The position numbers and the translations under genes are program-made. The notes under the pieces were generated by a model, which was not told the DNA's origin, ran no database searches, and saw only the letters and a list, made by a program, of their open reading frames with translations. A stretch of 64,000 nucleotides of DNA from Longimicrobiales bacterium (GTDB lineage: Bacteria > Gemmatimonadota > Gemmatimonadetes > Longimicrobiales > Gaopeijiaceae): positions 1,839,340 through 1,903,339 of the forward strand of contig OX638356.1 of NCBI GenBank assembly GCA_951813395.1, in the 5' to 3' direction. This document shows positions 1-64,000 of this stretch, piece after piece. The first letter of the stretch is position 1, and every line of letters starts with the position of its first letter.

Positions 1-439
1 CCTCCTCCTTGAGTCCGTCAAAGGAATAGGGGGAGGTGCGAGGCTTGAACGCGCCCCCGCGCAGGAGCGAGGCTCCCGACCCGGCGACGGCGCGGCCCGT
101 CTCCGCCATCATCGTGGCCCCTTCGACCGAGCAGGGGCCCGCCGCGACCAGGCATTTCGGTCCCCCGAAGCTGTGGTCGCCCACCCGCACCGCTGTGGAT
201 CGGTCGGCGGAAAAGCCCCGGGCCGCGAGCTTGTACGGACGCATGACCGCGTGCACCGACTGTACGCCTGGAATCGACAGCAGCGACACGTTGGCCAGCC
301 GGGCCTCGTCACCGATGCAGCCGATAATCGTACGGCTCTCTCCGATCGATATGTGGGTGCGAAGTCCGAGGGCTTCGACACGCTCGCGGATGTAATCGAT
401 CTGATCCGCGGTGATGCCCTTCCTGGCGACAATGATCAC
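1..439 (-). CDS. aroF: DAHP synthase (type I, with N-terminal ferredoxin-like domain), 3' part outside window
   Basis: First enzyme of the shikimate pathway; condenses phosphoenolpyruvate with erythrose-4-phosphate. The 146 visible residues run off the left edge. Residues 1-70 form the small regulatory-type domain typical of the Thermotoga-like AroF group (VIIVARKGITADQIDYI at the start, then TIIGCIGDEA). The TIM-barrel begins with the family signature AAGPCSVEGATM and continues with GGAFKPRTSPYSFDGLKEE at the edge. The start is GTG at 439, preceded by AGGAA; there is no in-frame ATG, so an ATG-only search misses it. It is divergent from rpiA with 177 bp between. Identification is secure from the barrel motifs. 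The gene symbol follows the family, since paralogues (aroG, aroH) are not distinguishable here. Confidence 0.92.
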   Translation of the reverse strand, partial: MIIVARKGITADQIDYIRERVEALGLRTHISIGESRTIIGCIGDEARLANVSLLSIPGVQSVHAVMRPYKLAARGFSADRSTAVRVGDHSFGGPKCLVAAGPCSVEGATMMAETGRAVAGSGASLLRGGAFKPRTSPYSFDGLKEE

Positions 440-496
440 GGTGAGGGTTCCTGGGGCTGCGATTCACGGGGAATTGGCGGGAGCGGAAACAAGTGA

Positions 497-527
497 AGTA
501 TAGCACTCCTGCCCGGTTCGTCCGGAA
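497..527 (-). promoter_or_regulatory. Candidate promoter for aroF
   Basis: On the reverse strand a TATACT -10 hexamer lies at 502-497 inside GCTATACTT, the same 9-mer found in the candidate promoter at 24214-24241. The best upstream -35 match is TTCCGG at 527-522, a weak match with a long 19-bp spacer. Transcription would begin about 50 nt before the GTG start of aroF. The -10 is convincing; the -35 is not. Confidence 0.4.
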
Positions 528-616
528 CCGCTCGCCCGGTCGATCTGGAACCGGTTGGCGGCATGGCGTAGATTTGGGTCTCGCCAATCCCCGCAACCCG
601 GTCACCCGGTGAGCCC

Positions 617-1342
617 TTGAGTCCGTCAACCGTCGACCCGCCCACCATCCAGGAACTCAAGAGCATGGCGGGGCGCGACGCGGCCGGCAGCGTCGGGTCC
701 GGCATGCGGGTGGGGCTTGGGACCGGCTCGACCGTCGCCCACTTTCTCTTGCATCTCGGTGACCGGATCGCATCCGGTGAGCTTTCCGACGTGGTCGGGG
801 TCCCGACCTCCATCCGCACGGAAGAGAAAGCCCTTGAACTGGGCATTCCTCTGGGGACGCTCGGCGGGCTTGGGGCACTCGACCTCACGGTCGACGGTGC
901 CGACGAAGTGGATCCCCGGCTGAATCTCATCAAGGGGCTCGGCGGGGCGCTACTCAGGGAAAAAATGGTGGCGCAGGCGTCGCGGCGAATGCTGGCGATC
1001 GTGGACGACACTAAGCTGGTCGAGCGGCTCGGCCAACGCGCGCCTCTGCCGGTCGAGGTCGTCCCGTTCGAGTTTGCGAGTCATCTGCCGTGGCTGGAGC
1101 GCTTGGGGGCCGAGCCCGTGCTCCGCCGGAACGGGGACGGGAGCAGATACCTGACCGACAACGGCAACTTCGTGATTGACTGTCACTTCGCGGGTGGAAT
1201 CCCGGATCCGGGCGCGGTCGACGAGTCCCTGGGGCGGCGGGCGGGTGTGGTCGAATCGGGACTGTTCCTGGAGATGGCCGACGAGGTTGTCGTAGCGGGG
1301 AAGACGGGCGTGTATCGCATGACCGGGGTGGCCTCGTGGTGA
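617..1342 (+). CDS. rpiA: Ribose-5-phosphate isomerase A
   Basis: Interconverts ribose-5-phosphate and ribulose-5-phosphate in the non-oxidative pentose phosphate pathway. The 241-residue protein has the RpiA phosphate-binding loop [12 protein letters not shown], the catalytic DGADEVD motif and the [11 protein letters not shown] motif, in the usual order. TTG at 617 is chosen because the first helix ([14 protein letters not shown]) corresponds to the N-terminal helix of E. coli RpiA; the next in-frame ATG at 665 would remove it. The stop overlaps the ATG of rpe (TGATG), so the isomerase and epimerase, which act on the same ribulose-5-phosphate pool, are probably translationally coupled. Confidence 0.95.
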
Positions 1343-2025
1343 TGCGAATCGCCCCGTCCATTCTGGCCTGCCGCTTCGCCGAGCTGGGCAGGGAGGTGCG
1401 CGCGGTCGACGAAGCCGGCGCCGAGTGGATTCACGTCGACGTCATGGACGGCCATTTCGTGCCGAATATCACGATCGGTCCCCTCATCGCCGACGCCGTG
1501 CGGCAGGTAACCTCGCGCACCGTGGATGTGCACCTGATGATCCAGGACCCCGATCGATACGTCGCGGACTTCGCCGAGGCGGGTGCCGACGTGATTACCG
1601 TGCACGCCGAGGCCGCGGTGCACCTGCAGCGCACGCTCGCACGGATCCGGGGCATGGGGAAGAGGGCGGGAGTGGCGCTGAACCCGGCCACGCCGCTGAC
1701 CGCGGTCGAGGAAGTGCTTGATGACCTCGACCTGCTCCTGATCATGACCGTCAACCCCGGGTTTGGAGGACAGGCGTTCATCCCCGGGTCGCTCGACAAG
1801 GTTGCGCGGGCGAGGAGAATGGTCGAGGAGCGGCGCCCGGGCGAGGTGGACATAGAGGTGGACGGTGGCGTGAGCGTCAGGACGGCGCCCGGGCTCGTCC
1901 GGGCCGGGGCGACGGTGTTGGTGGCCGGCTCCGCGGTTTTCGGGCACGTGGGCGGCCCGGGCGCGGGAGTGGACGCGATTCGCGCGGCGACACGGGACGT
2001 CACCTGGCGGCCGGACGGCACCTGA
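1342..2025 (+). CDS. rpe: Ribulose-phosphate 3-epimerase
   Basis: Converts ribulose-5-phosphate to xylulose-5-phosphate. TIM-barrel enzyme of about 227 residues with all family signatures: [15 protein letters not shown] at the N-terminus, [17 protein letters not shown] with metal-binding His and Asp, VHLMI, the flexible loop [11 protein letters not shown], and EVDGGVS near the C-terminus. The ATG at 1342 overlaps the rpiA stop as TGATG. Two in-frame GTG codons at 1336 and 1339 could add two residues but are less likely. Length is normal for the family. Confidence 0.97.
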
Positions 2026-2033
2026 GGACCGAC

Positions 2034-3422
2034 ATGCCGAAACTTGTGCACGAGATGGAGTTGCCGTTTCCGGTCGAGCGCGTCTGGGACTGGCATATGC
2101 GGCCCGGGGCGCTCGAACGCCTGATGCCGCCCTGGGAGGACGCGCGGGTCGTGGCCCGTGAAGGCGGCATCCACGACGGCGGCCTCGTGCATGTGAGGGT
2201 GCGGCGCGGTCCGGTCAAGCTGGACTTCCGGGCAAGGCATACCGCCTACGAGGAGGGCAGACTCTTTCAGGACGAGCAGGAATCGGGCCCGATGGGCTCC
2301 TGGGTGCATCGCCACGAGTTCGAACCGCGTGGCGACGATGCCACCGTGCTTCGCGACCGGATCACGTACGACCCGCCGCTCGGTCCCGCGACCGCCGCGC
2401 TGGCGGGCTCGACCATCGAGAGCGAGCTGAAACGCCTCTTCCGGTTTCGCAACCAGCGTCTCGTCCAGGACCTCGGGCGGCACGCCGCGCACGCGGGGCC
2501 TCCCCTCAGGGTCGCCGTCACGGGAGCGGGCGGCTTCGTCGGCAGCGCACTGCGCAATTTTCTGACCACCGGCGGCCACGAGGTCCTGGCGATCGTCCGC
2601 CGGAAGCCCCGCCGAGACCGGGGCGAGATCTACTGGGATCCGATGGAGGGCCGGATTGAGGGCGACCGCCTCGAAGGTCTGGATGCCGTGGTGCACCTCG
2701 CGGGCGAGAGCCTTTCGAAGGGCAGATGGACTCCCGCCAAGAAAAAGGCGATCTGGCAGAGCCGTGTGGTCGGGACGCGTGTGCTGGCCGGCGCGCTCAA
2801 CCGCCTGCGCAAGCCGCCCCGCGTGCTGGTGTCCTCTTCCGCAGTCGGTGTCTACGGGAATCGGGGCAGCGAGCGGCTGGTCGAGACCAGCAGGCCGGGC
2901 AAGGGGTTCCTGGCCGATCTGTGCAGGGAGTGGGAGAAGGAGGCGCGCCTCGCGGAACGTGCCGGGATCCGCGTGGTTCTGCTCCGGACCGGACTCGTGC
3001 TGAGTCCCGCGGGCGGCGCCCTGGGCACGATGCTGCTGCCCTTCAAGGTCGGGATCGGCGGGCGTCTGGGCAGCGGACGACAATACGTCAGCTGGATCGA
3101 CCACGACGACTTCGTCGGGCTCATCTTCCATGCGATCATCACGTCCTCGTTGCGGGGGCCGGTCAACGGAACCGCCCCCCATCCCGTTCCCAACGCCACG
3201 TTCACCACCATCCTCGGCCGCACGCTCCGCCGCCCCACGCTGCTTCCGATACCCTCGCTGGCGGTTCGCGGCATGTTCGGCGAGATGGGGAAGACCCTGC
3301 TGCTGGAGGGCGCCCGCGTGATACCGGAGGCCGCCGCCCGGAGCGGTTTTCGCTTCGATTTCGAGGGATTGGGCGAGTCGCTGGCCTTTCACCTCGGACG
3401 GGCCGCCCCCGACTACCGGTAG
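2034..3422 (+). CDS. YfcH/TIGR01777-type SDR epimerase with N-terminal SRPBCC domain
   Basis: 462 residues in two parts. Residues 1 to about 155 look like a START/SRPBCC ligand-binding domain (start PKLVHEMELPFPVERVWDW). Residues about 160-462 are an extended short-chain dehydrogenase of the TIGR01777 (YfcH) family: nucleotide-binding loop VTGAGGFVGSALRNFL, then YWDPMEG, VVHLAGESLSKGRWT, and LVSSSAVGVYG. The combination is known for this family, but its substrate is not established. It lies 8 bp after rpe with GAGGACC as ribosome site, and 3 bp before pdxH, so the four forward genes from rpiA look like one operon. Function beyond NAD(P)-dependent epimerase or reductase cannot be stated. Confidence 0.85.
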   Translation: MPKLVHEMELPFPVERVWDWHMRPGALERLMPPWEDARVVAREGGIHDGGLVHVRVRRGPVKLDFRARHTAYEEGRLFQDEQESGPMGSWVHRHEFEPRGDDATVLRDRITYDPPLGPATAALAGSTIESELKRLFRFRNQRLVQDLGRHAAHAGPPLRVAVTGAGGFVGSALRNFLTTGGHEVLAIVRRKPRRDRGEIYWDPMEGRIEGDRLEGLDAVVHLAGESLSKGRWTPAKKKAIWQSRVVGTRVLAGALNRLRKPPRVLVSSSAVGVYGNRGSERLVETSRPGKGFLADLCREWEKEARLAERAGIRVVLLRTGLVLSPAGGALGTMLLPFKVGIGGRLGSGRQYVSWIDHDDFVGLIFHAIITSSLRGPVNGTAPHPVPNATFTTILGRTLRRPTLLPIPSLAVRGMFGEMGKTLLLEGARVIPEAAARSGFRFDFEGLGESLAFHLGRAAPDYR

Positions 3423-3425
3423 CCC

Positions 3426-4058
3426 ATGACGAACGGCACGGAACCGGACCGTGGCAGCCTGGCGCGCGGCGACCTCGCTGCAGACCCCATCGAGCAGTTC
3501 GCGCGCTGGTTCGCCGAAGCGGAGGCCGATCCGCGAATCGTGTTCGCCGAGGCCGTCTGCCTGTCCACCCTGGGGCCGGACGACACGCCGGAGGGGCGCA
3601 TGGTGCTGCTCAAGGGGTTCGACGAGCGCGGGTTCGTATTCTACACCAACCTGCAATCGGACAAGGGGCGGTCACTGGCCTCCCATCCGCGCGCGGGGAT
3701 GACCTTCTACTGGCAGCCGCTCGGGCGCCAGGTACGGGTTCGCGGCCACGTCCAGCCCGTGCCGCCGGAAGAGGCGGACGCCTATTTCGGCGGGCGTCCG
3801 CGTGGCAGCCGGATTGGTGCGTGGGCCTCGGACCAGAGCCGTGAACTCGAGAGCCGCGCCGCGCTGGAGGCCCGTGTGGCGAAGCTCGAAGACCGCTATG
3901 CCGGCCGGGAGGTCCCCAGGCCCCCGCACTGGTCCGGCTTCCGTATCGTCCCCGACCGGATCGAGTTCTGGCAGGAAGGCCGGGCGAGGCTCCACGACCG
4001 CTTCGCCTACAGCCGGGACGGCCTGAACGCCTGGGTGCGCCGGCGCCTCCACCCCTGA
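3426..4058 (+). CDS. pdxH: Pyridoxamine 5'-phosphate oxidase
   Basis: FMN enzyme that oxidises pyridoxamine- or pyridoxine-phosphate to pyridoxal phosphate. The 210-residue length is typical. Visible family signatures are the N-terminal DPIEQFARWFAEA, the FMN-contact region RMVLLKGFDERGFVFYTN, SDKGRSLASHPRAGMTFYWQPLGRQVR, RPRGSRIGAWAS, and the C-terminal HWSGFRIVPDRIEFWQ with RLHDRF. The ATG follows the previous stop by 3 bp. Two PLP-dependent enzymes lie nearby (4157-7408 and 15996-17225), but I see no regulatory link. It is convergent with the next gene, 98 bp apart. Confidence 0.96.
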   Translation: MTNGTEPDRGSLARGDLAADPIEQFARWFAEAEADPRIVFAEAVCLSTLGPDDTPEGRMVLLKGFDERGFVFYTNLQSDKGRSLASHPRAGMTFYWQPLGRQVRVRGHVQPVPPEEADAYFGGRPRGSRIGAWASDQSRELESRAALEARVAKLEDRYAGREVPRPPHWSGFRIVPDRIEFWQEGRARLHDRFAYSRDGLNAWVRRRLHP

Positions 4059-4156
4059 GTCGGCCGGGGTCGGCCACGATGCGGACTCGCCCCCCCGAAT
4101 CCGCCCCCCGGACCCGCTCCCCGCTTCACCAATCGGCCCGGCGCGCCCCTGCCGAT

Positions 4157-7100
4157 TCAGACCGCGAGCGCCGTTTCGCCCAGCACGGTGTCCAGCGTGG
4201 CGATCAGAAGCTCGGCCTCGGCCTCGCCGAAGACGAGCGGGGGCTTGAACTTGAGCACGTTGTGGCCGGGACCGTCCACGCTCAGGAAGACCCCGAGGTC
4301 CCGAGCGCGGTTCGCGATGTAGGTGCAGGCTTCCGGGAAGGGATCGCGCGTCGTCGGGTCACGGACGAATTCCATGCCCAGGAAGAGCCCGCGGCCGCGC
4401 ACATCGCCGATGATCGGGTGGCGGCTCGCCAGTTCCGCCAGGCGCCGCAGGAGGAGGCCGCCGACCTCACGCGCGTGTTCCCGGAGCCCCCGCACACGGA
4501 TCTCGGCCAGGACGGCCCGGGCCGCCGCACACGAAACCGGGTTGCCGCCGAAGGTGCTGAAGTACTCCATCCCGTTGGCGAATGAATCGGCGATCTCGCG
4601 CGTGGTGACCACGGCGGCCACGGGGTGGCCGTTCCCCATGGGCTTGCCCAGCGTGACCATGTCCGGCACGACCCCCTGCAGCTCGAAGGCCCAGAATGCG
4701 TCTCCGACCCGGCCGAAGCCGACCTGCACCTCGTCGGCGACGCAAACGCCGCCGGCGCGCCGTACATGGTCGAAGGCCGCCGCGAGGTAGCCCGGCGGGG
4801 GCTCGATCTGGCCGCCGCAGCTCAGGATCGGCTCGGCGAAGAACGCCGCGACGCCGGGGCCGCCGTCCTCGCGGGCCAGCCGGGCGGCGGCATCCGCCAC
4901 GTCCTCTGCGTAGAGCGTGCCCGGGGACGAACCCGCCACGCTGCCGCGAGAGCCGCCATGGTCGGCCTCGGCGCCGGGACCGCCGCCGGGAGGTGTGCAA
5001 TCGTCCCGTCCTGCCCGGAACCGCCCGCGATAGGTGTCCGGCATGGAGGCGACCGCCACCCGGTCGCCCGGGCCGGCTCCGCCCGGTCCCGCGAACTTGT
5101 AGTGGCTGATCTCCACCAAAGCGCCGGTGTTGCCGTGATAGCCGCCTTCCAGGCAGACCACGCCGTCGTTGCCGGTGTGGCACCGTGCCATCCGCAGCGC
5201 GAGTTCGTTGGCCTCGCTCCCCGAGCAGACGAGGAAGACCACCTCGAGCGGTGAAGGGAAGTGCGCCGCCAGCTCTTCCGCGAGCGCGACGATCTGGGTG
5301 TGCAGGTAGCGGGTGTTGGTGTTGAGCACCCTCGCATGCCGGGCGATCGCTTCCGCGACGCGGCGGTTGCCGTGGCCGACATGGGGCACGTTGTTGACCG
5401 TGTCCAGGTAGCGCCTGCCGGTGTCGTCATAGAGCCAGGCACCGTGGCCGCGCACGATGTGCACGGGCCGGGCGTAAGACAGGCTGAGGGACGAACCGAG
5501 AACCGTCTTGCGCTTTGCGGCCAGATCGGCAAGTCGCAAGACGGGATCGGGCACGGAGAGAGGGAATGCGGTAGTTGAGGGCAAGCCCGCGAGCGGCGTG
5601 GGGTCCGGCAGGATGCACTCCCAGACCGGGCGGAGGCGCTGCAGGGCGACGCCGGGGAAGTCGCCGAGGGAGGGGGAGCCCGCGCCCTCGTCGTACAGGG
5701 GGTCCAGCGCGACGACCTGGAAGTGCAGGTGGGGTGGCCAGCCCCCGTTGACGGATGCGTCGCCCAGCCAGCCGATCACCTGGCCGGCTTCGACCGCCGC
5801 GCCGGGCGTGAGGTGTTCCAGGGTGGCCCGGTCGAGGTGGCCGTAGAGGGTATGGAAGCCGGGCCCCTCGCCGGTTTCGTGCCTCAGGATCACGGTGGGG
5901 CCGTAGTCCCGTGGCCGGGCGTTGTCGGCTACGGACGCCACGGTCCCGGCGAGGGGCGCCTGTATGGGGGTGCCCGGCGGCGCGAAGAGGTCCAGGCCGA
6001 GGTGGATCGTGCGCGACTCCGGCCCGTGATCTCCGCTGACCGCGAACGCCGGATCGTCGTACACGATTCTCGCTTCCCCGTAGCGGCCCACTCCCACCGT
6101 CGCCCCGGCCGCAGCGATCGTGTCCTCCACCCAGGCGTCGAGTACGCCATCGGCCGCGAGCGCATCCTGGTGGGGAAGCTCCAGGCTCTCGACCGACAGG
6201 TCGATCAGCCGGGGGCGCTCCAGCAGCTCGGGGGGCATGACCGGTGCGCGGGGCCGGGCACGTTCCATGCAGGCCAACACGGGTTCCAGGCGGGGGTTCG
6301 GGACCAGTGCACACGCCTCGCGTATCCTGAATTCGGCCACGCGCCAGTCGGCTTGGGCGAGCTGCCCGAGAAGCCTCCATGCCGGCTTCTGGCTCACGGC
6401 GAGGTATTCGTTGTCCGGCTGTTCACGCATCTGCCTGGCCTGGACGCTCACCGAGAGACAGAGGCGAAGTGCCACCATGGGGATGATCGCGCGGCACTCC
6501 GCCTCCTCGAGCGGAGCGACCCCGGCGTAGCCGCGCGCGATTGCACACGCCGCGGCCACCGGATCTTGCAGATCCATCATTGCGTAGGCCGCGGCGACGG
6601 CCACCTCTGCCGCCCGCCATCCGCGCGCCGCGTCACCGAAGTCGATCAGTCCCGACAGGCGCGTCCCATCGAGCGAGGGCGACACCATCACGTTGTAGTC
6701 GTTGGCGTCGTTGTGGATCACGGAGCGGGGCAGCGTGTCGAGCACCGGCTCCAGGAGCCCGGTGGCGCGGGCCAGGCTTCCCTCCACCAGTTCGCGCCCG
6801 TCTTCCAGAAGGTGCAGGTGCGACGCGATCGTCGCGGCAGCCGACTCCATCCTCCACTCGAAGTCGCGGGAAAGCTCCGGGTGGTCGAATCCGGACAGGG
6901 CCAGATCCAGTTCGGCCAGAAAGGCACCGAGTTCCTCCAGCGCGGCCAGCGAGCGCGGGCGCACATCCGCGAATGGACGGCCGGCAACGTAGGTGAGCGC
7001 GCAGGCGAGGTGCGGCGCCCCCTCGAAGTCGGCAATCGTCACGACCGCCTGACGTCCGCCGCGGGCCGTGGATCGGACAAGCCGCGGGATTGCGGCGGGC

Positions 7101-7408
7101 AGCGACGCTCCGTCCAGATGCATCAGGCACGCGGTCATCAGGTCGAAAACCGGCCGCCGCGACCGGGGGCTCAGCTTGAGGATGTAGTCGCGGTGCGCGC
7201 GCTGCGATCCGGTGACATCCGGCCCGGAGTCCGACAGCCGAAAATTGAGGTCGAATTCGCCCGGCAGCGCACTGGCCTCTGCGTCGATTCCGAAGTACTC
7301 CCGGGCGATGGCGGCCGCCCTCCGTGTCCGTCGGTTCAAATCCACCCTTCTCGCCTGAGCCGTATGCGCCGTGCTGACGACGGCCAGACTAGCCCGCGCC
7401 CGGATCAT
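4157..7408 (-). CDS. Fusion: APH-type kinase domain, M23 peptidase domain and class III aminotransferase (phospho-lyase-like)
   Basis: A 1083-residue protein in three parts. Residues about 30-330 are an aminoglycoside/hydroxylysine-kinase-like fold with the Brenner motif HNDANDYN (near residue 233) and [10 protein letters not shown]. Residues about 440-570 form an M23 domain with HLGLD (near 469), LYGHL and HLHF (near 560), so its zinc ligands are present. Residues about 620-1083 are a class III PLP enzyme with DEVQVGFGR (near 891) and the PLP lysine in [10 protein letters not shown] (near 921). Vertebrate ETNPPL/PHYKPL phospho-lyases have bacterial relatives fused to hydroxylysine-kinase-like domains. 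Phosphorylation of an amino alcohol followed by phospho-lyase cleavage is therefore a reasonable inference, but the substrate is unknown. No signal peptide is evident, which is odd for an M23 domain. ATG 7408 is chosen because further upstream the frame loses family similarity. Confidence 0.85.
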
Positions 7409-7487
7409 CGTCAACGGCTCTGCCCCGGCCCCGGACGGGACCGCAGCGCCCGCTCCACGGGTCTCCCCAGGGTTCCGATTCCTGATG

Positions 7488-7504
7488 TACACAGAAGGGT
7501 ACAC
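7488..7504. repeat. Direct repeat GTACAC, 11 bp apart
   Basis: GTACAC occurs at 7488-7493 and 7499-7504, about one helical turn apart, in the 196-bp divergent region between the kinase-peptidase-aminotransferase gene and the DUF1592 gene. It lies just upstream of the candidate forward promoter at 7522-7551, so it could be an activator site. Only two short copies are visible. Confidence 0.3.
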
Positions 7505-7521
7505 GGCCCGGCGTTCACGCC

Positions 7522-7551
7522 TTGCCGAGGCGCGCCCGCCTTCGCTAGTGT
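7522..7551 (+). promoter_or_regulatory. Candidate promoter of the DUF1592/DUF1552/ankyrin cassette
   Basis: TTGCCG (7522-7527) and TAGTGT (7546-7551) are separated by 18 bp, giving a 5' leader of about 45 nt before the ATG at 7605. The -10 sits in GCTAGTGT, resembling the GCTAnnnT pattern of the other candidate promoters in this window. Confidence 0.35.
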
Positions 7552-7604
7552 CAAGGTGCGTGCTCGGCTGTCTGGAGCCCTGGATCCCCTGTGGAGCCCA
7601 CTGA

Positions 7605-10076
7605 ATGAGATCAACCGGAGTTCCGTTCCTGGCACTGGGCGCGCTCCTTGTCGCGATCGGACCGCACGGGGCCGCCGACGACCCCTGGTCCGTCGATTCG
7701 GCTGTTCCGCGCGCTGCGCGGCCTGCCGTCGTGCCGGCGGGAGGGGAAGCGAAAGCGTCGAACCAAACGGAAGTTGTCCAACGTGTGTGCACCCGCTGCC
7801 ACAACGACCGCCGCCTGGTCGGCAATCTCTCGCTGGACGGATTCGTAGTGGAGGAAGCGGATCGCGACGCCGACACAGCCGAACGCATGGTGCGGAAGCT
7901 GCGCGCCGGGATGATGCCGCCCCCCGGAGCGCGGAGGCCCGCGGGCGACACGCTGACAGCACTGGCGGAGCGCCTGGAAGGCATTCTCGACGGCGCGGCG
8001 GCCCGGCGTGCCGACCCCGGAGAACGCACCTTTCAGCGGCTGAATCGGGCCGAGTACGAGCGGACGATCCAGGCCCTCCTCGGGCTTGCCGTGGACGCGG
8101 GAAACTGGCTGCCGCTCGACCAGATGAGCGCCAACTTCGACAACATCGCCGACGTGCAGGCGATGTCGCCGACCCTCGTCGAGTCCTACCTGAACGCCGC
8201 GTCCGATATCAGTCGCTGGGCGATCGGCGACCGGACGGCGCCGGCGGTGGACCGTTCCTACAAGGTGTCGGAGTACACGTCGCAACATCCGTGGGATCAT
8301 GTGGAGGGGACGCCCTACGGGACCCGTGGCGGCATCGTGGTGGAACACGTGTTTCCCGCCGACGGCGAATACGTCTTCGAGCTCGGCTTTTCTTCCGGAG
8401 CAAACTCGCGCTTCGAGGACATCGACATCTCGGTGGACGGTGAGCGTGTCGCGCTGCTTCATCACGCCCGTACCGGGGCCGGCGCCGATGGCCGTGGCGC
8501 AGCGCCGATCAGCACCGGCCGAGTCTTCGTGCGTGCCGGCCAGAGGAGCGTTTCGGCGGCTTTCATCCGTGGATTCGACGGCCCGTACGAGGACCTGATC
8601 CGGCCCCACGACTGGTCGATGGCGGGTGGCGGATCGGGTGGGGGCGGGATCACCACCCTCCCGCACGTGCGCGAACTGATCGTCGGGGGCCCGTACGACG
8701 TCACCGGCGTGTCGGACAATGCCACCCGCCGGCGCATCTTCGTGTGCCGTCCCACCTCGGCGGACGAAGAGCGGCCGTGCGCCCGCAGAATCATCGAGAC
8801 GCTGGCGAGCCGGGCCTACCGCCGTCCGGCGACCACCGCGGATGTCGACGGCCTCATGGCCTTCTACGCGAACGGCGCGGAGGCGGGCGGCTTCGAGATC
8901 GGAATCCGGATGGCGCTCGAGGCGGTGCTGGCCAGTCCGCGGTTCGTATTCCGCACCGAGCGCGAGCCGGAGGGGGTGAAGCCGGGAGAGGTCTATCCCA
9001 TCTCGAGCGTCGACCTCGCTTCGCGGCTTTCCTTCTTCCTGTGGGGATCCCCGCCGGACGGGACGCTCCTCGCGGCGGCGGCCGACGAGGGTCTTCACGA
9101 CATCGAGGAACTCGAACGCCAGGCGCAGCGTCTGCTGGAGCACCCCCGCGCCCGCGCGCTCGGCGCCCGCTTCGCCAGCCAGTGGCTGCGGTTGCAGGAC
9201 CTCCACGACGTCCATCCCGATCCCAACTTCTTCCCGAACTTCGACGAGGGACTGGCCGACGCGATGCGGCTGGAGACCGAGACATTCTTCAATCACCTCG
9301 TCGCAGAAAACCACAGCGTCCTGGACCTGTTCCGCGCCGACTACACCTTCGTAAACGAGCGCCTGGCCACGCATTACGGCTTCCCGCCAGTGGCCGGCTC
9401 CCAACTCCGCAAGGTTGCCTACCCCGACGACCGGCGCGTCGGCCTGCTGGGACACGGCAGTGTGCTGGTGCTCACGTCGCTGGCCAACCGCACCTCTCCG
9501 GTCCTGCGCGGCAAATGGGTGATGGAGGTGCTGCTGGGCACGCCGCCGCCGCCTCCTCCTCCCGGCATCCCGGATCTCGAAGAGACCGAGTCCTCGCGAG
9601 ACGGACGCATGCTTACCACGCGCGAGCGCATGGAGATCCACCGCGAGAACCCGGCCTGCGCGTCGTGCCACCGCTTCATGGACCCGATCGGTCTCGCCCT
9701 CGACAATTTCGATGTGACCGGGAAGTGGCGGTCACTCGAGAACGGAATGCCGCTGGACACGCGCGGCGACTTCTACGACGGGACGCCGGTCCAGACCCCC
9801 GCCCAGCTTTCCGCCGCGCTCCTCAGGCGCCCGCTTCCGCTGGTGCGCACCTTCACAGAGAACCTGATGGCCTACGCGCTGGGCCGCCGGGTCGAGTACT
9901 ACGACCAGCCCGCCGTGCGAGAGATCGTGCGCCGCGCCGAAGTCGAAGACTACACCGTCTCCTCCCTCGTCCTTGGCGTGGTGAAGAGCGATGCTTTCCG
10001 AATGAAGCGAGCCCCCCTTTCCGCCGCCGGGGAACCGGCTGCGGACGGGACGGGCCCGGCCCGCGACACGAGGTAA
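7605..10076 (+). CDS. Exported DUF1592/DUF1588/DUF1585 protein with two c-type haem motifs
   Basis: 823 residues, exported by a hydrophobic N-terminus (PFLALGALLVAIGP). CTRCH at about residues 62-66 is a c-type haem site of the kind in planctomycete-type cytochromes. It is followed by the DUF1587 signature RLNRAEYERTIQALLGL, a jelly-roll-like middle region, DUF1592 (SSVDLASRLSFFLWGSPPD), DUF1588 (RTSPVLRGKWVMEVLLG, then CASCHRFMDPIG near residue 685) and DUF1585 (FTENLMAYALGRRVEYYD). These proteins are common in Planctomycetota, Acidobacteriota and relatives and are usually paired with a DUF1552 protein, as here. A redox role in the envelope is suggested by the haem motifs; the biochemical function is not known. 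The next gene begins 15 bp after the stop. Confidence 0.88.
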   Translation: MRSTGVPFLALGALLVAIGPHGAADDPWSVDSAVPRAARPAVVPAGGEAKASNQTEVVQRVCTRCHNDRRLVGNLSLDGFVVEEADRDADTAERMVRKLRAGMMPPPGARRPAGDTLTALAERLEGILDGAAARRADPGERTFQRLNRAEYERTIQALLGLAVDAGNWLPLDQMSANFDNIADVQAMSPTLVESYLNAASDISRWAIGDRTAPAVDRSYKVSEYTSQHPWDHVEGTPYGTRGGIVVEHVFPADGEYVFELGFSSGANSRFEDIDISVDGERVALLHHARTGAGADGRGAAPISTGRVFVRAGQRSVSAAFIRGFDGPYEDLIRPHDWSMAGGGSGGGGITTLPHVRELIVGGPYDVTGVSDNATRRRIFVCRPTSADEERPCARRIIETLASRAYRRPATTADVDGLMAFYANGAEAGGFEIGIRMALEAVLASPRFVFRTEREPEGVKPGEVYPISSVDLASRLSFFLWGSPPDGTLLAAAADEGLHDIEELERQAQRLLEHPRARALGARFASQWLRLQDLHDVHPDPNFFPNFDEGLADAMRLETETFFNHLVAENHSVLDLFRADYTFVNERLATHYGFPPVAGSQLRKVAYPDDRRVGLLGHGSVLVLTSLANRTSPVLRGKWVMEVLLGTPPPPPPPGIPDLEETESSRDGRMLTTRERMEIHRENPACASCHRFMDPIGLALDNFDVTGKWRSLENGMPLDTRGDFYDGTPVQTPAQLSAALLRRPLPLVRTFTENLMAYALGRRVEYYDQPAVREIVRRAEVEDYTVSSLVLGVVKSDAFRMKRAPLSAAGEPAADGTGPARDTR

Positions 10077-10091
10077 GGAGAACCGACGACG

Positions 10092-11504
10092 ATGCACTTC
10101 ATCACCGGCACCCACATCCCGCGCCGCACCTTCCTGCGGGGCCTCGGCGCGACCGCCGCGCTGCCGCTGCTCGACGCCATGATCCCCGCCGGGCGCCTCA
10201 GTGCCCACGTCCGCCCCGACGAAGGCCCGACCCGCCTCGTGTGCATCGAGGAGGTGCACGGCCTGGCCGGCTGCAACGAGTGGGGCGCGACCCGGCACCT
10301 CTACGCGCCGTCCACCACGGGCAAGGACTTCGAGATCCTGCCCGAGAGCGCACTCACGGCGCTGCGTCCCTTCCAGGACCGGCTCACGATCGTCAGCAAC
10401 ACCGACTGCCGCCAGGCCGAGGCGTTCACCACGCCCGAGATCGGCGGCGACCACTTCCGCTCCAGCGCGGTTTTCCTCACCCAGGCCCACCCGAAGCAGA
10501 CCCAGGGCTCGGACATCTGGGTGGGCACCTCGCTCGACCAGATGTACGCGCAGCGCTTTGGCCAGGAGACGCCGCTGCCGTCCATGCAGTTCTGCATCGA
10601 GAACCTCGATCAGGCGGGGGGGTGCACGTACAACTACTCCTGCGCCTACACCGACACGATCAGCTGGGCGTCGCCCAACGAGCCGCTGCCCATGATCCGC
10701 GACCCGCGCGTCGCCTTCGACATGCTCTTCGGCGCCGGAGGCTCCCCCGAGGAACGGGCCGCGCGGCGTGCTTCGCGCAAGAGCATCCTCGACTGGATGG
10801 CCGGCGAGATCGCGGCGCTCAAGCGCGAGCTGGGCGCGACCGACCGACTGCGCATGGACCGCTACCTCGACAACGTGCGCGAGATCGAGCGGCGGATCGC
10901 CGCCATCGAGTCACGCAACACGAGCGGCGAGGAGCGCGAGTTGCCCGAGGCGCCCGCCGGCGTGCCGGATTCCTTCACGGAGCACATGCGCCTCATGTTC
11001 GACCTGCAGGTGCTGGCGCTCGAGACCAACATGACCCGCGTCATCTCCTTCAAGACGGGCCGCGACGCCGACAACCGCGTCTTCCCCGAGAGCGGTTCCG
11101 ACCGTCCCTTCCATCCCGCGTCGCACCATGGCGGGCGCGAGGAGGCGATCCTCGAATTCAACAGGATCTGCCAGTTCCGCGTGGGGCAGCTGCCCTATTT
11201 CCTCGAGAAGCTGCAGAACAGCATGGAGGGCGATGCCAGCCTCCTCGACAAGACCATGGTCATGTGGGGCTCGCCGATGGCCGACGCCAACCTGCACAAC
11301 CACCGCCGCTGCCCGCTCGTCCTGCTTGGAGGCGCCGACGGGCTGCTGGAGGGCAACCTGCACCTCGAGGCCCCCGACGCGACACCGATGGCCAACGCCA
11401 TGCTGTGGGCTCTGAATGGAATAGGGATGGAGCTCGAGAGCTTCGGCGACAGCACGGGCGAATTCCCGCTCGTCTCGGCTTCTTCCGCGGCGACGCAGGG
11501 ATGA
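10092..11504 (+). CDS. DUF1552 family exported protein with Tat-like signal
   Basis: 470 residues. The N-terminus IPRRTFLRGLGATAALPLL carries a twin-arginine motif followed by a hydrophobic stretch, so Tat export is likely. The body matches DUF1552, a family related to DUF1501 sulfatase-like proteins, with blocks such as GGDHFRSSAVFLTQAHP, SDIWVGTSLDQMYAQRFG and FHPASHHGGREEAI. DUF1552 genes typically follow DUF1592 genes, as seen here. A ribosome site AAGGAG overlaps the preceding stop. Its stop overlaps the ATG of the ankyrin gene (ATGA). The family has no established activity; a periplasmic metal- or cofactor-containing enzyme working with the haem protein is an inference. Confidence 0.88.
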   Translation: MHFITGTHIPRRTFLRGLGATAALPLLDAMIPAGRLSAHVRPDEGPTRLVCIEEVHGLAGCNEWGATRHLYAPSTTGKDFEILPESALTALRPFQDRLTIVSNTDCRQAEAFTTPEIGGDHFRSSAVFLTQAHPKQTQGSDIWVGTSLDQMYAQRFGQETPLPSMQFCIENLDQAGGCTYNYSCAYTDTISWASPNEPLPMIRDPRVAFDMLFGAGGSPEERAARRASRKSILDWMAGEIAALKRELGATDRLRMDRYLDNVREIERRIAAIESRNTSGEERELPEAPAGVPDSFTEHMRLMFDLQVLALETNMTRVISFKTGRDADNRVFPESGSDRPFHPASHHGGREEAILEFNRICQFRVGQLPYFLEKLQNSMEGDASLLDKTMVMWGSPMADANLHNHRRCPLVLLGGADGLLEGNLHLEAPDATPMANAMLWALNGIGMELESFGDSTGEFPLVSASSAATQG

Positions 11505-13504
11505 CCGCCATGGCAAACCGGCTCGGGCGCCTGGGCGGTGGCTTCCTCGGTGCCGCGGCGCTGATCGGCGCGCTCACCGCGGCCACCACCCCGTTTACGG
11601 ACTCTCCGGTTGCCGACGCGGCGATGACGGGCGACATCGCGGCGGTCCGCGCCCTCCTTGCGGACGGCGCGGACGTCAACGCGGCCCAGGGCGATGGCAT
11701 GACCGCACTGCACTGGGCGGCCGAGCGCGGCCACGCCGAACTGGCCCAGATGCTCCTCTACGCGGGCGCGGTCGTCGAGCCCGTAACACGGATCGGCGGC
11801 TACACGCCGCTGCACATCGCGGCGCGAACCGGGAGCGGGTCCGTCGCGCTCCTGCTCCTCGACGCCGGCGCGGACCCGGCCGCGACCGCATCCGGCACCG
11901 GCACCACGCCGCTTCACCTGACCGCGACGGCGGGCTCCGCCGGGCTCGTTTCGGCGCTGCTGGAGGCGGGCGCCGACCCGGATGCGCGCGAGGCCGTGTG
12001 GGGGCAGACCCCGCTCATGTTCGCGGCATCCATGAACCGCGCCGACGCCATTCGCGCGCTCCTCGCTGCGGGTGCCGACCCTGACATCACGAGCAGGGTG
12101 GAGGACCTGCAGGTGCTGTCCGAGCTGGACCGGATCGCGGGCCGGCGCCGCACCGAAGCGGTCGAGGCGCTGACGGCCGGCAGGTCGCGGGCTCCGACCC
12201 CCGCCGAATTCCAGACGGCGGTCCGCGCATCCCGCACGGTGTACGACGAGGGGCTCCCCGAAGACGCCGAGGAGGAGGAGGAAGACGACTTCAGGCCGAG
12301 ACGCATCGAGGCCAAGGGCGGTTTGACGGCTCTGCTGCACGCGGTGCGGCAGGGCTACGCCGAGGCAGCCATCGCGCTGCTGGACGGGGGCGCCGACATC
12401 GATCGGGTCTCGGCCAGCGACGGCACCAGCCCGCTCCTGATGGCCACCATCAACGGCCAGTTCGACCTTGCGCTGGCGCTGATCGAGCGGGGCGCCGACC
12501 CCAACATCGCTTCGGCGCTGAACGGGGCGACACCGGTCTGGGCGGCGGTCAACGCGCGCTGGCAGCCCCGCACCCGCTACCCCCAGCCCCAGGAGATGGG
12601 GTTGCAGACGGCGACCTACCTGGACGTCATGGAGGCGTTGCTTGTGGCAGGGGCCGACCCCGATGCCCGCCTGACGATGCACCCCTGGTACATGGAGTAC
12701 AGCGGCTGCGGCAACCGCAACTGCGGCCTCGTCGACACCGACGGCGCCACCGCTTTCTGGCGCGCGGCCTACGCGACCGATGTCGCCGCGATGCGTCTGC
12801 TCGTCGCACACGGAGCCGACCCGGCGATCCCGACCGTGGCGCCCCCGCGCCGCCGCCGCCTCTCCACCGACGAGTTCCTCAGGCAGCAGAACCGGACGCA
12901 GCTCGCGTCCGACTCCACCTACACCGAACTGAACGACTCCGCCCGCGTCACCCTGCTCAAATCGGTGCGCAACGATCTGCCCGAGGAACAGCAGGGTGAT
13001 TTCCCCGACGACCTCCTCGCCGGCCTGGACGAAGAGGTGCGGCAAGATCTGGTGCGTGCCTCGGAAGTCGCCGACTCGCTGCGCGCGCTGGAGCCGGACG
13101 CGTCGGGGTTGCCGCCGGTGCCGGCCGGCGGTCCGGGCGTGTGGCCCATCCATGCCGCTTCGGGTGTGGGCTACGGAGAGGGCTTCGCAGGCAACGCCCA
13201 CCGACATGCGCCGGGCGGCTGGCTCCCGGCCGTGCAGTACCTGGTGGAGGGACTCGGAGTCGACATCAACGCCCGCGACCACAACGGCTACAACGCGCTC
13301 CACCACGCGGCCGCGCGCGGCGACCACCCGCTGATCATCTACCTGGTGGAGCAGGGCGCCGACATTCGCGCCATCAGCCGCCGCGGCCAGACCGTGGCGG
13401 ACCTGGCGAACGGCCCCGTGCAGCGGGTTTCGCCCCTGCCGGCCACGGTTGCGCTGCTGGAGAAGCTGGGCTCGTCGAACAGCCATCGCTGCCTCATCTG
13501 CTGA
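11501..13504 (+). CDS. Exported ankyrin-repeat protein
   Basis: 667 residues: an N-terminal signal-like segment (RLGGGFLGAAALIGALTAA) and then roughly ten ankyrin repeats. Clear repeats include DGMTALHWAAERGHAELAQM, GYTPLHIAARTGSGSVALLL, GTTPLHLTATAGSAGLVSAL, QTPLMFAASMNRADAIRALL and, near the C-terminus, NGYNALHHAAARGDHPLIIY. The middle contains a longer insertion with an acidic run (EDAEEEEEDDFRP) and the cysteine-containing block CGNRNCG. The start overlaps the DUF1552 stop as ATGA, so it is co-translated with the cassette. It probably acts as an envelope scaffold or partner of the DUF1592/DUF1552 pair; no enzymatic motif is visible. It is convergent with the S9 peptidase gene, 21 bp away. 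Confidence 0.88.
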   Translation: MTAMANRLGRLGGGFLGAAALIGALTAATTPFTDSPVADAAMTGDIAAVRALLADGADVNAAQGDGMTALHWAAERGHAELAQMLLYAGAVVEPVTRIGGYTPLHIAARTGSGSVALLLLDAGADPAATASGTGTTPLHLTATAGSAGLVSALLEAGADPDAREAVWGQTPLMFAASMNRADAIRALLAAGADPDITSRVEDLQVLSELDRIAGRRRTEAVEALTAGRSRAPTPAEFQTAVRASRTVYDEGLPEDAEEEEEDDFRPRRIEAKGGLTALLHAVRQGYAEAAIALLDGGADIDRVSASDGTSPLLMATINGQFDLALALIERGADPNIASALNGATPVWAAVNARWQPRTRYPQPQEMGLQTATYLDVMEALLVAGADPDARLTMHPWYMEYSGCGNRNCGLVDTDGATAFWRAAYATDVAAMRLLVAHGADPAIPTVAPPRRRRLSTDEFLRQQNRTQLASDSTYTELNDSARVTLLKSVRNDLPEEQQGDFPDDLLAGLDEEVRQDLVRASEVADSLRALEPDASGLPPVPAGGPGVWPIHAASGVGYGEGFAGNAHRHAPGGWLPAVQYLVEGLGVDINARDHNGYNALHHAAARGDHPLIIYLVEQGADIRAISRRGQTVADLANGPVQRVSPLPATVALLEKLGSSNSHRCLIC

Positions 13505-13525
13505 GACACGCGGGCGCCGCGTCCC

Positions 13526-15874
13526 TCAGCTCACGGGCCGCCGCGCCGCCCCGATCGTGTACTCCGGCGGCTCCGCCCCAAGCAGGTGCCGAACGAAGTA
13601 GTCCCACCTGCGCCTCATCATGTAGGGTTCGCCGCTGAAGCCGTGCCCCCGGTTGGGAAGCATGATCAGGTCGAAATCCTTGTCGGCCGCGATCAGCGCG
13701 TCCACCACGAGCAGCGTGTTGTACAGGGGCACGTTCGTGTCCATGGTGCCGTGGGCCAGCAGCAGCTTGCCCTGCAGGTTCTCCGCCAGGAGCTGATTGG
13801 CCTGGTTGTCGTAGCTGGTGGTGCCGTCGGGGTAGGTCTCCAGCAGCCCTTGCCACTTCTCGCCCCAGTCGTCCTCGTAGTTGCGGTTGTCGTGATTGCC
13901 CGCCTGCGAGACGGCCACCCTGTAGAAGTCCGGATACCGCAGGATCCCCGCCGTGCTCGCGAAACCGCCGCCCGAGTGTCCCCATATCCCGACGCGGTCG
14001 ACGTCCATCCAGGGGTGGCGGGCCGCGAGCTGCCGCACCATCCCCACCTGATCGGGCAGCCCGTTGTCGCCCATGTTGCCGTAGTATGCGTCGTGGAACG
14101 CCTTGGAGCGCCCGGGCGTCCCCATCGCGTCGACCTCGACCACGATGAATCCCAGTTCGGCGATCGCCTGCTTGTCGCCCCGAGACGCCCGGAACGACCG
14201 CGAGCCCACGCTCCCCGACTGCGGGCCTGGATACAGGTAGTTGACGACCGGATACGAGCGCGCCGCGTCGAAGTCGGTGGGCCTGTACATGAGGCCGTGC
14301 AGATCCGTCTCCCCGTCCCGCGCCTTGACGGTGAAGGGTTCGGGCGGTTGCCAGCCTGAGGAGAGGAGGGCGGAGATGTCCACGCGCTCCAGCTCGGCCA
14401 CGACGCGTCCGTCCATGTCCCGGACGACCGTCACCGGGGGGATGACCGGGGTCGAATAGCTGTCGACGAAGTACGCGCCCGACGGCGACAGCGACACGGT
14501 GTGGTTGGCGCTGTCGGGGGTGAGCAGCGTCAGGCCGTCGCCGTCCATCCCGATCCGGTACAGGTACTGGAAGTAGGGGTCGCCCGGCTCGCGTCCGGTC
14601 CCCGTGAAGTAGAGCGTGCGCGCTCCCTCGTCCACGCGCATCAGCTGGCGAACGTTCCAGTCGCCGGTGGTGATCCGGCCGAGCCGTTCGCCGGTGGTCA
14701 GGTCGTAGCGGTACAGGTGCCCCCAGTTGTGACGCTTGGAGAACCAGATGACCTCGTTCGACGCCTTCAGCACGCGCCAGTTCACCGTGCCCGAGCCCGA
14801 CTCGAAGAAGTTCTCTTCCGTCTCTTCGAGCACGTCGCGCACTTCGCCGGTGTGGGGGTCGGCCACGCGGAGCTGCGCGCGCTTGTGGTCGCGCGAGTTG
14901 GACAGGAAGGCGAGCTGCGACCCGTCGGCGCTCCACTCCACGTCGAGGAACACGCCGCCGGGGCCGGCCACATGGTCGGCGATGGAGGAGCGGTGCGGGT
15001 CGGGCGGCATGGCCAGGCGCACCACGCGGTGGGGCTGGCCGGCCGCCGGTTCGCCCACGTGGACCACGACCCGGCTGATGCGGAAGATGAGGCTGTCGCC
15101 GGGAAGCGGGTACTTCCACGACTCCAGCTCGGGGTGGCCGACGTTGGTGGTGGCCATGTGCATCATGCCCACGCCGCGCGCGTCGTGCTGGAAGGTGGCG
15201 ATCATGTCGGAGCCGGGCGACCAGAGCAGCACGGGGGAGTCGCGCTTGACCCAGCCCGCGTTGTTGGTCGCGTAGCCGTAGTCCTCGACCCCGTCGGTGG
15301 TGAGCGCCGTCTCGGCGCCCGTCTCCAGGTCGTGCAGCCAGAGGTTGTGGTCGCGGATGAACGCGGCCTTCATGCCGTCGGGGGAGGTGATCGCGTTCGG
15401 ATCGGGTTCGATGCCGGGTGTGGTGGGCGAGCAGGTGTAGGCGCCAAGGTCGCAGCGGACGCGCAGGCCGCCGGCGCGCGCGGTGAGGGCGTCGCCGGAG
15501 GGGCTCAGTTCGAAGGTGCGGAAGGGGAGTTCCAGGGGTGAGTAGGCGGTGTCGGTGGCCGCGCCCAGGGCGGAAGCCAGGCGATCGTGGTCGAAAGCGC
15601 GGGCGCGGGTGCCCGCGACGGGATCGACAAGGATGAACTCGGCGCCGCCGGGTGTGGTGTTGCGGTACCAGAAACGGTCGCCGGGCAGCCAGTTGGGCCG
15701 AACGGACGCGCCGAGAACGAGCGGTGCGGTGGCGGGGGACAGAAGCGATTCCGCCCGCGCGTAGTCGTCCGCCGTGACGATGGCGGGGGGCTGCTGGGCG
15801 GGGAGGGGGGCGGGCGGGATCAGCGACGCCAGGGCGGCGGCGAGTGCCGGAAGGACGGGAGGGCGATGTCTCAT
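13526..15874 (-). CDS. Exported S9 family dipeptidyl-peptidase (DPP IV-like)
   Basis: 782 residues. A signal peptide (LPALAAALASLIPPAPLPAQ) precedes an eight-bladed propeller-type DPPIV_N region, then an alpha/beta-hydrolase domain. The catalytic triad is readable: Ser in GIWGHSGGGFAS (near residue 633), Asp in GTMDTNVPL (near 711) and His in NRGHGFSG (near 743). The sequence YLYPGPQSGSVG before the nucleophile is typical of the group. It should cleave N-terminal dipeptides in the periplasm. ATG at 15874 (start MRHRPPVLP) directly precedes the signal peptide. It diverges from the PLP-enzyme gene with about 120 bp between. Confidence 0.93.
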   Translation of the reverse strand: MRHRPPVLPALAAALASLIPPAPLPAQQPPAIVTADDYARAESLLSPATAPLVLGASVRPNWLPGDRFWYRNTTPGGAEFILVDPVAGTRARAFDHDRLASALGAATDTAYSPLELPFRTFELSPSGDALTARAGGLRVRCDLGAYTCSPTTPGIEPDPNAITSPDGMKAAFIRDHNLWLHDLETGAETALTTDGVEDYGYATNNAGWVKRDSPVLLWSPGSDMIATFQHDARGVGMMHMATTNVGHPELESWKYPLPGDSLIFRISRVVVHVGEPAAGQPHRVVRLAMPPDPHRSSIADHVAGPGGVFLDVEWSADGSQLAFLSNSRDHKRAQLRVADPHTGEVRDVLEETEENFFESGSGTVNWRVLKASNEVIWFSKRHNWGHLYRYDLTTGERLGRITTGDWNVRQLMRVDEGARTLYFTGTGREPGDPYFQYLYRIGMDGDGLTLLTPDSANHTVSLSPSGAYFVDSYSTPVIPPVTVVRDMDGRVVAELERVDISALLSSGWQPPEPFTVKARDGETDLHGLMYRPTDFDAARSYPVVNYLYPGPQSGSVGSRSFRASRGDKQAIAELGFIVVEVDAMGTPGRSKAFHDAYYGNMGDNGLPDQVGMVRQLAARHPWMDVDRVGIWGHSGGGFASTAGILRYPDFYRVAVSQAGNHDNRNYEDDWGEKWQGLLETYPDGTTSYDNQANQLLAENLQGKLLLAHGTMDTNVPLYNTLLVVDALIAADKDFDLIMLPNRGHGFSGEPYMMRRRWDYFVRHLLGAEPPEYTIGAARRPVS

Positions 15875-15958
15875 GTTCAGCTCGTGGCGAAGGGGTGCGC
15901 GGGGGCCGGTGAACGGTACTCCGACCGGTGGCGGCCGGGCAATCCTGGCCATCGACAA

Positions 15959-15987
15959 TTGATCCCGGTCATGTGGTTGATCTATCT
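15959..15987 (+). promoter_or_regulatory. Candidate promoter giving a near-leaderless mRNA
   Basis: TTGATC (15959-15964) and CTATCT (15982-15987) are 17 bp apart. A start 7-8 nt downstream would lie at or just before the ATG at 15996, and no ribosome-binding purine run precedes that ATG. The match to the promoter consensus is moderate. Confidence 0.35.
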
Positions 15988-15995
15988 TGACCGGC

Positions 15996-17225
15996 ATGAG
16001 CGACCACAGCGTTCACGATCCCTCATCGACACACACTGCTCTCCGCCTCCGCACCGCCGCCGTGCACGCCGGCGAGTCTCCCGATCCGGCGACCGGCGCC
16101 TCCGCGCCCAACCTGGTCATGTCGTCCACGTTTGTGGCGCGCGACGCCATCGGCTTCTCGGCGCACGACCTCGACGACGACTCCGGGTTCCTCTACACGC
16201 GCTGGTCGAATCCCACCGTGGCGCAGCTCGAAGCCAAGCTGTGCGCGCTGGAGGGCGCCGAGGCCTGTCTCTGCTTCGGTTCGGGGATGGCGGCCGCGAC
16301 GGGGATCCTGCTGTCGCTCCTGAGCGCGGGCGACCATGTCGTCATGTCCGACACCAACTACGCGGGCGTGGCCGAACTCGGGCGCGACACGCTGCCGCGA
16401 CTGGGCATCGAGGTCTCCCTGGCGGATACTTCCGATGCCCGCAACGTGGAGGCGGCGATTCGGCCGGAAACCAGGCTGATCTGGCTGGAGACCCCGGCCA
16501 ACCCGATCGTGCGGCTCACGGACCTCGAAGCGATAGCGGCCATCGCGGCTGCGCACGCGCGCGCGCAGGTGGTGGTCGATTCCACCTTTGCCACGCCCGT
16601 GGCGACCCGTCCGCTCGAACTGGGTGCCCACTACGTCCTGCACTCGCTGACCAAGTACGTCGGCGGTCACGGCGACGCCATGGGGGGAGCGGTGCTGGGA
16701 TCCAGGGAGAACATCGGTGCGCTGCGTCTCGAGGCCGCGATCCACTACGGGGGCGTGCTGTCGCCCTTCAACGCGTGGCTGATCATGCGCGGCGCCGCCA
16801 CCCTGCCCATTCGCATGAAGGCTCACGAGTCCAACGCGCTGGTGGTCGCCCGCTTTCTCGAAGACCATCCCCGGGTGACGCGCGTGATCTATCCCGGCCT
16901 CCCCTCCCACCCCCAGCATGACCTGGCGCGACGCCAGATGGACAACTTCTCCGGCATGCTGACATTCCGGCTGGACGGCGGCGCGGCGGTGGCGGAGCGC
17001 ATGGCCCGCGAGCTTGAGGTCATTCACTACGCCGTGTCGCTGGGCCACCATCGCAGCCTGGTCTTCTGGCTGGACACCCCCGGCCTCATGGAGTCGTCCT
17101 TCCGGCTCCGGGGAAGGCAGCTGGAGAGCTACCGCGAGTATGCGGGTGACGGGATCTTTCGGATGTCCGTGGGCCTGGAGGACCCCGCCGATCTCTGCGA
17201 CGACCTCGCGCGGGTCCTGGGCTAG
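15996..17225 (+). CDS. Trans-sulfuration family PLP enzyme (cystathionine gamma-synthase / methionine gamma-lyase type)
   Basis: About 409 residues of the Cys/Met metabolism PLP family. The N-terminal region RTAAVHAGESPDPATGA leads to the substrate loop FLYTRWSNPTVAQLEAKL, the cofactor stacking region FGSGMAAATGIL, LIWLETPANPIVRLTD, the Asp of VVVDSTFATPV, and the PLP lysine in SLTKYVGGHGDAMGG (near residue 220). Downstream SVGLEDPADLCDDL is also typical. Sequence alone does not separate cystathionine gamma-synthase, gamma-lyase and O-acetylhomoserine enzymes; no neighbouring methionine gene helps. ATG 15996 is preferred over the in-frame TTG at 15987. Confidence 0.9.
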   Translation: MSDHSVHDPSSTHTALRLRTAAVHAGESPDPATGASAPNLVMSSTFVARDAIGFSAHDLDDDSGFLYTRWSNPTVAQLEAKLCALEGAEACLCFGSGMAAATGILLSLLSAGDHVVMSDTNYAGVAELGRDTLPRLGIEVSLADTSDARNVEAAIRPETRLIWLETPANPIVRLTDLEAIAAIAAAHARAQVVVDSTFATPVATRPLELGAHYVLHSLTKYVGGHGDAMGGAVLGSRENIGALRLEAAIHYGGVLSPFNAWLIMRGAATLPIRMKAHESNALVVARFLEDHPRVTRVIYPGLPSHPQHDLARRQMDNFSGMLTFRLDGGAAVAERMARELEVIHYAVSLGHHRSLVFWLDTPGLMESSFRLRGRQLESYREYAGDGIFRMSVGLEDPADLCDDLARVLG

Positions 17226-17379
17226 GCCGGCCTCGCCCGCCGCGCTGGCCGCAGGCGGGGCTTCCTCCGCGGGCTCCCCGAACGGCGGGCCTGTTCGCCG
17301 ACCGAAGTCAACCCCATACTTTCAGTCTGCCGACAAGCCGGCGTTCGCGCACGCAAGCATGTGAAAGGATTCACAAGTG

Positions 17380-19779
17380 ATGACCTACCACCGCCACCGA
17401 CTTCCCACCGCAGCGGCATTGTGCCTTGCAGTCGCCTCTTCCCTGACATCCGCGCTCATCGCCGCCCCACCCGCCGCCGCACAGCAGTTCGGGGGTGTGG
17501 CCGCCGTGGCGGACGGCCAGGTGCTCGTCGGCGAGCCCGGCAACCAGACCCTGCCCGGGATCGTGTATGTGTACTCCCGCACGGGCAGCGACTGGGTCGA
17601 AGCGGGGCGGCTGACCGTTTCGGCCATCGATGCGCCACCCGACGGATTCGGCCGCTCCCTTGACGCGGACGGCTCCGTGGCCGTCATCGGTGCCCCGGGA
17701 TGGGACGGTGGACGCGGCGCGGCGATGATCTACCGACGCAGCGGGGAAGGCGAATGGACGGAAGTCGCGCGTCTGTCGCCGGACGGACTCGGCGACGACG
17801 CCCGCTTCGGGTCGGCGGTGGCCGTCGACGGGGCGTTGGTCCTCGTCGCGGCGGCCGGAGCGAACGACGGCGCCGGCGCGGTCTACGTGTTCGCCGAGCG
17901 CATGGACGACTGGGCGCGAACAGCCGAGGTCAGGCCTCCGGACGGGTCCGGGCAGGGATTCGGAACCGGGCTGGCGTTCGATGGCGGTGCCGTGCTGGTG
18001 ACCACCGCGGCGAGCCGCGATGCGCCCACCGAAGTCTACGGATTCCGTGTGGACGCGCTCTCGGGGATGGCGGGGTCCGCCGGAAGGCTCGATTCCGATA
18101 CGGATCTCGGCGAACGAAACGGCTTCGGAGCCGCGGTGGCGGTTCGGGGATCGGTCGGCCTTGTGGGTGCGCCCGGGGCTTCGGGCGGTGCAGGGGCCGT
18201 GGTCACGTTCGGCCTCGACGAAGAAACGGGTGCGTGGGCGGCGGATGGAGTGCTGCGGGCGTTCTACAGCTCCGGCCGGGATCAGTTCGGGTCCGCGCTC
18301 GGCTTCGATGGCGACCAGCTGTGGGTTGGCGCTCCCGGGGCGAATGCCAGGAAGGGCGCGGTCTACCGTTTCGACCGCGACGGAGGGTCGGGCTGGGGCG
18401 GGGCGACCCGTTCCGCGCGGGACGACCTGGCCGACAACGCCTCCTTCGGCAGCTCGGTGGCCGTTGGCGGTGACATCGCGGTGGTCGGCGCCGGCGGCAT
18501 CGACAGCCGGGCCGGCGGGGCGGTCCTCATGGCGCGCGGGGCCGATGGGATGTGGGCGGGGGGAGAGCTGATGATCGGCGATCATCGCGGCCTGCCCGCC
18601 ATCGTCGGGCTCGAGGACGAGATCCCCTGCATGGAGGGAGACGCGGCGGGCTACGAATGCGACAACGTCAACATCATCTCCTTCCTCCCGATCAAGGAGA
18701 TGGCCGGCGGACGCGGGGCGAGGCTGAACGACCTGTGGGGCTGGACCGATCCGGAAACCGGGCGCGAGATCGCGATCGTGGGGCGCACCGACGGCACGGC
18801 ATTCGTCGACCTCACCGATCCGTACAACCCCGTCATGCTGGGCGACCTCCCCAAGACGCCTGGGTCCCGCAGCAGCGTATGGCGCGACATGAAGGTCCAC
18901 CGGGACCACACCTATATCGTGGCCGACGGCGCGGGTCAGCACGGCGTCCAGGTGTTCGACCTGCGCCGTCTGCGCGACGTGGGTGGCGAACCGGTGACCT
19001 TCGAGCCCGACTTCCTGTACGAGGGTATCGCGAGCGCCCACAACATCGTGCTCAACGAGGCGACCGGATTCGCCTACGTGGTGGGGAGCAGCGGGGGCGG
19101 CGAGACCTGCGGCGGCGGCCTGCACATGCTGGACCTGAGCGAGCCCTTGGAGCCCGCGTTCGCGGGGTGCTTCTTCGACGGTCAGACGGGGCGGCGCGGC
19201 ACGGGCTATTCGCACGACGCGCAGTGCGTGATCTACCACGGTCCCGACGAGGACTACCAGGGCCGCGAAATCTGCCTGGGCTCCAACGAGACGGCGCTCA
19301 GCATCAGCGACGTGAGCGACAAGGACGATCCGGTCTCGATCTCGATGGCCGGCTATCCCGCGGTCGCCTACGCGCACCAGGGATGGCTGACCGAGGACCA
19401 CCGCTTCTTCTACATGAACGACGAAGGCGACGAGCCGCAGGGACTGGTCGAGGGCACGCGCACGCTCATATGGGACGTCGAGGACCTCGACCAACCGATC
19501 CTCGCGGCCGAGTACATCGCCGAGACCCCCGACACCGACCACAACCTCTACATCCGCGACAACCTCATGTACCAGTCGAACTACGGCGCCGGCCTGAGGA
19601 TCCTCGACATTACCAACCGCACCGAGCCGGTGGAGATCGCGTACTTCGACAACTCGCCGTACGGCGGGGCATCGTGGAGCAACTATCCCTACTTCGAGAG
19701 CGGCTTGGTGGTCATGACCAGCACCGGCGACGGCCTGTTCATTGTCAGAAACACGGGTCGGCGGAACCTGATTCCGTAG
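17380..19779 (+). CDS. Secreted choice-of-anchor-B family protein with FG-GAP-like repeats
   Basis: About 799 residues, signal peptide at the N-terminus ending near PPAAAQQFGG. Residues about 40-390 contain seven or so FG-GAP/integrin-alpha-like propeller repeats with the recurring pattern FG.ALGFDGDQLWVGAPGANA. Residues about 390-800 are the LVIVD-type propeller of the choice-of-anchor-B family: NDLWGWTDPETGREIAIVGR, FVDLTDPYNPVMLGDLP, SAHNIVLNEATGFAYVVGS and TPDTDHNLYIRDNLMYQSNY. Members are cell-surface or secreted and of unknown activity. No C-terminal anchor motif is visible here, as the protein ends shortly after the propeller. AAAGGA lies before GTG 17377 and ATG 17380; ATG is preferred. 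It heads a tight three-gene run of secreted proteins. Confidence 0.75.
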   Translation: MTYHRHRLPTAAALCLAVASSLTSALIAAPPAAAQQFGGVAAVADGQVLVGEPGNQTLPGIVYVYSRTGSDWVEAGRLTVSAIDAPPDGFGRSLDADGSVAVIGAPGWDGGRGAAMIYRRSGEGEWTEVARLSPDGLGDDARFGSAVAVDGALVLVAAAGANDGAGAVYVFAERMDDWARTAEVRPPDGSGQGFGTGLAFDGGAVLVTTAASRDAPTEVYGFRVDALSGMAGSAGRLDSDTDLGERNGFGAAVAVRGSVGLVGAPGASGGAGAVVTFGLDEETGAWAADGVLRAFYSSGRDQFGSALGFDGDQLWVGAPGANARKGAVYRFDRDGGSGWGGATRSARDDLADNASFGSSVAVGGDIAVVGAGGIDSRAGGAVLMARGADGMWAGGELMIGDHRGLPAIVGLEDEIPCMEGDAAGYECDNVNIISFLPIKEMAGGRGARLNDLWGWTDPETGREIAIVGRTDGTAFVDLTDPYNPVMLGDLPKTPGSRSSVWRDMKVHRDHTYIVADGAGQHGVQVFDLRRLRDVGGEPVTFEPDFLYEGIASAHNIVLNEATGFAYVVGSSGGGETCGGGLHMLDLSEPLEPAFAGCFFDGQTGRRGTGYSHDAQCVIYHGPDEDYQGREICLGSNETALSISDVSDKDDPVSISMAGYPAVAYAHQGWLTEDHRFFYMNDEGDEPQGLVEGTRTLIWDVEDLDQPILAAEYIAETPDTDHNLYIRDNLMYQSNYGAGLRILDITNRTEPVEIAYFDNSPYGGASWSNYPYFESGLVVMTSTGDGLFIVRNTGRRNLIP

Positions 19780-19783
19780 GGCA

Positions 19784-20503
19784 ATGGCGGCACGGGCGAA
19801 TAGAGCGGGCGCGGGGCGCGCCGCCCGCGTCGCGGCGTCGTTGGCGATGCTCCTGCTCGCCTGCGGCGCCGACGATCCCGTGGGGCCCGAGGCGCCCGTG
19901 ACGCTGGAGTGGGTTGCACTCACGACGGCGCTGGGCGAGCCGGTCAACATCGCGGTCATTCGTCCCTCGGTCGCGGCCAGGGGCGTGGTGGTGGCGTTCC
20001 CGTGGGGCAGGGGCGACTCGGACCTGCTGCTCGGGCTCATCGACTCCTACTGGGACGTTGCGGCCCCGGCGGCGGGGTACGCGGTCGTCGGCGTGGAGGT
20101 GTACGGTCCGGGCATGTCCGAGGGTGGCGAGTACATCATGAACGCCGTACTCGAGTGGATCGACGCCAACTTCGTGGGAGCCGCGAACGACATCGTGTTG
20201 ACCGGCGCCTCGGCGGGCGGCATCGGGGTCTTTCACGCGGCGCTCACGGTGCCGGACCGGGTGGGCGGGATCATCGCCATGCCGGGGCGCTACGCGGGCA
20301 GCGCCTCGCTGGCGGCGTTCGCCGGTCTCCCCGTGTGGATGATGGTGGGCGAGGAGGACGGCAACTGGGTCGACGGGTCGCAGGCGACGGCCGAGCGCCT
20401 GGACGCGGCGGGAGCGGACGTCACGCACGAGGTGCTGCCGAACCAGGGCCATGTCCTGATCGTGCCGCAGGACGCGCTGGTGGCGTGGATCGAGGGAAGG
20501 TAG
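19784..20503 (+). CDS. Alpha/beta hydrolase lipoprotein
   Basis: 239 residues beginning with a lipoprotein signal whose lipobox is LLLACGAD, so it is probably acylated at Cys and membrane-anchored. The rest is an alpha/beta-hydrolase domain related to dienelactone hydrolase and phospholipase/carboxylesterase: nucleophile elbow LTGASAGGIG, the acid in MMVGEEDGNWVDG and the catalytic His in PNQGHVLIV. The beta strand VVVAFPWGRGDSDLL precedes the oxyanion region. The ATG is 4 bp after the previous stop, and the next gene begins 5 bp downstream, so it is co-expressed with its neighbours. Substrate unknown; an esterase or peptidase-like activity is plausible. Confidence 0.78.
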   Translation: MAARANRAGAGRAARVAASLAMLLLACGADDPVGPEAPVTLEWVALTTALGEPVNIAVIRPSVAARGVVVAFPWGRGDSDLLLGLIDSYWDVAAPAAGYAVVGVEVYGPGMSEGGEYIMNAVLEWIDANFVGAANDIVLTGASAGGIGVFHAALTVPDRVGGIIAMPGRYAGSASLAAFAGLPVWMMVGEEDGNWVDGSQATAERLDAAGADVTHEVLPNQGHVLIVPQDALVAWIEGR

Positions 20504-20508
20504 GGGCG

Positions 20509-23500
20509 GTGCGCCGGGGAGGTTTGTGCGCGGGCGCGCGCGTTGCCTCGCTGGCGGTTGCGGCGCTGGTGGCAATGGCGCCCGGAACCGAAGCGGACGC
20601 CCTTGCCGGTGCCGCGGGCGGTCGGCAGGCACAGCAGCGGTCCCCTCCGATCGAGGTGACGCTGACCGAAGGCACCAACATCGCGGCCGCGCTGTCGCCG
20701 GACGGCACCGTCCTCGCCTTCGACCTGGTGGGCCGGATCTGGGTCATGCCGGCGGCGGGCGGCCGGGCCGTGCCGATCACCGATCCGCTGGGCGACGCCC
20801 GGCAGCCGTCCTGGTCGCCGGACGGGGCGCGCATCGCCTTCCAGGCGTACTGGGACGGCAACTACCACATATGGAGTGTCGCGCCGGACGGTTCCGGGCT
20901 GCGCCAGCACACGCGCGGCCCATTCGACCACCGCGAGCCGCACTGGTCGCCGGACGGGGACGGGATCGCGTTCAGTTCCGACCGCCTGGGCAGTTACGAC
21001 ATCTGGACGCTCGCGGTGGACGACGGCGCCGTCACAAGGGTGACCGAGGCGCCGGGAAGCGAGTATGGGCCGGCCTTCTCACCGGACGGCGGCCGCCTGG
21101 CGTTCGCCGCCGCCGGGAGCGCGGACGCGGCCGGCATCTGGGTGCTGGACGGGCCTGGCGGCGGCGGATCGGCGCGGCGCGTGGCCGGTGCCGACGGGGG
21201 GCGGGTCAACGCACCCGGGTGGGACGCGCGCGGCGAGGTGCTGATCTACAACGAGATCGGCGGGGGGCGGTCGGTGCTGCGGGCGGCCGCCGCGGCCGAC
21301 GGGGACGGCGTGACTGCACCGCGAGTCCTCACCGCCGACGACGAAGACGTGTTTCCATTCCGTATCTCGGGCACTCCGCAGGGCTTCGTCTACACCGCCG
21401 ACGGCCTCGTCCGCCGGCGCGGATACGATGGCAGCGGCCTCGCGAACTTGCCCTTTACCGCCACGGTGTCGCTGGATCGCACACCCTACGAGCGGCGCCC
21501 GCGCGACCTGCACGCGCCAGGTCCCTTTCCGGTCCGCGGCATCGTTTCGCCGGCCGTGTCACCCGACGGCCGTAGAATCGCGTTCTCCGCGCTCGGCGAC
21601 TTGTGGGTGCACACGGTCGGGGACGGCACGGAACAGCTGACCGACGATCCCTGGATCGAGACCGATCCCGCATGGTCGCCCGACGGGTCGCGGCTCGCCT
21701 TCTCGTCGGATCGTGACGGTGCAACCGATCTGTATGTCCGGCGCATGGCCGACGGCAACACCGTGCGCGTTACCGAAGGCGCGGGCGCGACTGTGGCGGC
21801 TTGGGCGCCCGACGGGAACCGTCTCGCATTCGTGGGTTCCGGCTACCGGGTCGGGATCTTCGTCGTCGAGCTGGCCACGGCGTCGGTGCGTGCGCTCAAG
21901 TCGGGGTTGAACGGCGCGGGCCGGCCCTCGTGGTCCCCGGACGGACGGTCCGTAGTCACGTCGGTTCACCAGCCCTATGCGGCCAGGTTTCGCGAGGGCG
22001 TGAATCGAGCCCTTGTAATTCCAGTCGAACCCTTGCAGGCTGCGGACGGCGGGCTCCCGGCGGCTTCCCGGCCATGGCAGGGCCCGGCGTGGAACGGACA
22101 CGGCCATCAGTCGGCTGCGGCGCCGCTCGCGCAGGAAAACGAGCGCTTCCTGGATCTTCCGGCGCACACCTCGATCGGCGCGCGCGGCACCGACGGTCCC
22201 GTCCGGTCGCCGGACGGCAGGTGGCTGGCATACGTAGCCGGCGGGGTACTGTGGGCGGTCCCCACCGACGCGAACGGCGACCCCGCCACCTCGACTCCGC
22301 GACGCCTTACCAACGAAGCGACCGACGATCCGACCTGGACGGGCGACTCACGGTCCATCGTCTACCTGGGCACGGACCGCCTCCGGCGCGTCGATGTTCT
22401 CGACGGGCGCATCGAGGACGTTCCGCTCCCCCTCGCCTGGTCGCGCGCCGCTCCGTCCGAATCCGTGCTGATTCGCGCCGGGGCGATGTGGGACGGACGT
22501 TCGGAGGCGCTGCGCCGAGACGTGGACATCCTCATCGAGGGTGGTCGCATTGTCGAGGTGGTGGACCGCGACCCCACGCTTGGCGCGGACCGCGTGATCG
22601 ACGCCGGCGACGAAGTCGTGATGCCGGGCCTGATCGAGATGCACGCCCATGGAGGCCTCGCATCCGGCGAGCAGGCGGGGCGGCTCTGGCTGTCCTACGG
22701 CGTGACCTCGGTGCGCTGCCCCGCATGCGATCCGTGGGAGATTGCCGAGGCGAAGGAGGCCGGTGAGTCGGGCCGGCGCAATGCCCCGAGGTGGTTCGGC
22801 ACGGGAGGGACCGTCGATGGCAGCCGGATCTACTATCCCGGCGCTCCCGCGCTGGGCGCTCCGGCTCAGCTGGAACTCGAGATGGCACGAGCGGCCGCAC
22901 TGGGCTACGACCTCGTCAAGACCTACGTGCGCCTGTCCGATCCCGTCCAGAAGCGTGCCATCGAGGAGGCGCACGCACTGGGGATTCCGGTCACCTCCCA
23001 TGAACTGTATCCGGCGGTGGCGTTCGGTGCCGATGGCGTCGAACATGTGAGGGGCACGAGCCGGCGCGGCTACTCCACGAAAATCTCGGAGCTGTCGCGC
23101 AGCTATGGCGACGTGGTCGCGCTCCTTGCGGCTTCGGGCATGACGATTACCCCTACCGTCGGGATCTACGGGGCCTATGGCCTCCTTGCCGCGGAGGACC
23201 CCTCGCTGTTCGACGACGCGAGGGTCGAGGCCTTCTTCCCGCGGGCCGCCGAGTTGGCGCGGCGGCCCGCCGACCTGGACGCGGCACGGCGTCCGGTGCG
23301 GGAAATGGCCTCGCTTCCGCGCCGGGTGGTCGACGCGGGCGGCCGTGTCGTCGTGGGAACCGACGCTCCCATCAATCCGCCGGGGATCAGCCTGCTCGCG
23401 GAGATGGAGGCCCTGGTGCGCTACGGCCGGATGCGCAGCGTCGACGTGCTCAGGGCGACGACCTCGGCGTCGGGCGAGGCCCTGGGCTACCGGGGCCGCC

Positions 23501-23682
23501 TCGGGGTCGTCGCTCCCGGGGCCATCGCCGACCTGATCGTGATCGGAGACGACCCCACGCGCGACATCCGCGCGCTGCGGGACCTCAGGGTCGTGATTCA
23601 CGGCGGTCGGATTCAAGACGCAGCTGCGCTTCTGCAGCGAACCCGGCAATCCGGACCCGGAGGTGCACCGGGGCGTCGATGA
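20509..23682 (+). CDS. Exported TolB-like propeller fused to amidohydrolase
   Basis: 1057 residues. A signal peptide (ASLAVAALVAMAPGTEADA) is followed by two sets of TolB/WD40-like PD40 repeats (SPDGTVLAFDLVGRIWV; WSPDGARIAFQAY; WSPDGSRLAFSSDRDGATDL). The C-terminal amidohydrolase runs from about residue 660. Metal and catalytic residues are in place: HAH at 712/714 (IEMHAHGG), His 831 (TSHELYP), His 846 (GVEHVRG) and Asp 952 (VGTDAP). This architecture is a known family in Gemmatimonadota, Acidobacteriota and Bacteroidota, usually annotated as amidohydrolase or PD40-containing protein. Periplasmic hydrolysis of an imide, amide or dipeptide is likely. GTG at 20509 is chosen for the strong ribosome site GGAAGGTAGGGG and the signal peptide that follows. 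Confidence 0.87.
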   Translation: MRRGGLCAGARVASLAVAALVAMAPGTEADALAGAAGGRQAQQRSPPIEVTLTEGTNIAAALSPDGTVLAFDLVGRIWVMPAAGGRAVPITDPLGDARQPSWSPDGARIAFQAYWDGNYHIWSVAPDGSGLRQHTRGPFDHREPHWSPDGDGIAFSSDRLGSYDIWTLAVDDGAVTRVTEAPGSEYGPAFSPDGGRLAFAAAGSADAAGIWVLDGPGGGGSARRVAGADGGRVNAPGWDARGEVLIYNEIGGGRSVLRAAAAADGDGVTAPRVLTADDEDVFPFRISGTPQGFVYTADGLVRRRGYDGSGLANLPFTATVSLDRTPYERRPRDLHAPGPFPVRGIVSPAVSPDGRRIAFSALGDLWVHTVGDGTEQLTDDPWIETDPAWSPDGSRLAFSSDRDGATDLYVRRMADGNTVRVTEGAGATVAAWAPDGNRLAFVGSGYRVGIFVVELATASVRALKSGLNGAGRPSWSPDGRSVVTSVHQPYAARFREGVNRALVIPVEPLQAADGGLPAASRPWQGPAWNGHGHQSAAAPLAQENERFLDLPAHTSIGARGTDGPVRSPDGRWLAYVAGGVLWAVPTDANGDPATSTPRRLTNEATDDPTWTGDSRSIVYLGTDRLRRVDVLDGRIEDVPLPLAWSRAAPSESVLIRAGAMWDGRSEALRRDVDILIEGGRIVEVVDRDPTLGADRVIDAGDEVVMPGLIEMHAHGGLASGEQAGRLWLSYGVTSVRCPACDPWEIAEAKEAGESGRRNAPRWFGTGGTVDGSRIYYPGAPALGAPAQLELEMARAAALGYDLVKTYVRLSDPVQKRAIEEAHALGIPVTSHELYPAVAFGADGVEHVRGTSRRGYSTKISELSRSYGDVVALLAASGMTITPTVGIYGAYGLLAAEDPSLFDDARVEAFFPRAAELARRPADLDAARRPVREMASLPRRVVDAGGRVVVGTDAPINPPGISLLAEMEALVRYGRMRSVDVLRATTSASGEALGYRGRLGVVAPGAIADLIVIGDDPTRDIRALRDLRVVIHGGRIQDAAALLQRTRQSGPGGAPGRR

Positions 23683-23766
23683 ACCTTCTCGGGCCCCGGC
23701 GCGTAGGGCTACATTGACGCGCAGGAGCGCAAGACGGGACGGGCCCGACAACGCCGGAGGGAGAAA

Positions 23767-24102
23767 ATGCTGGGATTCGTGATCCATATGCTGGCCAACG
23801 CCGCCGCACTGTTCCTGGTGGGCAGGATGGTCGAGGGGATCAGCGTTCGCGACGCCAAGGCGGCGCTGTTCGGAACGCTGGTGCTTGGACTCGTCAATCT
23901 CGTACTGGTCTGGATTGCGGGCGCCTTCATCCCGTCACTCGGTATCTTCATGATACCGGCGCTGCTGGTGCTCAACGCCGTTGCGCTCATGGTTACGGGT
24001 TCCGTGATCCGGGGGGTGGAGGTCAGGAACTTCCGCGCGGCTCTGGTCGGGTCGGTGACGCTCGCGCTCGCGAATCTCGTGATCGGCCTCTTCTTCGGAT
24101 AG
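23767..24102 (+). CDS. Small integral membrane protein, YvlD/phage-holin-family-4 like
   Basis: 111 residues with four hydrophobic helices and very short loops. The family pattern is clear: HMLANAAALFLVGRMVEGI at the start, a GTLVLGLVNLVL segment, FIPSLGIFMIPALLVLNAVA and a repeated VTLALANLVIGLFFG. Proteins of this PF04020 type are called phage holin family by similarity but are widespread chromosomal envelope proteins (for example YvlD) and need not be viral; nothing phage-like is nearby. A strong GGAGGGAG precedes the ATG. A possible extended -10 (GCTACATT) lies at 23708-23715. It sits alone between the propeller-amidohydrolase and a lipoprotein. Confidence 0.82.
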   Translation: MLGFVIHMLANAAALFLVGRMVEGISVRDAKAALFGTLVLGLVNLVLVWIAGAFIPSLGIFMIPALLVLNAVALMVTGSVIRGVEVRNFRAALVGSVTLALANLVIGLFFG

Positions 24103-24213
24103 CACGCCGGACCCGGTCCGCGCCTCGCCGGGGTTTGGCGACGCGCTGGGGTGGAGCACACGCGCCCGGCGTGGGCAGACTCCCGGCCCTTGAGGTCCGT
24201 CGTAGCCGCCGTC

Positions 24214-24241
24214 TTGCATTGGGGGTGGCCATCGCTATACT
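24214..24241 (+). promoter_or_regulatory. Candidate promoter of the lipoprotein gene
   Basis: TTGCAT (24214-24219) and TATACT (24236-24241), spacer 16 bp, are the closest match to the housekeeping promoter consensus in the window. The -10 is embedded in GCTATACTT, identical to the aroF candidate. It leaves about 75 nt of leader before the ATG at 24323. Confidence 0.5.
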
Positions 24242-24322
24242 TGCGGCACGGATGGCGGTGCCCGGGCGCGGCTCGCATTCGGGCCCCGGCGCAACGACCC
24301 AATCAGGCACGAGGACCCTGCG

Positions 24323-24940
24323 ATGAATCTCGGAACCCGCAGTTTTCTCGCGATCGCCGCCTTCTCGGCGGGCGCGTGGGGGTGCGCCTCGGGGGGCGGA
24401 GGTCCGCCCGTCGGCGGAGCACAGGCAGAGGAGTTGTTTGCCGCCTATACGGGACGCTGGGAGCTGGACGAATCCAGCAGTACGGCACAGATCCCCAATC
24501 AGTTGGAAGGCGTGGCGGACGAGGCGCCGGTGGCGGACATCGCCCGCAACGAGAGTCGTGCGATGCGACGCTACCGCAGGATGGTCGAGTCGCGCCGCAT
24601 GTCGGTCTCGGAAATGCGCGCGACCATCGAAGTGCTGCGCAGACGGCCCGAAACGCTGTTGCTGCGCGCGAGCGCGATCGAAGTCGGGTACACCCCGATC
24701 CCGGGCATGACCATCACGCTGCCGATGGACGGCACCGACGTTGAAGTGCGCGAAGGCGAACACCGGATTCGGACGACGTTGTCCTGGGAAGGACCGATTC
24801 TGAGCCTCGATCACCAGGTCGTGGGTGGAGGCCGGGTCCGTGAGCAGCTCGAGGTCATCGGCGATCGCCTCATCATGACGCGCACCATCGTCGCCGGCGG
24901 TCCGAGCGAGCCCCTCGTTCTGGCGTACGATCGCGGTTGA
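24323..24940 (+). CDS. Hypothetical lipoprotein
   Basis: 205 residues. The N-terminus FLAIAAFSAGAWGCASGGGG is a lipoprotein signal with Cys about residue 22. After a glycine-rich linker the mature part has GRWELDESSSTAQIPNQ, a basic/Arg-rich helix (RAMRRYRRMVESRRMSVSEM) and a beta-rich C-terminal half. Gemmatimonadota-type genomes carry many small lipoproteins with a similar start (YTGRWELDES), but I do not recognise a named family. GAGGA precedes the ATG, and the candidate promoter at 24214-24241 serves it. The SLC13 permease begins 50 bp downstream and may be co-transcribed. No function can be assigned. Confidence 0.75.
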   Translation: MNLGTRSFLAIAAFSAGAWGCASGGGGPPVGGAQAEELFAAYTGRWELDESSSTAQIPNQLEGVADEAPVADIARNESRAMRRYRRMVESRRMSVSEMRATIEVLRRRPETLLLRASAIEVGYTPIPGMTITLPMDGTDVEVREGEHRIRTTLSWEGPILSLDHQVVGGGRVREQLEVIGDRLIMTRTIVAGGPSEPLVLAYDRG

Positions 24941-24990
24941 TCCCGGCGAGCGAACGATAGCGTGAGTCGAGCCGTTCGCGAGTCCGCTCC

Positions 24991-26757
<1,767 letters not shown>

Positions 26758-27006
26758 CGGCGAGGGGTCGCGCCCGGGTCGCGGCCTGTGGTCGCGGACC
26801 GTCCCCGCCGTCCGAAGTCAGGTGCCGCAATACGTCTTTCATCGCCGCGGCGGCGAGCGCCTCCAACTCTTCCGGACTCCGGTTCTGCACGGGGTGGTTC
26901 ACCCAGACGATGGCGGGATCGAAGCCGAGAGTGCGCGCCTGATGCTCCGCTGCGTCGCGGAAGGCGGTCGTGGCCACGAGGAGACCGGGGACACCGCGAT
27001 CGTCGA

Positions 27007-27046
27007 GCTTCCTGATGTCATGCAGACCGCATGATACGCAGGAGCC
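27007..27046 (-). promoter_or_regulatory. Bacterial SECIS hairpin downstream of the UGA
   Basis: Reading the reverse strand from the base after TGA: lower stem TCCTG (27043-27039) with CAGGA (27014-27010), a small internal loop, a perfect six-pair upper stem TCATGC (27034-27029) with GCATGA (27023-27018), and the apical loop GGTCT (27028-27024). Exactly 18 nt separate TGA from the loop. From memory the E. coli fdhF SECIS has the same GGUCU loop at the same distance, which SelB recognises. The hairpin lies inside the coding sequence, so it is constrained by both functions. Confidence 0.85.
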
Positions 27047-27330
27047 TCAGTCGGCGAGCGCCACGACCACCGCGTCCGAACCCGCGGCGATCGCGTCCAG
27101 AGTCCGCGCGGCGGCGGGCTTGGCGTTGGTCGGCTTGGCGAAGCGCCCGGTGGCGATGTCCAGCGCGCGGAACCGGGTTTCGAGGTGGTCCAGGAATTCG
27201 TCCGAGCGGGTCTTGCCGATGTCGAACAGCGCCACGGTCCTGCCGGCCAGCGAGGCAGGGGGAGGGCGGCGGGGACGGGTGGCCGGGACGGATTCGGACG
27301 TGGGATCGTGCAACCGGGTTTCGGGGTTGT

Positions 27331-28821
27331 TCATTCGCTGATCTCTCGCGTGATGGGGTGGGACTCCTCGTAGTCGCGTCCTCCCGGCCACCCCGACAGG
27401 ATGGCCGACATCAATCCGGCCGGGCCACCCGCGCGAACCACGAGGAGGCCGTCCGGATGAAACTTGGGTATTCGCTCGCTGCGGTGTGAGAACGGCATCC
27501 CTTCCGCGACGCCGCCCGCCCCGGCCACAACGTCCGCGCCGGGCCGCAGGAGGGCCTGTGGAGGCCGGCGGTGATCCGGTTTCGACACCACCCGGCTCCG
27601 CCGTAGATGGCGTAGTGCTCGGGGGACAGCACCAGAAGCCCCTGCACCCACTTGCACAGCTTCGGATGCCCCACGGCGGTGAGCGCCATGGCGAGCGAGC
27701 GCGTCAGTTCGGCCGGTGTGCGCGCCTTCTGGTCCCAGACGCCCTGGACACCGTCCCCGGCGAACACGGTAACCGCGCTCGACCCGGGAGCGGCGCCCCG
27801 GGCTACCGCAAGGGGGACCCAACCGTCATCCGATTCGTCCTCGGCGAAGCAGAAGGTGTATTTGCCGGGCGTCCCCAGCGTGGCGCGATCGATCTCGCCC
27901 GGCCGCCCGCCACCCAGGTTTCGGACCACGAGGTTGAGCGCGCGTCCGATCGTCGCGTTGGCGCGGTTCCCCTGGCCGAGCGCGTTCATGCCCGAGTTCA
28001 TCCCCAGGCGCTTCGTGATCGGGCCATTGACGATGATGACGGGACTCGAGAAACAGGTGCTGCAGGTAACCCCGTGCAGCGTGAACGCGGGGTCCAGCGC
28101 GGCCTCGAGCGCGGTCAGCACGACCGGGAGGTATTCGGGTCTGCAACCGGCCATGACCGCGTTGATCGCTACCTTCTCCACGGTGCACGGAGCCAGGTCC
28201 GGCGGGATGCGGCCGACGATCTCGTGCGGGTTCCGCCTTGTTCCCGTGAGCATGCGCAGGATTCTCTCGGGGGTCGGCGGGACGACGGGCAGCCCGTCGG
28301 TCCAGCCGCGGTCGAAGCACGCCTCGACCGGGTCGACCGCGTCACCGACCGCGACTTCGCGTGCACGGATCCGGTGTCGCCGTAGCGCGCTCGGAGCGCT
28401 TCCGCGACGCCCGGTTCCACGGAGCGGGAGCCGCAGCCGGGCCGATGAGCGGGAAGTCCGTCGCCGAGCCGGTCAAGGCCGGTCAGGGCGCGCCAATCGG
28501 CCGTGCTCCATCCCTCGGTTCGTCCCGTCTCTGCGTCGCGCTCCAGCCGTATCAGCGTGGGGACCGTCGCGATGTCCATGCGGAACGAATGTTCCAGGTC
28601 GCGGTCGTCCACCGTGGCCAGGGAGGTGGGGAGAAAGGCGTCGTCGTCCTGCCAGTACACATCGAGCGGACGGCCCGCCGCCGCGATCTGCGCGAGCACC
28701 GGTGCGACGAGATGACAGGTCTCGCAGTCGTCCTTGACGACCGCGACGAAGCGGGGCGGGGGTGGCGTGGCAGTCCTCGCGGTTGTTGGATGAATCCGGC
28801 GATTTCACCCGAAGATGCCAT
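27331..28821 (-). pseudogene. Thioredoxin-fold protein coupled to UGSC selenoprotein, interrupted by about three single-base deletions
   Basis: Reconstructed length about 497 residues. A start at 28821 (MASSGEIAGFIQQP) leads, after a frame change near 28753-28762 in G runs, into a thioredoxin fold with VKDDCETCHLVAPVL and the cis-Pro MDIATVPTLIRLE. A second shift near 28355-28365 leads into a large domain (RGWTDGLPVVPPTPERILRM; CTVEKVAINAVMAGCRPEYL; MNSGMNALGQGNRANATIG) that also holds a CSTC motif near 28041-28078. A third shift near 27553 leads into the C-terminus (LLRPGADVVAGAGGVAEGMP; HPITREISE). All three shifts go the same way, as if one base were missing at each. The TGA overlaps the selenoprotein ATG (ATGA). 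I recognise the domain order as a recurring companion of UGSC proteins, but cannot name the large domain. It is either a decaying gene or locally wrong sequence. Confidence 0.75.
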
Positions 28822-28945
28822 GCCGGCCCTTCCGGCACAACGACGCCCCCCGGAACGGGCGGAGGCCGGAGCGGGCGCCCACACGCACCCACGCCGACCT
28901 CCTCTCCGCCGGCCGCCGAAGCGACGCGGCGGTGGTTCCCGCCGA

Positions 28946-31636
28946 CTACCCGAGCCAGTAGCTCAGCTTGAGCATGAGCACGTCCTCGCCGGGCTGTTGG
29001 AGAAGGGTGTCGAGATCGTCGCGGAAGGAGAAATCGCCGGTCGGGGCGTAGTGGTTCCGTCCCTGCGACCAGACCAGGAAGAGCGCGGACCCGGGCTGGT
29101 ATTCCCAGCGCAGCACCACGTTCGAGCGGAACTGCTTGAAGTTGAAATCGGGGTTGCGGAAGGACTCGGACACGCCATCGCCGTCGATGTCGGCCAGGAG
29201 GTTGCCATCGTCTCCGTCCGTGGTCCCCACACCGGCGAAGCGGTCCTCGTAGGCCTGCGCGCGCGAGTCCGTGATGCGCTTGAACGCACCGTAGTCGGCT
29301 GCCGATACGAAGGGCTGCGCGTAGATCTGCAGCGACAGGTTGGGCGAGAAGGTCCAGTCCGCCCGCGCGGTGATTCCGGCGGTCGTCTGTGAGAGTTCGG
29401 CGAAGACATAGTTGGGCGCCTCCGCTCCAAAGCGTCCGACCCACTGCAGGTCTTCATTCCGCCAGTTGACGAAGGGACCCGCAGTCAGGGTCGCACGCGG
29501 CGACGGGCGCCAGCGCAGGTTGGCGTCGGCCCCGTAGCTCCAGGATCCGCTTTCCGGCCGGCGCTGCCAGTTGTTCCCGACCTCCAATTGCAGCTGTTTG
29601 CGGGAATCCGACCAGAATCCGAACCAGCCTCCCCACGAGTGGTCCCGCAGCAGCATGGGGCCACCGCGCAACATCGTGTTCGACAGGCCGTCCGACTGTC
29701 TCATGACGCCCGCGTAGCCACCCCAGAAGTTGTTGAGGGTAAGGCTGCCGCTGACGTTCGCGCCCTTCGAGTATGGCTCTCCTCCGAAGCTGTAGGGCGT
29801 CCAGGTGTTGAAGTTGAGGTTCCAGCGCTGGAGGTGCTCGGTTGGCCGGAAGTGCTGGTAGCCCACCCAGACGAACGGCGCCACGAAGTCCCCTTCGCGC
29901 ATGAAGCCGAGATCGTTGGAATCGAAGCCGGGTGAGCGGGCCATCGCTCCGGTCGCGAAACGCCAGTAGCCCCCGGAGATCTTGGCCAGGGTGGCCGAGC
30001 CCGCCCAGCCGCCGAGCGAGGTGCGCGTCGGGTCGTACTCGACGTGTGCCGCGTCGGGGCGCTGGAAATAGCGGGCCGGGGAGCGCTGGGTACGGGCGAT
30101 CGCGTCCGCCGAGCCCCTGACGGTGGAGCCGAGCAGGTAGCCCGAGACGATGAAGCGATCGTTGCCGAAACGGTGGCGGGCGTCGATTCCTCCCGTGTAT
30201 GCGCCGCTGTGCAGACTGAGCGCGCCGGCCGCGGCCGGGTCGCGCCGCGTCCACGTGGAGATCATTCCCACCGCGCTCTTGCCCTCGCGGAAATCCCTGC
30301 TTACCCGCGCCATCCCGTACTGGGCGCCTGGCTCGACCACCTGGTCGCCTGTTGCGCCTGTGTCGGTGGCGAGTAGAGCCTCCTCCTGTCCGGTAAGCGC
30401 CTGGAGCACCCCGAGCGACCAGCCGGAGCGGGTCTTGCCCGAGAGCTTCATCGCTCCGAGGATGCGAGTCCTGTCGGGTGCGTCGAAGTAGCCGGACGAC
30501 TGAACGCGCCCCTGAGGTGGCCGACCGATGCGCCGGGAGTAGAAGAGACCTTCGCTGGCCATGTCCCCGTCTCCCTCGGAGAATCGAAACGAGAAGATGC
30601 CGGAGCCCTCCACGAAGAAGGGACGACGCTCCGGAAAGAAGGTCTCGAACGCGGTCAGGTTGACCTGCGCCGGATCGGCCTCCACCTGCCCGAAGTCGGG
30701 GTTTATGGTGACGTCCAGGGTGAGGTCGGTGGTGAGGCCGTACTTGACGTCGGCACCTGCGGTCGAGGAGAAATCGGAAGGATCGTGGAAGGGGTCGGCG
30801 GCGTTGCCGGGAGCGCTCTCCATTCGAACGAGGGAATAGGGCAGGACCTCGAGCCGCGTCGGAGGCGAGAGGTCGTGCAGCCCCACGAGATCGCCAAACC
30901 GTGAGACGAGCGCCCCGTCGCCCCGCGAGATCGGTGCCCACAGACTACGCTCCAGGTGCCTTGCGATGAAGCGCGCGAAGTTGATCCCCCAGGTCTGCTG
31001 CGCCGCTCCGTCGAAGCGCAGTTGCGAATAGGGGATGCGAAACTCGGCCGTCCACCCCTGGTCGTCGGTCTGCGTGGCCACATCCCATACCGCATCCCAG
31101 GAGTCGTCCTCGTTGGTGTCGTCGAACATGTAGGAATCGTTCTTCACGCCGGCCGGATTGACGCCGAAACGGAATGCCGTGCGCTTGTCGTGATAGCTGT
31201 CGATCACCACGTCGACCCAGTCCGAATGAGGTCGCTCGTCGCGCCGCGCCAGACGTGTGACGATCGAATCCGGCGCGGCGTCGAAAGCGCGGATTCCCAC
31301 GTATATGGCCTCGGCGCCGTAGAGCACCCGGGCTTCGGTGTTCTGGGAGGGCGGCATGCCTTCATTGGGCTCGAAGACCACGAACCCCCGGGCAACCATC
31401 GCGGATCCCCAGTCCGCCTCGTCGAGCAAGCCGTCGATCACCGGCGCCGGGCCGCTGATACGGTGCGCTTCCAGTGCCGGCGGGACCGCACGCCCGGCAG
31501 CCGCCGATTCGGACCCGCCGCTTTCGATACTTTGGCCCGGGAGGGCCGCCGGTGCTGCCACCGACGCCGTCGCCACAACCGCCACCGCACCCAAACACCC
31601 CCGCGTCCCCTTCTCCACCGCACCACACAGTCCCAT
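28946..31636 (-). CDS. Exported DUF5916 protein: CBM9-like domain plus outer-membrane barrel
   Basis: 896 residues. A signal peptide (CLGAVAVVATASVAAPAALPGQ) is followed by a CBM9-like domain (APVIDGLLDEADWGSA; YGAEAIYVGIRAFD; TAEFRIPYSQLRFDG). From about residue 270 onward comes the DUF5916 barrel with TRLEVLPYSLVRME, DVKYGLTTDLTLDVTINPDF, QVEADPAQVNLTAFETFFPE and RRPFFVEGSGIFSF. It ends in the aromatic motif MLKLSYWLG, typical of an outer-membrane beta-barrel. The family is common in Bacteroidota and Gemmatimonadota; its cargo is unknown. ATG 31636 is chosen for the ribosome site GGAGGGGAATAAC just before it. It diverges from the DapF homologue with 137 bp between. Confidence 0.9.
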   Translation of the reverse strand: MGLCGAVEKGTRGCLGAVAVVATASVAAPAALPGQSIESGGSESAAAGRAVPPALEAHRISGPAPVIDGLLDEADWGSAMVARGFVVFEPNEGMPPSQNTEARVLYGAEAIYVGIRAFDAAPDSIVTRLARRDERPHSDWVDVVIDSYHDKRTAFRFGVNPAGVKNDSYMFDDTNEDDSWDAVWDVATQTDDQGWTAEFRIPYSQLRFDGAAQQTWGINFARFIARHLERSLWAPISRGDGALVSRFGDLVGLHDLSPPTRLEVLPYSLVRMESAPGNAADPFHDPSDFSSTAGADVKYGLTTDLTLDVTINPDFGQVEADPAQVNLTAFETFFPERRPFFVEGSGIFSFRFSEGDGDMASEGLFYSRRIGRPPQGRVQSSGYFDAPDRTRILGAMKLSGKTRSGWSLGVLQALTGQEEALLATDTGATGDQVVEPGAQYGMARVSRDFREGKSAVGMISTWTRRDPAAAGALSLHSGAYTGGIDARHRFGNDRFIVSGYLLGSTVRGSADAIARTQRSPARYFQRPDAAHVEYDPTRTSLGGWAGSATLAKISGGYWRFATGAMARSPGFDSNDLGFMREGDFVAPFVWVGYQHFRPTEHLQRWNLNFNTWTPYSFGGEPYSKGANVSGSLTLNNFWGGYAGVMRQSDGLSNTMLRGGPMLLRDHSWGGWFGFWSDSRKQLQLEVGNNWQRRPESGSWSYGADANLRWRPSPRATLTAGPFVNWRNEDLQWVGRFGAEAPNYVFAELSQTTAGITARADWTFSPNLSLQIYAQPFVSAADYGAFKRITDSRAQAYEDRFAGVGTTDGDDGNLLADIDGDGVSESFRNPDFNFKQFRSNVVLRWEYQPGSALFLVWSQGRNHYAPTGDFSFRDDLDTLLQQPGEDVLMLKLSYWLG

Positions 31637-31773
31637 GTTATTCCCCTCCCCTGTGCCGACCCCTCCCGGGCCCAGGCTCATTCTTTTTTTCAGGTCTTGT
31701 TGCCGCGGGCCCGGTGCTTTCCGGCTACCCGGACCGGCGGTCACCGTGCTTGACGAGAGGAGACTCCGAAAAG

Positions 31774-32697
31774 TTGCATGAGCCCATTCGAGTCCGGCCG
31801 CGCTTCTTCAAGGCGCATGGCCACGGGAACGACTACCTGGTCTTTGAACAGGGGGACGGTCCCCTGCTCACCCCGGTTCAGATCCGGCGAATCTGTCACC
31901 CCCACCGCGGCCCCGGAGCCGATGGTCTTGTGGTGGTGGAGAGTGCGCGGATGGACGCGCCGGCCGGACTGCGCATGTTCAACCCCGACGGACGCGAATT
32001 CGAGCGCAGCGGCAATGGACTCCGCATCGCGGGTGTGTATCTGGCGCGCGCGGGGCGGAGGGGCCCCGAGCCGTTTCCGGTGGAGGTCTGCGGAGACGAG
32101 GTATGGCTGGACGTGTCGGGCCCGGATGCGGACGGCCTGTGGGACGTGAGCGCGGATATGGGCCGGGTGGAGTTTCCCACCGGGCCACCGTTCCTGGCCG
32201 CGGGGCGGTTGGGCGAGGGAGGCGCCGTCTCGCTGCGGCTTTCCAAACCCGGCGGCGGACAGGCGCTCGTCGAGGTGATGCCGGTTTCCGTCGGCAATCC
32301 CCACGCGGTGGCGATCCGGGAGAGCTGGAGCCGACGGGAGGTCGAGCACTACGGGCCGCTGATCGCCGCGCACGCGGCGTTTCCGCGTGGCACCAACGTC
32401 CAGTTTGCCGAGTCGGCCATCGGCGGGAGGATCGCGATCCTGATCTGGGAGCGGGGTGTGGGGGCGACATCCGCGTCCGGCACCTCGGCGTGCGCGGCGG
32501 TCGCCGCGGCGGTGAAGTCCGGGCTCGTGCCCGGTGGAAGGACGACCGTCCTGATGGAGGGTGGTGAAATGGACGTGGAGCTTGGTGGGGATTGGTCGGC
32601 GCGCCTGCGTGGCCCGGTCGAGGAGGTGTGCACCGGAGAGCTCACGGCGGCCTTTCTGGCCGGAGGCAGCCGCGAGCGGGGAGGCAAGTCCGGCTGA
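31774..32697 (+). CDS. Diaminopimelate epimerase homologue lacking both catalytic cysteines
   Basis: 307 residues with clear DapF fold signatures: KAHGHGNDYLVFEQGD, MFNPDGREFE, SGNGLRIAG, MPVSVGNPHAVAI, GTNVQFAES and WERGVGATSASGTSACAA. In DapF the two catalytic bases are the Cys of CGNG and of ACGSGA; here they are Ser79 and Ser235, and the Gly after the second is also changed (GTS). A normal two-base racemase mechanism is therefore not expected. Similar Ser-containing DapF-like sequences are, from memory, annotated as DapF in other phyla. I would not assign lysine or peptidoglycan biosynthesis to it. TTG 31774, with GAGGAG about 12 nt upstream, is the only good start before the GNDYLV motif. 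It is convergent with lptG. Confidence 0.8.
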   Translation: MHEPIRVRPRFFKAHGHGNDYLVFEQGDGPLLTPVQIRRICHPHRGPGADGLVVVESARMDAPAGLRMFNPDGREFERSGNGLRIAGVYLARAGRRGPEPFPVEVCGDEVWLDVSGPDADGLWDVSADMGRVEFPTGPPFLAAGRLGEGGAVSLRLSKPGGGQALVEVMPVSVGNPHAVAIRESWSRREVEHYGPLIAAHAAFPRGTNVQFAESAIGGRIAILIWERGVGATSASGTSACAAVAAAVKSGLVPGGRTTVLMEGGEMDVELGGDWSARLRGPVEEVCTGELTAAFLAGGSRERGGKSG

Positions 32698-32735
32698 GGC
32701 GCCGCGAACCGGGCGCCCGCGACGCGCCGGACGGG

Positions 32736-33797
32736 CTACGTACGTACTCGAATGAGCAGTATGATCCCGACCGCCAGAAAGAGGATGTTGGGTGACCACG
32801 CCGCCCAGAGCGGAGACAGTCCTCCTGTGGCACCGATGGCTCCGAAGAGCCTCATCAGGAGTATGTACAGGAGCGTGGAGCCGAGCGAGACTCCAACGCC
32901 GACGGCGGGTCCGCCCTTTTCGACGGTGGTCGCCAGGGGGGCGCCGAAGACGATGATGACCAGCAAAGCCGCCGGAATGGCGAGCTTCTGTTCCTTCTTG
33001 ACGAGAAGCTCACCCGGGTCCCCTCCGGAGCGGTGAACCGCCGCCGCTCTCCGCCCGAGTTCCCGATAGCCCATCTCCTCCTCGTCGGGGGGGTCGTCGA
33101 GCAGTTCCTCCGGTGACACGGTGAGTCGCACGGGCCGGTACCGGTCGAAGGAGTACGAGGTCTCCCGGCCCTCGGGGTGGATCACCCGCAGGTAGCCCTG
33201 ATGCAGGGTCCAGCTGTCGTCGGCGAAGTATGCCTGATCCGCCCAGACGTGCCGCAGCGAGCCGTCGGCGTCGATGCTCTCGACGAGGACTCCGTCCATG
33301 GAGTTCGTAGTGGTGAACAGCTGCTGGACGCTCAGGGTCTCGTCGGACTCGGTCTGGTAGACGAAGTCGTGGCGCCACTCCCGGCGCAGTTCGCGTTCCC
33401 CGAATATCTCGGCTGCCCTGCGGTTGGATCCGGGCACGATCGCGCCCAGAAAGAAGGCCGCACCCGTCAGAACCGCGCCGACGGGCCAGATCGGGGCGAC
33501 AAGACGGTGGAAGGAGATGCCCCCGGCCTTCGCGGCCTGGATTTCGCGGTGGACCGTCATGGAATGCACCGTGAAGACCGCCGCGATAAGCGCGGCGACC
33601 GGTGCCGACCAGAGCATGAAATGGGGGTACATGTACAAGTAGCCGTGCGCGATGTCCACGACCGTCAGACCGCGATCCAGGAATCGTCCCTGCCGCTCGG
33701 AGAGGTCGCCGAGAACGAAGAGGATGGGGACACTCAGGGCGAATACGGCGAAAAGCCACATGAACGTGAGGGCCACCATGCGGTCCAGGATGCGCAT
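32736..33797 (-). CDS. lptG: LPS export ABC transporter permease LptG (LptF/LptG family)
   Basis: 353 residues: three N-terminal transmembrane helices, a periplasmic jelly-roll, then three C-terminal helices ending ILFLAVGIILLIRVRT. The cytoplasmic coupling region HSMTVHREIQAAKAGGISFHRL fits the LptF/LptG motif that contacts LptB. It is the second gene of a pair with lptF, overlapping it as TGATG, so the two permease halves are made together. Together with LptB and LptC (not in the window) they extract lipopolysaccharide from the inner membrane. Assignment as G rather than F is by gene order and by the shorter periplasmic region; the two are homologous. Confidence 0.85.
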   Translation of the reverse strand: MRILDRMVALTFMWLFAVFALSVPILFVLGDLSERQGRFLDRGLTVVDIAHGYLYMYPHFMLWSAPVAALIAAVFTVHSMTVHREIQAAKAGGISFHRLVAPIWPVGAVLTGAAFFLGAIVPGSNRRAAEIFGERELRREWRHDFVYQTESDETLSVQQLFTTTNSMDGVLVESIDADGSLRHVWADQAYFADDSWTLHQGYLRVIHPEGRETSYSFDRYRPVRLTVSPEELLDDPPDEEEMGYRELGRRAAAVHRSGGDPGELLVKKEQKLAIPAALLVIIVFGAPLATTVEKGGPAVGVGVSLGSTLLYILLMRLFGAIGATGGLSPLWAAWSPNILFLAVGIILLIRVRT

Positions 33798-35224
33798 CAG
33801 GCCGACCTTCCTCGGCCCCCGAACACGGTCCGGGCCAACCGCCTCGCAGCCAGCCAGAGGTCGCGCCAGCCGCTGTCGCGGGAAGATGCGATCCACCTGC
33901 CCATGCGGGACACCATGAGCGCCCCGATCACCAGGAAGACCAGGTTGGGGGCCCACATGGTCCAGAACGGCGCCGCGAGGGCACGGTCCGCCCAGTCCTC
34001 GCCCGTGGTCAAGCCGTACTGGTAGACGCCGATGACCGTGGCGGAGACGACGATCACCATGCTGATGCCGCCGCGGGGGAAGCGAATGCCGACGGGCATT
34101 CCGATGAGAACGAAGATCATGCAGGCGCTGGCGATCACGAGTTTCTTGTGGATCTCGACGCCGTACTGGCTTGCCCGCTTCCGCAGAGCTGCCGTGCGGG
34201 CCGTGTGTGTGCGCGCGGTCAGCGCAACCGTCCGTGAGAGGTCGTCGGACGGGACCATGCTGCCCCGGGTTCCCATCAACGACTTGGCGAACCCGATGTT
34301 GTCGCCCTGGGCCGAGTCTGCGGCCGGACCGGTTCCGAGCGCCCGCTCCACGGCCCGTATCGTTTGCCTGCGCGAGTCCTGCCGGATCGAGTCGAGAGCC
34401 AGACGCTTGGCCTGGGCGGAGTCGCGCAGGAGCGCGATGGACATCTCACGGTCGGTGCGTTGCTCCCCGCCCATGTCCTGGAACACGTCCCCCACGCCAC
34501 GAAGCACGTACAACTGTTCGTCGAAGCCCGTCCGCTGGAATACCCCGACCTCCCCGCTCCCCACCTCGTACACCTGGCCATCGTGGAGCCGGAGGTGAAG
34601 GTCCGTGTATGTGTTGTTGAGATCCATCTTGCCGCGCGTTGCGTACGTCGTGCGCCGGACCCCCTGCCGGCTCATATCATAGATCACGACTTCGGTGAGT
34701 TCGGCCGACACGGGATCGATTTCGTCCACCCTCAGAAAGTAGGGACCCAGCCCGTTCTCTCCTTCGATAAGGTTGACCACGCGCTCGCGGAGTTGGAAGG
34801 TGGGACTCTTCTGGCGAATGGAATTGCGGAGGTTCTTGAGCCGATGGTTCGCCTCCGGAAGCACGAAGTCGTTGAATGTGTAGGTGATGCCGGTCAGAAG
34901 CGTACCGAGGAGAAGCACTGGAATGAAGAGTTTGCGAGGCCGTACGCCGCTGGCGGACATCGCGACGATCTCGCTCGCGGATGCCAGTTCGCTGAACGTA
35001 TAGAGCACTGCCGGGAGGACGGCTATGGGAAGGCTCAGCGCCACGGTGTGGGGAAACGATAGGATAAGGGCTTCGAGGATGATCTCGGTTGGCAGCCCCT
35101 TGCCGACCAGATCCTCCAGCAACCGGGTCACCGTGTTCAGATAGAGCAGGCCGGTCACAAGGCTGAAGGTGAACAGGAGCGGAACCAGGTGTGAGCGAAT
35201 CAGGTAGCGCGTAAGAATGGTCAT
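33797..35224 (-). CDS. lptF: LPS export ABC transporter permease LptF (LptF/LptG family)
   Basis: 475 residues, about 100 longer than E. coli LptF. The N-terminus ILTRYLIRSHLVPLLFTFSL and the coupling region ASEIVAMSASGVRPRKLFIP are typical, as is the C-terminal CMIFVLIGMPVGIRFPRGG. The extra length is a charged region (about residues 230-360) between the periplasmic domain and the last three helices, rich in RDSAQAKRLALDSIRQDSRR-type helix. Such insertions occur in this family outside Proteobacteria. It is followed by lptG with TGATG overlap. It diverges from the SprA-like gene, with 118 bp between the two starts; I see no convincing promoter hexamers there. Confidence 0.87.
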   Translation of the reverse strand: MTILTRYLIRSHLVPLLFTFSLVTGLLYLNTVTRLLEDLVGKGLPTEIILEALILSFPHTVALSLPIAVLPAVLYTFSELASASEIVAMSASGVRPRKLFIPVLLLGTLLTGITYTFNDFVLPEANHRLKNLRNSIRQKSPTFQLRERVVNLIEGENGLGPYFLRVDEIDPVSAELTEVVIYDMSRQGVRRTTYATRGKMDLNNTYTDLHLRLHDGQVYEVGSGEVGVFQRTGFDEQLYVLRGVGDVFQDMGGEQRTDREMSIALLRDSAQAKRLALDSIRQDSRRQTIRAVERALGTGPAADSAQGDNIGFAKSLMGTRGSMVPSDDLSRTVALTARTHTARTAALRKRASQYGVEIHKKLVIASACMIFVLIGMPVGIRFPRGGISMVIVVSATVIGVYQYGLTTGEDWADRALAAPFWTMWAPNLVFLVIGALMVSRMGRWIASSRDSGWRDLWLAARRLARTVFGGRGRSA

Positions 35225-35342
35225 GGTCGGCTGGACTCGAGCTTTGAAGCCGCTTCCTTCGATGGGCGCCCCTTGGACTCCCGTCGACCTCCGGTTGGTT
35301 GTTCCGCTCGTCGGCGACCCGTGGGTTTCAACGGCCTGAACC

Positions 35343-38300
35343 ATGAAATGTAACCGATCAGGTGGGAGTTCCCGGCGCCGCGAGTCCAGGCCGCGGCGGA
35401 TCCCCGGGCGAGCCCGTGGGACGGCGCTCCTCCATGCCGGCAGAGGCCGCGGCCTGGCCTCCGCGGCCGCAATCGGGATGCTGCTGGCGCCGATTGGCGG
35501 AGCCGCTGCCCAACAGGAACGCGGGCCGCCTCTCGCGGACACGCTCCTGTGGATCATCCCGCAGCTGCGGCCGCCCCTTCAATCCCTCCTGTCACCGCCC
35601 GCGCCGGAGCCGCCCGCGGTGAGGCTGGGCCTTGCGCGCGTCCCGGTTGCGCGCTTCGGGTGGGCCCTGAACACTCCCTCCCCGCTTCCTGGCGGCGTAC
35701 CCGGGATGCCGGTCTCGCTGCGACTGCCCGGACGGCCCGACTGGGACGAGGAGCCGCTGGCGCGGCTGGGTACGCTCGGGCGCACGATCGGATTCGCGGA
35801 TGTTCCGCCGCCGCGCCCGCGCTCGCTGCCCGGCCGGCGCGGCGCTGATCCCGTCCGTTTCCAGAACGAATTCGCCGATCTGGGCTTCTCATTGCGTGGA
35901 AGCGGCCAGTTCGGCGGCGACTGGACACAGTTCCGTCCCTGCGACGAAACGGTGCAGGTGACCTGCGAACTCCCGGTGTTGCCGCAGCTCAACCCGGACA
36001 TCCAGTTCGCCGCGAGCGCCGACGGCACGATCACGAATCGCATCCTTGTCGATGTCGACTACGATCAGACCCGCGAGTTTCAGGGGGCGAACCGGGTGAA
36101 CATTCACTACCAGGGACTGCCCGGAGAGGTGCTTCAGCGGTTCGAGGTTGGGGATGTGCGGCTGGATCTGCCCCCGTCCCGTTTCCTGCGCGAAGGCGTT
36201 CCCGCGGGCAACTTCGGCTTCCAGGCCGCATTGAAGGCGGGCCCCGTCGACATCCAGTCGGTGTGGGCGCAGCAGAGCGGCGAAGTGACCTCGAGACGGT
36301 TTCGCCTGGAGGGGTCGGGCGGAGGCTTTTCCCGAACCGACACGCTCGTCATCGACGACGCCGACTACGTGGACGGCCAGTTCTTCTTTCTCTTCGACCC
36401 CGTGTTGCTTCCGGAATTCCCGCACGTCGACGCACTCGCCCTGACGCCGGCGGACGCTCCGCCCGAGGTGGCGCCGGGGAGCGATCCGATTCAGCTGTAC
36501 CGTTCCGAAATCGATCTGTACGCGCGCCAGCAGGTGGAGGGCTACATACAGGCTGACGCGCACGCCGGGCTCGGAGCGGACTCGGTCGCCGAATCGGCCT
36601 GGTTTCGGTACCTGCAACCGGGCCAGGACTACGTGGTTCATCCCAGCGGTCTGTGGCTCGCGCTGCGGTCTCCGCTGAGTCCGGGCGAGATCCTGGCGGT
36701 CACCTACGTCACGGCCGCCGGAGACACGATCGGCACCTACAATCCGGAGCGCGTCTACCGCGCCGGCGAGAGGCCCCGGCTGCGACTCCTGAAGGCTTCT
36801 TCGGCCCAGCACCAGCCCGGCAGGCCCACCTGGCGCACCGAGATGCACCAGGTCTATCGGGTGTCGTCTTCCGGTGACGTGGATCCCGGTTCGGTCGACC
36901 TGACCCTGTCGCTCGGCGAGGAAAGCGCGGGCCGAACGTTTGCACGCCGCCCCAACGGTGACGACCTGACCTACCTGCGCCTTTTCGGTCTCGACGAGGA
37001 GTCGCCGAAGGACCGCCTGGACCAGTCGCAGATCTACCGGCCCGCACTCGACTCGTTCGAGGATCAGCCGCCCGTGTCGGGGACCTTCATCGTGTTCCCG
37101 ACGCTGGAGCCGTTTGCAAGTCCGCCTCCACTGCGCGGTCTGGCGATCGATTCGGTTGAGGTCGCGAGGATCCTCGGGGCCAACCGCAACGAGCGCATCT
37201 ACCGGGATCCCGATCCGTTCGAGCGTGAGAACGGGGGGGTGTTCCGTCTGAACCTGTCCTACCAGGTCACGGGCGAGGGATTGCTGTCGTCGTTCGCCCT
37301 GGGAGCCATCGGCATCCGGGAGGACACGGAGCGCGTGACGCTGGGCGAGCGTCCCCTGTTGCGTGACGTGGACTATGTGATCGACTACGACGTCGGGCAG
37401 CTGACGCTGGTGAACCCGGATGCGCTGCTGGCTGCCAACCCGGGTCGCGTGCTGGAGGTGTCCTGGGAACAGCGCAGCTTCTTCCAGGTGGCGCCGACCT
37501 CCGTCTTCGGGGTCAATGCGCGCTACGATCTGGGCGGTTACGGAGCCATCAACCTCGTGGGCCTGTACCAGAGCGAGGACGAGCTGGTGCGGCGTCCCCA
37601 GCTCGGTGTGGAGGCCGGGGCGGTCGGGCTGGGGGGGATGAGCGCTACCGTGAACCTGGACGCACCGGTGCTGACCCGCGTGCTGAATGCGATTCCCGGG
37701 CTCGATGCAGGGTCCGAGTCGTCCGTGCACCTCTCGGGAGAGACAGCGGCATCGCTGCCGAATCCGAACACGCAGGGTGCCGTGTACGTGGACGACTACG
37801 ACGGAGTGAACGCACGGCCGCTGTCGGTGCAGAGTAAGGAGTGGCGTCGCGGCAGCCGTCCGACGGCTCGCGACGGCGCGGAAGACGCGCTGCCCCCGAT
37901 CATGTCGCCCGAAACGGTGGCTTCGCTCACCTGGCAGCACACCTGGATCGACGAGGGTGCGGGCGGAGACAGCCTGGGGGTCTTTCAGGGTTTCAACCCC
38001 AGCGCGGACATCGACCGTCAGATCAGGATCACGGGCAGCGCGATCCGCGAACCGGGTCTCTTTGTGCGCTTCCAGCCTGAAAGCGGCGACGACGAGGGCC
38101 CGGGGGGGTGGGCATCGATGACGACGGTGCTGAGCCCCACCGGCACCGATCTGACCAAGAGCGACTTCGTCGAATTCTATGTCCGGGACGGCGACTTCCT
38201 CCACCTCGTACTCGATCTCGGCATCGTGAGCGAAGACGCGTTCTTCGTCGACACGGTCGGCGCAGTGAACGGAGTGAAGCCGATCGTGCACGTGCCGTGG

Positions 38301-41300
38301 GGGCAGGGAATCCTCGATCAGGAGGCCGATCCCCGGCGCGGCGAGGTTTGGGGCAGGCTTGCCGACGGGAGGGGCGTGTGGGTCGAGGACTGCTTTGCCG
38401 AGCGAGGACGGGTCTATCGGCTGGGTGACCCGAACGCGAACTGCACGCGGGGCAACGGCCGGCCCGATACGGAGGACCTGGACGAAGACGGCAACCTCGA
38501 CACGCTGGAGCGCTATCGACGCTTCGTGGTGTCGCTGGACGGGTCGTCTCCGTATCTCGTTCGGGACAGGGAAGAGACCGGCACCGCCTTTCGGCTCTAC
38601 CGGGTCCCTCTGCGACATCCAGCCGGAATCGACGTCGGTGGGGCGATTACCGACGCGGAGTTGCGTGCGGTGCGCCACCTCCGCATCACCGTGGCCGGCA
38701 AACGCCGTGATTCCTTCGTTCTGGCACGCATGGGGATTGTGGGATCGACCTGGATCAAGCGTTCGCTTACCGGCGTGCTGACCGGGCTGGGCGGGGACAC
38801 CGCGTCGGTTCACGGACGCGTTGAGGTAGGCCCCGTGTCGAAGCTCACGGCCGGGGACGCGTACACGTCTCCGCCCGGGGTCATCGAACAGCTGGACGAT
38901 CCCACGATCGCTTTTGGAGGGCAGGGAGTCGAATTCAACGAGCGCTCCCTGTCCGTGGGGTTCTCGGACCTTCTTCCCGGGGACCGGGTCGAGGTGTACA
39001 ACCGGTTCCCGCAACGACCGCGGGACTTCCTGTCCTATCGGGAAGCGCGCTTGTGGGCTGTCGCCGCCAGAGGCGATTTCGGACTGCAGTTGCCCGTCTA
39101 TTTCTTCGTCAAGTTCGGGACCGACGACGGCAACTTCTATATGTACCGGACTCGTCTGGATCCCGCCGACTCACGGGGCAGGGTCGCCGAGGAAGACTGG
39201 TTGCCGGAGGTCGTCATCCGTTTCGACGAGTGGCTCACGTTGCGGCGGCAGGCCGAGGAACACCTCATTCTGGAGCCGAGGCTGCCGGGAGACCCGCCAC
39301 TGGAGCTGTGGTCGAGGGATTCCACCTACGCGGTGGTGTTGCAGGACAGGGGCCGCGCGCCCAACCTCGCGTCGGTACGCGAGATCAGCCTGGGCGTGAT
39401 GAACGAGTCCGGCATGCCGATTGCGGGGGAGGTCTGGGTCGATGAACTCCGTCTTGCGAACGGAATACGGGACGCGGGCCTGGTGTCGGCCATCGACGCC
39501 GAGGTGCGAGGCGGCGAGTTCCTGGAGTCCCGTGCCTCATTCCGGCAAAGGGGCGGTTATTTTCGCCAACTCCAGTCCGGGCCGACCTTCCAGAACGACC
39601 GTACGCTCGACGTCCAGGCCACAATGCAACTGGCGCGCTTCGCACCGGAGTCCTGGGGCCTGGAAGCGCCGCTTTCGTTCACGCACGAGCAGGAAGACCA
39701 GGCTCCCATCTTCCTGGGACGCAGCGATGTCCGCGCCGACCGGCTGGAGGGATTGCGGCAGCCGGGATTCAGCCGCACGCGGATGGACATATCGCTGCGC
39801 CGCCGGAGCGGGGAGGGGGGCGGCGGTCCGTGGAATACGCTGCTGGACGGCCTTGATGTGCGGGCCGGGATGGTGCGTACCACCCTGAGCACGATCACCA
39901 CGGAGAGCGACGGATCGGGAGTGGACGCCTTCGTCGGCTACTCGGCAACTCCGGCCCGGCGCGAACTCCCGCTCTTCCCCGGAGTGGTGGGTGCGGCATT
40001 GCGCGCCATTCTCCCGTCGTTCCTGGACGAGCGGATCGCCGGCGCCCGACTTCGGTGGACCCCCGAGAGTCTGGGCTTCACGGGCGAACTGCTCAACCGC
40101 GATCTCGGCACCTTGCGCTTCGACGGGATCATTCGACGCCCCGACGACTCCCTGGCCGTGGCCACACGCGCACCCCGCGAGTTGGTGACCGCTTCGGCGA
40201 GGATCGGATTCCGCCCGGTGGAGTCGCTCGCCGTATCGGCGGACCTGCTGAGCGGAAGGGATCTTCTGGCTTTGGAGGATCTGACAACCGACGACCAGCG
40301 GCAGAGCCTGCTGGCCGCCGAACGCCGACGTGTGGCCGGCGTCGACCTGGGATGGGAGGTGAATCGTCACCTGCGCACCCGGTTGGTGTATCAGCCGCGG
40401 CTGACGGACTGGGCCAGGACCAACGTCCAGGTGACCACCATCTACGTTTCCGAGCGCAACGCCGATCTGATCGAGACTCGCGGCGCCGGTCGCGATTCGG
40501 CGCTGGTGCTGCTGCGCAACGTGGACGGGCAACGAAATCTGATCGCAAGCCTGTCCGTCGATCCCGGCCGCATGGTGGCGGATGAATCGGGTGGAGACAC
40601 CGGGGCTCGGCGATTCGCCCGAGCTTTCGATCCTCTTTCCTTTACTTACTCCAATGGCCTTACGTCGCGCTTCAATCGAGAACCTGTAAGGCCAAGTGTC
40701 ATATATGAGTTGGGATGGGGTGGACGTGACGACTTCCTGGCCATCGGAGCCGACACGGCCTCGACACTCAGCGAGCGCGACCGTGTCACGGTTCGGGGTG
40801 GAATGCGTTTGCCGGGGTCGACGTCGGTCCGACTGTCGTTCGACCGCGCCCTCAACGAAGCGCTGGACACGCGCTCGGACCGGGAAGATCTCAGACGGGT
40901 CTGGCCGGATGTCCGCGCTACGATCGGCCAGGTGAGGATTCCACGATTCCTGACCAGGGTCCTGGAGCGCCTCTCGCTCAGTTCGGGATACCGGAAGGTC
41001 ACGCGGAGCCTCGCATTCGGCGAGGGGACGTTGCAGGACCGTTTCCGCGAGGACCGCCAGGTCCCCATGTCGCTGACACTGGCTTTCGCCCGCGGCCTGA
41101 CTCTGGCCTACGAAGGCCGCCTGGACCGGGGCAGCAGCCGCGATCCAACCGGCGACACGAGGCGGGAGGCGGACGCGCACTCCCTGCTCATGACCGCCCT
41201 GCTGCGATCCCCGGTGCAGGCGTTCAGGGAGAGGGGTGCTCCGATGCGCGTGACCCTGAGCGTCAGATACGGAGACGAGGTGGAGTGCCGGATACCGAAT

Positions 41301-41513
41301 CCGGACAGTCCGTGCGTGGCGTTCATCGATCAGCTGGAGCGGGATGTCGCATTGGCGCTCGACTCTACGGTACGGGACTTCCAGCTGGGAATCCGGCTGC
41401 GGTACCTGGATCGTCGCTCCTTCGTGGGCCAGCGGGCGGGATCGACCCAGTTTCAACTCAACGTCTTCGGCCACTTCCTGCTCACATCCGATCTTCTTCG
41501 CCGTCCCTCCTGA
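35343..41513 (+). CDS. Giant SprA-like cell-surface / outer-membrane protein
   Basis: 2056 residues with an N-terminal arginine-rich extension and a hydrophobic signal (GLASAAAIGMLLAPIGGAAA). Features shared with SprA: an N-terminal segment with NRILVDVDYDQTREFQGANR, VNIHYQGLPGEVLQRFEVGD and FGFQAALKAG; a middle region with VYVDDYDGVN and repeated beta-strand blocks; the block GEVWVDELRLANGIRDAG; and a long strand-rich C-terminus ending FGHFLLTSDLLRRPS. In Bacteroidota SprA (Sov) is the about 36-strand barrel of the type IX secretion translocon; homologues of similar size occur in Gemmatimonadota. No other type IX component is in the window. A protein-export pore is possible but inferred. The ATG lacks a clear ribosome site. 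Confidence 0.82.
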   Translation: MKCNRSGGSSRRRESRPRRIPGRARGTALLHAGRGRGLASAAAIGMLLAPIGGAAAQQERGPPLADTLLWIIPQLRPPLQSLLSPPAPEPPAVRLGLARVPVARFGWALNTPSPLPGGVPGMPVSLRLPGRPDWDEEPLARLGTLGRTIGFADVPPPRPRSLPGRRGADPVRFQNEFADLGFSLRGSGQFGGDWTQFRPCDETVQVTCELPVLPQLNPDIQFAASADGTITNRILVDVDYDQTREFQGANRVNIHYQGLPGEVLQRFEVGDVRLDLPPSRFLREGVPAGNFGFQAALKAGPVDIQSVWAQQSGEVTSRRFRLEGSGGGFSRTDTLVIDDADYVDGQFFFLFDPVLLPEFPHVDALALTPADAPPEVAPGSDPIQLYRSEIDLYARQQVEGYIQADAHAGLGADSVAESAWFRYLQPGQDYVVHPSGLWLALRSPLSPGEILAVTYVTAAGDTIGTYNPERVYRAGERPRLRLLKASSAQHQPGRPTWRTEMHQVYRVSSSGDVDPGSVDLTLSLGEESAGRTFARRPNGDDLTYLRLFGLDEESPKDRLDQSQIYRPALDSFEDQPPVSGTFIVFPTLEPFASPPPLRGLAIDSVEVARILGANRNERIYRDPDPFERENGGVFRLNLSYQVTGEGLLSSFALGAIGIREDTERVTLGERPLLRDVDYVIDYDVGQLTLVNPDALLAANPGRVLEVSWEQRSFFQVAPTSVFGVNARYDLGGYGAINLVGLYQSEDELVRRPQLGVEAGAVGLGGMSATVNLDAPVLTRVLNAIPGLDAGSESSVHLSGETAASLPNPNTQGAVYVDDYDGVNARPLSVQSKEWRRGSRPTARDGAEDALPPIMSPETVASLTWQHTWIDEGAGGDSLGVFQGFNPSADIDRQIRITGSAIREPGLFVRFQPESGDDEGPGGWASMTTVLSPTGTDLTKSDFVEFYVRDGDFLHLVLDLGIVSEDAFFVDTVGAVNGVKPIVHVPWGQGILDQEADPRRGEVWGRLADGRGVWVEDCFAERGRVYRLGDPNANCTRGNGRPDTEDLDEDGNLDTLERYRRFVVSLDGSSPYLVRDREETGTAFRLYRVPLRHPAGIDVGGAITDAELRAVRHLRITVAGKRRDSFVLARMGIVGSTWIKRSLTGVLTGLGGDTASVHGRVEVGPVSKLTAGDAYTSPPGVIEQLDDPTIAFGGQGVEFNERSLSVGFSDLLPGDRVEVYNRFPQRPRDFLSYREARLWAVAARGDFGLQLPVYFFVKFGTDDGNFYMYRTRLDPADSRGRVAEEDWLPEVVIRFDEWLTLRRQAEEHLILEPRLPGDPPLELWSRDSTYAVVLQDRGRAPNLASVREISLGVMNESGMPIAGEVWVDELRLANGIRDAGLVSAIDAEVRGGEFLESRASFRQRGGYFRQLQSGPTFQNDRTLDVQATMQLARFAPESWGLEAPLSFTHEQEDQAPIFLGRSDVRADRLEGLRQPGFSRTRMDISLRRRSGEGGGGPWNTLLDGLDVRAGMVRTTLSTITTESDGSGVDAFVGYSATPARRELPLFPGVVGAALRAILPSFLDERIAGARLRWTPESLGFTGELLNRDLGTLRFDGIIRRPDDSLAVATRAPRELVTASARIGFRPVESLAVSADLLSGRDLLALEDLTTDDQRQSLLAAERRRVAGVDLGWEVNRHLRTRLVYQPRLTDWARTNVQVTTIYVSERNADLIETRGAGRDSALVLLRNVDGQRNLIASLSVDPGRMVADESGGDTGARRFARAFDPLSFTYSNGLTSRFNREPVRPSVIYELGWGGRDDFLAIGADTASTLSERDRVTVRGGMRLPGSTSVRLSFDRALNEALDTRSDREDLRRVWPDVRATIGQVRIPRFLTRVLERLSLSSGYRKVTRSLAFGEGTLQDRFREDRQVPMSLTLAFARGLTLAYEGRLDRGSSRDPTGDTRREADAHSLLMTALLRSPVQAFRERGAPMRVTLSVRYGDEVECRIPNPDSPCVAFIDQLERDVALALDSTVRDFQLGIRLRYLDRRSFVGQRAGSTQFQLNVFGHFLLTSDLLRRPS

Positions 41514-41657
41514 GCCGAACCGGCGGGTCGCGCCGCTCCCATTGCGTGCGTCGCGGGCGCCGATTGTCCCATCCAACTATGGAAACGCCCCCGAGAGCGG
41601 GTGACCGTGGGATCCGGGCGAATGCCCCGGCGCGTATCTCATTACGGGGAGGCAACG

Positions 41658-42344
41658 GTGACGGAGGGAGAGAAGAAGAGCATGCTGCGTGCCGCGCTGC
41701 TCCTGGCCGGCGCGGCTCTGGTGCGGTTTCTGGTCTTTGCGCCTGCGCCGGTGGAGCCGCCACTCGCGGATCGGCCGTCGATCGCGGACAGCCTGTTGGC
41801 AGCGGGCGATTCCGCGGTGGAAGCGAAGGCCCGTCGTAGCCGGCCATTGGCCGCCGGAGAGACGATCGACCCCAACGTGGCATCGGAGGAGGAACTGGAC
41901 CGGCTGCCCGGAGTGGGCGCGTCCAAGGCGATGCGCATCGTGCAGGATCGCCAGCAGAATGGTCCGTTCACCCGCCCTGAGGATCTGGCGCGCGTTCCCG
42001 GACTGGGGGTCAGGTCGGTGGAGCGGCTCAGGCCCTTCCTGCGCGTGGCAGTCTCGGGAGCCAGCCCCGTTGCCAGAGGGGCGGGACCGGAAACATCGCG
42101 TCGCGCGGCGGCCTCCGCCGGCGGTACGCGTGGCCCCTCATCCAGCGCGGAATCGATCGACCTGAACCGCGCGACGGCTACCGAACTCCAGACGCTTCCT
42201 GGAATCGGTCCGGTGACGGCTGAACGAATCATAGCCTTCCGCAACGAGAACGGCCGTTTCGTGGATGTCTCGGAGCTGACCGCAGTGCCTGGCGTGGGAC
42301 CCAGGACACTTGCCCGCATTGCTCCGCTGGTGACCGCCAGATGA
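41658..42344 (+). CDS. ComEA-like protein with two helix-hairpin-helix domains
   Basis: 228 residues. An N-terminal membrane segment (LRAALLLAGAALVRFLVF) anchors two separate HhH regions: DPNVASEEELDRLPGVGASK about residues 70-130, and DLNRATATELQTLPGIGPVT about 165-228, each with paired GVG/GIG hairpins. ComEA-type proteins bind incoming DNA in the periplasm during transformation, and the immediate overlap with pilT and pilC suits that job. GTG 41658 is chosen because GGGGAGG lies at the proper distance; ATG 41682, also after a purine run, is an alternative start just before the membrane helix. The stop overlaps the pilT ATG (ATGA). Confidence 0.82.
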   Translation: MTEGEKKSMLRAALLLAGAALVRFLVFAPAPVEPPLADRPSIADSLLAAGDSAVEAKARRSRPLAAGETIDPNVASEEELDRLPGVGASKAMRIVQDRQQNGPFTRPEDLARVPGLGVRSVERLRPFLRVAVSGASPVARGAGPETSRRAAASAGGTRGPSSSAESIDLNRATATELQTLPGIGPVTAERIIAFRNENGRFVDVSELTAVPGVGPRTLARIAPLVTAR

Positions 42345-43465
42345 CCGGCGGGAAGCAAACCGGGACTCCCGGGCTGGAGCGCCTGCTGCGAGAGCTGGTC
42401 GGCCGTGGCGCGTCGGATCTCCACCTCACGGTTGGCCAGCGCCCAACGCTGCGGATAGATGGCACCCTGAGGGAGCTGGAGGAGACTGCCGTTCTCGTTT
42501 CCGCAGACACGGAGGGGCTGGCGGCGGCATTGCTGACGACCGATCAGCGACGGCGATTCGACGAAGAGCACGATCTGGACTTTGCGTTCGATGTGCCGGG
42601 TCTGGCTCGATTCCGCGGCAACTGCTCTCGGCAGCGCGGCCGGATCGCTCTGGCACTGAGACACATACCTCATCGGGTCGAGTCGCTGGAGGAGCTGGGT
42701 CTCCCGCCGATCTTAAGTCGTCTTGCCGCGCGCCCACGAGGCCTCGTGCTGGTCACCGGGCCGACGGGGTCCGGCAAGTCGACGACGCTGGCCGCAATGG
42801 TGGATCTGATCAATCGGCGGCGATGTGGTCATGTCATCACCATCGAAGACCCCATCGAGTTTCTCCATCCACACCGCCGCTGCATCGTCAACCAGCGGGA
42901 GGTGGGGGGCGACACGCATTCCTTCGCGACCGGCCTGAAATACTCGCTGCGACAGGATCCGGATGTGATCCTGGTTGGCGAGATGAGGGATGCCGAGACC
43001 ATGGGCGCCGCGCTGACCATCGCCGAGACGGGCCATCTGGTCCTCTCGACCCTCCATACCAATTCGGCCGCGGACTCGGTCAACCGCGTGGTGGACGCGT
43101 TTCCGGCACACAGCCAGCAACAGGTACGCACGCAACTGGCGTCGGTGCTGGAGGGTGTCGTGACGCAGATACTGCTCCCGCGCGCCCTGGGAAGCGGCAG
43201 GGCGGTGGCGACCGAGGTCCTGGTCTGTACGGACGCGATACGCGCAGTGATCCGGGACGAGAAGGTGCACCAGATCAGGTCCCTCATGGAGGCCGGGAGA
43301 AGACATGGAATGCAGACCATGAACGATTCGCTCGCGCGCCTCTACCTCAACGGGGAAGTCCGGCTCGAGGCGGCGCTCGGGAGCAGCTCGGATCCCGCCG
43401 CGCTCCTCCGGTTCGTGGGAGAGCCCGCCCCGGACGGATTCGACGAGCAGGGTATCCCCGGGTGA
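42341..43465 (+). CDS. pilT: Type IV pilus retraction ATPase PilT
   Basis: 374-residue hexameric secretion ATPase. N-terminal GASDLHLTVGQRPTLRIDG is the PAS-like domain typical of PilT/PilU. Walker A is VTGPTGSGKSTTLAAM (about residues 140-150), followed by the Asp box ITIEDPIEFLH, Walker B VILVGEMRD, and the His box HLVLSTLHTNSAADS. The AIRNLIRE-like PilT signature appears as AIRAVIRDEKVHQI. Its ATG overlaps the previous stop (ATGA) and its stop overlaps the pilC GTG (GTGA). It drives pilus retraction for twitching and DNA uptake. The extension ATPase PilB is not in the window. Confidence 0.93.
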   Translation: MTGGKQTGTPGLERLLRELVGRGASDLHLTVGQRPTLRIDGTLRELEETAVLVSADTEGLAAALLTTDQRRRFDEEHDLDFAFDVPGLARFRGNCSRQRGRIALALRHIPHRVESLEELGLPPILSRLAARPRGLVLVTGPTGSGKSTTLAAMVDLINRRRCGHVITIEDPIEFLHPHRRCIVNQREVGGDTHSFATGLKYSLRQDPDVILVGEMRDAETMGAALTIAETGHLVLSTLHTNSAADSVNRVVDAFPAHSQQQVRTQLASVLEGVVTQILLPRALGSGRAVATEVLVCTDAIRAVIRDEKVHQIRSLMEAGRRHGMQTMNDSLARLYLNGEVRLEAALGSSSDPAALLRFVGEPAPDGFDEQGIPG

Positions 43466-44511
43466 CACGTCTGAAGCGCGTATCAACGCGCGAGGTGGCG
43501 GTATTCGTCCGCCTGTTCGCCACCATGATCAGCGCGGGGCTGCCGCTCCTTCAATCCCTGAATCTGCTCGCCCGCCAAACCGGACACCGTTACTTCCGCG
43601 GCGTGATCCGTTCCATGGTGTCGGCGGTCGAGTCCGGGCACACGCTCGCCGGAGCCATGCGCCAGCACAGCAGCGTATTTCCGGAATTGGCGGTGAGCAT
43701 GGTCGAGGCCGGAGAGACGGCGGGCGCCCTGGACACCATTCTCGGGCGGCTGTCCGATTCCCTGGAGAAAAACCACGCGCTCGGGCGGAAGATCCGGGCG
43801 GCAGTGGTCTATCCCGCCATGATCTTCGCGGTTGCAATCCCGGCCATGATCATCCTGCTGGTGTTCGTGGTACCCACGTTTCAAACCATGTTTGCCTCCG
43901 CCGGCGTCCCGCTTCCGCTCCCTACACGCATTGTGATCGCGGCGTCGGAGGTCGCGAAGGGCTACTGGTGGGCGCTGCTCGCGGGTATCGCAGCCGCCGT
44001 GTGGGCGGTCGGGCGCCTTTACCGTACCGAGCAGGGCCGGTTCGCGCTGGACCGCCTTGTCCTGTCCATTCCGTTCCTGGGGACACTGTTGCGCAAGGCC
44101 GCGGTGGCGCGCTTTACGCGTACTCTGGGTACCCTGGTCACCTCGGGGGTCTCGATTCTGACCGGGCTTGAGGTCACCGCGCGAACCGCCGGGAACAGGG
44201 TGATCCACGACGCCGTGATGAAATCGCGGGCCTCTATCGCCGGCGGGGATACGATCGCAGGCCCGCTCGAGGCTTCGGGCGTGTTCATGCCGATGGTCAT
44301 ACGCATGGTGGAGGTGGGGGAGCAGACCGGTGGCCTGGATGAAATGTTGGTGAGGATCGCGGACTTCTATGACCAGGAGGTGGACAGCGCGCTGGAGGCT
44401 CTGATCGCGGCGGTCGAACCGGCCATGATCCTGGTCCTGGGTGCGGTTGTCGGAGGCATGATCGTCGCCATGTACCTGCCGATCTTCGACATGATCGCCG
44501 CCGTGGGATGA
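43462..44511 (+). CDS. pilC: Type IV pilus inner-membrane platform protein PilC
   Basis: 349 residues with two T2SF/GspF domains. Domain one: VFVRLFATMISAGLPLLQSL and MVEAGETAGALDTILGRLSD. Domain two: FTRTLGTLVTSGVSILTGLE and MVEVGEQTGGLDEMLVRIAD. Three hydrophobic helices include VVYPAMIFAVAIPAMIILLV and a C-terminal AMILVLGAVVGGMIVAMYLP. The protein lacks the first 40-60 residues of many PilC proteins, so it starts almost at the first domain. The GTG at 43462 overlaps the pilT stop (GTGA). It couples the ATPases to pilin assembly in the inner membrane. Confidence 0.92.
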   Translation: MTRLKRVSTREVAVFVRLFATMISAGLPLLQSLNLLARQTGHRYFRGVIRSMVSAVESGHTLAGAMRQHSSVFPELAVSMVEAGETAGALDTILGRLSDSLEKNHALGRKIRAAVVYPAMIFAVAIPAMIILLVFVVPTFQTMFASAGVPLPLPTRIVIAASEVAKGYWWALLAGIAAAVWAVGRLYRTEQGRFALDRLVLSIPFLGTLLRKAAVARFTRTLGTLVTSGVSILTGLEVTARTAGNRVIHDAVMKSRASIAGGDTIAGPLEASGVFMPMVIRMVEVGEQTGGLDEMLVRIADFYDQEVDSALEALIAAVEPAMILVLGAVVGGMIVAMYLPIFDMIAAVG

Positions 44512-44681
44512 GGGCAGGCCCGGTCCGTCTCCCCGGCATTCGAACGGCGATGCATCCTGGCCGGGCCGCTTCGCTCCGCGTTGCTCCCCGGGCCCGTAGC
44601 GCTGCTGCCGGCCCTTCGTCGCGCCTTGCCGGCCCGGCGCCGGTCGGCGAAGCACAGCGACCTCATGGGGTGTGCCTGTGG

Positions 44682-44711
44682 TTGTTTCGGGGAAGGGGAC
44701 GGCCCTAGTTT
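44682..44711 (+). promoter_or_regulatory. Candidate promoter of the AGCS symporter gene
   Basis: TTGTTT (44682-44687) and TAGTTT (44706-44711) with an 18-bp spacer, in the 268-bp gap after pilC. It leaves a leader of roughly 60 nt containing AAAGGAG before the ATG at 44780. The rest of the gap (44512-44681) is GC-rich with no gene or clear terminator that I can support. Confidence 0.4.
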
Positions 44712-44779
44712 GCCCGGCGCAATCGTCGGCCCCTCATGACGGGGTCGTCGCGACACCAACGAAAGGAGCCCGCCCCGTC

Positions 44780-46474
44780 ATGGACTTCATCCAACAAGGC
44801 ACCGACTTCCTGACCAGGTATGTCGTCGAGGTCGGCATCCCGGTCGGCGGCGAGAACATCCCGCTAATGGTGATCATTCTGCTCGGGATCGGGACGTACC
44901 TGACCCTTCGTCTGGGAGTCCTGCAGGTCCGCCGCCTGGGCCACGGGATCGCGGTGGCCTCCGGGAAGTACGATGACCCGGACGACGAGGGCGACGTCAC
45001 CCATTTCCAGGCACTCACCACGGCGCTGTCGGCGACCGTCGGAATCGGGAACATCGCCGGGGTTGCGCTCGCGATCCACTGGGGCGGCCCCGGGGCCCTC
45101 TTCTGGATGTGGGTCACGGCGGCACTGGGGATGGCGACCAAGTACTCGGAAGTCACCCTGGCGCAGAAGTACCGGGTCCACGAGGACGAGGGGGAGTGGG
45201 CGGGCACCGTTTCCGGCGGGCCCATGTACTATATCGAACGGGGACTGGGGCCGAACTGGAAGTGGATGGCGATCTTCTTCGCCGTCCTTCTCGGCATCAC
45301 CGCCTTCCTGACGGGCAACGGCGTTCAGGCCAACACGGTCGCCGACAACCTGGAGACCCAGTTCAGCATTCCGACCTGGGTCAGCGGACTGGTGACGTCG
45401 GGGATTGTCGCGGCCGTCATCCTGGGCGGAATCTCGCGGATCGGCCGGGTGACTTCGGTGCTGGCGCCGGTGATGGCGGTCGTCTACGTCCTGGGGGCGC
45501 TGATCGTGATCTTCATGAACATCGGCGAAGTCGCGCCGACGTTCGGGCTGATCTTCCGCGAAGCCTTCAACCCGACCGCCGGCGTGGCGGGGACGGGGGT
45601 GGGCGCGTTCCTGGTGACCTTGATGTACGGGGTCCGGCGCGGGCTTTTCTCCAACGAAGCCGGTCAGGGGTCGGCGCCGATCGCGCACTCGGCGGCCAAG
45701 ACCGACGAGCCGGTGTCGGAGGGGGTCGTGGCGCTGCTGGAGCCCTTCATCGACACCATCATCATCTGCACCATGACCGGGATGCTGATCATCATGACCG
45801 GGGTCTGGCACGACCGCTTCGAGACCGAGATCACGCTGAGCGGCGGCGACCTTTCCTACCGCGCGGTACAGGTGGATGGGGGCTACGCCGACTTGACGCC
45901 GGCCGCTCCGATCCGGATCGACGTCGGTGAGCACGCAGCCACCGGGCCCGACGACCCGCAGATCTCGTGGCACGAGGTGCCCGTGCCGATGCTCTACGTG
46001 GACGAGGCGCAGACGCAGCCGTTCAGCGGCGTGATCGATCCCGCGGCGGGCACCGCCACCGGCGACGACGGGCAGACGTACACCTCGCTCCACGGGATGG
46101 CGGTGGAGAGCGGGGCGCCGCTCACCATGGCAGCCTTCCGCCGCGGCCTGGCGCCGCTGGGCGACTGGGGACACTACATCGTGGTGATCTCGGTGCTGCT
46201 CTTCGGGATCTCGACGGCAATCGCGTGGAGCTACTACGGCGACCGCTGCGCCAACTACCTGTTCGGGGCGCGCGCGTTGATCCCGTACAAGGTCGTCTTC
46301 GTGATGATGCACTTCGTCGGTGCGGTTCTGCCGCTCAGCGTGATCTGGGCCATCGGCGACGTGTTCCTCGCGATCGTGATCTGGCCCAACCTGATCGCGC
46401 TCGGACTCCTGGCACCCAAGGTGGTCGAGATGACCCGCGACTACTTCGAGCGCAAGCCGTGGGTGGCGAAGTAG
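44780..46474 (+). CDS. Alanine/glycine:cation symporter (AGCS family) with an extramembrane insertion
   Basis: 564 residues. AGCS signatures include THFQALTTALSATVGIGNIAG, HWGGPGALFWMW, GGPMYYIERGLG, VGAFLVTLMYGVRRGLFSNE and AGQGSAPIAHSAA. It imports alanine or glycine with sodium. Typical members have about 450-480 residues. Here a polar segment of about 100 residues (about 345-450; DPQISWHEVPVPMLYVDE, AGTATGDDGQTYTSLHGM) interrupts the membrane helices between MTGVWHDRF and GDWGHYIVVISVLLFG. ATG 44780 follows AAAGGAG. It is convergent with dinB, 7 bp apart. Confidence 0.92.
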   Translation: MDFIQQGTDFLTRYVVEVGIPVGGENIPLMVIILLGIGTYLTLRLGVLQVRRLGHGIAVASGKYDDPDDEGDVTHFQALTTALSATVGIGNIAGVALAIHWGGPGALFWMWVTAALGMATKYSEVTLAQKYRVHEDEGEWAGTVSGGPMYYIERGLGPNWKWMAIFFAVLLGITAFLTGNGVQANTVADNLETQFSIPTWVSGLVTSGIVAAVILGGISRIGRVTSVLAPVMAVVYVLGALIVIFMNIGEVAPTFGLIFREAFNPTAGVAGTGVGAFLVTLMYGVRRGLFSNEAGQGSAPIAHSAAKTDEPVSEGVVALLEPFIDTIIICTMTGMLIIMTGVWHDRFETEITLSGGDLSYRAVQVDGGYADLTPAAPIRIDVGEHAATGPDDPQISWHEVPVPMLYVDEAQTQPFSGVIDPAAGTATGDDGQTYTSLHGMAVESGAPLTMAAFRRGLAPLGDWGHYIVVISVLLFGISTAIAWSYYGDRCANYLFGARALIPYKVVFVMMHFVGAVLPLSVIWAIGDVFLAIVIWPNLIALGLLAPKVVEMTRDYFERKPWVAK

Positions 46475-46481
46475 ACTCCGC

Positions 46482-47693
46482 TCAGTGCTCCGGCCGGTCC
46501 AATACGCGGGCCGGCTGGAGCGCCTCGCGGCCGTAGCGGTCGCGGACCTGGTCGACGGCACGCGCGATGCTCCGGTCGCGTTCCGTTTCCAGCTCCGGTC
46601 CCTCGCCGAAGAGGTCGATCTGCGTGGAAGGCGCCTGCCGAACCAGGTTGGACAGACCGACCCCCAGCAACCGCACCCCCGTTCTTCGCCGGTGCCGGAG
46701 CCGGTGGAGCAGGGAAGTGGCGGCGGCGAAGATGACCCGGTCGGTCTCGACTCCCTCCGGCAGTGTGTTTCCCGCCTGTCGAGTCCGGAAGTCGTGGTCG
46801 CGGATCTTGACGGTCACGGTCCGGGCCCGCAGTTCGCGTCCACGCAGCGCGCTTGCGACCGAAGCGCTGAGCTTCAGCAGCCGGCGTTCAAGCTCCTCGT
46901 CGTCGTCGACGTCGGTGAAGAACGTCCGTTCGGAACTGATCGACTTGCGGCGGCCGGTGGCGTCCACCTCACTTGCGTCGATCCCGCGCGCCCGCTCCCA
47001 CAGCCACGCTCCTCGGGCCGGGCCGAACCAGCGCGCGAGCCACTCGCGTTCCACGGCGGCCGCATCCGCCACCGTGCGCAGGCCCTTCTGCGCCAGCTGC
47101 CGCAGGAATGCGGGTCCGATCCCCGGCAGGTCGGACAGGCGAAACCGTGCCATGAACGAAGCTTCCTCACCCGGCGGCACGACATGGACTCCGTCGGGCT
47201 TGGCCAGTCGCGTGGCGACCTTCGCCACGACACGCTGCGTGCCCCCTCCCAGCGACACGGCGATGCCCGTGCTTTCCCGCACCTCCCGCCGGATGCGATC
47301 CGCGGTCACCGCGAGATCTTCGCTCCCGAGCATCCTCTCGGTGCCCGTGAGATCCAGGTAGAATTCGTCGATGGACGCTGCCTGAACCACCGGGGACAGA
47401 TCGCGCAGCACGCCTCCGACCGCGCGGCTGCGTTCCACGCACGCCCCACGGGGCACGGGGACCACGACCGCCCGCGGGCAGAGTTGCAGCGCCCTCCTGG
47501 TGGGCATCCCCGAGCGAACACCGAAGTCGCGCGCCGCATACGAGGCCGAGGTGATGACGCCGCGATTGCTCCGTCCACCAACGAGAAGCAGGGGCTCCCG
47601 GCCCGCGCCATCCGGGTCTTCCAGCCGTGCCACCTGAACAAAAAACATGTCACAGTCCACGAGAAGAATCCGTCTGGGACCTTGCGGGGACAT
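46482..47693 (-). CDS. dinB: Y-family DNA polymerase (DinB / Pol IV)
   Basis: 403 residues. Catalytic carboxylates are in LLVDCDMFFVQVARLEDPD and ASIDEFYLDLTG; the FF step includes the aromatic steric gate. YAARDFGVRSGMPTRRALQ, the HhH region LSDLPGIGPAFLRQLAQKG and the little-finger domain starting SSERTFFTDVDDDEELERRL follow in the usual order. It performs error-prone translesion synthesis. ATG 47693 is preceded by AGCAGG; a GTG at 47708 with GAAGG upstream is an alternative that adds five residues. No LexA-like box is evident. It is divergent from sod and convergent with the AGCS gene. Confidence 0.92.
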   Translation of the reverse strand: MSPQGPRRILLVDCDMFFVQVARLEDPDGAGREPLLLVGGRSNRGVITSASYAARDFGVRSGMPTRRALQLCPRAVVVPVPRGACVERSRAVGGVLRDLSPVVQAASIDEFYLDLTGTERMLGSEDLAVTADRIRREVRESTGIAVSLGGGTQRVVAKVATRLAKPDGVHVVPPGEEASFMARFRLSDLPGIGPAFLRQLAQKGLRTVADAAAVEREWLARWFGPARGAWLWERARGIDASEVDATGRRKSISSERTFFTDVDDDEELERRLLKLSASVASALRGRELRARTVTVKIRDHDFRTRQAGNTLPEGVETDRVIFAAATSLLHRLRHRRRTGVRLLGVGLSNLVRQAPSTQIDLFGEGPELETERDRSIARAVDQVRDRYGREALQPARVLDRPEH

Positions 47694-47823
47694 CCTGCTT
47701 TTGGACACGTTCCAACCTTCCACGCTACGTGCTCCGTGAGGCCGGGCGCGCCGGCCCGAACCCCGGCGGCGTTGCGGCCCGCGCGCACCCACGAATAGTA
47801 ACCACGCTCAGGAGATGCCGACG

Positions 47824-48438
47824 ATGGCCTACCCCTTTCAGCTACCGGATCTGGACTACGCCCACGATGCGCTCGAACCGCACATCGACGCCCGAACGAT
47901 GGAGATCCATCACGGGAAACACCACGCCGCCTATACCGCCAACCTGAACGCGGCCCTCGCCGGCCACCCCGCCCTTCACGGCAAGTCCGCCGACGAGCTC
48001 GTCAGCGACCTTTCCGCGATCCCCGAGGGGATTCGTGCCGCAGTCCGGAACAACGGCGGTGGCTATGTGAACCACGGCATGTTCTGGGAACTCATGGCCC
48101 CCGGCGGGGCCGCCGAGCCGACCGGTGCGCTGGCCTCGGCCATCGACGCGGCCTTCGGAAGCCTGGAGGAATTCAAGAGTCGCTTCGCGGCCGCCGCGGT
48201 TGGGCGCTTCGGTTCCGGTTGGGCGTGGCTGGCGGCCGAAGGAGACGGATCGCTCGAGGTGGTGTCCACTCCAAACCAGGACACGCCCGTCATGGCGGGC
48301 AAGACCCCCATTCTGGGTGTCGACGTGTGGGAGCACGCGTACTACCTGAACTACCAGAATCGTCGACCCGACTACGTGGCGGCCTTCTGGAACGTGGTCA
48401 ACTGGACGGTCGTCGGGGAGAACTACGCGGCTCTATAG
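47824..48438 (+). CDS. Superoxide dismutase (Fe/Mn family)
   Basis: 204 residues with all metal ligands readable: His of [12 protein letters not shown], His of NHGMFWELM, and Asp and His of [22 protein letters not shown] and TPNQDTPVM are the other family landmarks; the Gln in NQDTP is usual in Mn-type enzymes, so Mn or cambialistic use is likely but not certain. ATG 47824 ([10 protein letters not shown]) is chosen because GGAG at 47811-47814 is at good distance; the ATG at 47815 would be too close. The protein ends normally and the MarC remnant follows 29 bp later. Confidence 0.95.
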
Positions 48439-48467
48439 CGCTGTTTGCGACCCGAACCTCCGGATCC

Positions 48468-48917
48468 ATGCAAGACGACCTGACCTTCGCCATCGTGGCG
48501 TTCACGCAGCTGCTGGTGGTGTACAATCCGCTGAGCGCCATGCCGATGTTCGCGTCGCTGACGGCCGAGGCCGGTCGTGGAGAACGATTCCGCACGGCCT
48601 TCGTCGGAGTGCTGACATCGATCGTCGTGCTCGTCGTCTTTGCGTTCGCCGGGCACGCGATCCTCGATTTCTTCGCGATTACCACCGAAGCGTTCCAGAT
48701 CGCCGCCGGCGTGATCTTCTTCGGAATCGGATCCGACATGCTCCAGGCCAAGCGCTCGCGCGTGAAGACGACACGTCGGGAGCAGGACGAAGCGGCCGAT
48801 CGCGACAGCCTGGCGATCATCCCGCTCGGCTTGCCCACGCTGGCCGGACCGGGCTCGATGGTAACCGTGATTGCGCTGGCCGGCATCGTCGTGTCGTCAT
48901 GGGGTCTGGGACCGTGA
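48468..48917 (+). pseudogene. MarC family membrane protein, C-terminally truncated
   Basis: 149 residues matching the first two thirds of MarC/YhgN proteins (about 200 residues): VVYNPLSAMPMFASL, FAGHAILDFFAITTEAFQIA, GVIFFGIGSDML and the central IIPLGLPTLAGPGSMVTVIA signature. The reading frame then stops within SSWGLGP. No frame in the next 130 bp contains the last two membrane helices, so this is loss of the end rather than a simple frameshift. It could be an inactive remnant. The family function is unclear even when intact. Confidence 0.8.
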
Positions 48918-49056
48918 GGTCGCGACCTGGCCGGGCGGCGGGCAATCCGGACGCGGCCCGGAAGGGTGGACGGCTGCGCGATCAATACATATGTTTCGGC
49001 GTAGCGAGCCGACGATGCGATTCAGCCCGGAACTCCGACAGGAGGAAGCGTAGTTG

Positions 49057-49872
49057 ATGGCTCAGTCACGAGGCCGACGGGGCGGTTGTGGGGTGGTGAA
49101 ACGGTGTCTGCCGGTCTTGCCGCTTGTCGCGATCAGCTTTTCGAGTCCGGTGTCGGGACAGAGCCTGCGGGGCGGGCTCGCGTCGATGCGGGAGCAACAC
49201 CAGCGGGCCATCGAGTACGACTACACGTTTACGAGGGATGCGGATCACGTAAGGCGCTTCGTCGATCTGGGCCTTCTGGTGCCGCTGCGAGGAAACGACA
49301 ACTACGTTCTCGACGACGAGGTGTCTTTCGGCTACGCACGCGAGGACGTCCGGATCTTCGTCGAACGGCTGTCTCGCCAGTACCGCAGTGCGTGCGGCGA
49401 GGTTCTGGTCGTCACGAGCCTCACAAGGCCCAAGGATCGGCAACCGCGCAACTCGTCGCGCCTGTCGGTCCATCCGACCGGCATGGCCATCGATCTTCGC
49501 CGAAGCAACCACCGGCCGTGCCGTGCCTGGCTGGAGGACGTTCTGCTGCACCTCGAGGAGCGCGGCGTGGTGCAGGCGACCTATGAGAGGCGCCCGCCGC
49601 ACTACCATATCGCAGTGTATACCCGCGAGTATGCGCGCTATGTGCAGCGTATCGAAGCGGAGCGCAGTGTGGCGGCCGATTCCGGGCCGTCGGTGGCGGA
49701 TGAGGGCCCCATGCCGTCCGTCGTTCGATATGAGGTCCGCTCCGGCGATTCGCTCTGGACGATCGCACAGGCCTACGGGACGACGGTGGACCGGCTGCAG
49801 TCGACCAACAGGCTTCGGGGCACGCGCATCTACGCCGGGCAGACCCTGGAAGTGCCGGTCGGTTCCAGGTAG
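49057..49872 (+). CDS. DUF5715-type LAS-motif protein with C-terminal LysM domain
   Basis: 271 residues, signal peptide at the N-terminus (LPVLPLVAISFSSPVSGQ). The central domain carries SVHPTGMAIDLR (residues about 137-148), which fits the M15/LAS metallopeptidase pattern S-x-H-x-x-G-x-A-x-D, and HYH at 182-184, the second zinc-ligand motif. A LysM domain follows (VVRYEVRSGDSLWTIAQAYG; NRLRGTRIYAGQTLEVPVG). A periplasmic peptidoglycan-binding carboxy- or endopeptidase is the natural inference. GGAGGAA precedes ATG 49057 by 9 nt. It stands alone between the MarC remnant and the glycosyltransferase. Confidence 0.78.
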   Translation: MAQSRGRRGGCGVVKRCLPVLPLVAISFSSPVSGQSLRGGLASMREQHQRAIEYDYTFTRDADHVRRFVDLGLLVPLRGNDNYVLDDEVSFGYAREDVRIFVERLSRQYRSACGEVLVVTSLTRPKDRQPRNSSRLSVHPTGMAIDLRRSNHRPCRAWLEDVLLHLEERGVVQATYERRPPHYHIAVYTREYARYVQRIEAERSVAADSGPSVADEGPMPSVVRYEVRSGDSLWTIAQAYGTTVDRLQSTNRLRGTRIYAGQTLEVPVGSR

Positions 49873-49962
49873 CCGCTCGCGGGTCCATCTCGTCCGGCTT
49901 CCTCCGGCTGTCCTCGAGTTGCCGACGCCGCTCGTTCAGATCCGCGGTCGAGGTCCGGACCA

Positions 49963-50763
49963 TTGAGTCGGGTTGACCGGCCTCTGTCCGACCGAAAGCG
50001 GCGTGCGCTGGAGCGCATGACCGTCTCGATCGTGATCCCGGTGTACAACGAGCGCGCGACGATCGAAGAGTTGCTGCGGCGGGTGGCCTCCGTGCCGATC
50101 GGCAAGGAGGTGATCGTGGTCGACGATGGGTCAAGCGACGGGACGCGGCCGCTGCTGGCGGACCTGCGCGAGCGGGGCCTGATCGACCATCTCGTGCTCC
50201 ACGACCGCAACACGGGAAAAGGGGCCGCGTTGCGGACGGGCTTCCGGTACGTGACTGCGGATGTCGTGGCGGTGCAGGATGGGGACCTGGAGTATGATCC
50301 CGGTGAGATTCCCCGTCTGCTGGGTCCTATCGCCGATGGTAGGGCCGATGCGGTGTATGGATCCCGTTTTCTGGGCGGACCGCACCGCGTCCCGTTCTCC
50401 TGGCATGTGCTCGGCAACCGGTTTCTGACGCTGCTCAGCAACCTCCTGACCGGTCTGAACCTGACCGACATGGAAACGTGCCAGAAGCTGGTTCGGAGAG
50501 AGCTTCTCCAGTCGCTCCCGCTGACCGTGGACCGCTTCGGCATAGAGCCCGAAATCACCGCCCGGCTGGCCCAGGCCGGGGTCCCCATCTACGAGATGCC
50601 GGTCAGCTACGACGGGCGCTCGTATGCCGAGGGCAAGAAGATCGGCTGGAAGGACGGCGTCGCCGCGATCTGGTTCATCCTTCGATGCAACCTCGGGGGG
50701 CCGAAGGCGAAGCCCTGGGGGGCCCCGCGCCCCGCCTGGCTGGAGGAAGACGCGGGCGAATAG
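49963..50763 (+). CDS. Family 2 glycosyltransferase (dolichyl-phosphate mannosyltransferase-like)
   Basis: 266 residues of a GT-A fold: VSIVIPVYNERATIEELLRR, nucleotide-binding VIVVDDGSSDGT, RNTGKGAALRTGF and the metal-binding VVAVQDGDLEYDP. MPVSYDGRSYAEGKKIGWKD is characteristic of the DPM1/polyprenyl-phosphate glycosyltransferase group. No membrane helices are evident, so it is probably membrane-associated only through its lipid acceptor. TTG 49963 has GAGG upstream; ATG 50017, close to the conserved core, is an equally possible start. The major pilin gene follows 154 bp later, so a role in pilin or surface glycan modification is possible but unsupported. Confidence 0.85.
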   Translation: MSRVDRPLSDRKRRALERMTVSIVIPVYNERATIEELLRRVASVPIGKEVIVVDDGSSDGTRPLLADLRERGLIDHLVLHDRNTGKGAALRTGFRYVTADVVAVQDGDLEYDPGEIPRLLGPIADGRADAVYGSRFLGGPHRVPFSWHVLGNRFLTLLSNLLTGLNLTDMETCQKLVRRELLQSLPLTVDRFGIEPEITARLAQAGVPIYEMPVSYDGRSYAEGKKIGWKDGVAAIWFILRCNLGGPKAKPWGAPRPAWLEEDAGE

Positions 50764-50861
50764 CGGCCTCTCGGGCAGGATGGCCGATTCCACCATGCCT
50801 GCGCCCATCGTTCGGGCCCATACTTCGCGTTGCAACGACGGGCCGCTCAGCTGAAACCGTG

Positions 50862-50875
50862 ACGACGAGCGTCGT
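50862..50875. promoter_or_regulatory. Perfect dyad ACGACG-AG-CGTCGT upstream of the pilin gene
   Basis: A 6-bp perfect inverted repeat with a 2-bp centre, 43 bp before the pilin ATG, at the border of an AT-rich stretch. With so short a loop it is more likely a dimeric regulator site than an RNA hairpin. No partner sites are seen apart from a half-like CAACGACG at 50833-50840. Confidence 0.35.
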
Positions 50876-50917
50876 TACACAATGTCATGTGGATCATTAA
50901 TAAAGGACTGTCAGATT

Positions 50918-51310
50918 ATGAAAACAAAAGGCTTTACGCTGATAGAACTATTGATCGTTCTGGTCATTATCGGCATCCTCTCCGCAATCGCGATTCCGCA
51001 GTTCTCGGCCACCAGGGAGAAGGCGTATTTCGCTGCAATGAAGTCCGACATTCGGAATCTCGCAGCGCAGCAGGAGCTGTACTACGCGACCCACTACCAG
51101 TACACGAGTTCCCTGGCGGACCTGGGATTCGTGTCGTCGGAGGCGGTGACGGTGACGTCTGCGGCCTCGACATCCGGCTGGTCGGCGACCGCGACTCACG
51201 ATGCTCTGGGAGAGGACAGGGGTTGCGCGATGTACTACGGATCGATCAGTGCACCAACGATCGGCTCGGTCAGTCCCGAAGCCGAAGGTCAGGTCGTATG
51301 CACGCCGTGA
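50918..51310 (+). CDS. pilA: Type IV major pilin
   Basis: 130-residue prepilin. The leader MKTKG is cleaved before Phe by the prepilin peptidase: FTLIELLIVLVIIGILSAIA follows, with Glu at +5. The rest has the usual amphipathic helix (FSATREKAYFAAMKSDIRNL) and a short, Ser/Thr-rich C-terminal head with two cysteines (about residues 109 and 128) that could form the disulfide-bonded D-region. ATG 50918 follows AAGGAC. The first about 90 bases, from the region upstream through the leader, are strikingly AT-rich compared with the window. The minor pilins begin 167 bp downstream. Confidence 0.93.
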   Translation: MKTKGFTLIELLIVLVIIGILSAIAIPQFSATREKAYFAAMKSDIRNLAAQQELYYATHYQYTSSLADLGFVSSEAVTVTSAASTSGWSATATHDALGEDRGCAMYYGSISAPTIGSVSPEAEGQVVCTP

Positions 51311-51477
51311 CATCCCATCGTGCCGGAGGGTCGGTTTTCTGGAAGATGGCCGATTCCGCTATTCCAACGCCCGAATCCGCCCGCGTTCTTGCAGATCGTC
51401 GATCTGCCGCCAAGTCGAAGGGAAGGACCATGGCCATGAAGAAGGGAGCCACCGGGCGTCGGAGGAGGAGGGACGCG

Positions 51478-51939
51478 ATGTCGAAGAAGAGAGCAACGGG
51501 GAATCGGAGTGCCCGATCCGGATACTCGATCATTGAGATCGCGGTTCTGCTGGTTGTGCTGACCGCCATGGCGCCGCCACTCCTCGGCTCGGCACGCAAG
51601 CTGCGTACGTCGTTCTACCTGCAGAGATCCCGGGAAGAGGCTGCGAGGCTCTTTGCGGAAGCTCGGTGGGCCGCCGTAGCCCACGGGGGCGCGACCGTGG
51701 AGTTGGCGACCGATCCTGCAGGCGGGATCGTCATCAGCGCCGCCGGTGACACGGTAATGGCCGCCAGCCTGGACGAGGGAGGTGTGACGCTGGGGCTCTC
51801 GCGGGACCGGGCAACGGCCCGTGTGCGGTTCGGGCCAATGGGACTCGGAATGGTTTCGAGTCAGACGCTGCGCTTTGGACTGGCGGGGGAGGAGCGTCGG
51901 CTGGTGCTGTCCTCGCTTGGCCGGGTGTCTCGCCGATGA
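51478..51939 (+). CDS. Minor pilin / GspH-FimT-like prepilin
   Basis: 153 residues. A basic leader ends NRSARSG, cleavage then gives YSIIEIAVLLVVLTAMAPPL with Glu at +5. Tyr rather than Phe at +1 is slightly unusual. The head domain (RSREEAARLFAEARWAAVAH; GGVTLGLSRDRATARVRFGP) is GspH/FimT-like. ATG 51478 is chosen because GGAGGAGGAGGG ends 6 nt before it; in-frame ATGs further upstream would give an overlong leader. It starts the chain of overlapping genes that runs to topA. Its stop overlaps the next ATG (ATGA). Confidence 0.83.
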   Translation: MSKKRATGNRSARSGYSIIEIAVLLVVLTAMAPPLLGSARKLRTSFYLQRSREEAARLFAEARWAAVAHGGATVELATDPAGGIVISAAGDTVMAASLDEGGVTLGLSRDRATARVRFGPMGLGMVSSQTLRFGLAGEERRLVLSSLGRVSRR

Positions 51940-52286
51940 ACAGGTCGGGGGTCTCGATGGTGGAACTGGTGGTTGCAGTGGCGATCGTGAGTGTGGGTGT
52001 AGCCGGGGTTGCGTCGCTCACGGCGACGGCTGCCCGCACTCTGGTGCACGCCACCGCGCTGGACGAGGCCCGGGTACAGCTCGAGAGCTTCGTGGATTCG
52101 ATCATGCTGCACGGAGTCCAGGTGGGGAGCTCGGGAGAACGCGCACACCACGCCGGCGTGTTGAGCTGGACCGTTTCCGCGCATCCGGGGTCGCCGGGCT
52201 GGGCAAGCTTCAAGCATGTCGCCCTCCCGGCCGGAATCCGCGTCGATTTTGCCGGTCCAGCCACGCTCGACGAGTCGGGAACGTGA
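51936..52286 (+). CDS. Minor pilin, PilV/GspI-like
   Basis: 116 residues. Very short leader MNRSG, then VSMVELVVAVAIVSVGVAGV with Glu at +5 and Val at +1. The helix continues ARTLVHATALDEARVQLESF and a small head follows. ATG overlaps the previous stop as ATGA and its stop overlaps the next GTG (GTGA). Position in the set and helix sequence make it a PilV/GspI-type initiator component. The head is too short and divergent for a firm name. Confidence 0.8.
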   Translation: MNRSGVSMVELVVAVAIVSVGVAGVASLTATAARTLVHATALDEARVQLESFVDSIMLHGVQVGSSGERAHHAGVLSWTVSAHPGSPGWASFKHVALPAGIRVDFAGPATLDESGT

Positions 52287-53005
52287 TTCCGCGCACGATG
52301 CGGGCGTCCGGGAGAAGGCAGGGCTTCGCGCTTGCCGAAGCCGTTGTCGCGGGGACCCTGCTACTGATGGTGGTGCAGGTGAGCTGGTGGGTCACCGCCG
52401 TCCAGAGCGTCGTGGCGACCCAGGTGGTCACCGGGGCGAGAATCCTCGACGAGACGCGACTGATCCACCACGTGTTGGGGGCAGAGATAGCATACGGCCA
52501 GCGCGGACTCGACTGGACGATCGATGGCGAGGAATTGCATCTCCGCGCTTTTCGAGGCGTGGCCTTCCGCTGTGGGACGGAGATCTCGCAGGGCTGGGCT
52601 GTGGCGGTATCCGGCCACCGTGCGCCGGACCCCGACAAGGACTCCGTGCTCGTACTGTCCGAGGACGGGCAGTGGAGCGTCTCCGCGTTGACGAGATCGT
52701 CGCGGCGGCCCAGCCTCGACTGCCAGCAGGTTGCCGGCTTCTCTACCGAGGTGTGGCAACTCGATCCGCCCGCCGATGGAGCCCTCGTGGGCATGTATTT
52801 CGAGCGGGGCGCATACCGCTTCTCCGACGGTGCGTTCCGGTACCGGCGCGGCACGGCATGGCAACCTCTGACGGGGACGGGCATTGCCGTCGACTCGGCC
52901 AGAATCGCCTACATGGCAAACGGCGGGTTGACGGCCCGGTTGACCTGGGAGGGGCCAAGCCCCATTCCGCATTCCTTTCGGTGGGACAGCTGGGGGCGCA
53001 GATGA
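52283..53005 (+). CDS. Minor pilin, PilW-like
   Basis: 240 residues. Leader ends GRRQG, then FALAEAVVAGTLLLMVVQVS with Glu at +5. The head is large (ILDETRLIHHVLGAEIAYGQ; DSVLVLSEDGQWSVSALTRS) and contains two cysteines, as PilW/GspJ-type pilins do. GTG 52283 overlaps the preceding stop (GTGA); an in-frame ATG at 52298 is an alternative. The stop overlaps the next gene (ATGA). It probably caps or initiates the pilus with its neighbours. Confidence 0.78.
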   Translation: MIPRTMRASGRRQGFALAEAVVAGTLLLMVVQVSWWVTAVQSVVATQVVTGARILDETRLIHHVLGAEIAYGQRGLDWTIDGEELHLRAFRGVAFRCGTEISQGWAVAVSGHRAPDPDKDSVLVLSEDGQWSVSALTRSSRRPSLDCQQVAGFSTEVWQLDPPADGALVGMYFERGAYRFSDGAFRYRRGTAWQPLTGTGIAVDSARIAYMANGGLTARLTWEGPSPIPHSFRWDSWGRR

Positions 53006-54054
53006 GGCACAGCGCGAAGAGGCAGACGACTGCATGTCGACAAGGCGGATTTGCCCTCGTCCTGGCGCTGCTGGCGCTTCTGGTGCTGGCCGGGATTGCC
53101 TCGGCGGCGGTAGCCGCTTCTGTGGGGCAGGTGCGTGTCGCCACGATGGCGGGGAAGGTGCTTTCCGCTCGCAGCGGAGCTCGCGGGGGGTTGGATGTCG
53201 TCTTTCGGCAGAAACGCGGAGTTCCCGGCACACAGGTGGGCGCCGCCGCCATGGTGCTGGACTCCGGGACTCTTGGCCATCGGGGCACCTGGCGCGTGCG
53301 CGAACTCCGGCTTGCGCGCGAGTTCCATCTGTTCATCGGGGAGGGCGAGATCGGCGGTGGCGTTTCAATGCGGGAATCCCGGGTCGCATGGTGGATGGAT
53401 CCGATATCCCGGACAGAGTCGCACAGTGCGGTGGTGGAGGCGGGTTCCCTGGAGATCGGGGTGGGGTCCGATGTCCGCACGGACTCGATCCTCGCCATCC
53501 GTGCAGGGATGGAGGGGTGCGGCGAGTTGGCTGCGTCTCCCGGCCTTGCCCTTGCGCAGCGCCCAACAGCGTACGCGATGTTGCCGAGTCCGCCTGAGTG
53601 GGGCTCCGCGGCGGATGCAGACTTCGCGGGCTTGAGGCTCGGATGGTTCTCGGAATCAATGCTGGAGGAACTCGCCGACCATGAGCTGTCCGGTGGCACC
53701 TTCGCGACACCGGGGTGCAGCGGATGCTGGCGCGGCCTGGTGTACAGCCGGGGCGACCTGCTGCTGACTGGTCGGGAGGCTGGCGTTCTGGCCGTTCGGG
53801 GCAGTCTGCGTCTCCAGGCCGGAGCGAGCTGGACCGGGTTGATTCTTGCTTCCGGAGACGTAGCCCTCGAGCAAGGCGCCACCATTGTGGGTCTGGTGCG
53901 CGCGGGCGGCTCCGTTGCGCTGGGTGATGGGTCCTTGATCGACGGATCTGCCTGCGCGGCGTACAACGCACTTCGCGAGGCGACCACGCTCGCACGTCCG
54001 ATACCGTTGCCGAGACGGTCCTGGGCAGGCCCCGTTCCTCCGGCGGCCAGATAG
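53002..54054 (+). CDS. Minor pilin-like protein, PilX/GspK-type position
   Basis: 350 residues. Leader ends CRQGG, then FALVLALLALLVLAGIASAA; there is no Glu at +5, a hallmark of PilX/GspK-type tip pilins. The rest is mainly beta: STGGTF-like ELSGGTFATPGCSGCWRG, LLLTGREAGVLAVRGSLRLQ and GATIVGLVRAGGSVALGDGS suggest a beta-helix or polymer-forming (bactofilin-like) C-terminal part. The ATG overlaps the previous stop. Four bases separate it from pilM. Confidence 0.72.
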   Translation: MRHSAKRQTTACRQGGFALVLALLALLVLAGIASAAVAASVGQVRVATMAGKVLSARSGARGGLDVVFRQKRGVPGTQVGAAAMVLDSGTLGHRGTWRVRELRLAREFHLFIGEGEIGGGVSMRESRVAWWMDPISRTESHSAVVEAGSLEIGVGSDVRTDSILAIRAGMEGCGELAASPGLALAQRPTAYAMLPSPPEWGSAADADFAGLRLGWFSESMLEELADHELSGGTFATPGCSGCWRGLVYSRGDLLLTGREAGVLAVRGSLRLQAGASWTGLILASGDVALEQGATIVGLVRAGGSVALGDGSLIDGSACAAYNALREATTLARPIPLPRRSWAGPVPPAAR

Positions 54055-54058
54055 AAGC

Positions 54059-55096
54059 ATGGCCGGGTTTCGACGCAGACGGAAGACCCTGGGTCTCGAC
54101 ATGGGAAGCGCCTTTGCCAAGCTCGTCGAGGTTGATCACGGCGGGGATGCACCCAAGCTCACGAGGGTCGCCGTCCTACCGGTTCCCCGGGGCGCTCTGG
54201 CCGACGGGGAGATCACCCGGCCGCGCCGCATGAGCGAATTGGTACGGGAACTCGGCGAAACGCTGCCCGCCGTCACCGCCGAAGTCGTCACGGCCCTTGG
54301 CGGACACGATGTGTTCATGAAGACCCTGAGCATGACGTTTCCGTCCGGAGCACCGCGGGACGAGACTGTCCGCCGGGAAGCCGAACGCCATGTGCCCTTC
54401 GATCTCACGGAAATCCAGCTGGATTACCACATGCTGCGAGCTGACCCCGGTGACGCAGCCGCGGAGGTGTTGCTGGTTGCGGCAAAACGGGAACGGGTCG
54501 AGGCCCGGGTTGCTCTGCTGAGAGGTGCGGGGTTCGGCGTGTCTCTGATCGATGTCGAGGCACTGGCGCTGCACAACATGCTGGTGCACAACCACCCGGA
54601 AGCTGCGGACGGAATGGCGACGCTGGTCAACGTCGGGCACGACGTCACGAGCGTGAACATCCTCGACGACGGGATACCGGTGCTCGCCAAGGATCTTCCA
54701 TTTGGTTCGGGATGGCTCCTGGAGAAGCTGCGGCGAGAGCGCGGCCTCACCCGCGGGCAGGCGGAACAGGTTCTGCGGAGTCGACGATACGGAACCGGAT
54801 TCGCAAATGTCCTGGACGCAGCGGCCGAACACGTGGTGACCGGTGTCGAACGGGCGTCGGCGGTTGTCAGCACGCGTGGACCGGGGAGGGGTATGGGACG
54901 GGTCTACATGAGTGGGGGAGGCGCATGCATCCCCGGTCTGGCGGACCACGTGGCGCGGCGAGTCAAGGTGGAGACCCGGCTGGCGAATCCATGTGAGCGC
55001 GTGTTGGTCGGTGAAGGGATGGCGACACATTGGGCGCTCGATCAGGCGGCCCCGATGCTGGGACTCGCCATCGGGCTGGCCTTGCGGACAATCTGA
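54059..55096 (+). CDS. pilM: Type IV pilus assembly ATPase-fold protein PilM
   Basis: 345 residues of the FtsA/actin-like fold: LGLDMGSAFAKLVEVDHGGD (phosphate 1), LVNVGHDVTSVNILDDG (phosphate 2) and YMSGGGACIPGLADHVARRV (adenosine) are in order. RREAERHVPFDLTEIQLDYH is a PilM hallmark. It sits in the cytoplasm and binds the N-terminus of PilN. It begins 4 bp after the PilX-like gene and precedes pilN by 19 bp. Confidence 0.92.
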   Translation: MAGFRRRRKTLGLDMGSAFAKLVEVDHGGDAPKLTRVAVLPVPRGALADGEITRPRRMSELVRELGETLPAVTAEVVTALGGHDVFMKTLSMTFPSGAPRDETVRREAERHVPFDLTEIQLDYHMLRADPGDAAAEVLLVAAKRERVEARVALLRGAGFGVSLIDVEALALHNMLVHNHPEAADGMATLVNVGHDVTSVNILDDGIPVLAKDLPFGSGWLLEKLRRERGLTRGQAEQVLRSRRYGTGFANVLDAAAEHVVTGVERASAVVSTRGPGRGMGRVYMSGGGACIPGLADHVARRVKVETRLANPCERVLVGEGMATHWALDQAAPMLGLAIGLALRTI

Positions 55097-55115
55097 CCGG
55101 CGAGGGCGAGGCGCC

Positions 55116-55778
55116 GTGATCGAAATCGATCTGCTCGGAGAAAGCGGAGGTCGTCGCCCACGCGCTGACCGGATCGCGGCCTCGCGACTCAACTGGATCC
55201 TTCCACGGGATGGATGGATGATCGGATCGGCAGCTGTGGTGTTGGCGGCGCTCTTTGCCACAGTCAGTCTGTTCACGGCAGCGCAACAGGATGCGGCGGG
55301 TGCTGCCGGTCGCCTGGAGGCGGCATACCGCGACTCAATACGGATCGCAGCGGCCCTCGGGGCCACGCTTGTTCTGGAGGCACGTCGTGATTCCATCGCC
55401 GAACGGATTCACCTCGTACTCGAAATGGACGCGCAGCGCTACGTCTGGCCGCACCTCATGGATGAGGTCGCGGGCGCGCTGCCCCGGGAAGTGTGGCTCA
55501 CGCAGCTGGCGCAGGTGACATCGCCGGAGCGTGGGGTCCACCTGCGCATCGAGGGCAGATCGCGAGGCAGCCTTGCGTTAACCCGCTTCTGGAACCGAAT
55601 GGAGGCCTCTCCGTTCATACGTGACGTCCGGCTCGTCAATTCGGAGAGGGTTGAACAGCCGCTGCCGCTGCCGGTTGAAGCCGAAGAGATCTACTACTTC
55701 GTACTTGAGGCGGAACACGAGACCCCCGATCCCGAGCTGATCGAGATGGTCGCAGTGGCCGACACTGCCGCATGGTGA
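55116..55778 (+). CDS. pilN: Type IV pilus alignment protein PilN
   Basis: 220 residues. The PilM-binding N-terminus is MIEIDLLGE (in place of the usual INLLP), followed by one membrane helix (MIGSAAVVLAALFATVSLFT), a coiled-coil stretch and a ferredoxin-like fold (GVHLRIEGRSRGSLALTRFW; MEASPFIRDVRLVNSERV). GTG 55116 follows GAGGGCGAGG. It overlaps pilO by 7 bp. With PilO and PilP it links the inner-membrane platform to the secretin. Confidence 0.87.
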   Translation: MIEIDLLGESGGRRPRADRIAASRLNWILPRDGWMIGSAAVVLAALFATVSLFTAAQQDAAGAAGRLEAAYRDSIRIAAALGATLVLEARRDSIAERIHLVLEMDAQRYVWPHLMDEVAGALPREVWLTQLAQVTSPERGVHLRIEGRSRGSLALTRFWNRMEASPFIRDVRLVNSERVEQPLPLPVEAEEIYYFVLEAEHETPDPELIEMVAVADTAAW

Positions 55779-56398
55779 GGTGGCTTCCCCCCGACCCGGT
55801 CAAGAGGGCCGCGGTTCTCGTCGCGTTCCTGGCGGCATCAGGTGTCTATTTCGTCTACACCTACGTCCACGTGCCGCGTGCCCAGCGTGTGGAGATGCAG
55901 GAAACCAGACTTCGACGTCTTGAAGCAGACAACGCCGAGACCAATGCCAAAGCGGTGGAAAGGCGGCTGCTCGAACGGCGGGTGACACGCTATCTCACGC
56001 AGCTTGAGCGACTTGAGACACTTGTGCCGTCCAACCGGCAGGTAGCCGCGCTTCTCGAATCGCTTTCCGCCACCGGGAGGGGGTCCGGTGTCGAGGTCAC
56101 GAGGATGCGTCCCGAGCCGATACAGCATGGACGGTTCTACGATCATTGGAGCTACGAGATGGAAATCCAGGGAGACTATCACCGGGTCGCGAGCTTCCTG
56201 ACCGATATCGCTTCCCTGGAACGAATCCTCGTTCCGGAAGTCGTGACGATTGTCCCCGCCGCCACAGCGCCGGGCGATGTCGGGCAACACAACGGAAACG
56301 TGACGGCTCAACTGCGCGTCAGGACGTACGTGCTCCGGCCCGAGCACCGGCAAACGCCGCGGGACTCCGCCATGGCATCGGAGGAGGACGACGCATGA
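55772..56398 (+). CDS. pilO: Type IV pilus alignment protein PilO
   Basis: 208 residues: a single membrane helix (AAVLVAFLAASGVYFVYTYV), a coiled coil (VEMQETRLRRLEADNAETNA), then the PilO periplasmic fold with LVPSNRQVAALLESLSATGR, PIQHGRFYDHWSYEMEIQGDY and HRVASFLTDIASLERIL. Partner of PilN. The stop overlaps the pilP ATG (ATGA). The C-terminal tail is acidic and specific to this gene. Confidence 0.9.
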   Translation: MVRWLPPDPVKRAAVLVAFLAASGVYFVYTYVHVPRAQRVEMQETRLRRLEADNAETNAKAVERRLLERRVTRYLTQLERLETLVPSNRQVAALLESLSATGRGSGVEVTRMRPEPIQHGRFYDHWSYEMEIQGDYHRVASFLTDIASLERILVPEVVTIVPAATAPGDVGQHNGNVTAQLRVRTYVLRPEHRQTPRDSAMASEEDDA

Positions 56399-56949
56399 CC
56401 GGGCCGGCAACGCGCGCGACCTTCCGCAGGCATCGTGCAGACGGCGCGTCCGGATTGGTGGCGCTCGTGATTGCTGTCGGTGGATGTGCTGCGCCGGACG
56501 TCCGATCTCCTGTTGCCGGCGAGGAGGTGCGTCGGGAGCAGGAAAGCAACAGCGATGGCTCCAATCTGCCGGGCCGTCTGGTGCTCGAACGCGAGAAGTT
56601 CTCCTATCCCGGGCATGGGAGGCGAGATCCGTTTCAGCCGCTTGCGGAGAATCCCGTGGACGGCGACGCGGTTGCCGGCCTCCGGATTCTTGGGATCGTT
56701 CACCACGAGATTCCGCGGTACAGCCTCGTCGTGCTTCGAACGGGAACAAACGCGGGTGGCGACACCGGAGCTGGCGGGCCCGGCGCGGTCGAACCGTCCA
56801 CGCATCGGCTGCGCGCGGGCGATTCCCTGGGAGCCCTGCGAATCGTGCAGGTGCGGCTCCGGGAGGTCGTCGTGGACGTTATGGAACGAGGAGGCATCAC
56901 CAGGCGGATCCTCAGGGTCTCCCAGCTGACCGGGAGGGAGGGAACATGA
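56395..56949 (+). CDS. pilP: Type IV pilus lipoprotein PilP
   Basis: 184 residues. The N-terminal signal ends at the lipobox AVGGCAAP. A linker with basic and acidic residues leads to YPGHGRRDPFQPLAEN, the typical PilP approach to its beta domain, and then GLRILGIVHHEIPRYSLVVL and VRLREVVVDVMERGGITRRI. PilP contacts the secretin PilQ, encoded next with ATGA overlap. Identification rests on the DPFQP motif and gene order. Confidence 0.85.
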   Translation: MTGPATRATFRRHRADGASGLVALVIAVGGCAAPDVRSPVAGEEVRREQESNSDGSNLPGRLVLEREKFSYPGHGRRDPFQPLAENPVDGDAVAGLRILGIVHHEIPRYSLVVLRTGTNAGGDTGAGGPGAVEPSTHRLRAGDSLGALRIVQVRLREVVVDVMERGGITRRILRVSQLTGREGT

Positions 56950-58358
56950 GTTTGGGGCGAATCCCACCAGGGATCATGCACATCATGGTGCTCGCGTCCG
57001 CGGGTGCGAGCGCTGCGGCAGAGGCCGACGGGCAGGCGGTGTCCCTGTCCGAAGCCGCCACGGAGGAACTCGGCCGGCCAATCTCGGTGTTCTTCGACCA
57101 GACCCCGATCCGTGAAGTGCTCTTCACGTTTGCCGAGTTCGCGAATCGCTCGATCGTCCCCGGCACCGGTGTGGACCGGCTCGTGTCGGCCGAGATTCGC
57201 GAACAGCCGTGGAACGTTGCCCTTGACGCGCTCCTCGGCGCTCACGGTCTCGTCGCGCACGAGCAGGAGAGCGGCATCATCCTCGTTCATGACATGCGGC
57301 GCGCGTTCGACCGCGAAGCCGTGCTGCCCATCGTCACCGAGGCACTGACCGTGCACTACGGGGACGCACTCGAACTGCAGGACCTGATCGCGGCGCTCCT
57401 GACCGACCGCGGCCGCGTTTCGGTGAGCCCGGCGAGCAACACGCTGGTGGTCAGTGACATCCCGAGAGTCGTGGAGGCGGCTCGCCGGCTGGTGAGCGAA
57501 CTCGACGTACGGGCGCGCCAGGTGGATATCGCCGCGAAGATCATCTTCGTCAACCGCTCGGGACTCGCGGGATTCGGTATCACGTACGACCTCAAGGACA
57601 CTGGCGGGAACCAACTCAACCTCCTTGTTCCCGGGGCCGTGGACGCAGACGGGGACGGGGTCATTTCGGTTGACGAGAGACAGACCGAAGCCGGGACCGA
57701 CGTGGTCTCGCTTGGTGGAAACTCTCTTGCGGCCCTCGGCAACGCGACCAATCGGGTCGCGAATCCAACCCTGTCGCTGCTCACCTCGCTCGTGATCGGC
57801 CGGAGTACCCTCGTAGGCTTCATCGATGCCCTGGAAGCGGCTCAGCTGACCGATGTGGAGGCTCAGCCCTCGGTTCGGGTGATGGACAACCGGACCGCGA
57901 GAATCGTGGTCGGTGAGGAGACGCCGGTCAGAGTGATCGACGCAGGAGCGCAACTTCAGGCCAACGGGGCCGTCGGGACCCGGAGCACGGTGCCCGTCGC
58001 CACGGTGGATTACAAGGAGACCGGGGTGATCCTCGAGGTCACTCCCCGAATCACCGATGCCGAGGAGATCATGCTCGACCTCGCGGCCGAACGTTCCTCG
58101 GCGGACCTCGCCCCATCGGATGTCGGCCTGATCTTTCGCCGGCAGAAGGCCGAGTCGCAGGTACTGGTGAGGGACGGGGAGACCGTGGTCATCGGAGGCC
58201 TGACCGTCGACGAGACGGGGGAGGTGCGTTCGGGCATCCCCCTGCTGATGGACCTGCCGCTCGTGGGGCGGATCTTCCGCACTACCCGCGAGTCCTCGGT
58301 CCAGCGCGACCTCCTGATTCTCGTAACCCCCACGATTGTGCGTGCGGCTTCCCCGTGA
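56946..58358 (+). CDS. pilQ: Type IV pilus secretin PilQ (short form) with an EF-hand-like loop
   Basis: 470 residues, clearly shorter than PilQ of Proteobacteria, without the N-terminal AMIN domains. Signal peptide, then STN/secretin-N modules (ISVFFDQTPIREVLFTFAEF; VHYGDALELQDLIAALLTDR; VSPASNTLVVSDIPRVVEAA). The secretin domain has VEAQPSVRVMDNRTARIVVG, KETGVILEVTPRITDAEEIM and GIPLLMDLPLVGRIF. Residues 233-244 read DADGDGVISVDE, a perfect 12-residue calcium-binding EF-hand loop, inserted near the start of the secretin domain. It forms the outer-membrane pore through which the pilus passes. The ATG overlaps the pilP stop. Confidence 0.92.
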   Translation: MSLGRIPPGIMHIMVLASAGASAAAEADGQAVSLSEAATEELGRPISVFFDQTPIREVLFTFAEFANRSIVPGTGVDRLVSAEIREQPWNVALDALLGAHGLVAHEQESGIILVHDMRRAFDREAVLPIVTEALTVHYGDALELQDLIAALLTDRGRVSVSPASNTLVVSDIPRVVEAARRLVSELDVRARQVDIAAKIIFVNRSGLAGFGITYDLKDTGGNQLNLLVPGAVDADGDGVISVDERQTEAGTDVVSLGGNSLAALGNATNRVANPTLSLLTSLVIGRSTLVGFIDALEAAQLTDVEAQPSVRVMDNRTARIVVGEETPVRVIDAGAQLQANGAVGTRSTVPVATVDYKETGVILEVTPRITDAEEIMLDLAAERSSADLAPSDVGLIFRRQKAESQVLVRDGETVVIGGLTVDETGEVRSGIPLLMDLPLVGRIFRTTRESSVQRDLLILVTPTIVRAASP

Positions 58359-58436
58359 CCGGGCCCTTCGCTATCTATGGACATCCGGCGACAATCGGGC
58401 GCCGGAGCCCGGACACACCCACCGTTCAGCTTCCAC

Positions 58437-59669
58437 ATGCCTCTGGATCACCTTTCCTTCCACACCGCCGGGGAGTCGCACGGGCGCGGCCTCGTAGCCG
58501 TTCTCGAGGGGCTGCCCGCCGGAGTGCCTCTCGATCCCGCCCGGGATATCGACCCGGAGCTGAAGCGTCGACAGGGGGGCCACGGCAGGGGACGCCGCAT
58601 GCAGATCGAATCCGACCGGGCGGAGATCATGTCCGGACTGCGGTTGGGCTCCACGCTGGGTTCACCGCTCTCGATGGTGATCTGGAACCGCGACTGGAAG
58701 AACTGGACCACCGCGATGGCGCACGAGGAGCCGGATCCGGAGGGCAACCCCAAGGCCCTTCGCCCGGTGTATCTGCCCCGCCCGGGTCACGCCGACCTGG
58801 CCGGAGTCCTGAAATACGACAGGCGGGATGCCCGGGACATCCTCGAGCGAGCGTCCGCGCGCGAGACGGCCGCCCGGGTGGCCTGTGGCGCCGTGGCGCG
58901 CGTGCTCCTGAAGGAGGTCGGGGCAACCCTGGGCAGCCACGTGACGCGTATCGGCGACGTGGAGGCCCAGCTTTCCGAGGAACTTCCGGCGGACCTCAAC
59001 GGCGCCTCCGATCGCTCTCCGGTGCGGACGCTCGATCCGACAGCCGAGGCCGGCATGATTTCCGCGATCGACTCGGCCAGGGAGGAGGGAGACACCGTGG
59101 GCGGGTGTTTCGAGGTCGTGGTGCGGGGTCTGCCGGTGGGTCTGGGCAGCTATGTGTCGTGGGACCGCAAGCTGGACGGGCGGCTCGCACAGGCGGTGAT
59201 GTCCGTTCACGCGATCAAGGGGGTGGAAGTCGGCCCCGCGTTCATCAATGCGGGCCGGCCGGGTTCGCGCGTGCACGATCCGATCTACAGAGACGAGACC
59301 CGCACCCGATCCGGCGGCTTTCGACGGTCCCGCAACCGTTCCGGTGGACTTGAGGGCGGCGTTACCACGGGATCGCCCCTGGTTGTGCGTGGGGCGATGA
59401 AGCCCATTTCGACACTGCTCCGCAAACGGCTTCCAAGCGTGGATCTTCGGGACGGCACGACCAGGCATGCGACGGTCGAGCGCAGCGATGTGTGTGCCGT
59501 GCCGGCTGCCGCAGTGGTCGCCGAGGCCATGGTGGCGCTTGTTGTGGCCGACGCCATGCTGGAGAAATTCGGCGGTGACTCGCTCGGCGAACTCAGGCGG
59601 AATCTGGATTCATACCTGGATCGCCTGAACTCCCGCGGTTTTCGTGAGCGAGGACCGGAGCGCGCGTGA
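58437..59669 (+). CDS. aroC: Chorismate synthase
   Basis: 410 residues. Produces chorismate from 5-enolpyruvylshikimate-3-phosphate using reduced FMN. Signatures: LSFHTAGESHGRGLVAVLEG, RRQGGHGRGRRMQIESD, ARETAARVACGAVARVLL, VHAIKGVEVG and the C-terminal RHATVERSDVCAVPAAAVVA. ATG 58437 is chosen because chorismate synthases start immediately before this FHTAGESHG motif; a farther ATG at 58377 would add 20 unrelated residues. It starts 78 bp after pilQ. Its stop overlaps aroK (TGATG). Confidence 0.96.
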   Translation: MPLDHLSFHTAGESHGRGLVAVLEGLPAGVPLDPARDIDPELKRRQGGHGRGRRMQIESDRAEIMSGLRLGSTLGSPLSMVIWNRDWKNWTTAMAHEEPDPEGNPKALRPVYLPRPGHADLAGVLKYDRRDARDILERASARETAARVACGAVARVLLKEVGATLGSHVTRIGDVEAQLSEELPADLNGASDRSPVRTLDPTAEAGMISAIDSAREEGDTVGGCFEVVVRGLPVGLGSYVSWDRKLDGRLAQAVMSVHAIKGVEVGPAFINAGRPGSRVHDPIYRDETRTRSGGFRRSRNRSGGLEGGVTTGSPLVVRGAMKPISTLLRKRLPSVDLRDGTTRHATVERSDVCAVPAAAVVAEAMVALVVADAMLEKFGGDSLGELRRNLDSYLDRLNSRGFRERGPERA

Positions 59670-60250
59670 TGCCGGAGACAACGGTGGTGTCGGCACCGCC
59701 GGAGCTGCCCGGCCCGTTGGAGCGCATCGTATTGGTCGGCTTCATGGGGGCCGGCAAGTCGACGGTGGGCCCGCTCCTCGCCCGGACGCTTGGCTGGCGA
59801 TTCGTCGACCTTGACGCCGAGGTGGAGCGGGCGGAGGGTTCGTCCGTGGCGGCGTTGATTCGAGAGCGCGGGGTCGAGCGGTTCAGGGAACTGGAGTCGA
59901 GGGCCGGGCGGCAGGTCCTGCGGAATCGTCGGATCGTGGTGGCGGCGGGTGGGGGTTGGGCAGCCGAGCCGGGGCACATGGACATGCTGGACCAGTCTTC
60001 GCTGGCGGTGTGGCTGCAGGTAACCCCTGACACCGCGCTGGCCCGTATTCGCGCCGCGCGGAGTACGAGGCCGCTCCTCGATGTCGGCGATCCGCTCGGG
60101 GCGGCACGAGACCTGCTGCAGGCGCGGACTGCCCATTATTGCCGGAGTGACATTACAATCGACACGGAGGACAGGTCGCCCGCGCAGGTCGTGCGGGAGA
60201 TCCTGCAACAACCGGTCTTGTGCGGGGCGGACACGGAGGAGTTCGAGTGA
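59669..60250 (+). CDS. aroK: Shikimate kinase
   Basis: 193 residues. Phosphorylates shikimate at the 3-hydroxyl. Walker A VGFMGAGKSTVGPLLA (about residues 22-37), the shikimate-binding DLDAEVERAEG, then FRELESRAGRQVL and VAAGGGWAAEP with the Gly-rich shikimate loop, followed by RPLLD in the lid region. Coupled to aroC by TGATG and to topA by GTGA, so three different pathways share a transcript. Length is slightly above the family mean because of a 20-residue N-terminal extension. Confidence 0.95.
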   Translation: MPETTVVSAPPELPGPLERIVLVGFMGAGKSTVGPLLARTLGWRFVDLDAEVERAEGSSVAALIRERGVERFRELESRAGRQVLRNRRIVVAAGGGWAAEPGHMDMLDQSSLAVWLQVTPDTALARIRAARSTRPLLDVGDPLGAARDLLQARTAHYCRSDITIDTEDRSPAQVVREILQQPVLCGADTEEFE

Positions 60251-62895
60251 AGCTTGTCATTGTGGAGTCGCCTGCGAAGGCGAAAACGATCGCGAGATTC
60301 CTGGGCCCGGACTACCGCGTTCACGCGTCCTATGGGCACATCCGGGACCTGCCGCGGTCCGCCAGGGAGACGCCCAGGTCCGTCCGCGACAAGGACTGGG
60401 GCCGCATGGCGGTGAACGTGGAGGATGGCTTCAAGCCCATCTATGTCGTGCCGGAGGAGAGTCGCAGGCATGTCCGCGAACTGAAGAAGCTCCTGCGGAG
60501 CGCCGACGAAGTGCTCCTGGCCACGGATGAGGACCGCGAGGGCGAGTCCATCAGTTGGCATCTCGTCGAGGTACTGAAGCCCTCGGTACCCGTGCGGCGC
60601 ATCGCCTTCCACGAGATAACGCGTTCGGCCATCGAGTCGGCACTGGCGAATCCCCGCAAGGTGAACCGGCGTCTGGTCCGGGCCCAGGAGGCTCGCCGCA
60701 TTCTGGACCGCCTGTACGGGTACAGCCTGTCTCCCGTGCTGTGGAAGAAGGTTCGCACGAAGCTGAGCGCGGGCCGCGTTCAGAGTGTGGCCTTGCGGCT
60801 GATCGTCGACCGCGAAGAGGAACGGCGGCGCTTCTCGGTATCCGAGTACTGGCGGGCGAAGGCGATACTCTGCAAGGACGGCCGGGAATTCTCGGCCCTG
60901 CTGACGGCCATTGGCGAAAGGCGCGTGGCGACGGGCAAGGATTTCGATCCGTCGACGGGGGCACTGTCGTCGTCGTCCAGGGTCGTGTCCCTGGACCGGC
61001 AGGCGGCCGAAGCGATCGTGGCGGCGGCGCCCGGGGCCCTGCCGTGGGAAGTCAGGCGGGTCACGAGGAAATCCACCACGCAGAGGCCGGCGCCGCCGTT
61101 CACCACGTCGACGCTGCAGCAGGCGGCGGCTGGCCGACTGCGAATGTCGCCCCGGCAAGCGATGCGGGTCGCGCAGCGGCTGTACGAGGGGATCGATCTC
61201 GGCGGCGGCGACCGCGAGGGTCTGATCACCTACATGAGAACGGACTCGGTTACGCTCTCCAACAAGGCCCTCGGCGACGCGGGGCGGTACATCAAGCAGA
61301 CGTTCGGGGCCGAATACCACCAGGGTCCGCGGCGCTACAGGACCAGGTCCAAGATCGCGCAGGAAGCCCACGAAGGGATTCGTCCGACCGAGATCGGGCG
61401 CACGCCCGATGATCTGAAAGGACTCCTCGGGCCTGACGAATTGTCTCTGTACCGGCTGATCTGGAGCCGCACGGTGGCGTCCCAGATGGCCGACGCCCGG
61501 GTCGACCGCAGCTCGGTGGAGTTCGTGGCCGCGATTGACGGAGCCGATCACACTTTTCGAGCCACGGGATCGGTGCTTCGCTTCCCGGGCTATCTCAGAG
61601 TGTACGGAGACAGGCGAAAAGACCAGATCCTTCCGTCCATGTCGGAGGGTGACTGGGTCCTTGCGGAGGCGGGCGAGGCGGAATCGGATGCGCCCGCATC
61701 CTCCGTCGTCCTCCGCTCGGTCGAGCCGGATCGCCGCGAGACCAGGCCCCCGCCCCGTTACACGGAAGCATCCCTGGTCCGGAAGCTGGAGGATGAAGGC
61801 ATCGGACGGCCATCGACGTACACGCCCACGATCTCGACGATTCAGGACCGCGACTATGTGCGGAAGCGGGGCGGCGCTCTGGTTCCCACCTATATCGGGA
61901 TGGCGGTCATTCAACTGTTGCGTGAACATTTCGGGAAGTACATCGACCTCGGCTTCACCGCCCGCATGGAGGATTCGCTGGATGACATCGCGGCGGGCGA
62001 GGCCGAGTCGCACGGTTTCCTCGAAGCCTTCTACAACGGTGAGGGAGAGCGCGCCGGACTGGCTCGCGAAATCGACGATACCATGCCGCGCATCGACTTT
62101 CCCAGAATCCCCCTGGGGATCGACCCCGGGACGGGGGAGCAGATCCGGGTTCGAATCGGCAAGAGCTCGGTCTTCGCCGAGAGGGGAGCCGGTGAGGCGG
62201 CGAGCCGCGCGACGATCCCCGCGGAGCTCCTGATCGACGAACTCACCGTCGAGAAGGCCAGGGAGCTTCTGGCGACCAGCGCCCACAGCGGCGAGCTCCT
62301 CGGGACCGACCCCGTCTCGCAAGACCCCGTCTTCCTCCGAGTCGGACCCTACGGTCCCTACGTTCAGCTCGGCCGGGCCACGAAGGGTGGCGCCAAGCCG
62401 CGTCTGGTCGGGCTGCCCAAGGACATGGACCCGTCGGAAGTCTCCCTGGAGTCTGCGCTGCGGCTCCTGTCGCTTCCGCGAGTGCTCGGTACCGATCCGA
62501 AGAGCGGCGATGAGGTCAGGGCGGGGTTGGGGCGGTACGGGCCCTATGTTGCGAGGGGACGGGAATACCGGAGTCTCGACTCGGCCGACCAGCTCTTTGC
62601 CGTGACGCTTGACGAGGCGCTGGCCCGGCTGGCGGTGAAGAAGACTGCGAGGAGGGGAAAGACCGTGCTGAAGCGTCTCGGTGCCCACCCGGAATCGGGC
62701 GCGCCAATCGAACTGCTCAAGGGACGCTATGGTCCCTATGTCACCGATGGCACGGTCAACGCCAGCGTGCCCAGGGATCGCGAAGCCGAGTCCACGACGC
62801 TCGACGAAGCCGTGGAACTCCTCGCCCGGGCCGCCAGGCGGAAGAAGACCCGGCCCTCGGGCAGACGGCGGGTGGCCAGGGCCAGGAGAGGTTGA
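60247..62895 (+). CDS. topA: DNA topoisomerase I
   Basis: 882 residues, type IA. Toprim domain KLVIVESPAKAKTIARFLG with VLLATDEDREGESISWHL (acidic triad), and the catalytic Tyr in LITYMRTDSVTLS (about residue 328). FTARMEDSLDDIAAGEA and YTEASLVRKLEDEGIGRPST are further landmarks. The C-terminus holds three or four Toprim-C repeats (VGPYGPYVQLG; LGRYGPYVARG; KGRYGPYVTDG) and a basic tail RRKKTRPSGRRRVARARRG in place of zinc fingers, as in Actinobacteria. GTG 60247 overlaps the aroK stop (GTGA). It relaxes negative supercoils. Confidence 0.96.
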   Translation: MKLVIVESPAKAKTIARFLGPDYRVHASYGHIRDLPRSARETPRSVRDKDWGRMAVNVEDGFKPIYVVPEESRRHVRELKKLLRSADEVLLATDEDREGESISWHLVEVLKPSVPVRRIAFHEITRSAIESALANPRKVNRRLVRAQEARRILDRLYGYSLSPVLWKKVRTKLSAGRVQSVALRLIVDREEERRRFSVSEYWRAKAILCKDGREFSALLTAIGERRVATGKDFDPSTGALSSSSRVVSLDRQAAEAIVAAAPGALPWEVRRVTRKSTTQRPAPPFTTSTLQQAAAGRLRMSPRQAMRVAQRLYEGIDLGGGDREGLITYMRTDSVTLSNKALGDAGRYIKQTFGAEYHQGPRRYRTRSKIAQEAHEGIRPTEIGRTPDDLKGLLGPDELSLYRLIWSRTVASQMADARVDRSSVEFVAAIDGADHTFRATGSVLRFPGYLRVYGDRRKDQILPSMSEGDWVLAEAGEAESDAPASSVVLRSVEPDRRETRPPPRYTEASLVRKLEDEGIGRPSTYTPTISTIQDRDYVRKRGGALVPTYIGMAVIQLLREHFGKYIDLGFTARMEDSLDDIAAGEAESHGFLEAFYNGEGERAGLAREIDDTMPRIDFPRIPLGIDPGTGEQIRVRIGKSSVFAERGAGEAASRATIPAELLIDELTVEKARELLATSAHSGELLGTDPVSQDPVFLRVGPYGPYVQLGRATKGGAKPRLVGLPKDMDPSEVSLESALRLLSLPRVLGTDPKSGDEVRAGLGRYGPYVARGREYRSLDSADQLFAVTLDEALARLAVKKTARRGKTVLKRLGAHPESGAPIELLKGRYGPYVTDGTVNASVPRDREAESTTLDEAVELLARAARRKKTRPSGRRRVARARRG

Positions 62896-62905
62896 GCGGC
62901 TTCCG

Positions 62906-64000
62906 ATGAGCGCTGTGACGGTGGTTGGCGGAGGCCTGGCAGGATGCGAGGCCGCGTTGGCGCTGGCGGACCGGGGCCGGCGCGTGCGGCTCGTGGAGAT
63001 GCGCCCGGCCAGGGCGACTCCCGCACACCAGACCGGAGACCTCGGCGAACTCGTGTGCACCAACTCGTTCAAGAGCGAGCGGCCGGCCACCGCGCACGGT
63101 CAGTTGAAGCGCGAGATGCGGTGCCTCGGATCGGCGCTGCTCGCCGCCGCGGAGGAGAGCAGAGTACCGGCGGGGGCCGCCCTTGCCGTGGACCGGAAGC
63201 TGTTTGCCGAGGCGCTCACGCGCCGTGTCGAAGGGCACCGCGGTATCACGATCGACCGCGAAGAGGCGCGGACGATTCCGGGAGGACCCGCGGTCGTCGC
63301 GACGGGCCCCCTTACCTCCGAGGACATGGCGGCCAGCATTGCCGCCGAGCTCGGCGACGGGGGACTCGCGTTCTACGATGCCATCGCCCCGATCGTGCAC
63401 GCCGACTCCGTGGACCGCGAGTTGGTGTTTGCCGCGGGTCGATACGGTCAGGACGCCGACTATCTGAATTGTCCCATGGACGAGCGAGAATACGACGCCT
63501 TTCTTGCGGCGCTGCGCAGTGGCGACGTGTACGAGGGACACGACTGGGACAGGGTCCCCTATTTCGAGGGGTGTCTGCCCATCGAGGTCATGGCCGCGCG
63601 TGGCCACGACACGCTCCGCTTCGGGCCAATGAAACCGGTCGGGCTGGCCGATCCGCGTACCGGCCGGCGCCCTCACGCGGTTGTGCAACTGCGGCGGGAA
63701 GATCGGGCCGGGCAGATGTGGAACCTGGTGGGGTTCCAGACCCGGTTGCGGACGGGAGAACAGCGGCGCGTCTTCTCCATGATCCCCGGGCTCGAGAATG
63801 CCGAGTTCCTCCGTTGGGGATCCATCCACCGCAACACCTATCTGAACTTTCCGGCGCGCCTTACGGACTGCGGAGCATCGCGGGGCCGTCCGGACCTGTT
63901 CTTCGCGGGCCAACTCACGGGCGTGGAAGGCTATACCGAGTCCGCCGCTTCCGGAATCCTGGCGGCCATCAACCTGGATCGGGTGCTCAGCGGCGCCGAC
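62906..64000 (+). CDS. trmFO: tRNA (uracil-54-C5)-methyltransferase TrmFO, C-terminus outside window
   Basis: 365 residues are visible before the right edge. Uses methylene-tetrahydrofolate and FAD to make T54 in tRNAs. FAD-binding VTVVGGGLAGCEAALALADRG, EMRP, ELVCTNSFKSERPATAHGQLK, YLNCPMDEREYDAFL, RFGPMKPVGLADPRTG, FQTRLRTGEQ and RWGSIHRNTYLN are diagnostic, as is LFFAGQLTGVEGYTESAASG near the edge. ATG 62906 lies 10 bp after topA. The full length is about 430-450 residues, so about 70 residues are missing. In many bacteria xerC, hslV and hslU follow. Confidence 0.96.
   Translation, partial: MSAVTVVGGGLAGCEAALALADRGRRVRLVEMRPARATPAHQTGDLGELVCTNSFKSERPATAHGQLKREMRCLGSALLAAAEESRVPAGAALAVDRKLFAEALTRRVEGHRGITIDREEARTIPGGPAVVATGPLTSEDMAASIAAELGDGGLAFYDAIAPIVHADSVDRELVFAAGRYGQDADYLNCPMDEREYDAFLAALRSGDVYEGHDWDRVPYFEGCLPIEVMAARGHDTLRFGPMKPVGLADPRTGRRPHAVVQLRREDRAGQMWNLVGFQTRLRTGEQRRVFSMIPGLENAEFLRWGSIHRNTYLNFPARLTDCGASRGRPDLFFAGQLTGVEGYTESAASGILAAINLDRVLSGAD

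Follow-up and report, generated by a model that had tools for sequence, protein, structure and literature searches.

Within the 64,000-nucleotide window (the whole stretch of DNA that was analysed), a UGSC-family selenoprotein gene of 208 amino acids occupies positions 26708–27334 of the minus strand. Its translation matched the PF24696 profile at E = 2.1e-34 (119.6 bits against a cut-off of 25), which identifies the UGSC domain, and NF041046 at E = 2.7e-33 (115.1 bits, slightly under the cut-off of 125). Selenocysteine (Sec) is encoded at codon 96 by an in-frame TGA (27047–27049, minus strand) followed by Gly-Ser-Cys, giving the motif AD-U-GSC; this codon is TGA in 164/164 distinct Sec-type loci, and Cys takes its place in 6 distant homologues. 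Gene callers that take UGA for a stop would terminate the gene at codon 95; Sec coding was confirmed in this genome, and its closest relatives from public collections carry the label Gemmatimonadota. UGSC selenoproteins were already known (PF24696, NF041046; GOS ‘UGSC-containing protein’, PMC2398784), and the window gene is a further member of that family. It shares with the known genes the Sec motif and a TGA with a hairpin directly after it, and nothing essential differs; it scores below the NF041046 cut-off and has a short C-terminal tail. The predicted fold was flavodoxin-like/Rossmann-like with high confidence (pLDDT 94.7). Fold-search matches were without exception generic and were not used to assign a function; a search of solved structures by sequence returned nothing convincing. 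In the model, Sec lies at the N-terminal end of a helix that follows a strand, plausibly an active-site position. A redox role would fit this position and the thioredoxin-like neighbour found in many relatives.

The ATG of the UGSC gene (27334) overlaps the TGA stop of the upstream gene (ATGA). This neighbour (27331–28855, minus strand) was delineated by tblastn with an intact relative of 518 amino acids (L072) and comprises a thioredoxin-like domain and an unnamed conserved domain, spread over three frames with breaks near 28370 and 27556. Of the 122 hit loci, 118 have it in a single frame; the split may stem from a sequencing error or from genuine decay. The unnamed domain carries TDGLPVVPPT. 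Searches of the neighbour family (L072:1427-2983 and homologues) against Pfam and NCBIfam gave no family over cut-off, and structure matches were convincing only in the thioredoxin part. Some relatives appear to be without the thioredoxin part (about 360 vs about 485 amino acids). At its 3′ end the UGSC gene overlaps a convergent transporter gene (24991–26757, plus strand) by 50 nt (26708–26757); in L072, the UGSC and transporter genes do not overlap within the matched domain.

The genome to which the window belongs encodes tRNA-Sec (anticodon TCA), SelA, SelB and SelD, and is thus Sec-decoding. Compared with E. coli SelB, its SelB diverges over the C-terminal portion; the final winged-helix region can still be aligned and retains an RK pair. 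SelD carries its own in-frame TGA (L068, G000:C1:73954-74880); a hairpin with a GUG loop lies ~33 nt after that TGA, and a second, stronger hairpin, without an early G in its loop, lies nearer to it. UGSC matches were found in 49 of the 395 genomes of a phylum sample, each match containing a single TGA and otherwise no stop codon. SelB scored above cut-off in 47 of the 48 genomes with an above-cut-off UGSC match, compared to 282/395 overall (hypergeometric 6e-7, relatedness ignored), the sole exception being G275, with no SelB match above cut-off. A search of viral contigs for UGSC relatives found none.

Directly after the TGA, the 41 nt at 27046–27006 (minus strand) fold as a single hairpin of -17.3 kcal/mol. 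Its apical part (27018–27034, minus strand; TCATGC-GGTCT-GCATGA) consists of TCATGC (27034–27029) joined by 6 Watson-Crick pairs to GCATGA (27023–27018) around the loop GGTCT (27024–27028), which begins after a TGA-to-loop distance of 18 nt. Around it, within 27006–27046, positions 27046–27039 and 27037–27036 pair with 27016–27011 and 27009–27006 to form a lower stem. The sequence-only reading had described a perfect 6-bp apical stem, a lower stem, a GGTCT loop and an 18-nt spacing; coordinates and fold bear out all of these, with 10 pairs in the lower stem. The general bacterial SECIS (bSECIS) model (PMC13188914) asks for an upper stem of 4–16 bp, 16–37 nt from UGA to loop, an MFE of at most -7.5 and a genome with Sec-decoding machinery, as is present here, and does not require a bulge. 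The published criteria of bSECISearch (PMC13188914) were applied by hand, and the hairpin conformed to them fully (5-nt loop GGUCU, G within the first two loop positions, 6-bp upper stem, 18 nt, -17.3 kcal/mol); the lack of a predicted SECIS score, which the sequence-only reading had named as evidence against its proposal, was therefore not what was found. An Rfam scan gave no match at the hairpin, even at E up to 10, which says nothing either way, since Rfam may hold no model for such bacterial SECIS elements.

The hairpin was compared with the E. coli K-12 formate dehydrogenase elements (fdhF, NC_000913.3, Sec at codon 140; fdnG; fdoG). E. coli numbering counts UGA as 1–3, so G23 and U24 correspond to +20 and +21 after the TGA; in the window these are loop bases 27027 and 27026. 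Both bases are kept at +20/+21 in fdhF, fdnG, fdoG and 164/164 UGSC genes. The sequence-only reading had stated that fdhF has the same loop and spacing. As to position this is right: fdhF too has 18 nt between its UGA and GGTCT, and the two hairpins are of similar size. The pairing differs: fdhF has its own 6-nt AGGUCU loop, or an A-U-closed GGUC, and a bulged U17, in contrast to the continuous 6-bp apical stem of the UGSC element. In fdnG and fdoG, AGUCU stands at +19 to +23, the same offset and exactly as in most of the pseudomonadotan UGSC genes collected, but these two genes have U at +14 and differ in stem and lower stem. In E. coli, SelB binding reportedly depends on the bulged U17 (PMC8659212, PMC8704476). 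In the window gene and in 164/164 loci, the corresponding position (+14) is C opposite an invariant G, so that the fdhF-type bulge is absent. A covariance model of the element (R1) found no match in E. coli fdhF, fdnG or fdoG, and the likeness is therefore confined to the core motif. In the window's own genome, R1 matched strongly only at the UGSC hairpin (61.5 bits); the second-ranking match (L161, 23.1 bits) spans just 22 nt. On sequence grounds the UGSC element belongs to the bacterial SECIS class and is fdhF-like in loop and distance, though not strictly fdhF-type.

Relatives were drawn from the phylum sample, from public genomes (including Betaproteobacteria and Alphaproteobacteria) and from divergent alphaproteobacterial copies, giving 164 distinct Sec-type loci; a longer alphaproteobacterial sub-family with a differently built hairpin was left out. 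The seventh codon after the TGA, which contains the loop G and U, was NGT in 164/164 loci (AGT 105, GGT 44, TGT 15). Among the first 103 loci, Ser at this position was encoded by AGT in 59/59 cases and Gly by GGT in 44/44; outside this position, the same genes use AGT for 2.8% of Ser and GGT for 9.3% of Gly. Third-position changes were counted on a tree built without the hairpin region. Codons +6 and +7 had 0 silent changes each, +8 had 1, +9 had 4 and +10 had 2, whereas Gly+1 had 28, Leu-3 had 31, Gly+18 had 25 and nearby Asp codons had 14–15. The 6 Cys-type homologues are distant (five plasmid-borne, one alphaproteobacterial) and carry ACA, TCC, TGC, ACG, AGC and ACC as loop codons, i.e. NGT in 0/6 (Fisher 3e-11, descent ignored); this contrast is partly confounded by amino-acid change, as the loop position is Thr in 3/6 and Ser in just 2/6 of them.

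Pairing was scored over 79 distinct sequences and, at single pairs, over the 164 loci. In the apical stem 98.9% of cells were paired, and sliding the partners by 1–3 columns lowered this to 0.4–47%; the lower stem was not conserved (67.5% of cells paired). Compensatory changes across UGSC homologues, the check that had been proposed from the sequence alone, were found at two pairs of the apical stem. Pair +15/+27 (27032/27020, minus strand) joins two silent third positions and was G-C in 90 loci, G-U in 46, A-U in 25 and unpaired in 3; A opposite C was seen 0 times vs 13.7 expected under independence. Pair +18/+24 (27029/27023, minus strand) was C-G in 149 loci, G-C in 15 and broken in 0, the G-C form going with a Cys-to-Trp change and mostly a Leu-to-Phe or Ile change in the protein. 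After correction for descent, few double changes were independent: 6 pairs fell on branches with good support, for a sign-test p of about 0.125, so the covariation is supportive but not decisive alone.

Several further UGSC loci were recorded. On the IncP conjugative plasmid p2-T1 of Acidovorax sp. T1 (L156, NZ_CP021650.1), a UGSC gene whose SECIS is intact (R1, 47 bits) is annotated as a ‘hypothetical protein’ ending at a TGA. Reyranella soli (L168-L171, G395) has five UGSC copies, all with TGA, and another genome of its class has eight. The longer alphaproteobacterial sub-family (L197, L229, L231, L233-L238) has open frames of about 580–660 codons, the motif G[CG]UG[SA]CTPAV[LM]R and a hairpin CCCGC-CGUGNU-GCGGG in which G-U lies one base earlier. 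UGSC genes from MAGs titled ‘Bordetella parapertussis’ (L105, L119, L128, L139, L140, L142, L146) group with those of betaproteobacterial MAGs, and these names look doubtful.

The hairpin is almost certainly the bacterial SECIS of the UGSC gene, through which the UGA would be recoded as Sec by way of SelB. Alternatively, the conserved peptide GSCxSC[GSC]LHD, written in codons prone to inverted repeats, could give rise to the hairpin as a by-product; the UGA would then be decoded as Sec in some other way, and the likeness to fdhF would be a coincidence. The window sequence by itself leaves room for such an origin. When the peptide was recoded synonymously 20,000 times at the codon frequencies of the window, the MFE of the hairpin stood only at the 11th percentile; a stem of at least 6 bp arose at this place in 21% of recodings, GGTCT at its place in 14%, and both together in 2.6%. 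The hairpin is thus not exceptional against synonymous recodings, and the single sequence proves little. For the same reason the fdhF resemblance alone is weak evidence, since the SCGLHD peptide is conserved and lends itself to such a hairpin, and the proposal from the sequence alone that the match suggests selection for SelB binding does not stand on the match itself. It gains its footing from a SECIS in a Sec-decoding genome with an NGU loop codon that is fixed in the Sec-type genes and absent from the Cys-type homologues, SelB binding as such being inferred. The peptide would not account for an NGT codon throughout the 164 loci against a background use of 2.8 to 9.3%, for near-zero silent change at codons +6 to +8, for the paired silent changes at +15/+27, for a change from C-G to G-C accompanied by Cys-to-Trp, or for the absence of NGT from Cys-type homologues. 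The silent-site tests strongly disfavour the by-product origin, which we consider very improbable. The comparison, as far as sequences can tell, shows the loop and apical stem to be kept by selection on the RNA itself.

Less probable still, to the point of being negligible, is that translation simply stops at the TGA, or that the TGA arose by sequencing error, the frame downstream being an ORF of its own or belonging to a decayed gene. The neighbour's split over three frames does allow for local sequence errors or decay. Against this, the TGA occupies the identical codon in every Sec-type relative, across several phyla, the protein similarity continues across it to the end of the domain, and the genome has complete Sec machinery. 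For the UGSC family, the conservation of the codon across relatives refutes an ordinary stop. A further possibility refines the SECIS assignment and is compatible with it: a functional sub-type read unlike fdhF, in which the cognate SelB would recognise the loop GU on a continuous stem with no bulged U17. This we hold to be somewhat probable, given the C opposite an invariant G at +14 throughout the 164 loci and a general bacterial SECIS model that asks for no bulge. The C-terminal divergence between the genome's own SelB and that of E. coli points the same way, though its last winged-helix region aligns.

As a SECIS, the stem-loop in the mRNA directly after the UGA would present the loop G and U (G23, U24) at a fixed distance. 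SelB, with Sec-tRNA(Sec) and GTP, would bind the hairpin through the winged-helix domains at its C-terminus and bring Sec to the UGA, yielding a 208-aa protein instead of a 95-aa fragment. These molecular steps are established for E. coli and most likely apply to the UGSC gene. The element is, in sum, a genuine but ordinary Sec-insertion signal.

For the family, the need for G-U at +20/+21 would confine the residue at Sec+7 to amino acids encoded by NGU (Ser, Gly and Cys in the 164 genes); Cys-type homologues, which are without a SECIS, have ACN, TCC, TGC or AGC codons at the equivalent position. Whether the loop in this way limits the seventh residue after Sec and, taken with its position in the E. 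coli formate dehydrogenases, reflects a fixed G-U distance in a large class of bacterial SECIS elements working without a bulged U17 appears to us evenly balanced; the sequences suggest it. The UGSC genes form a well-sampled natural data set of the SECIS bases under selection, which include the loop G-U and the apical stem and exclude the bulged U17 and the lower stem. This data set would serve SECIS prediction and studies of recognition differences among SelB proteins.
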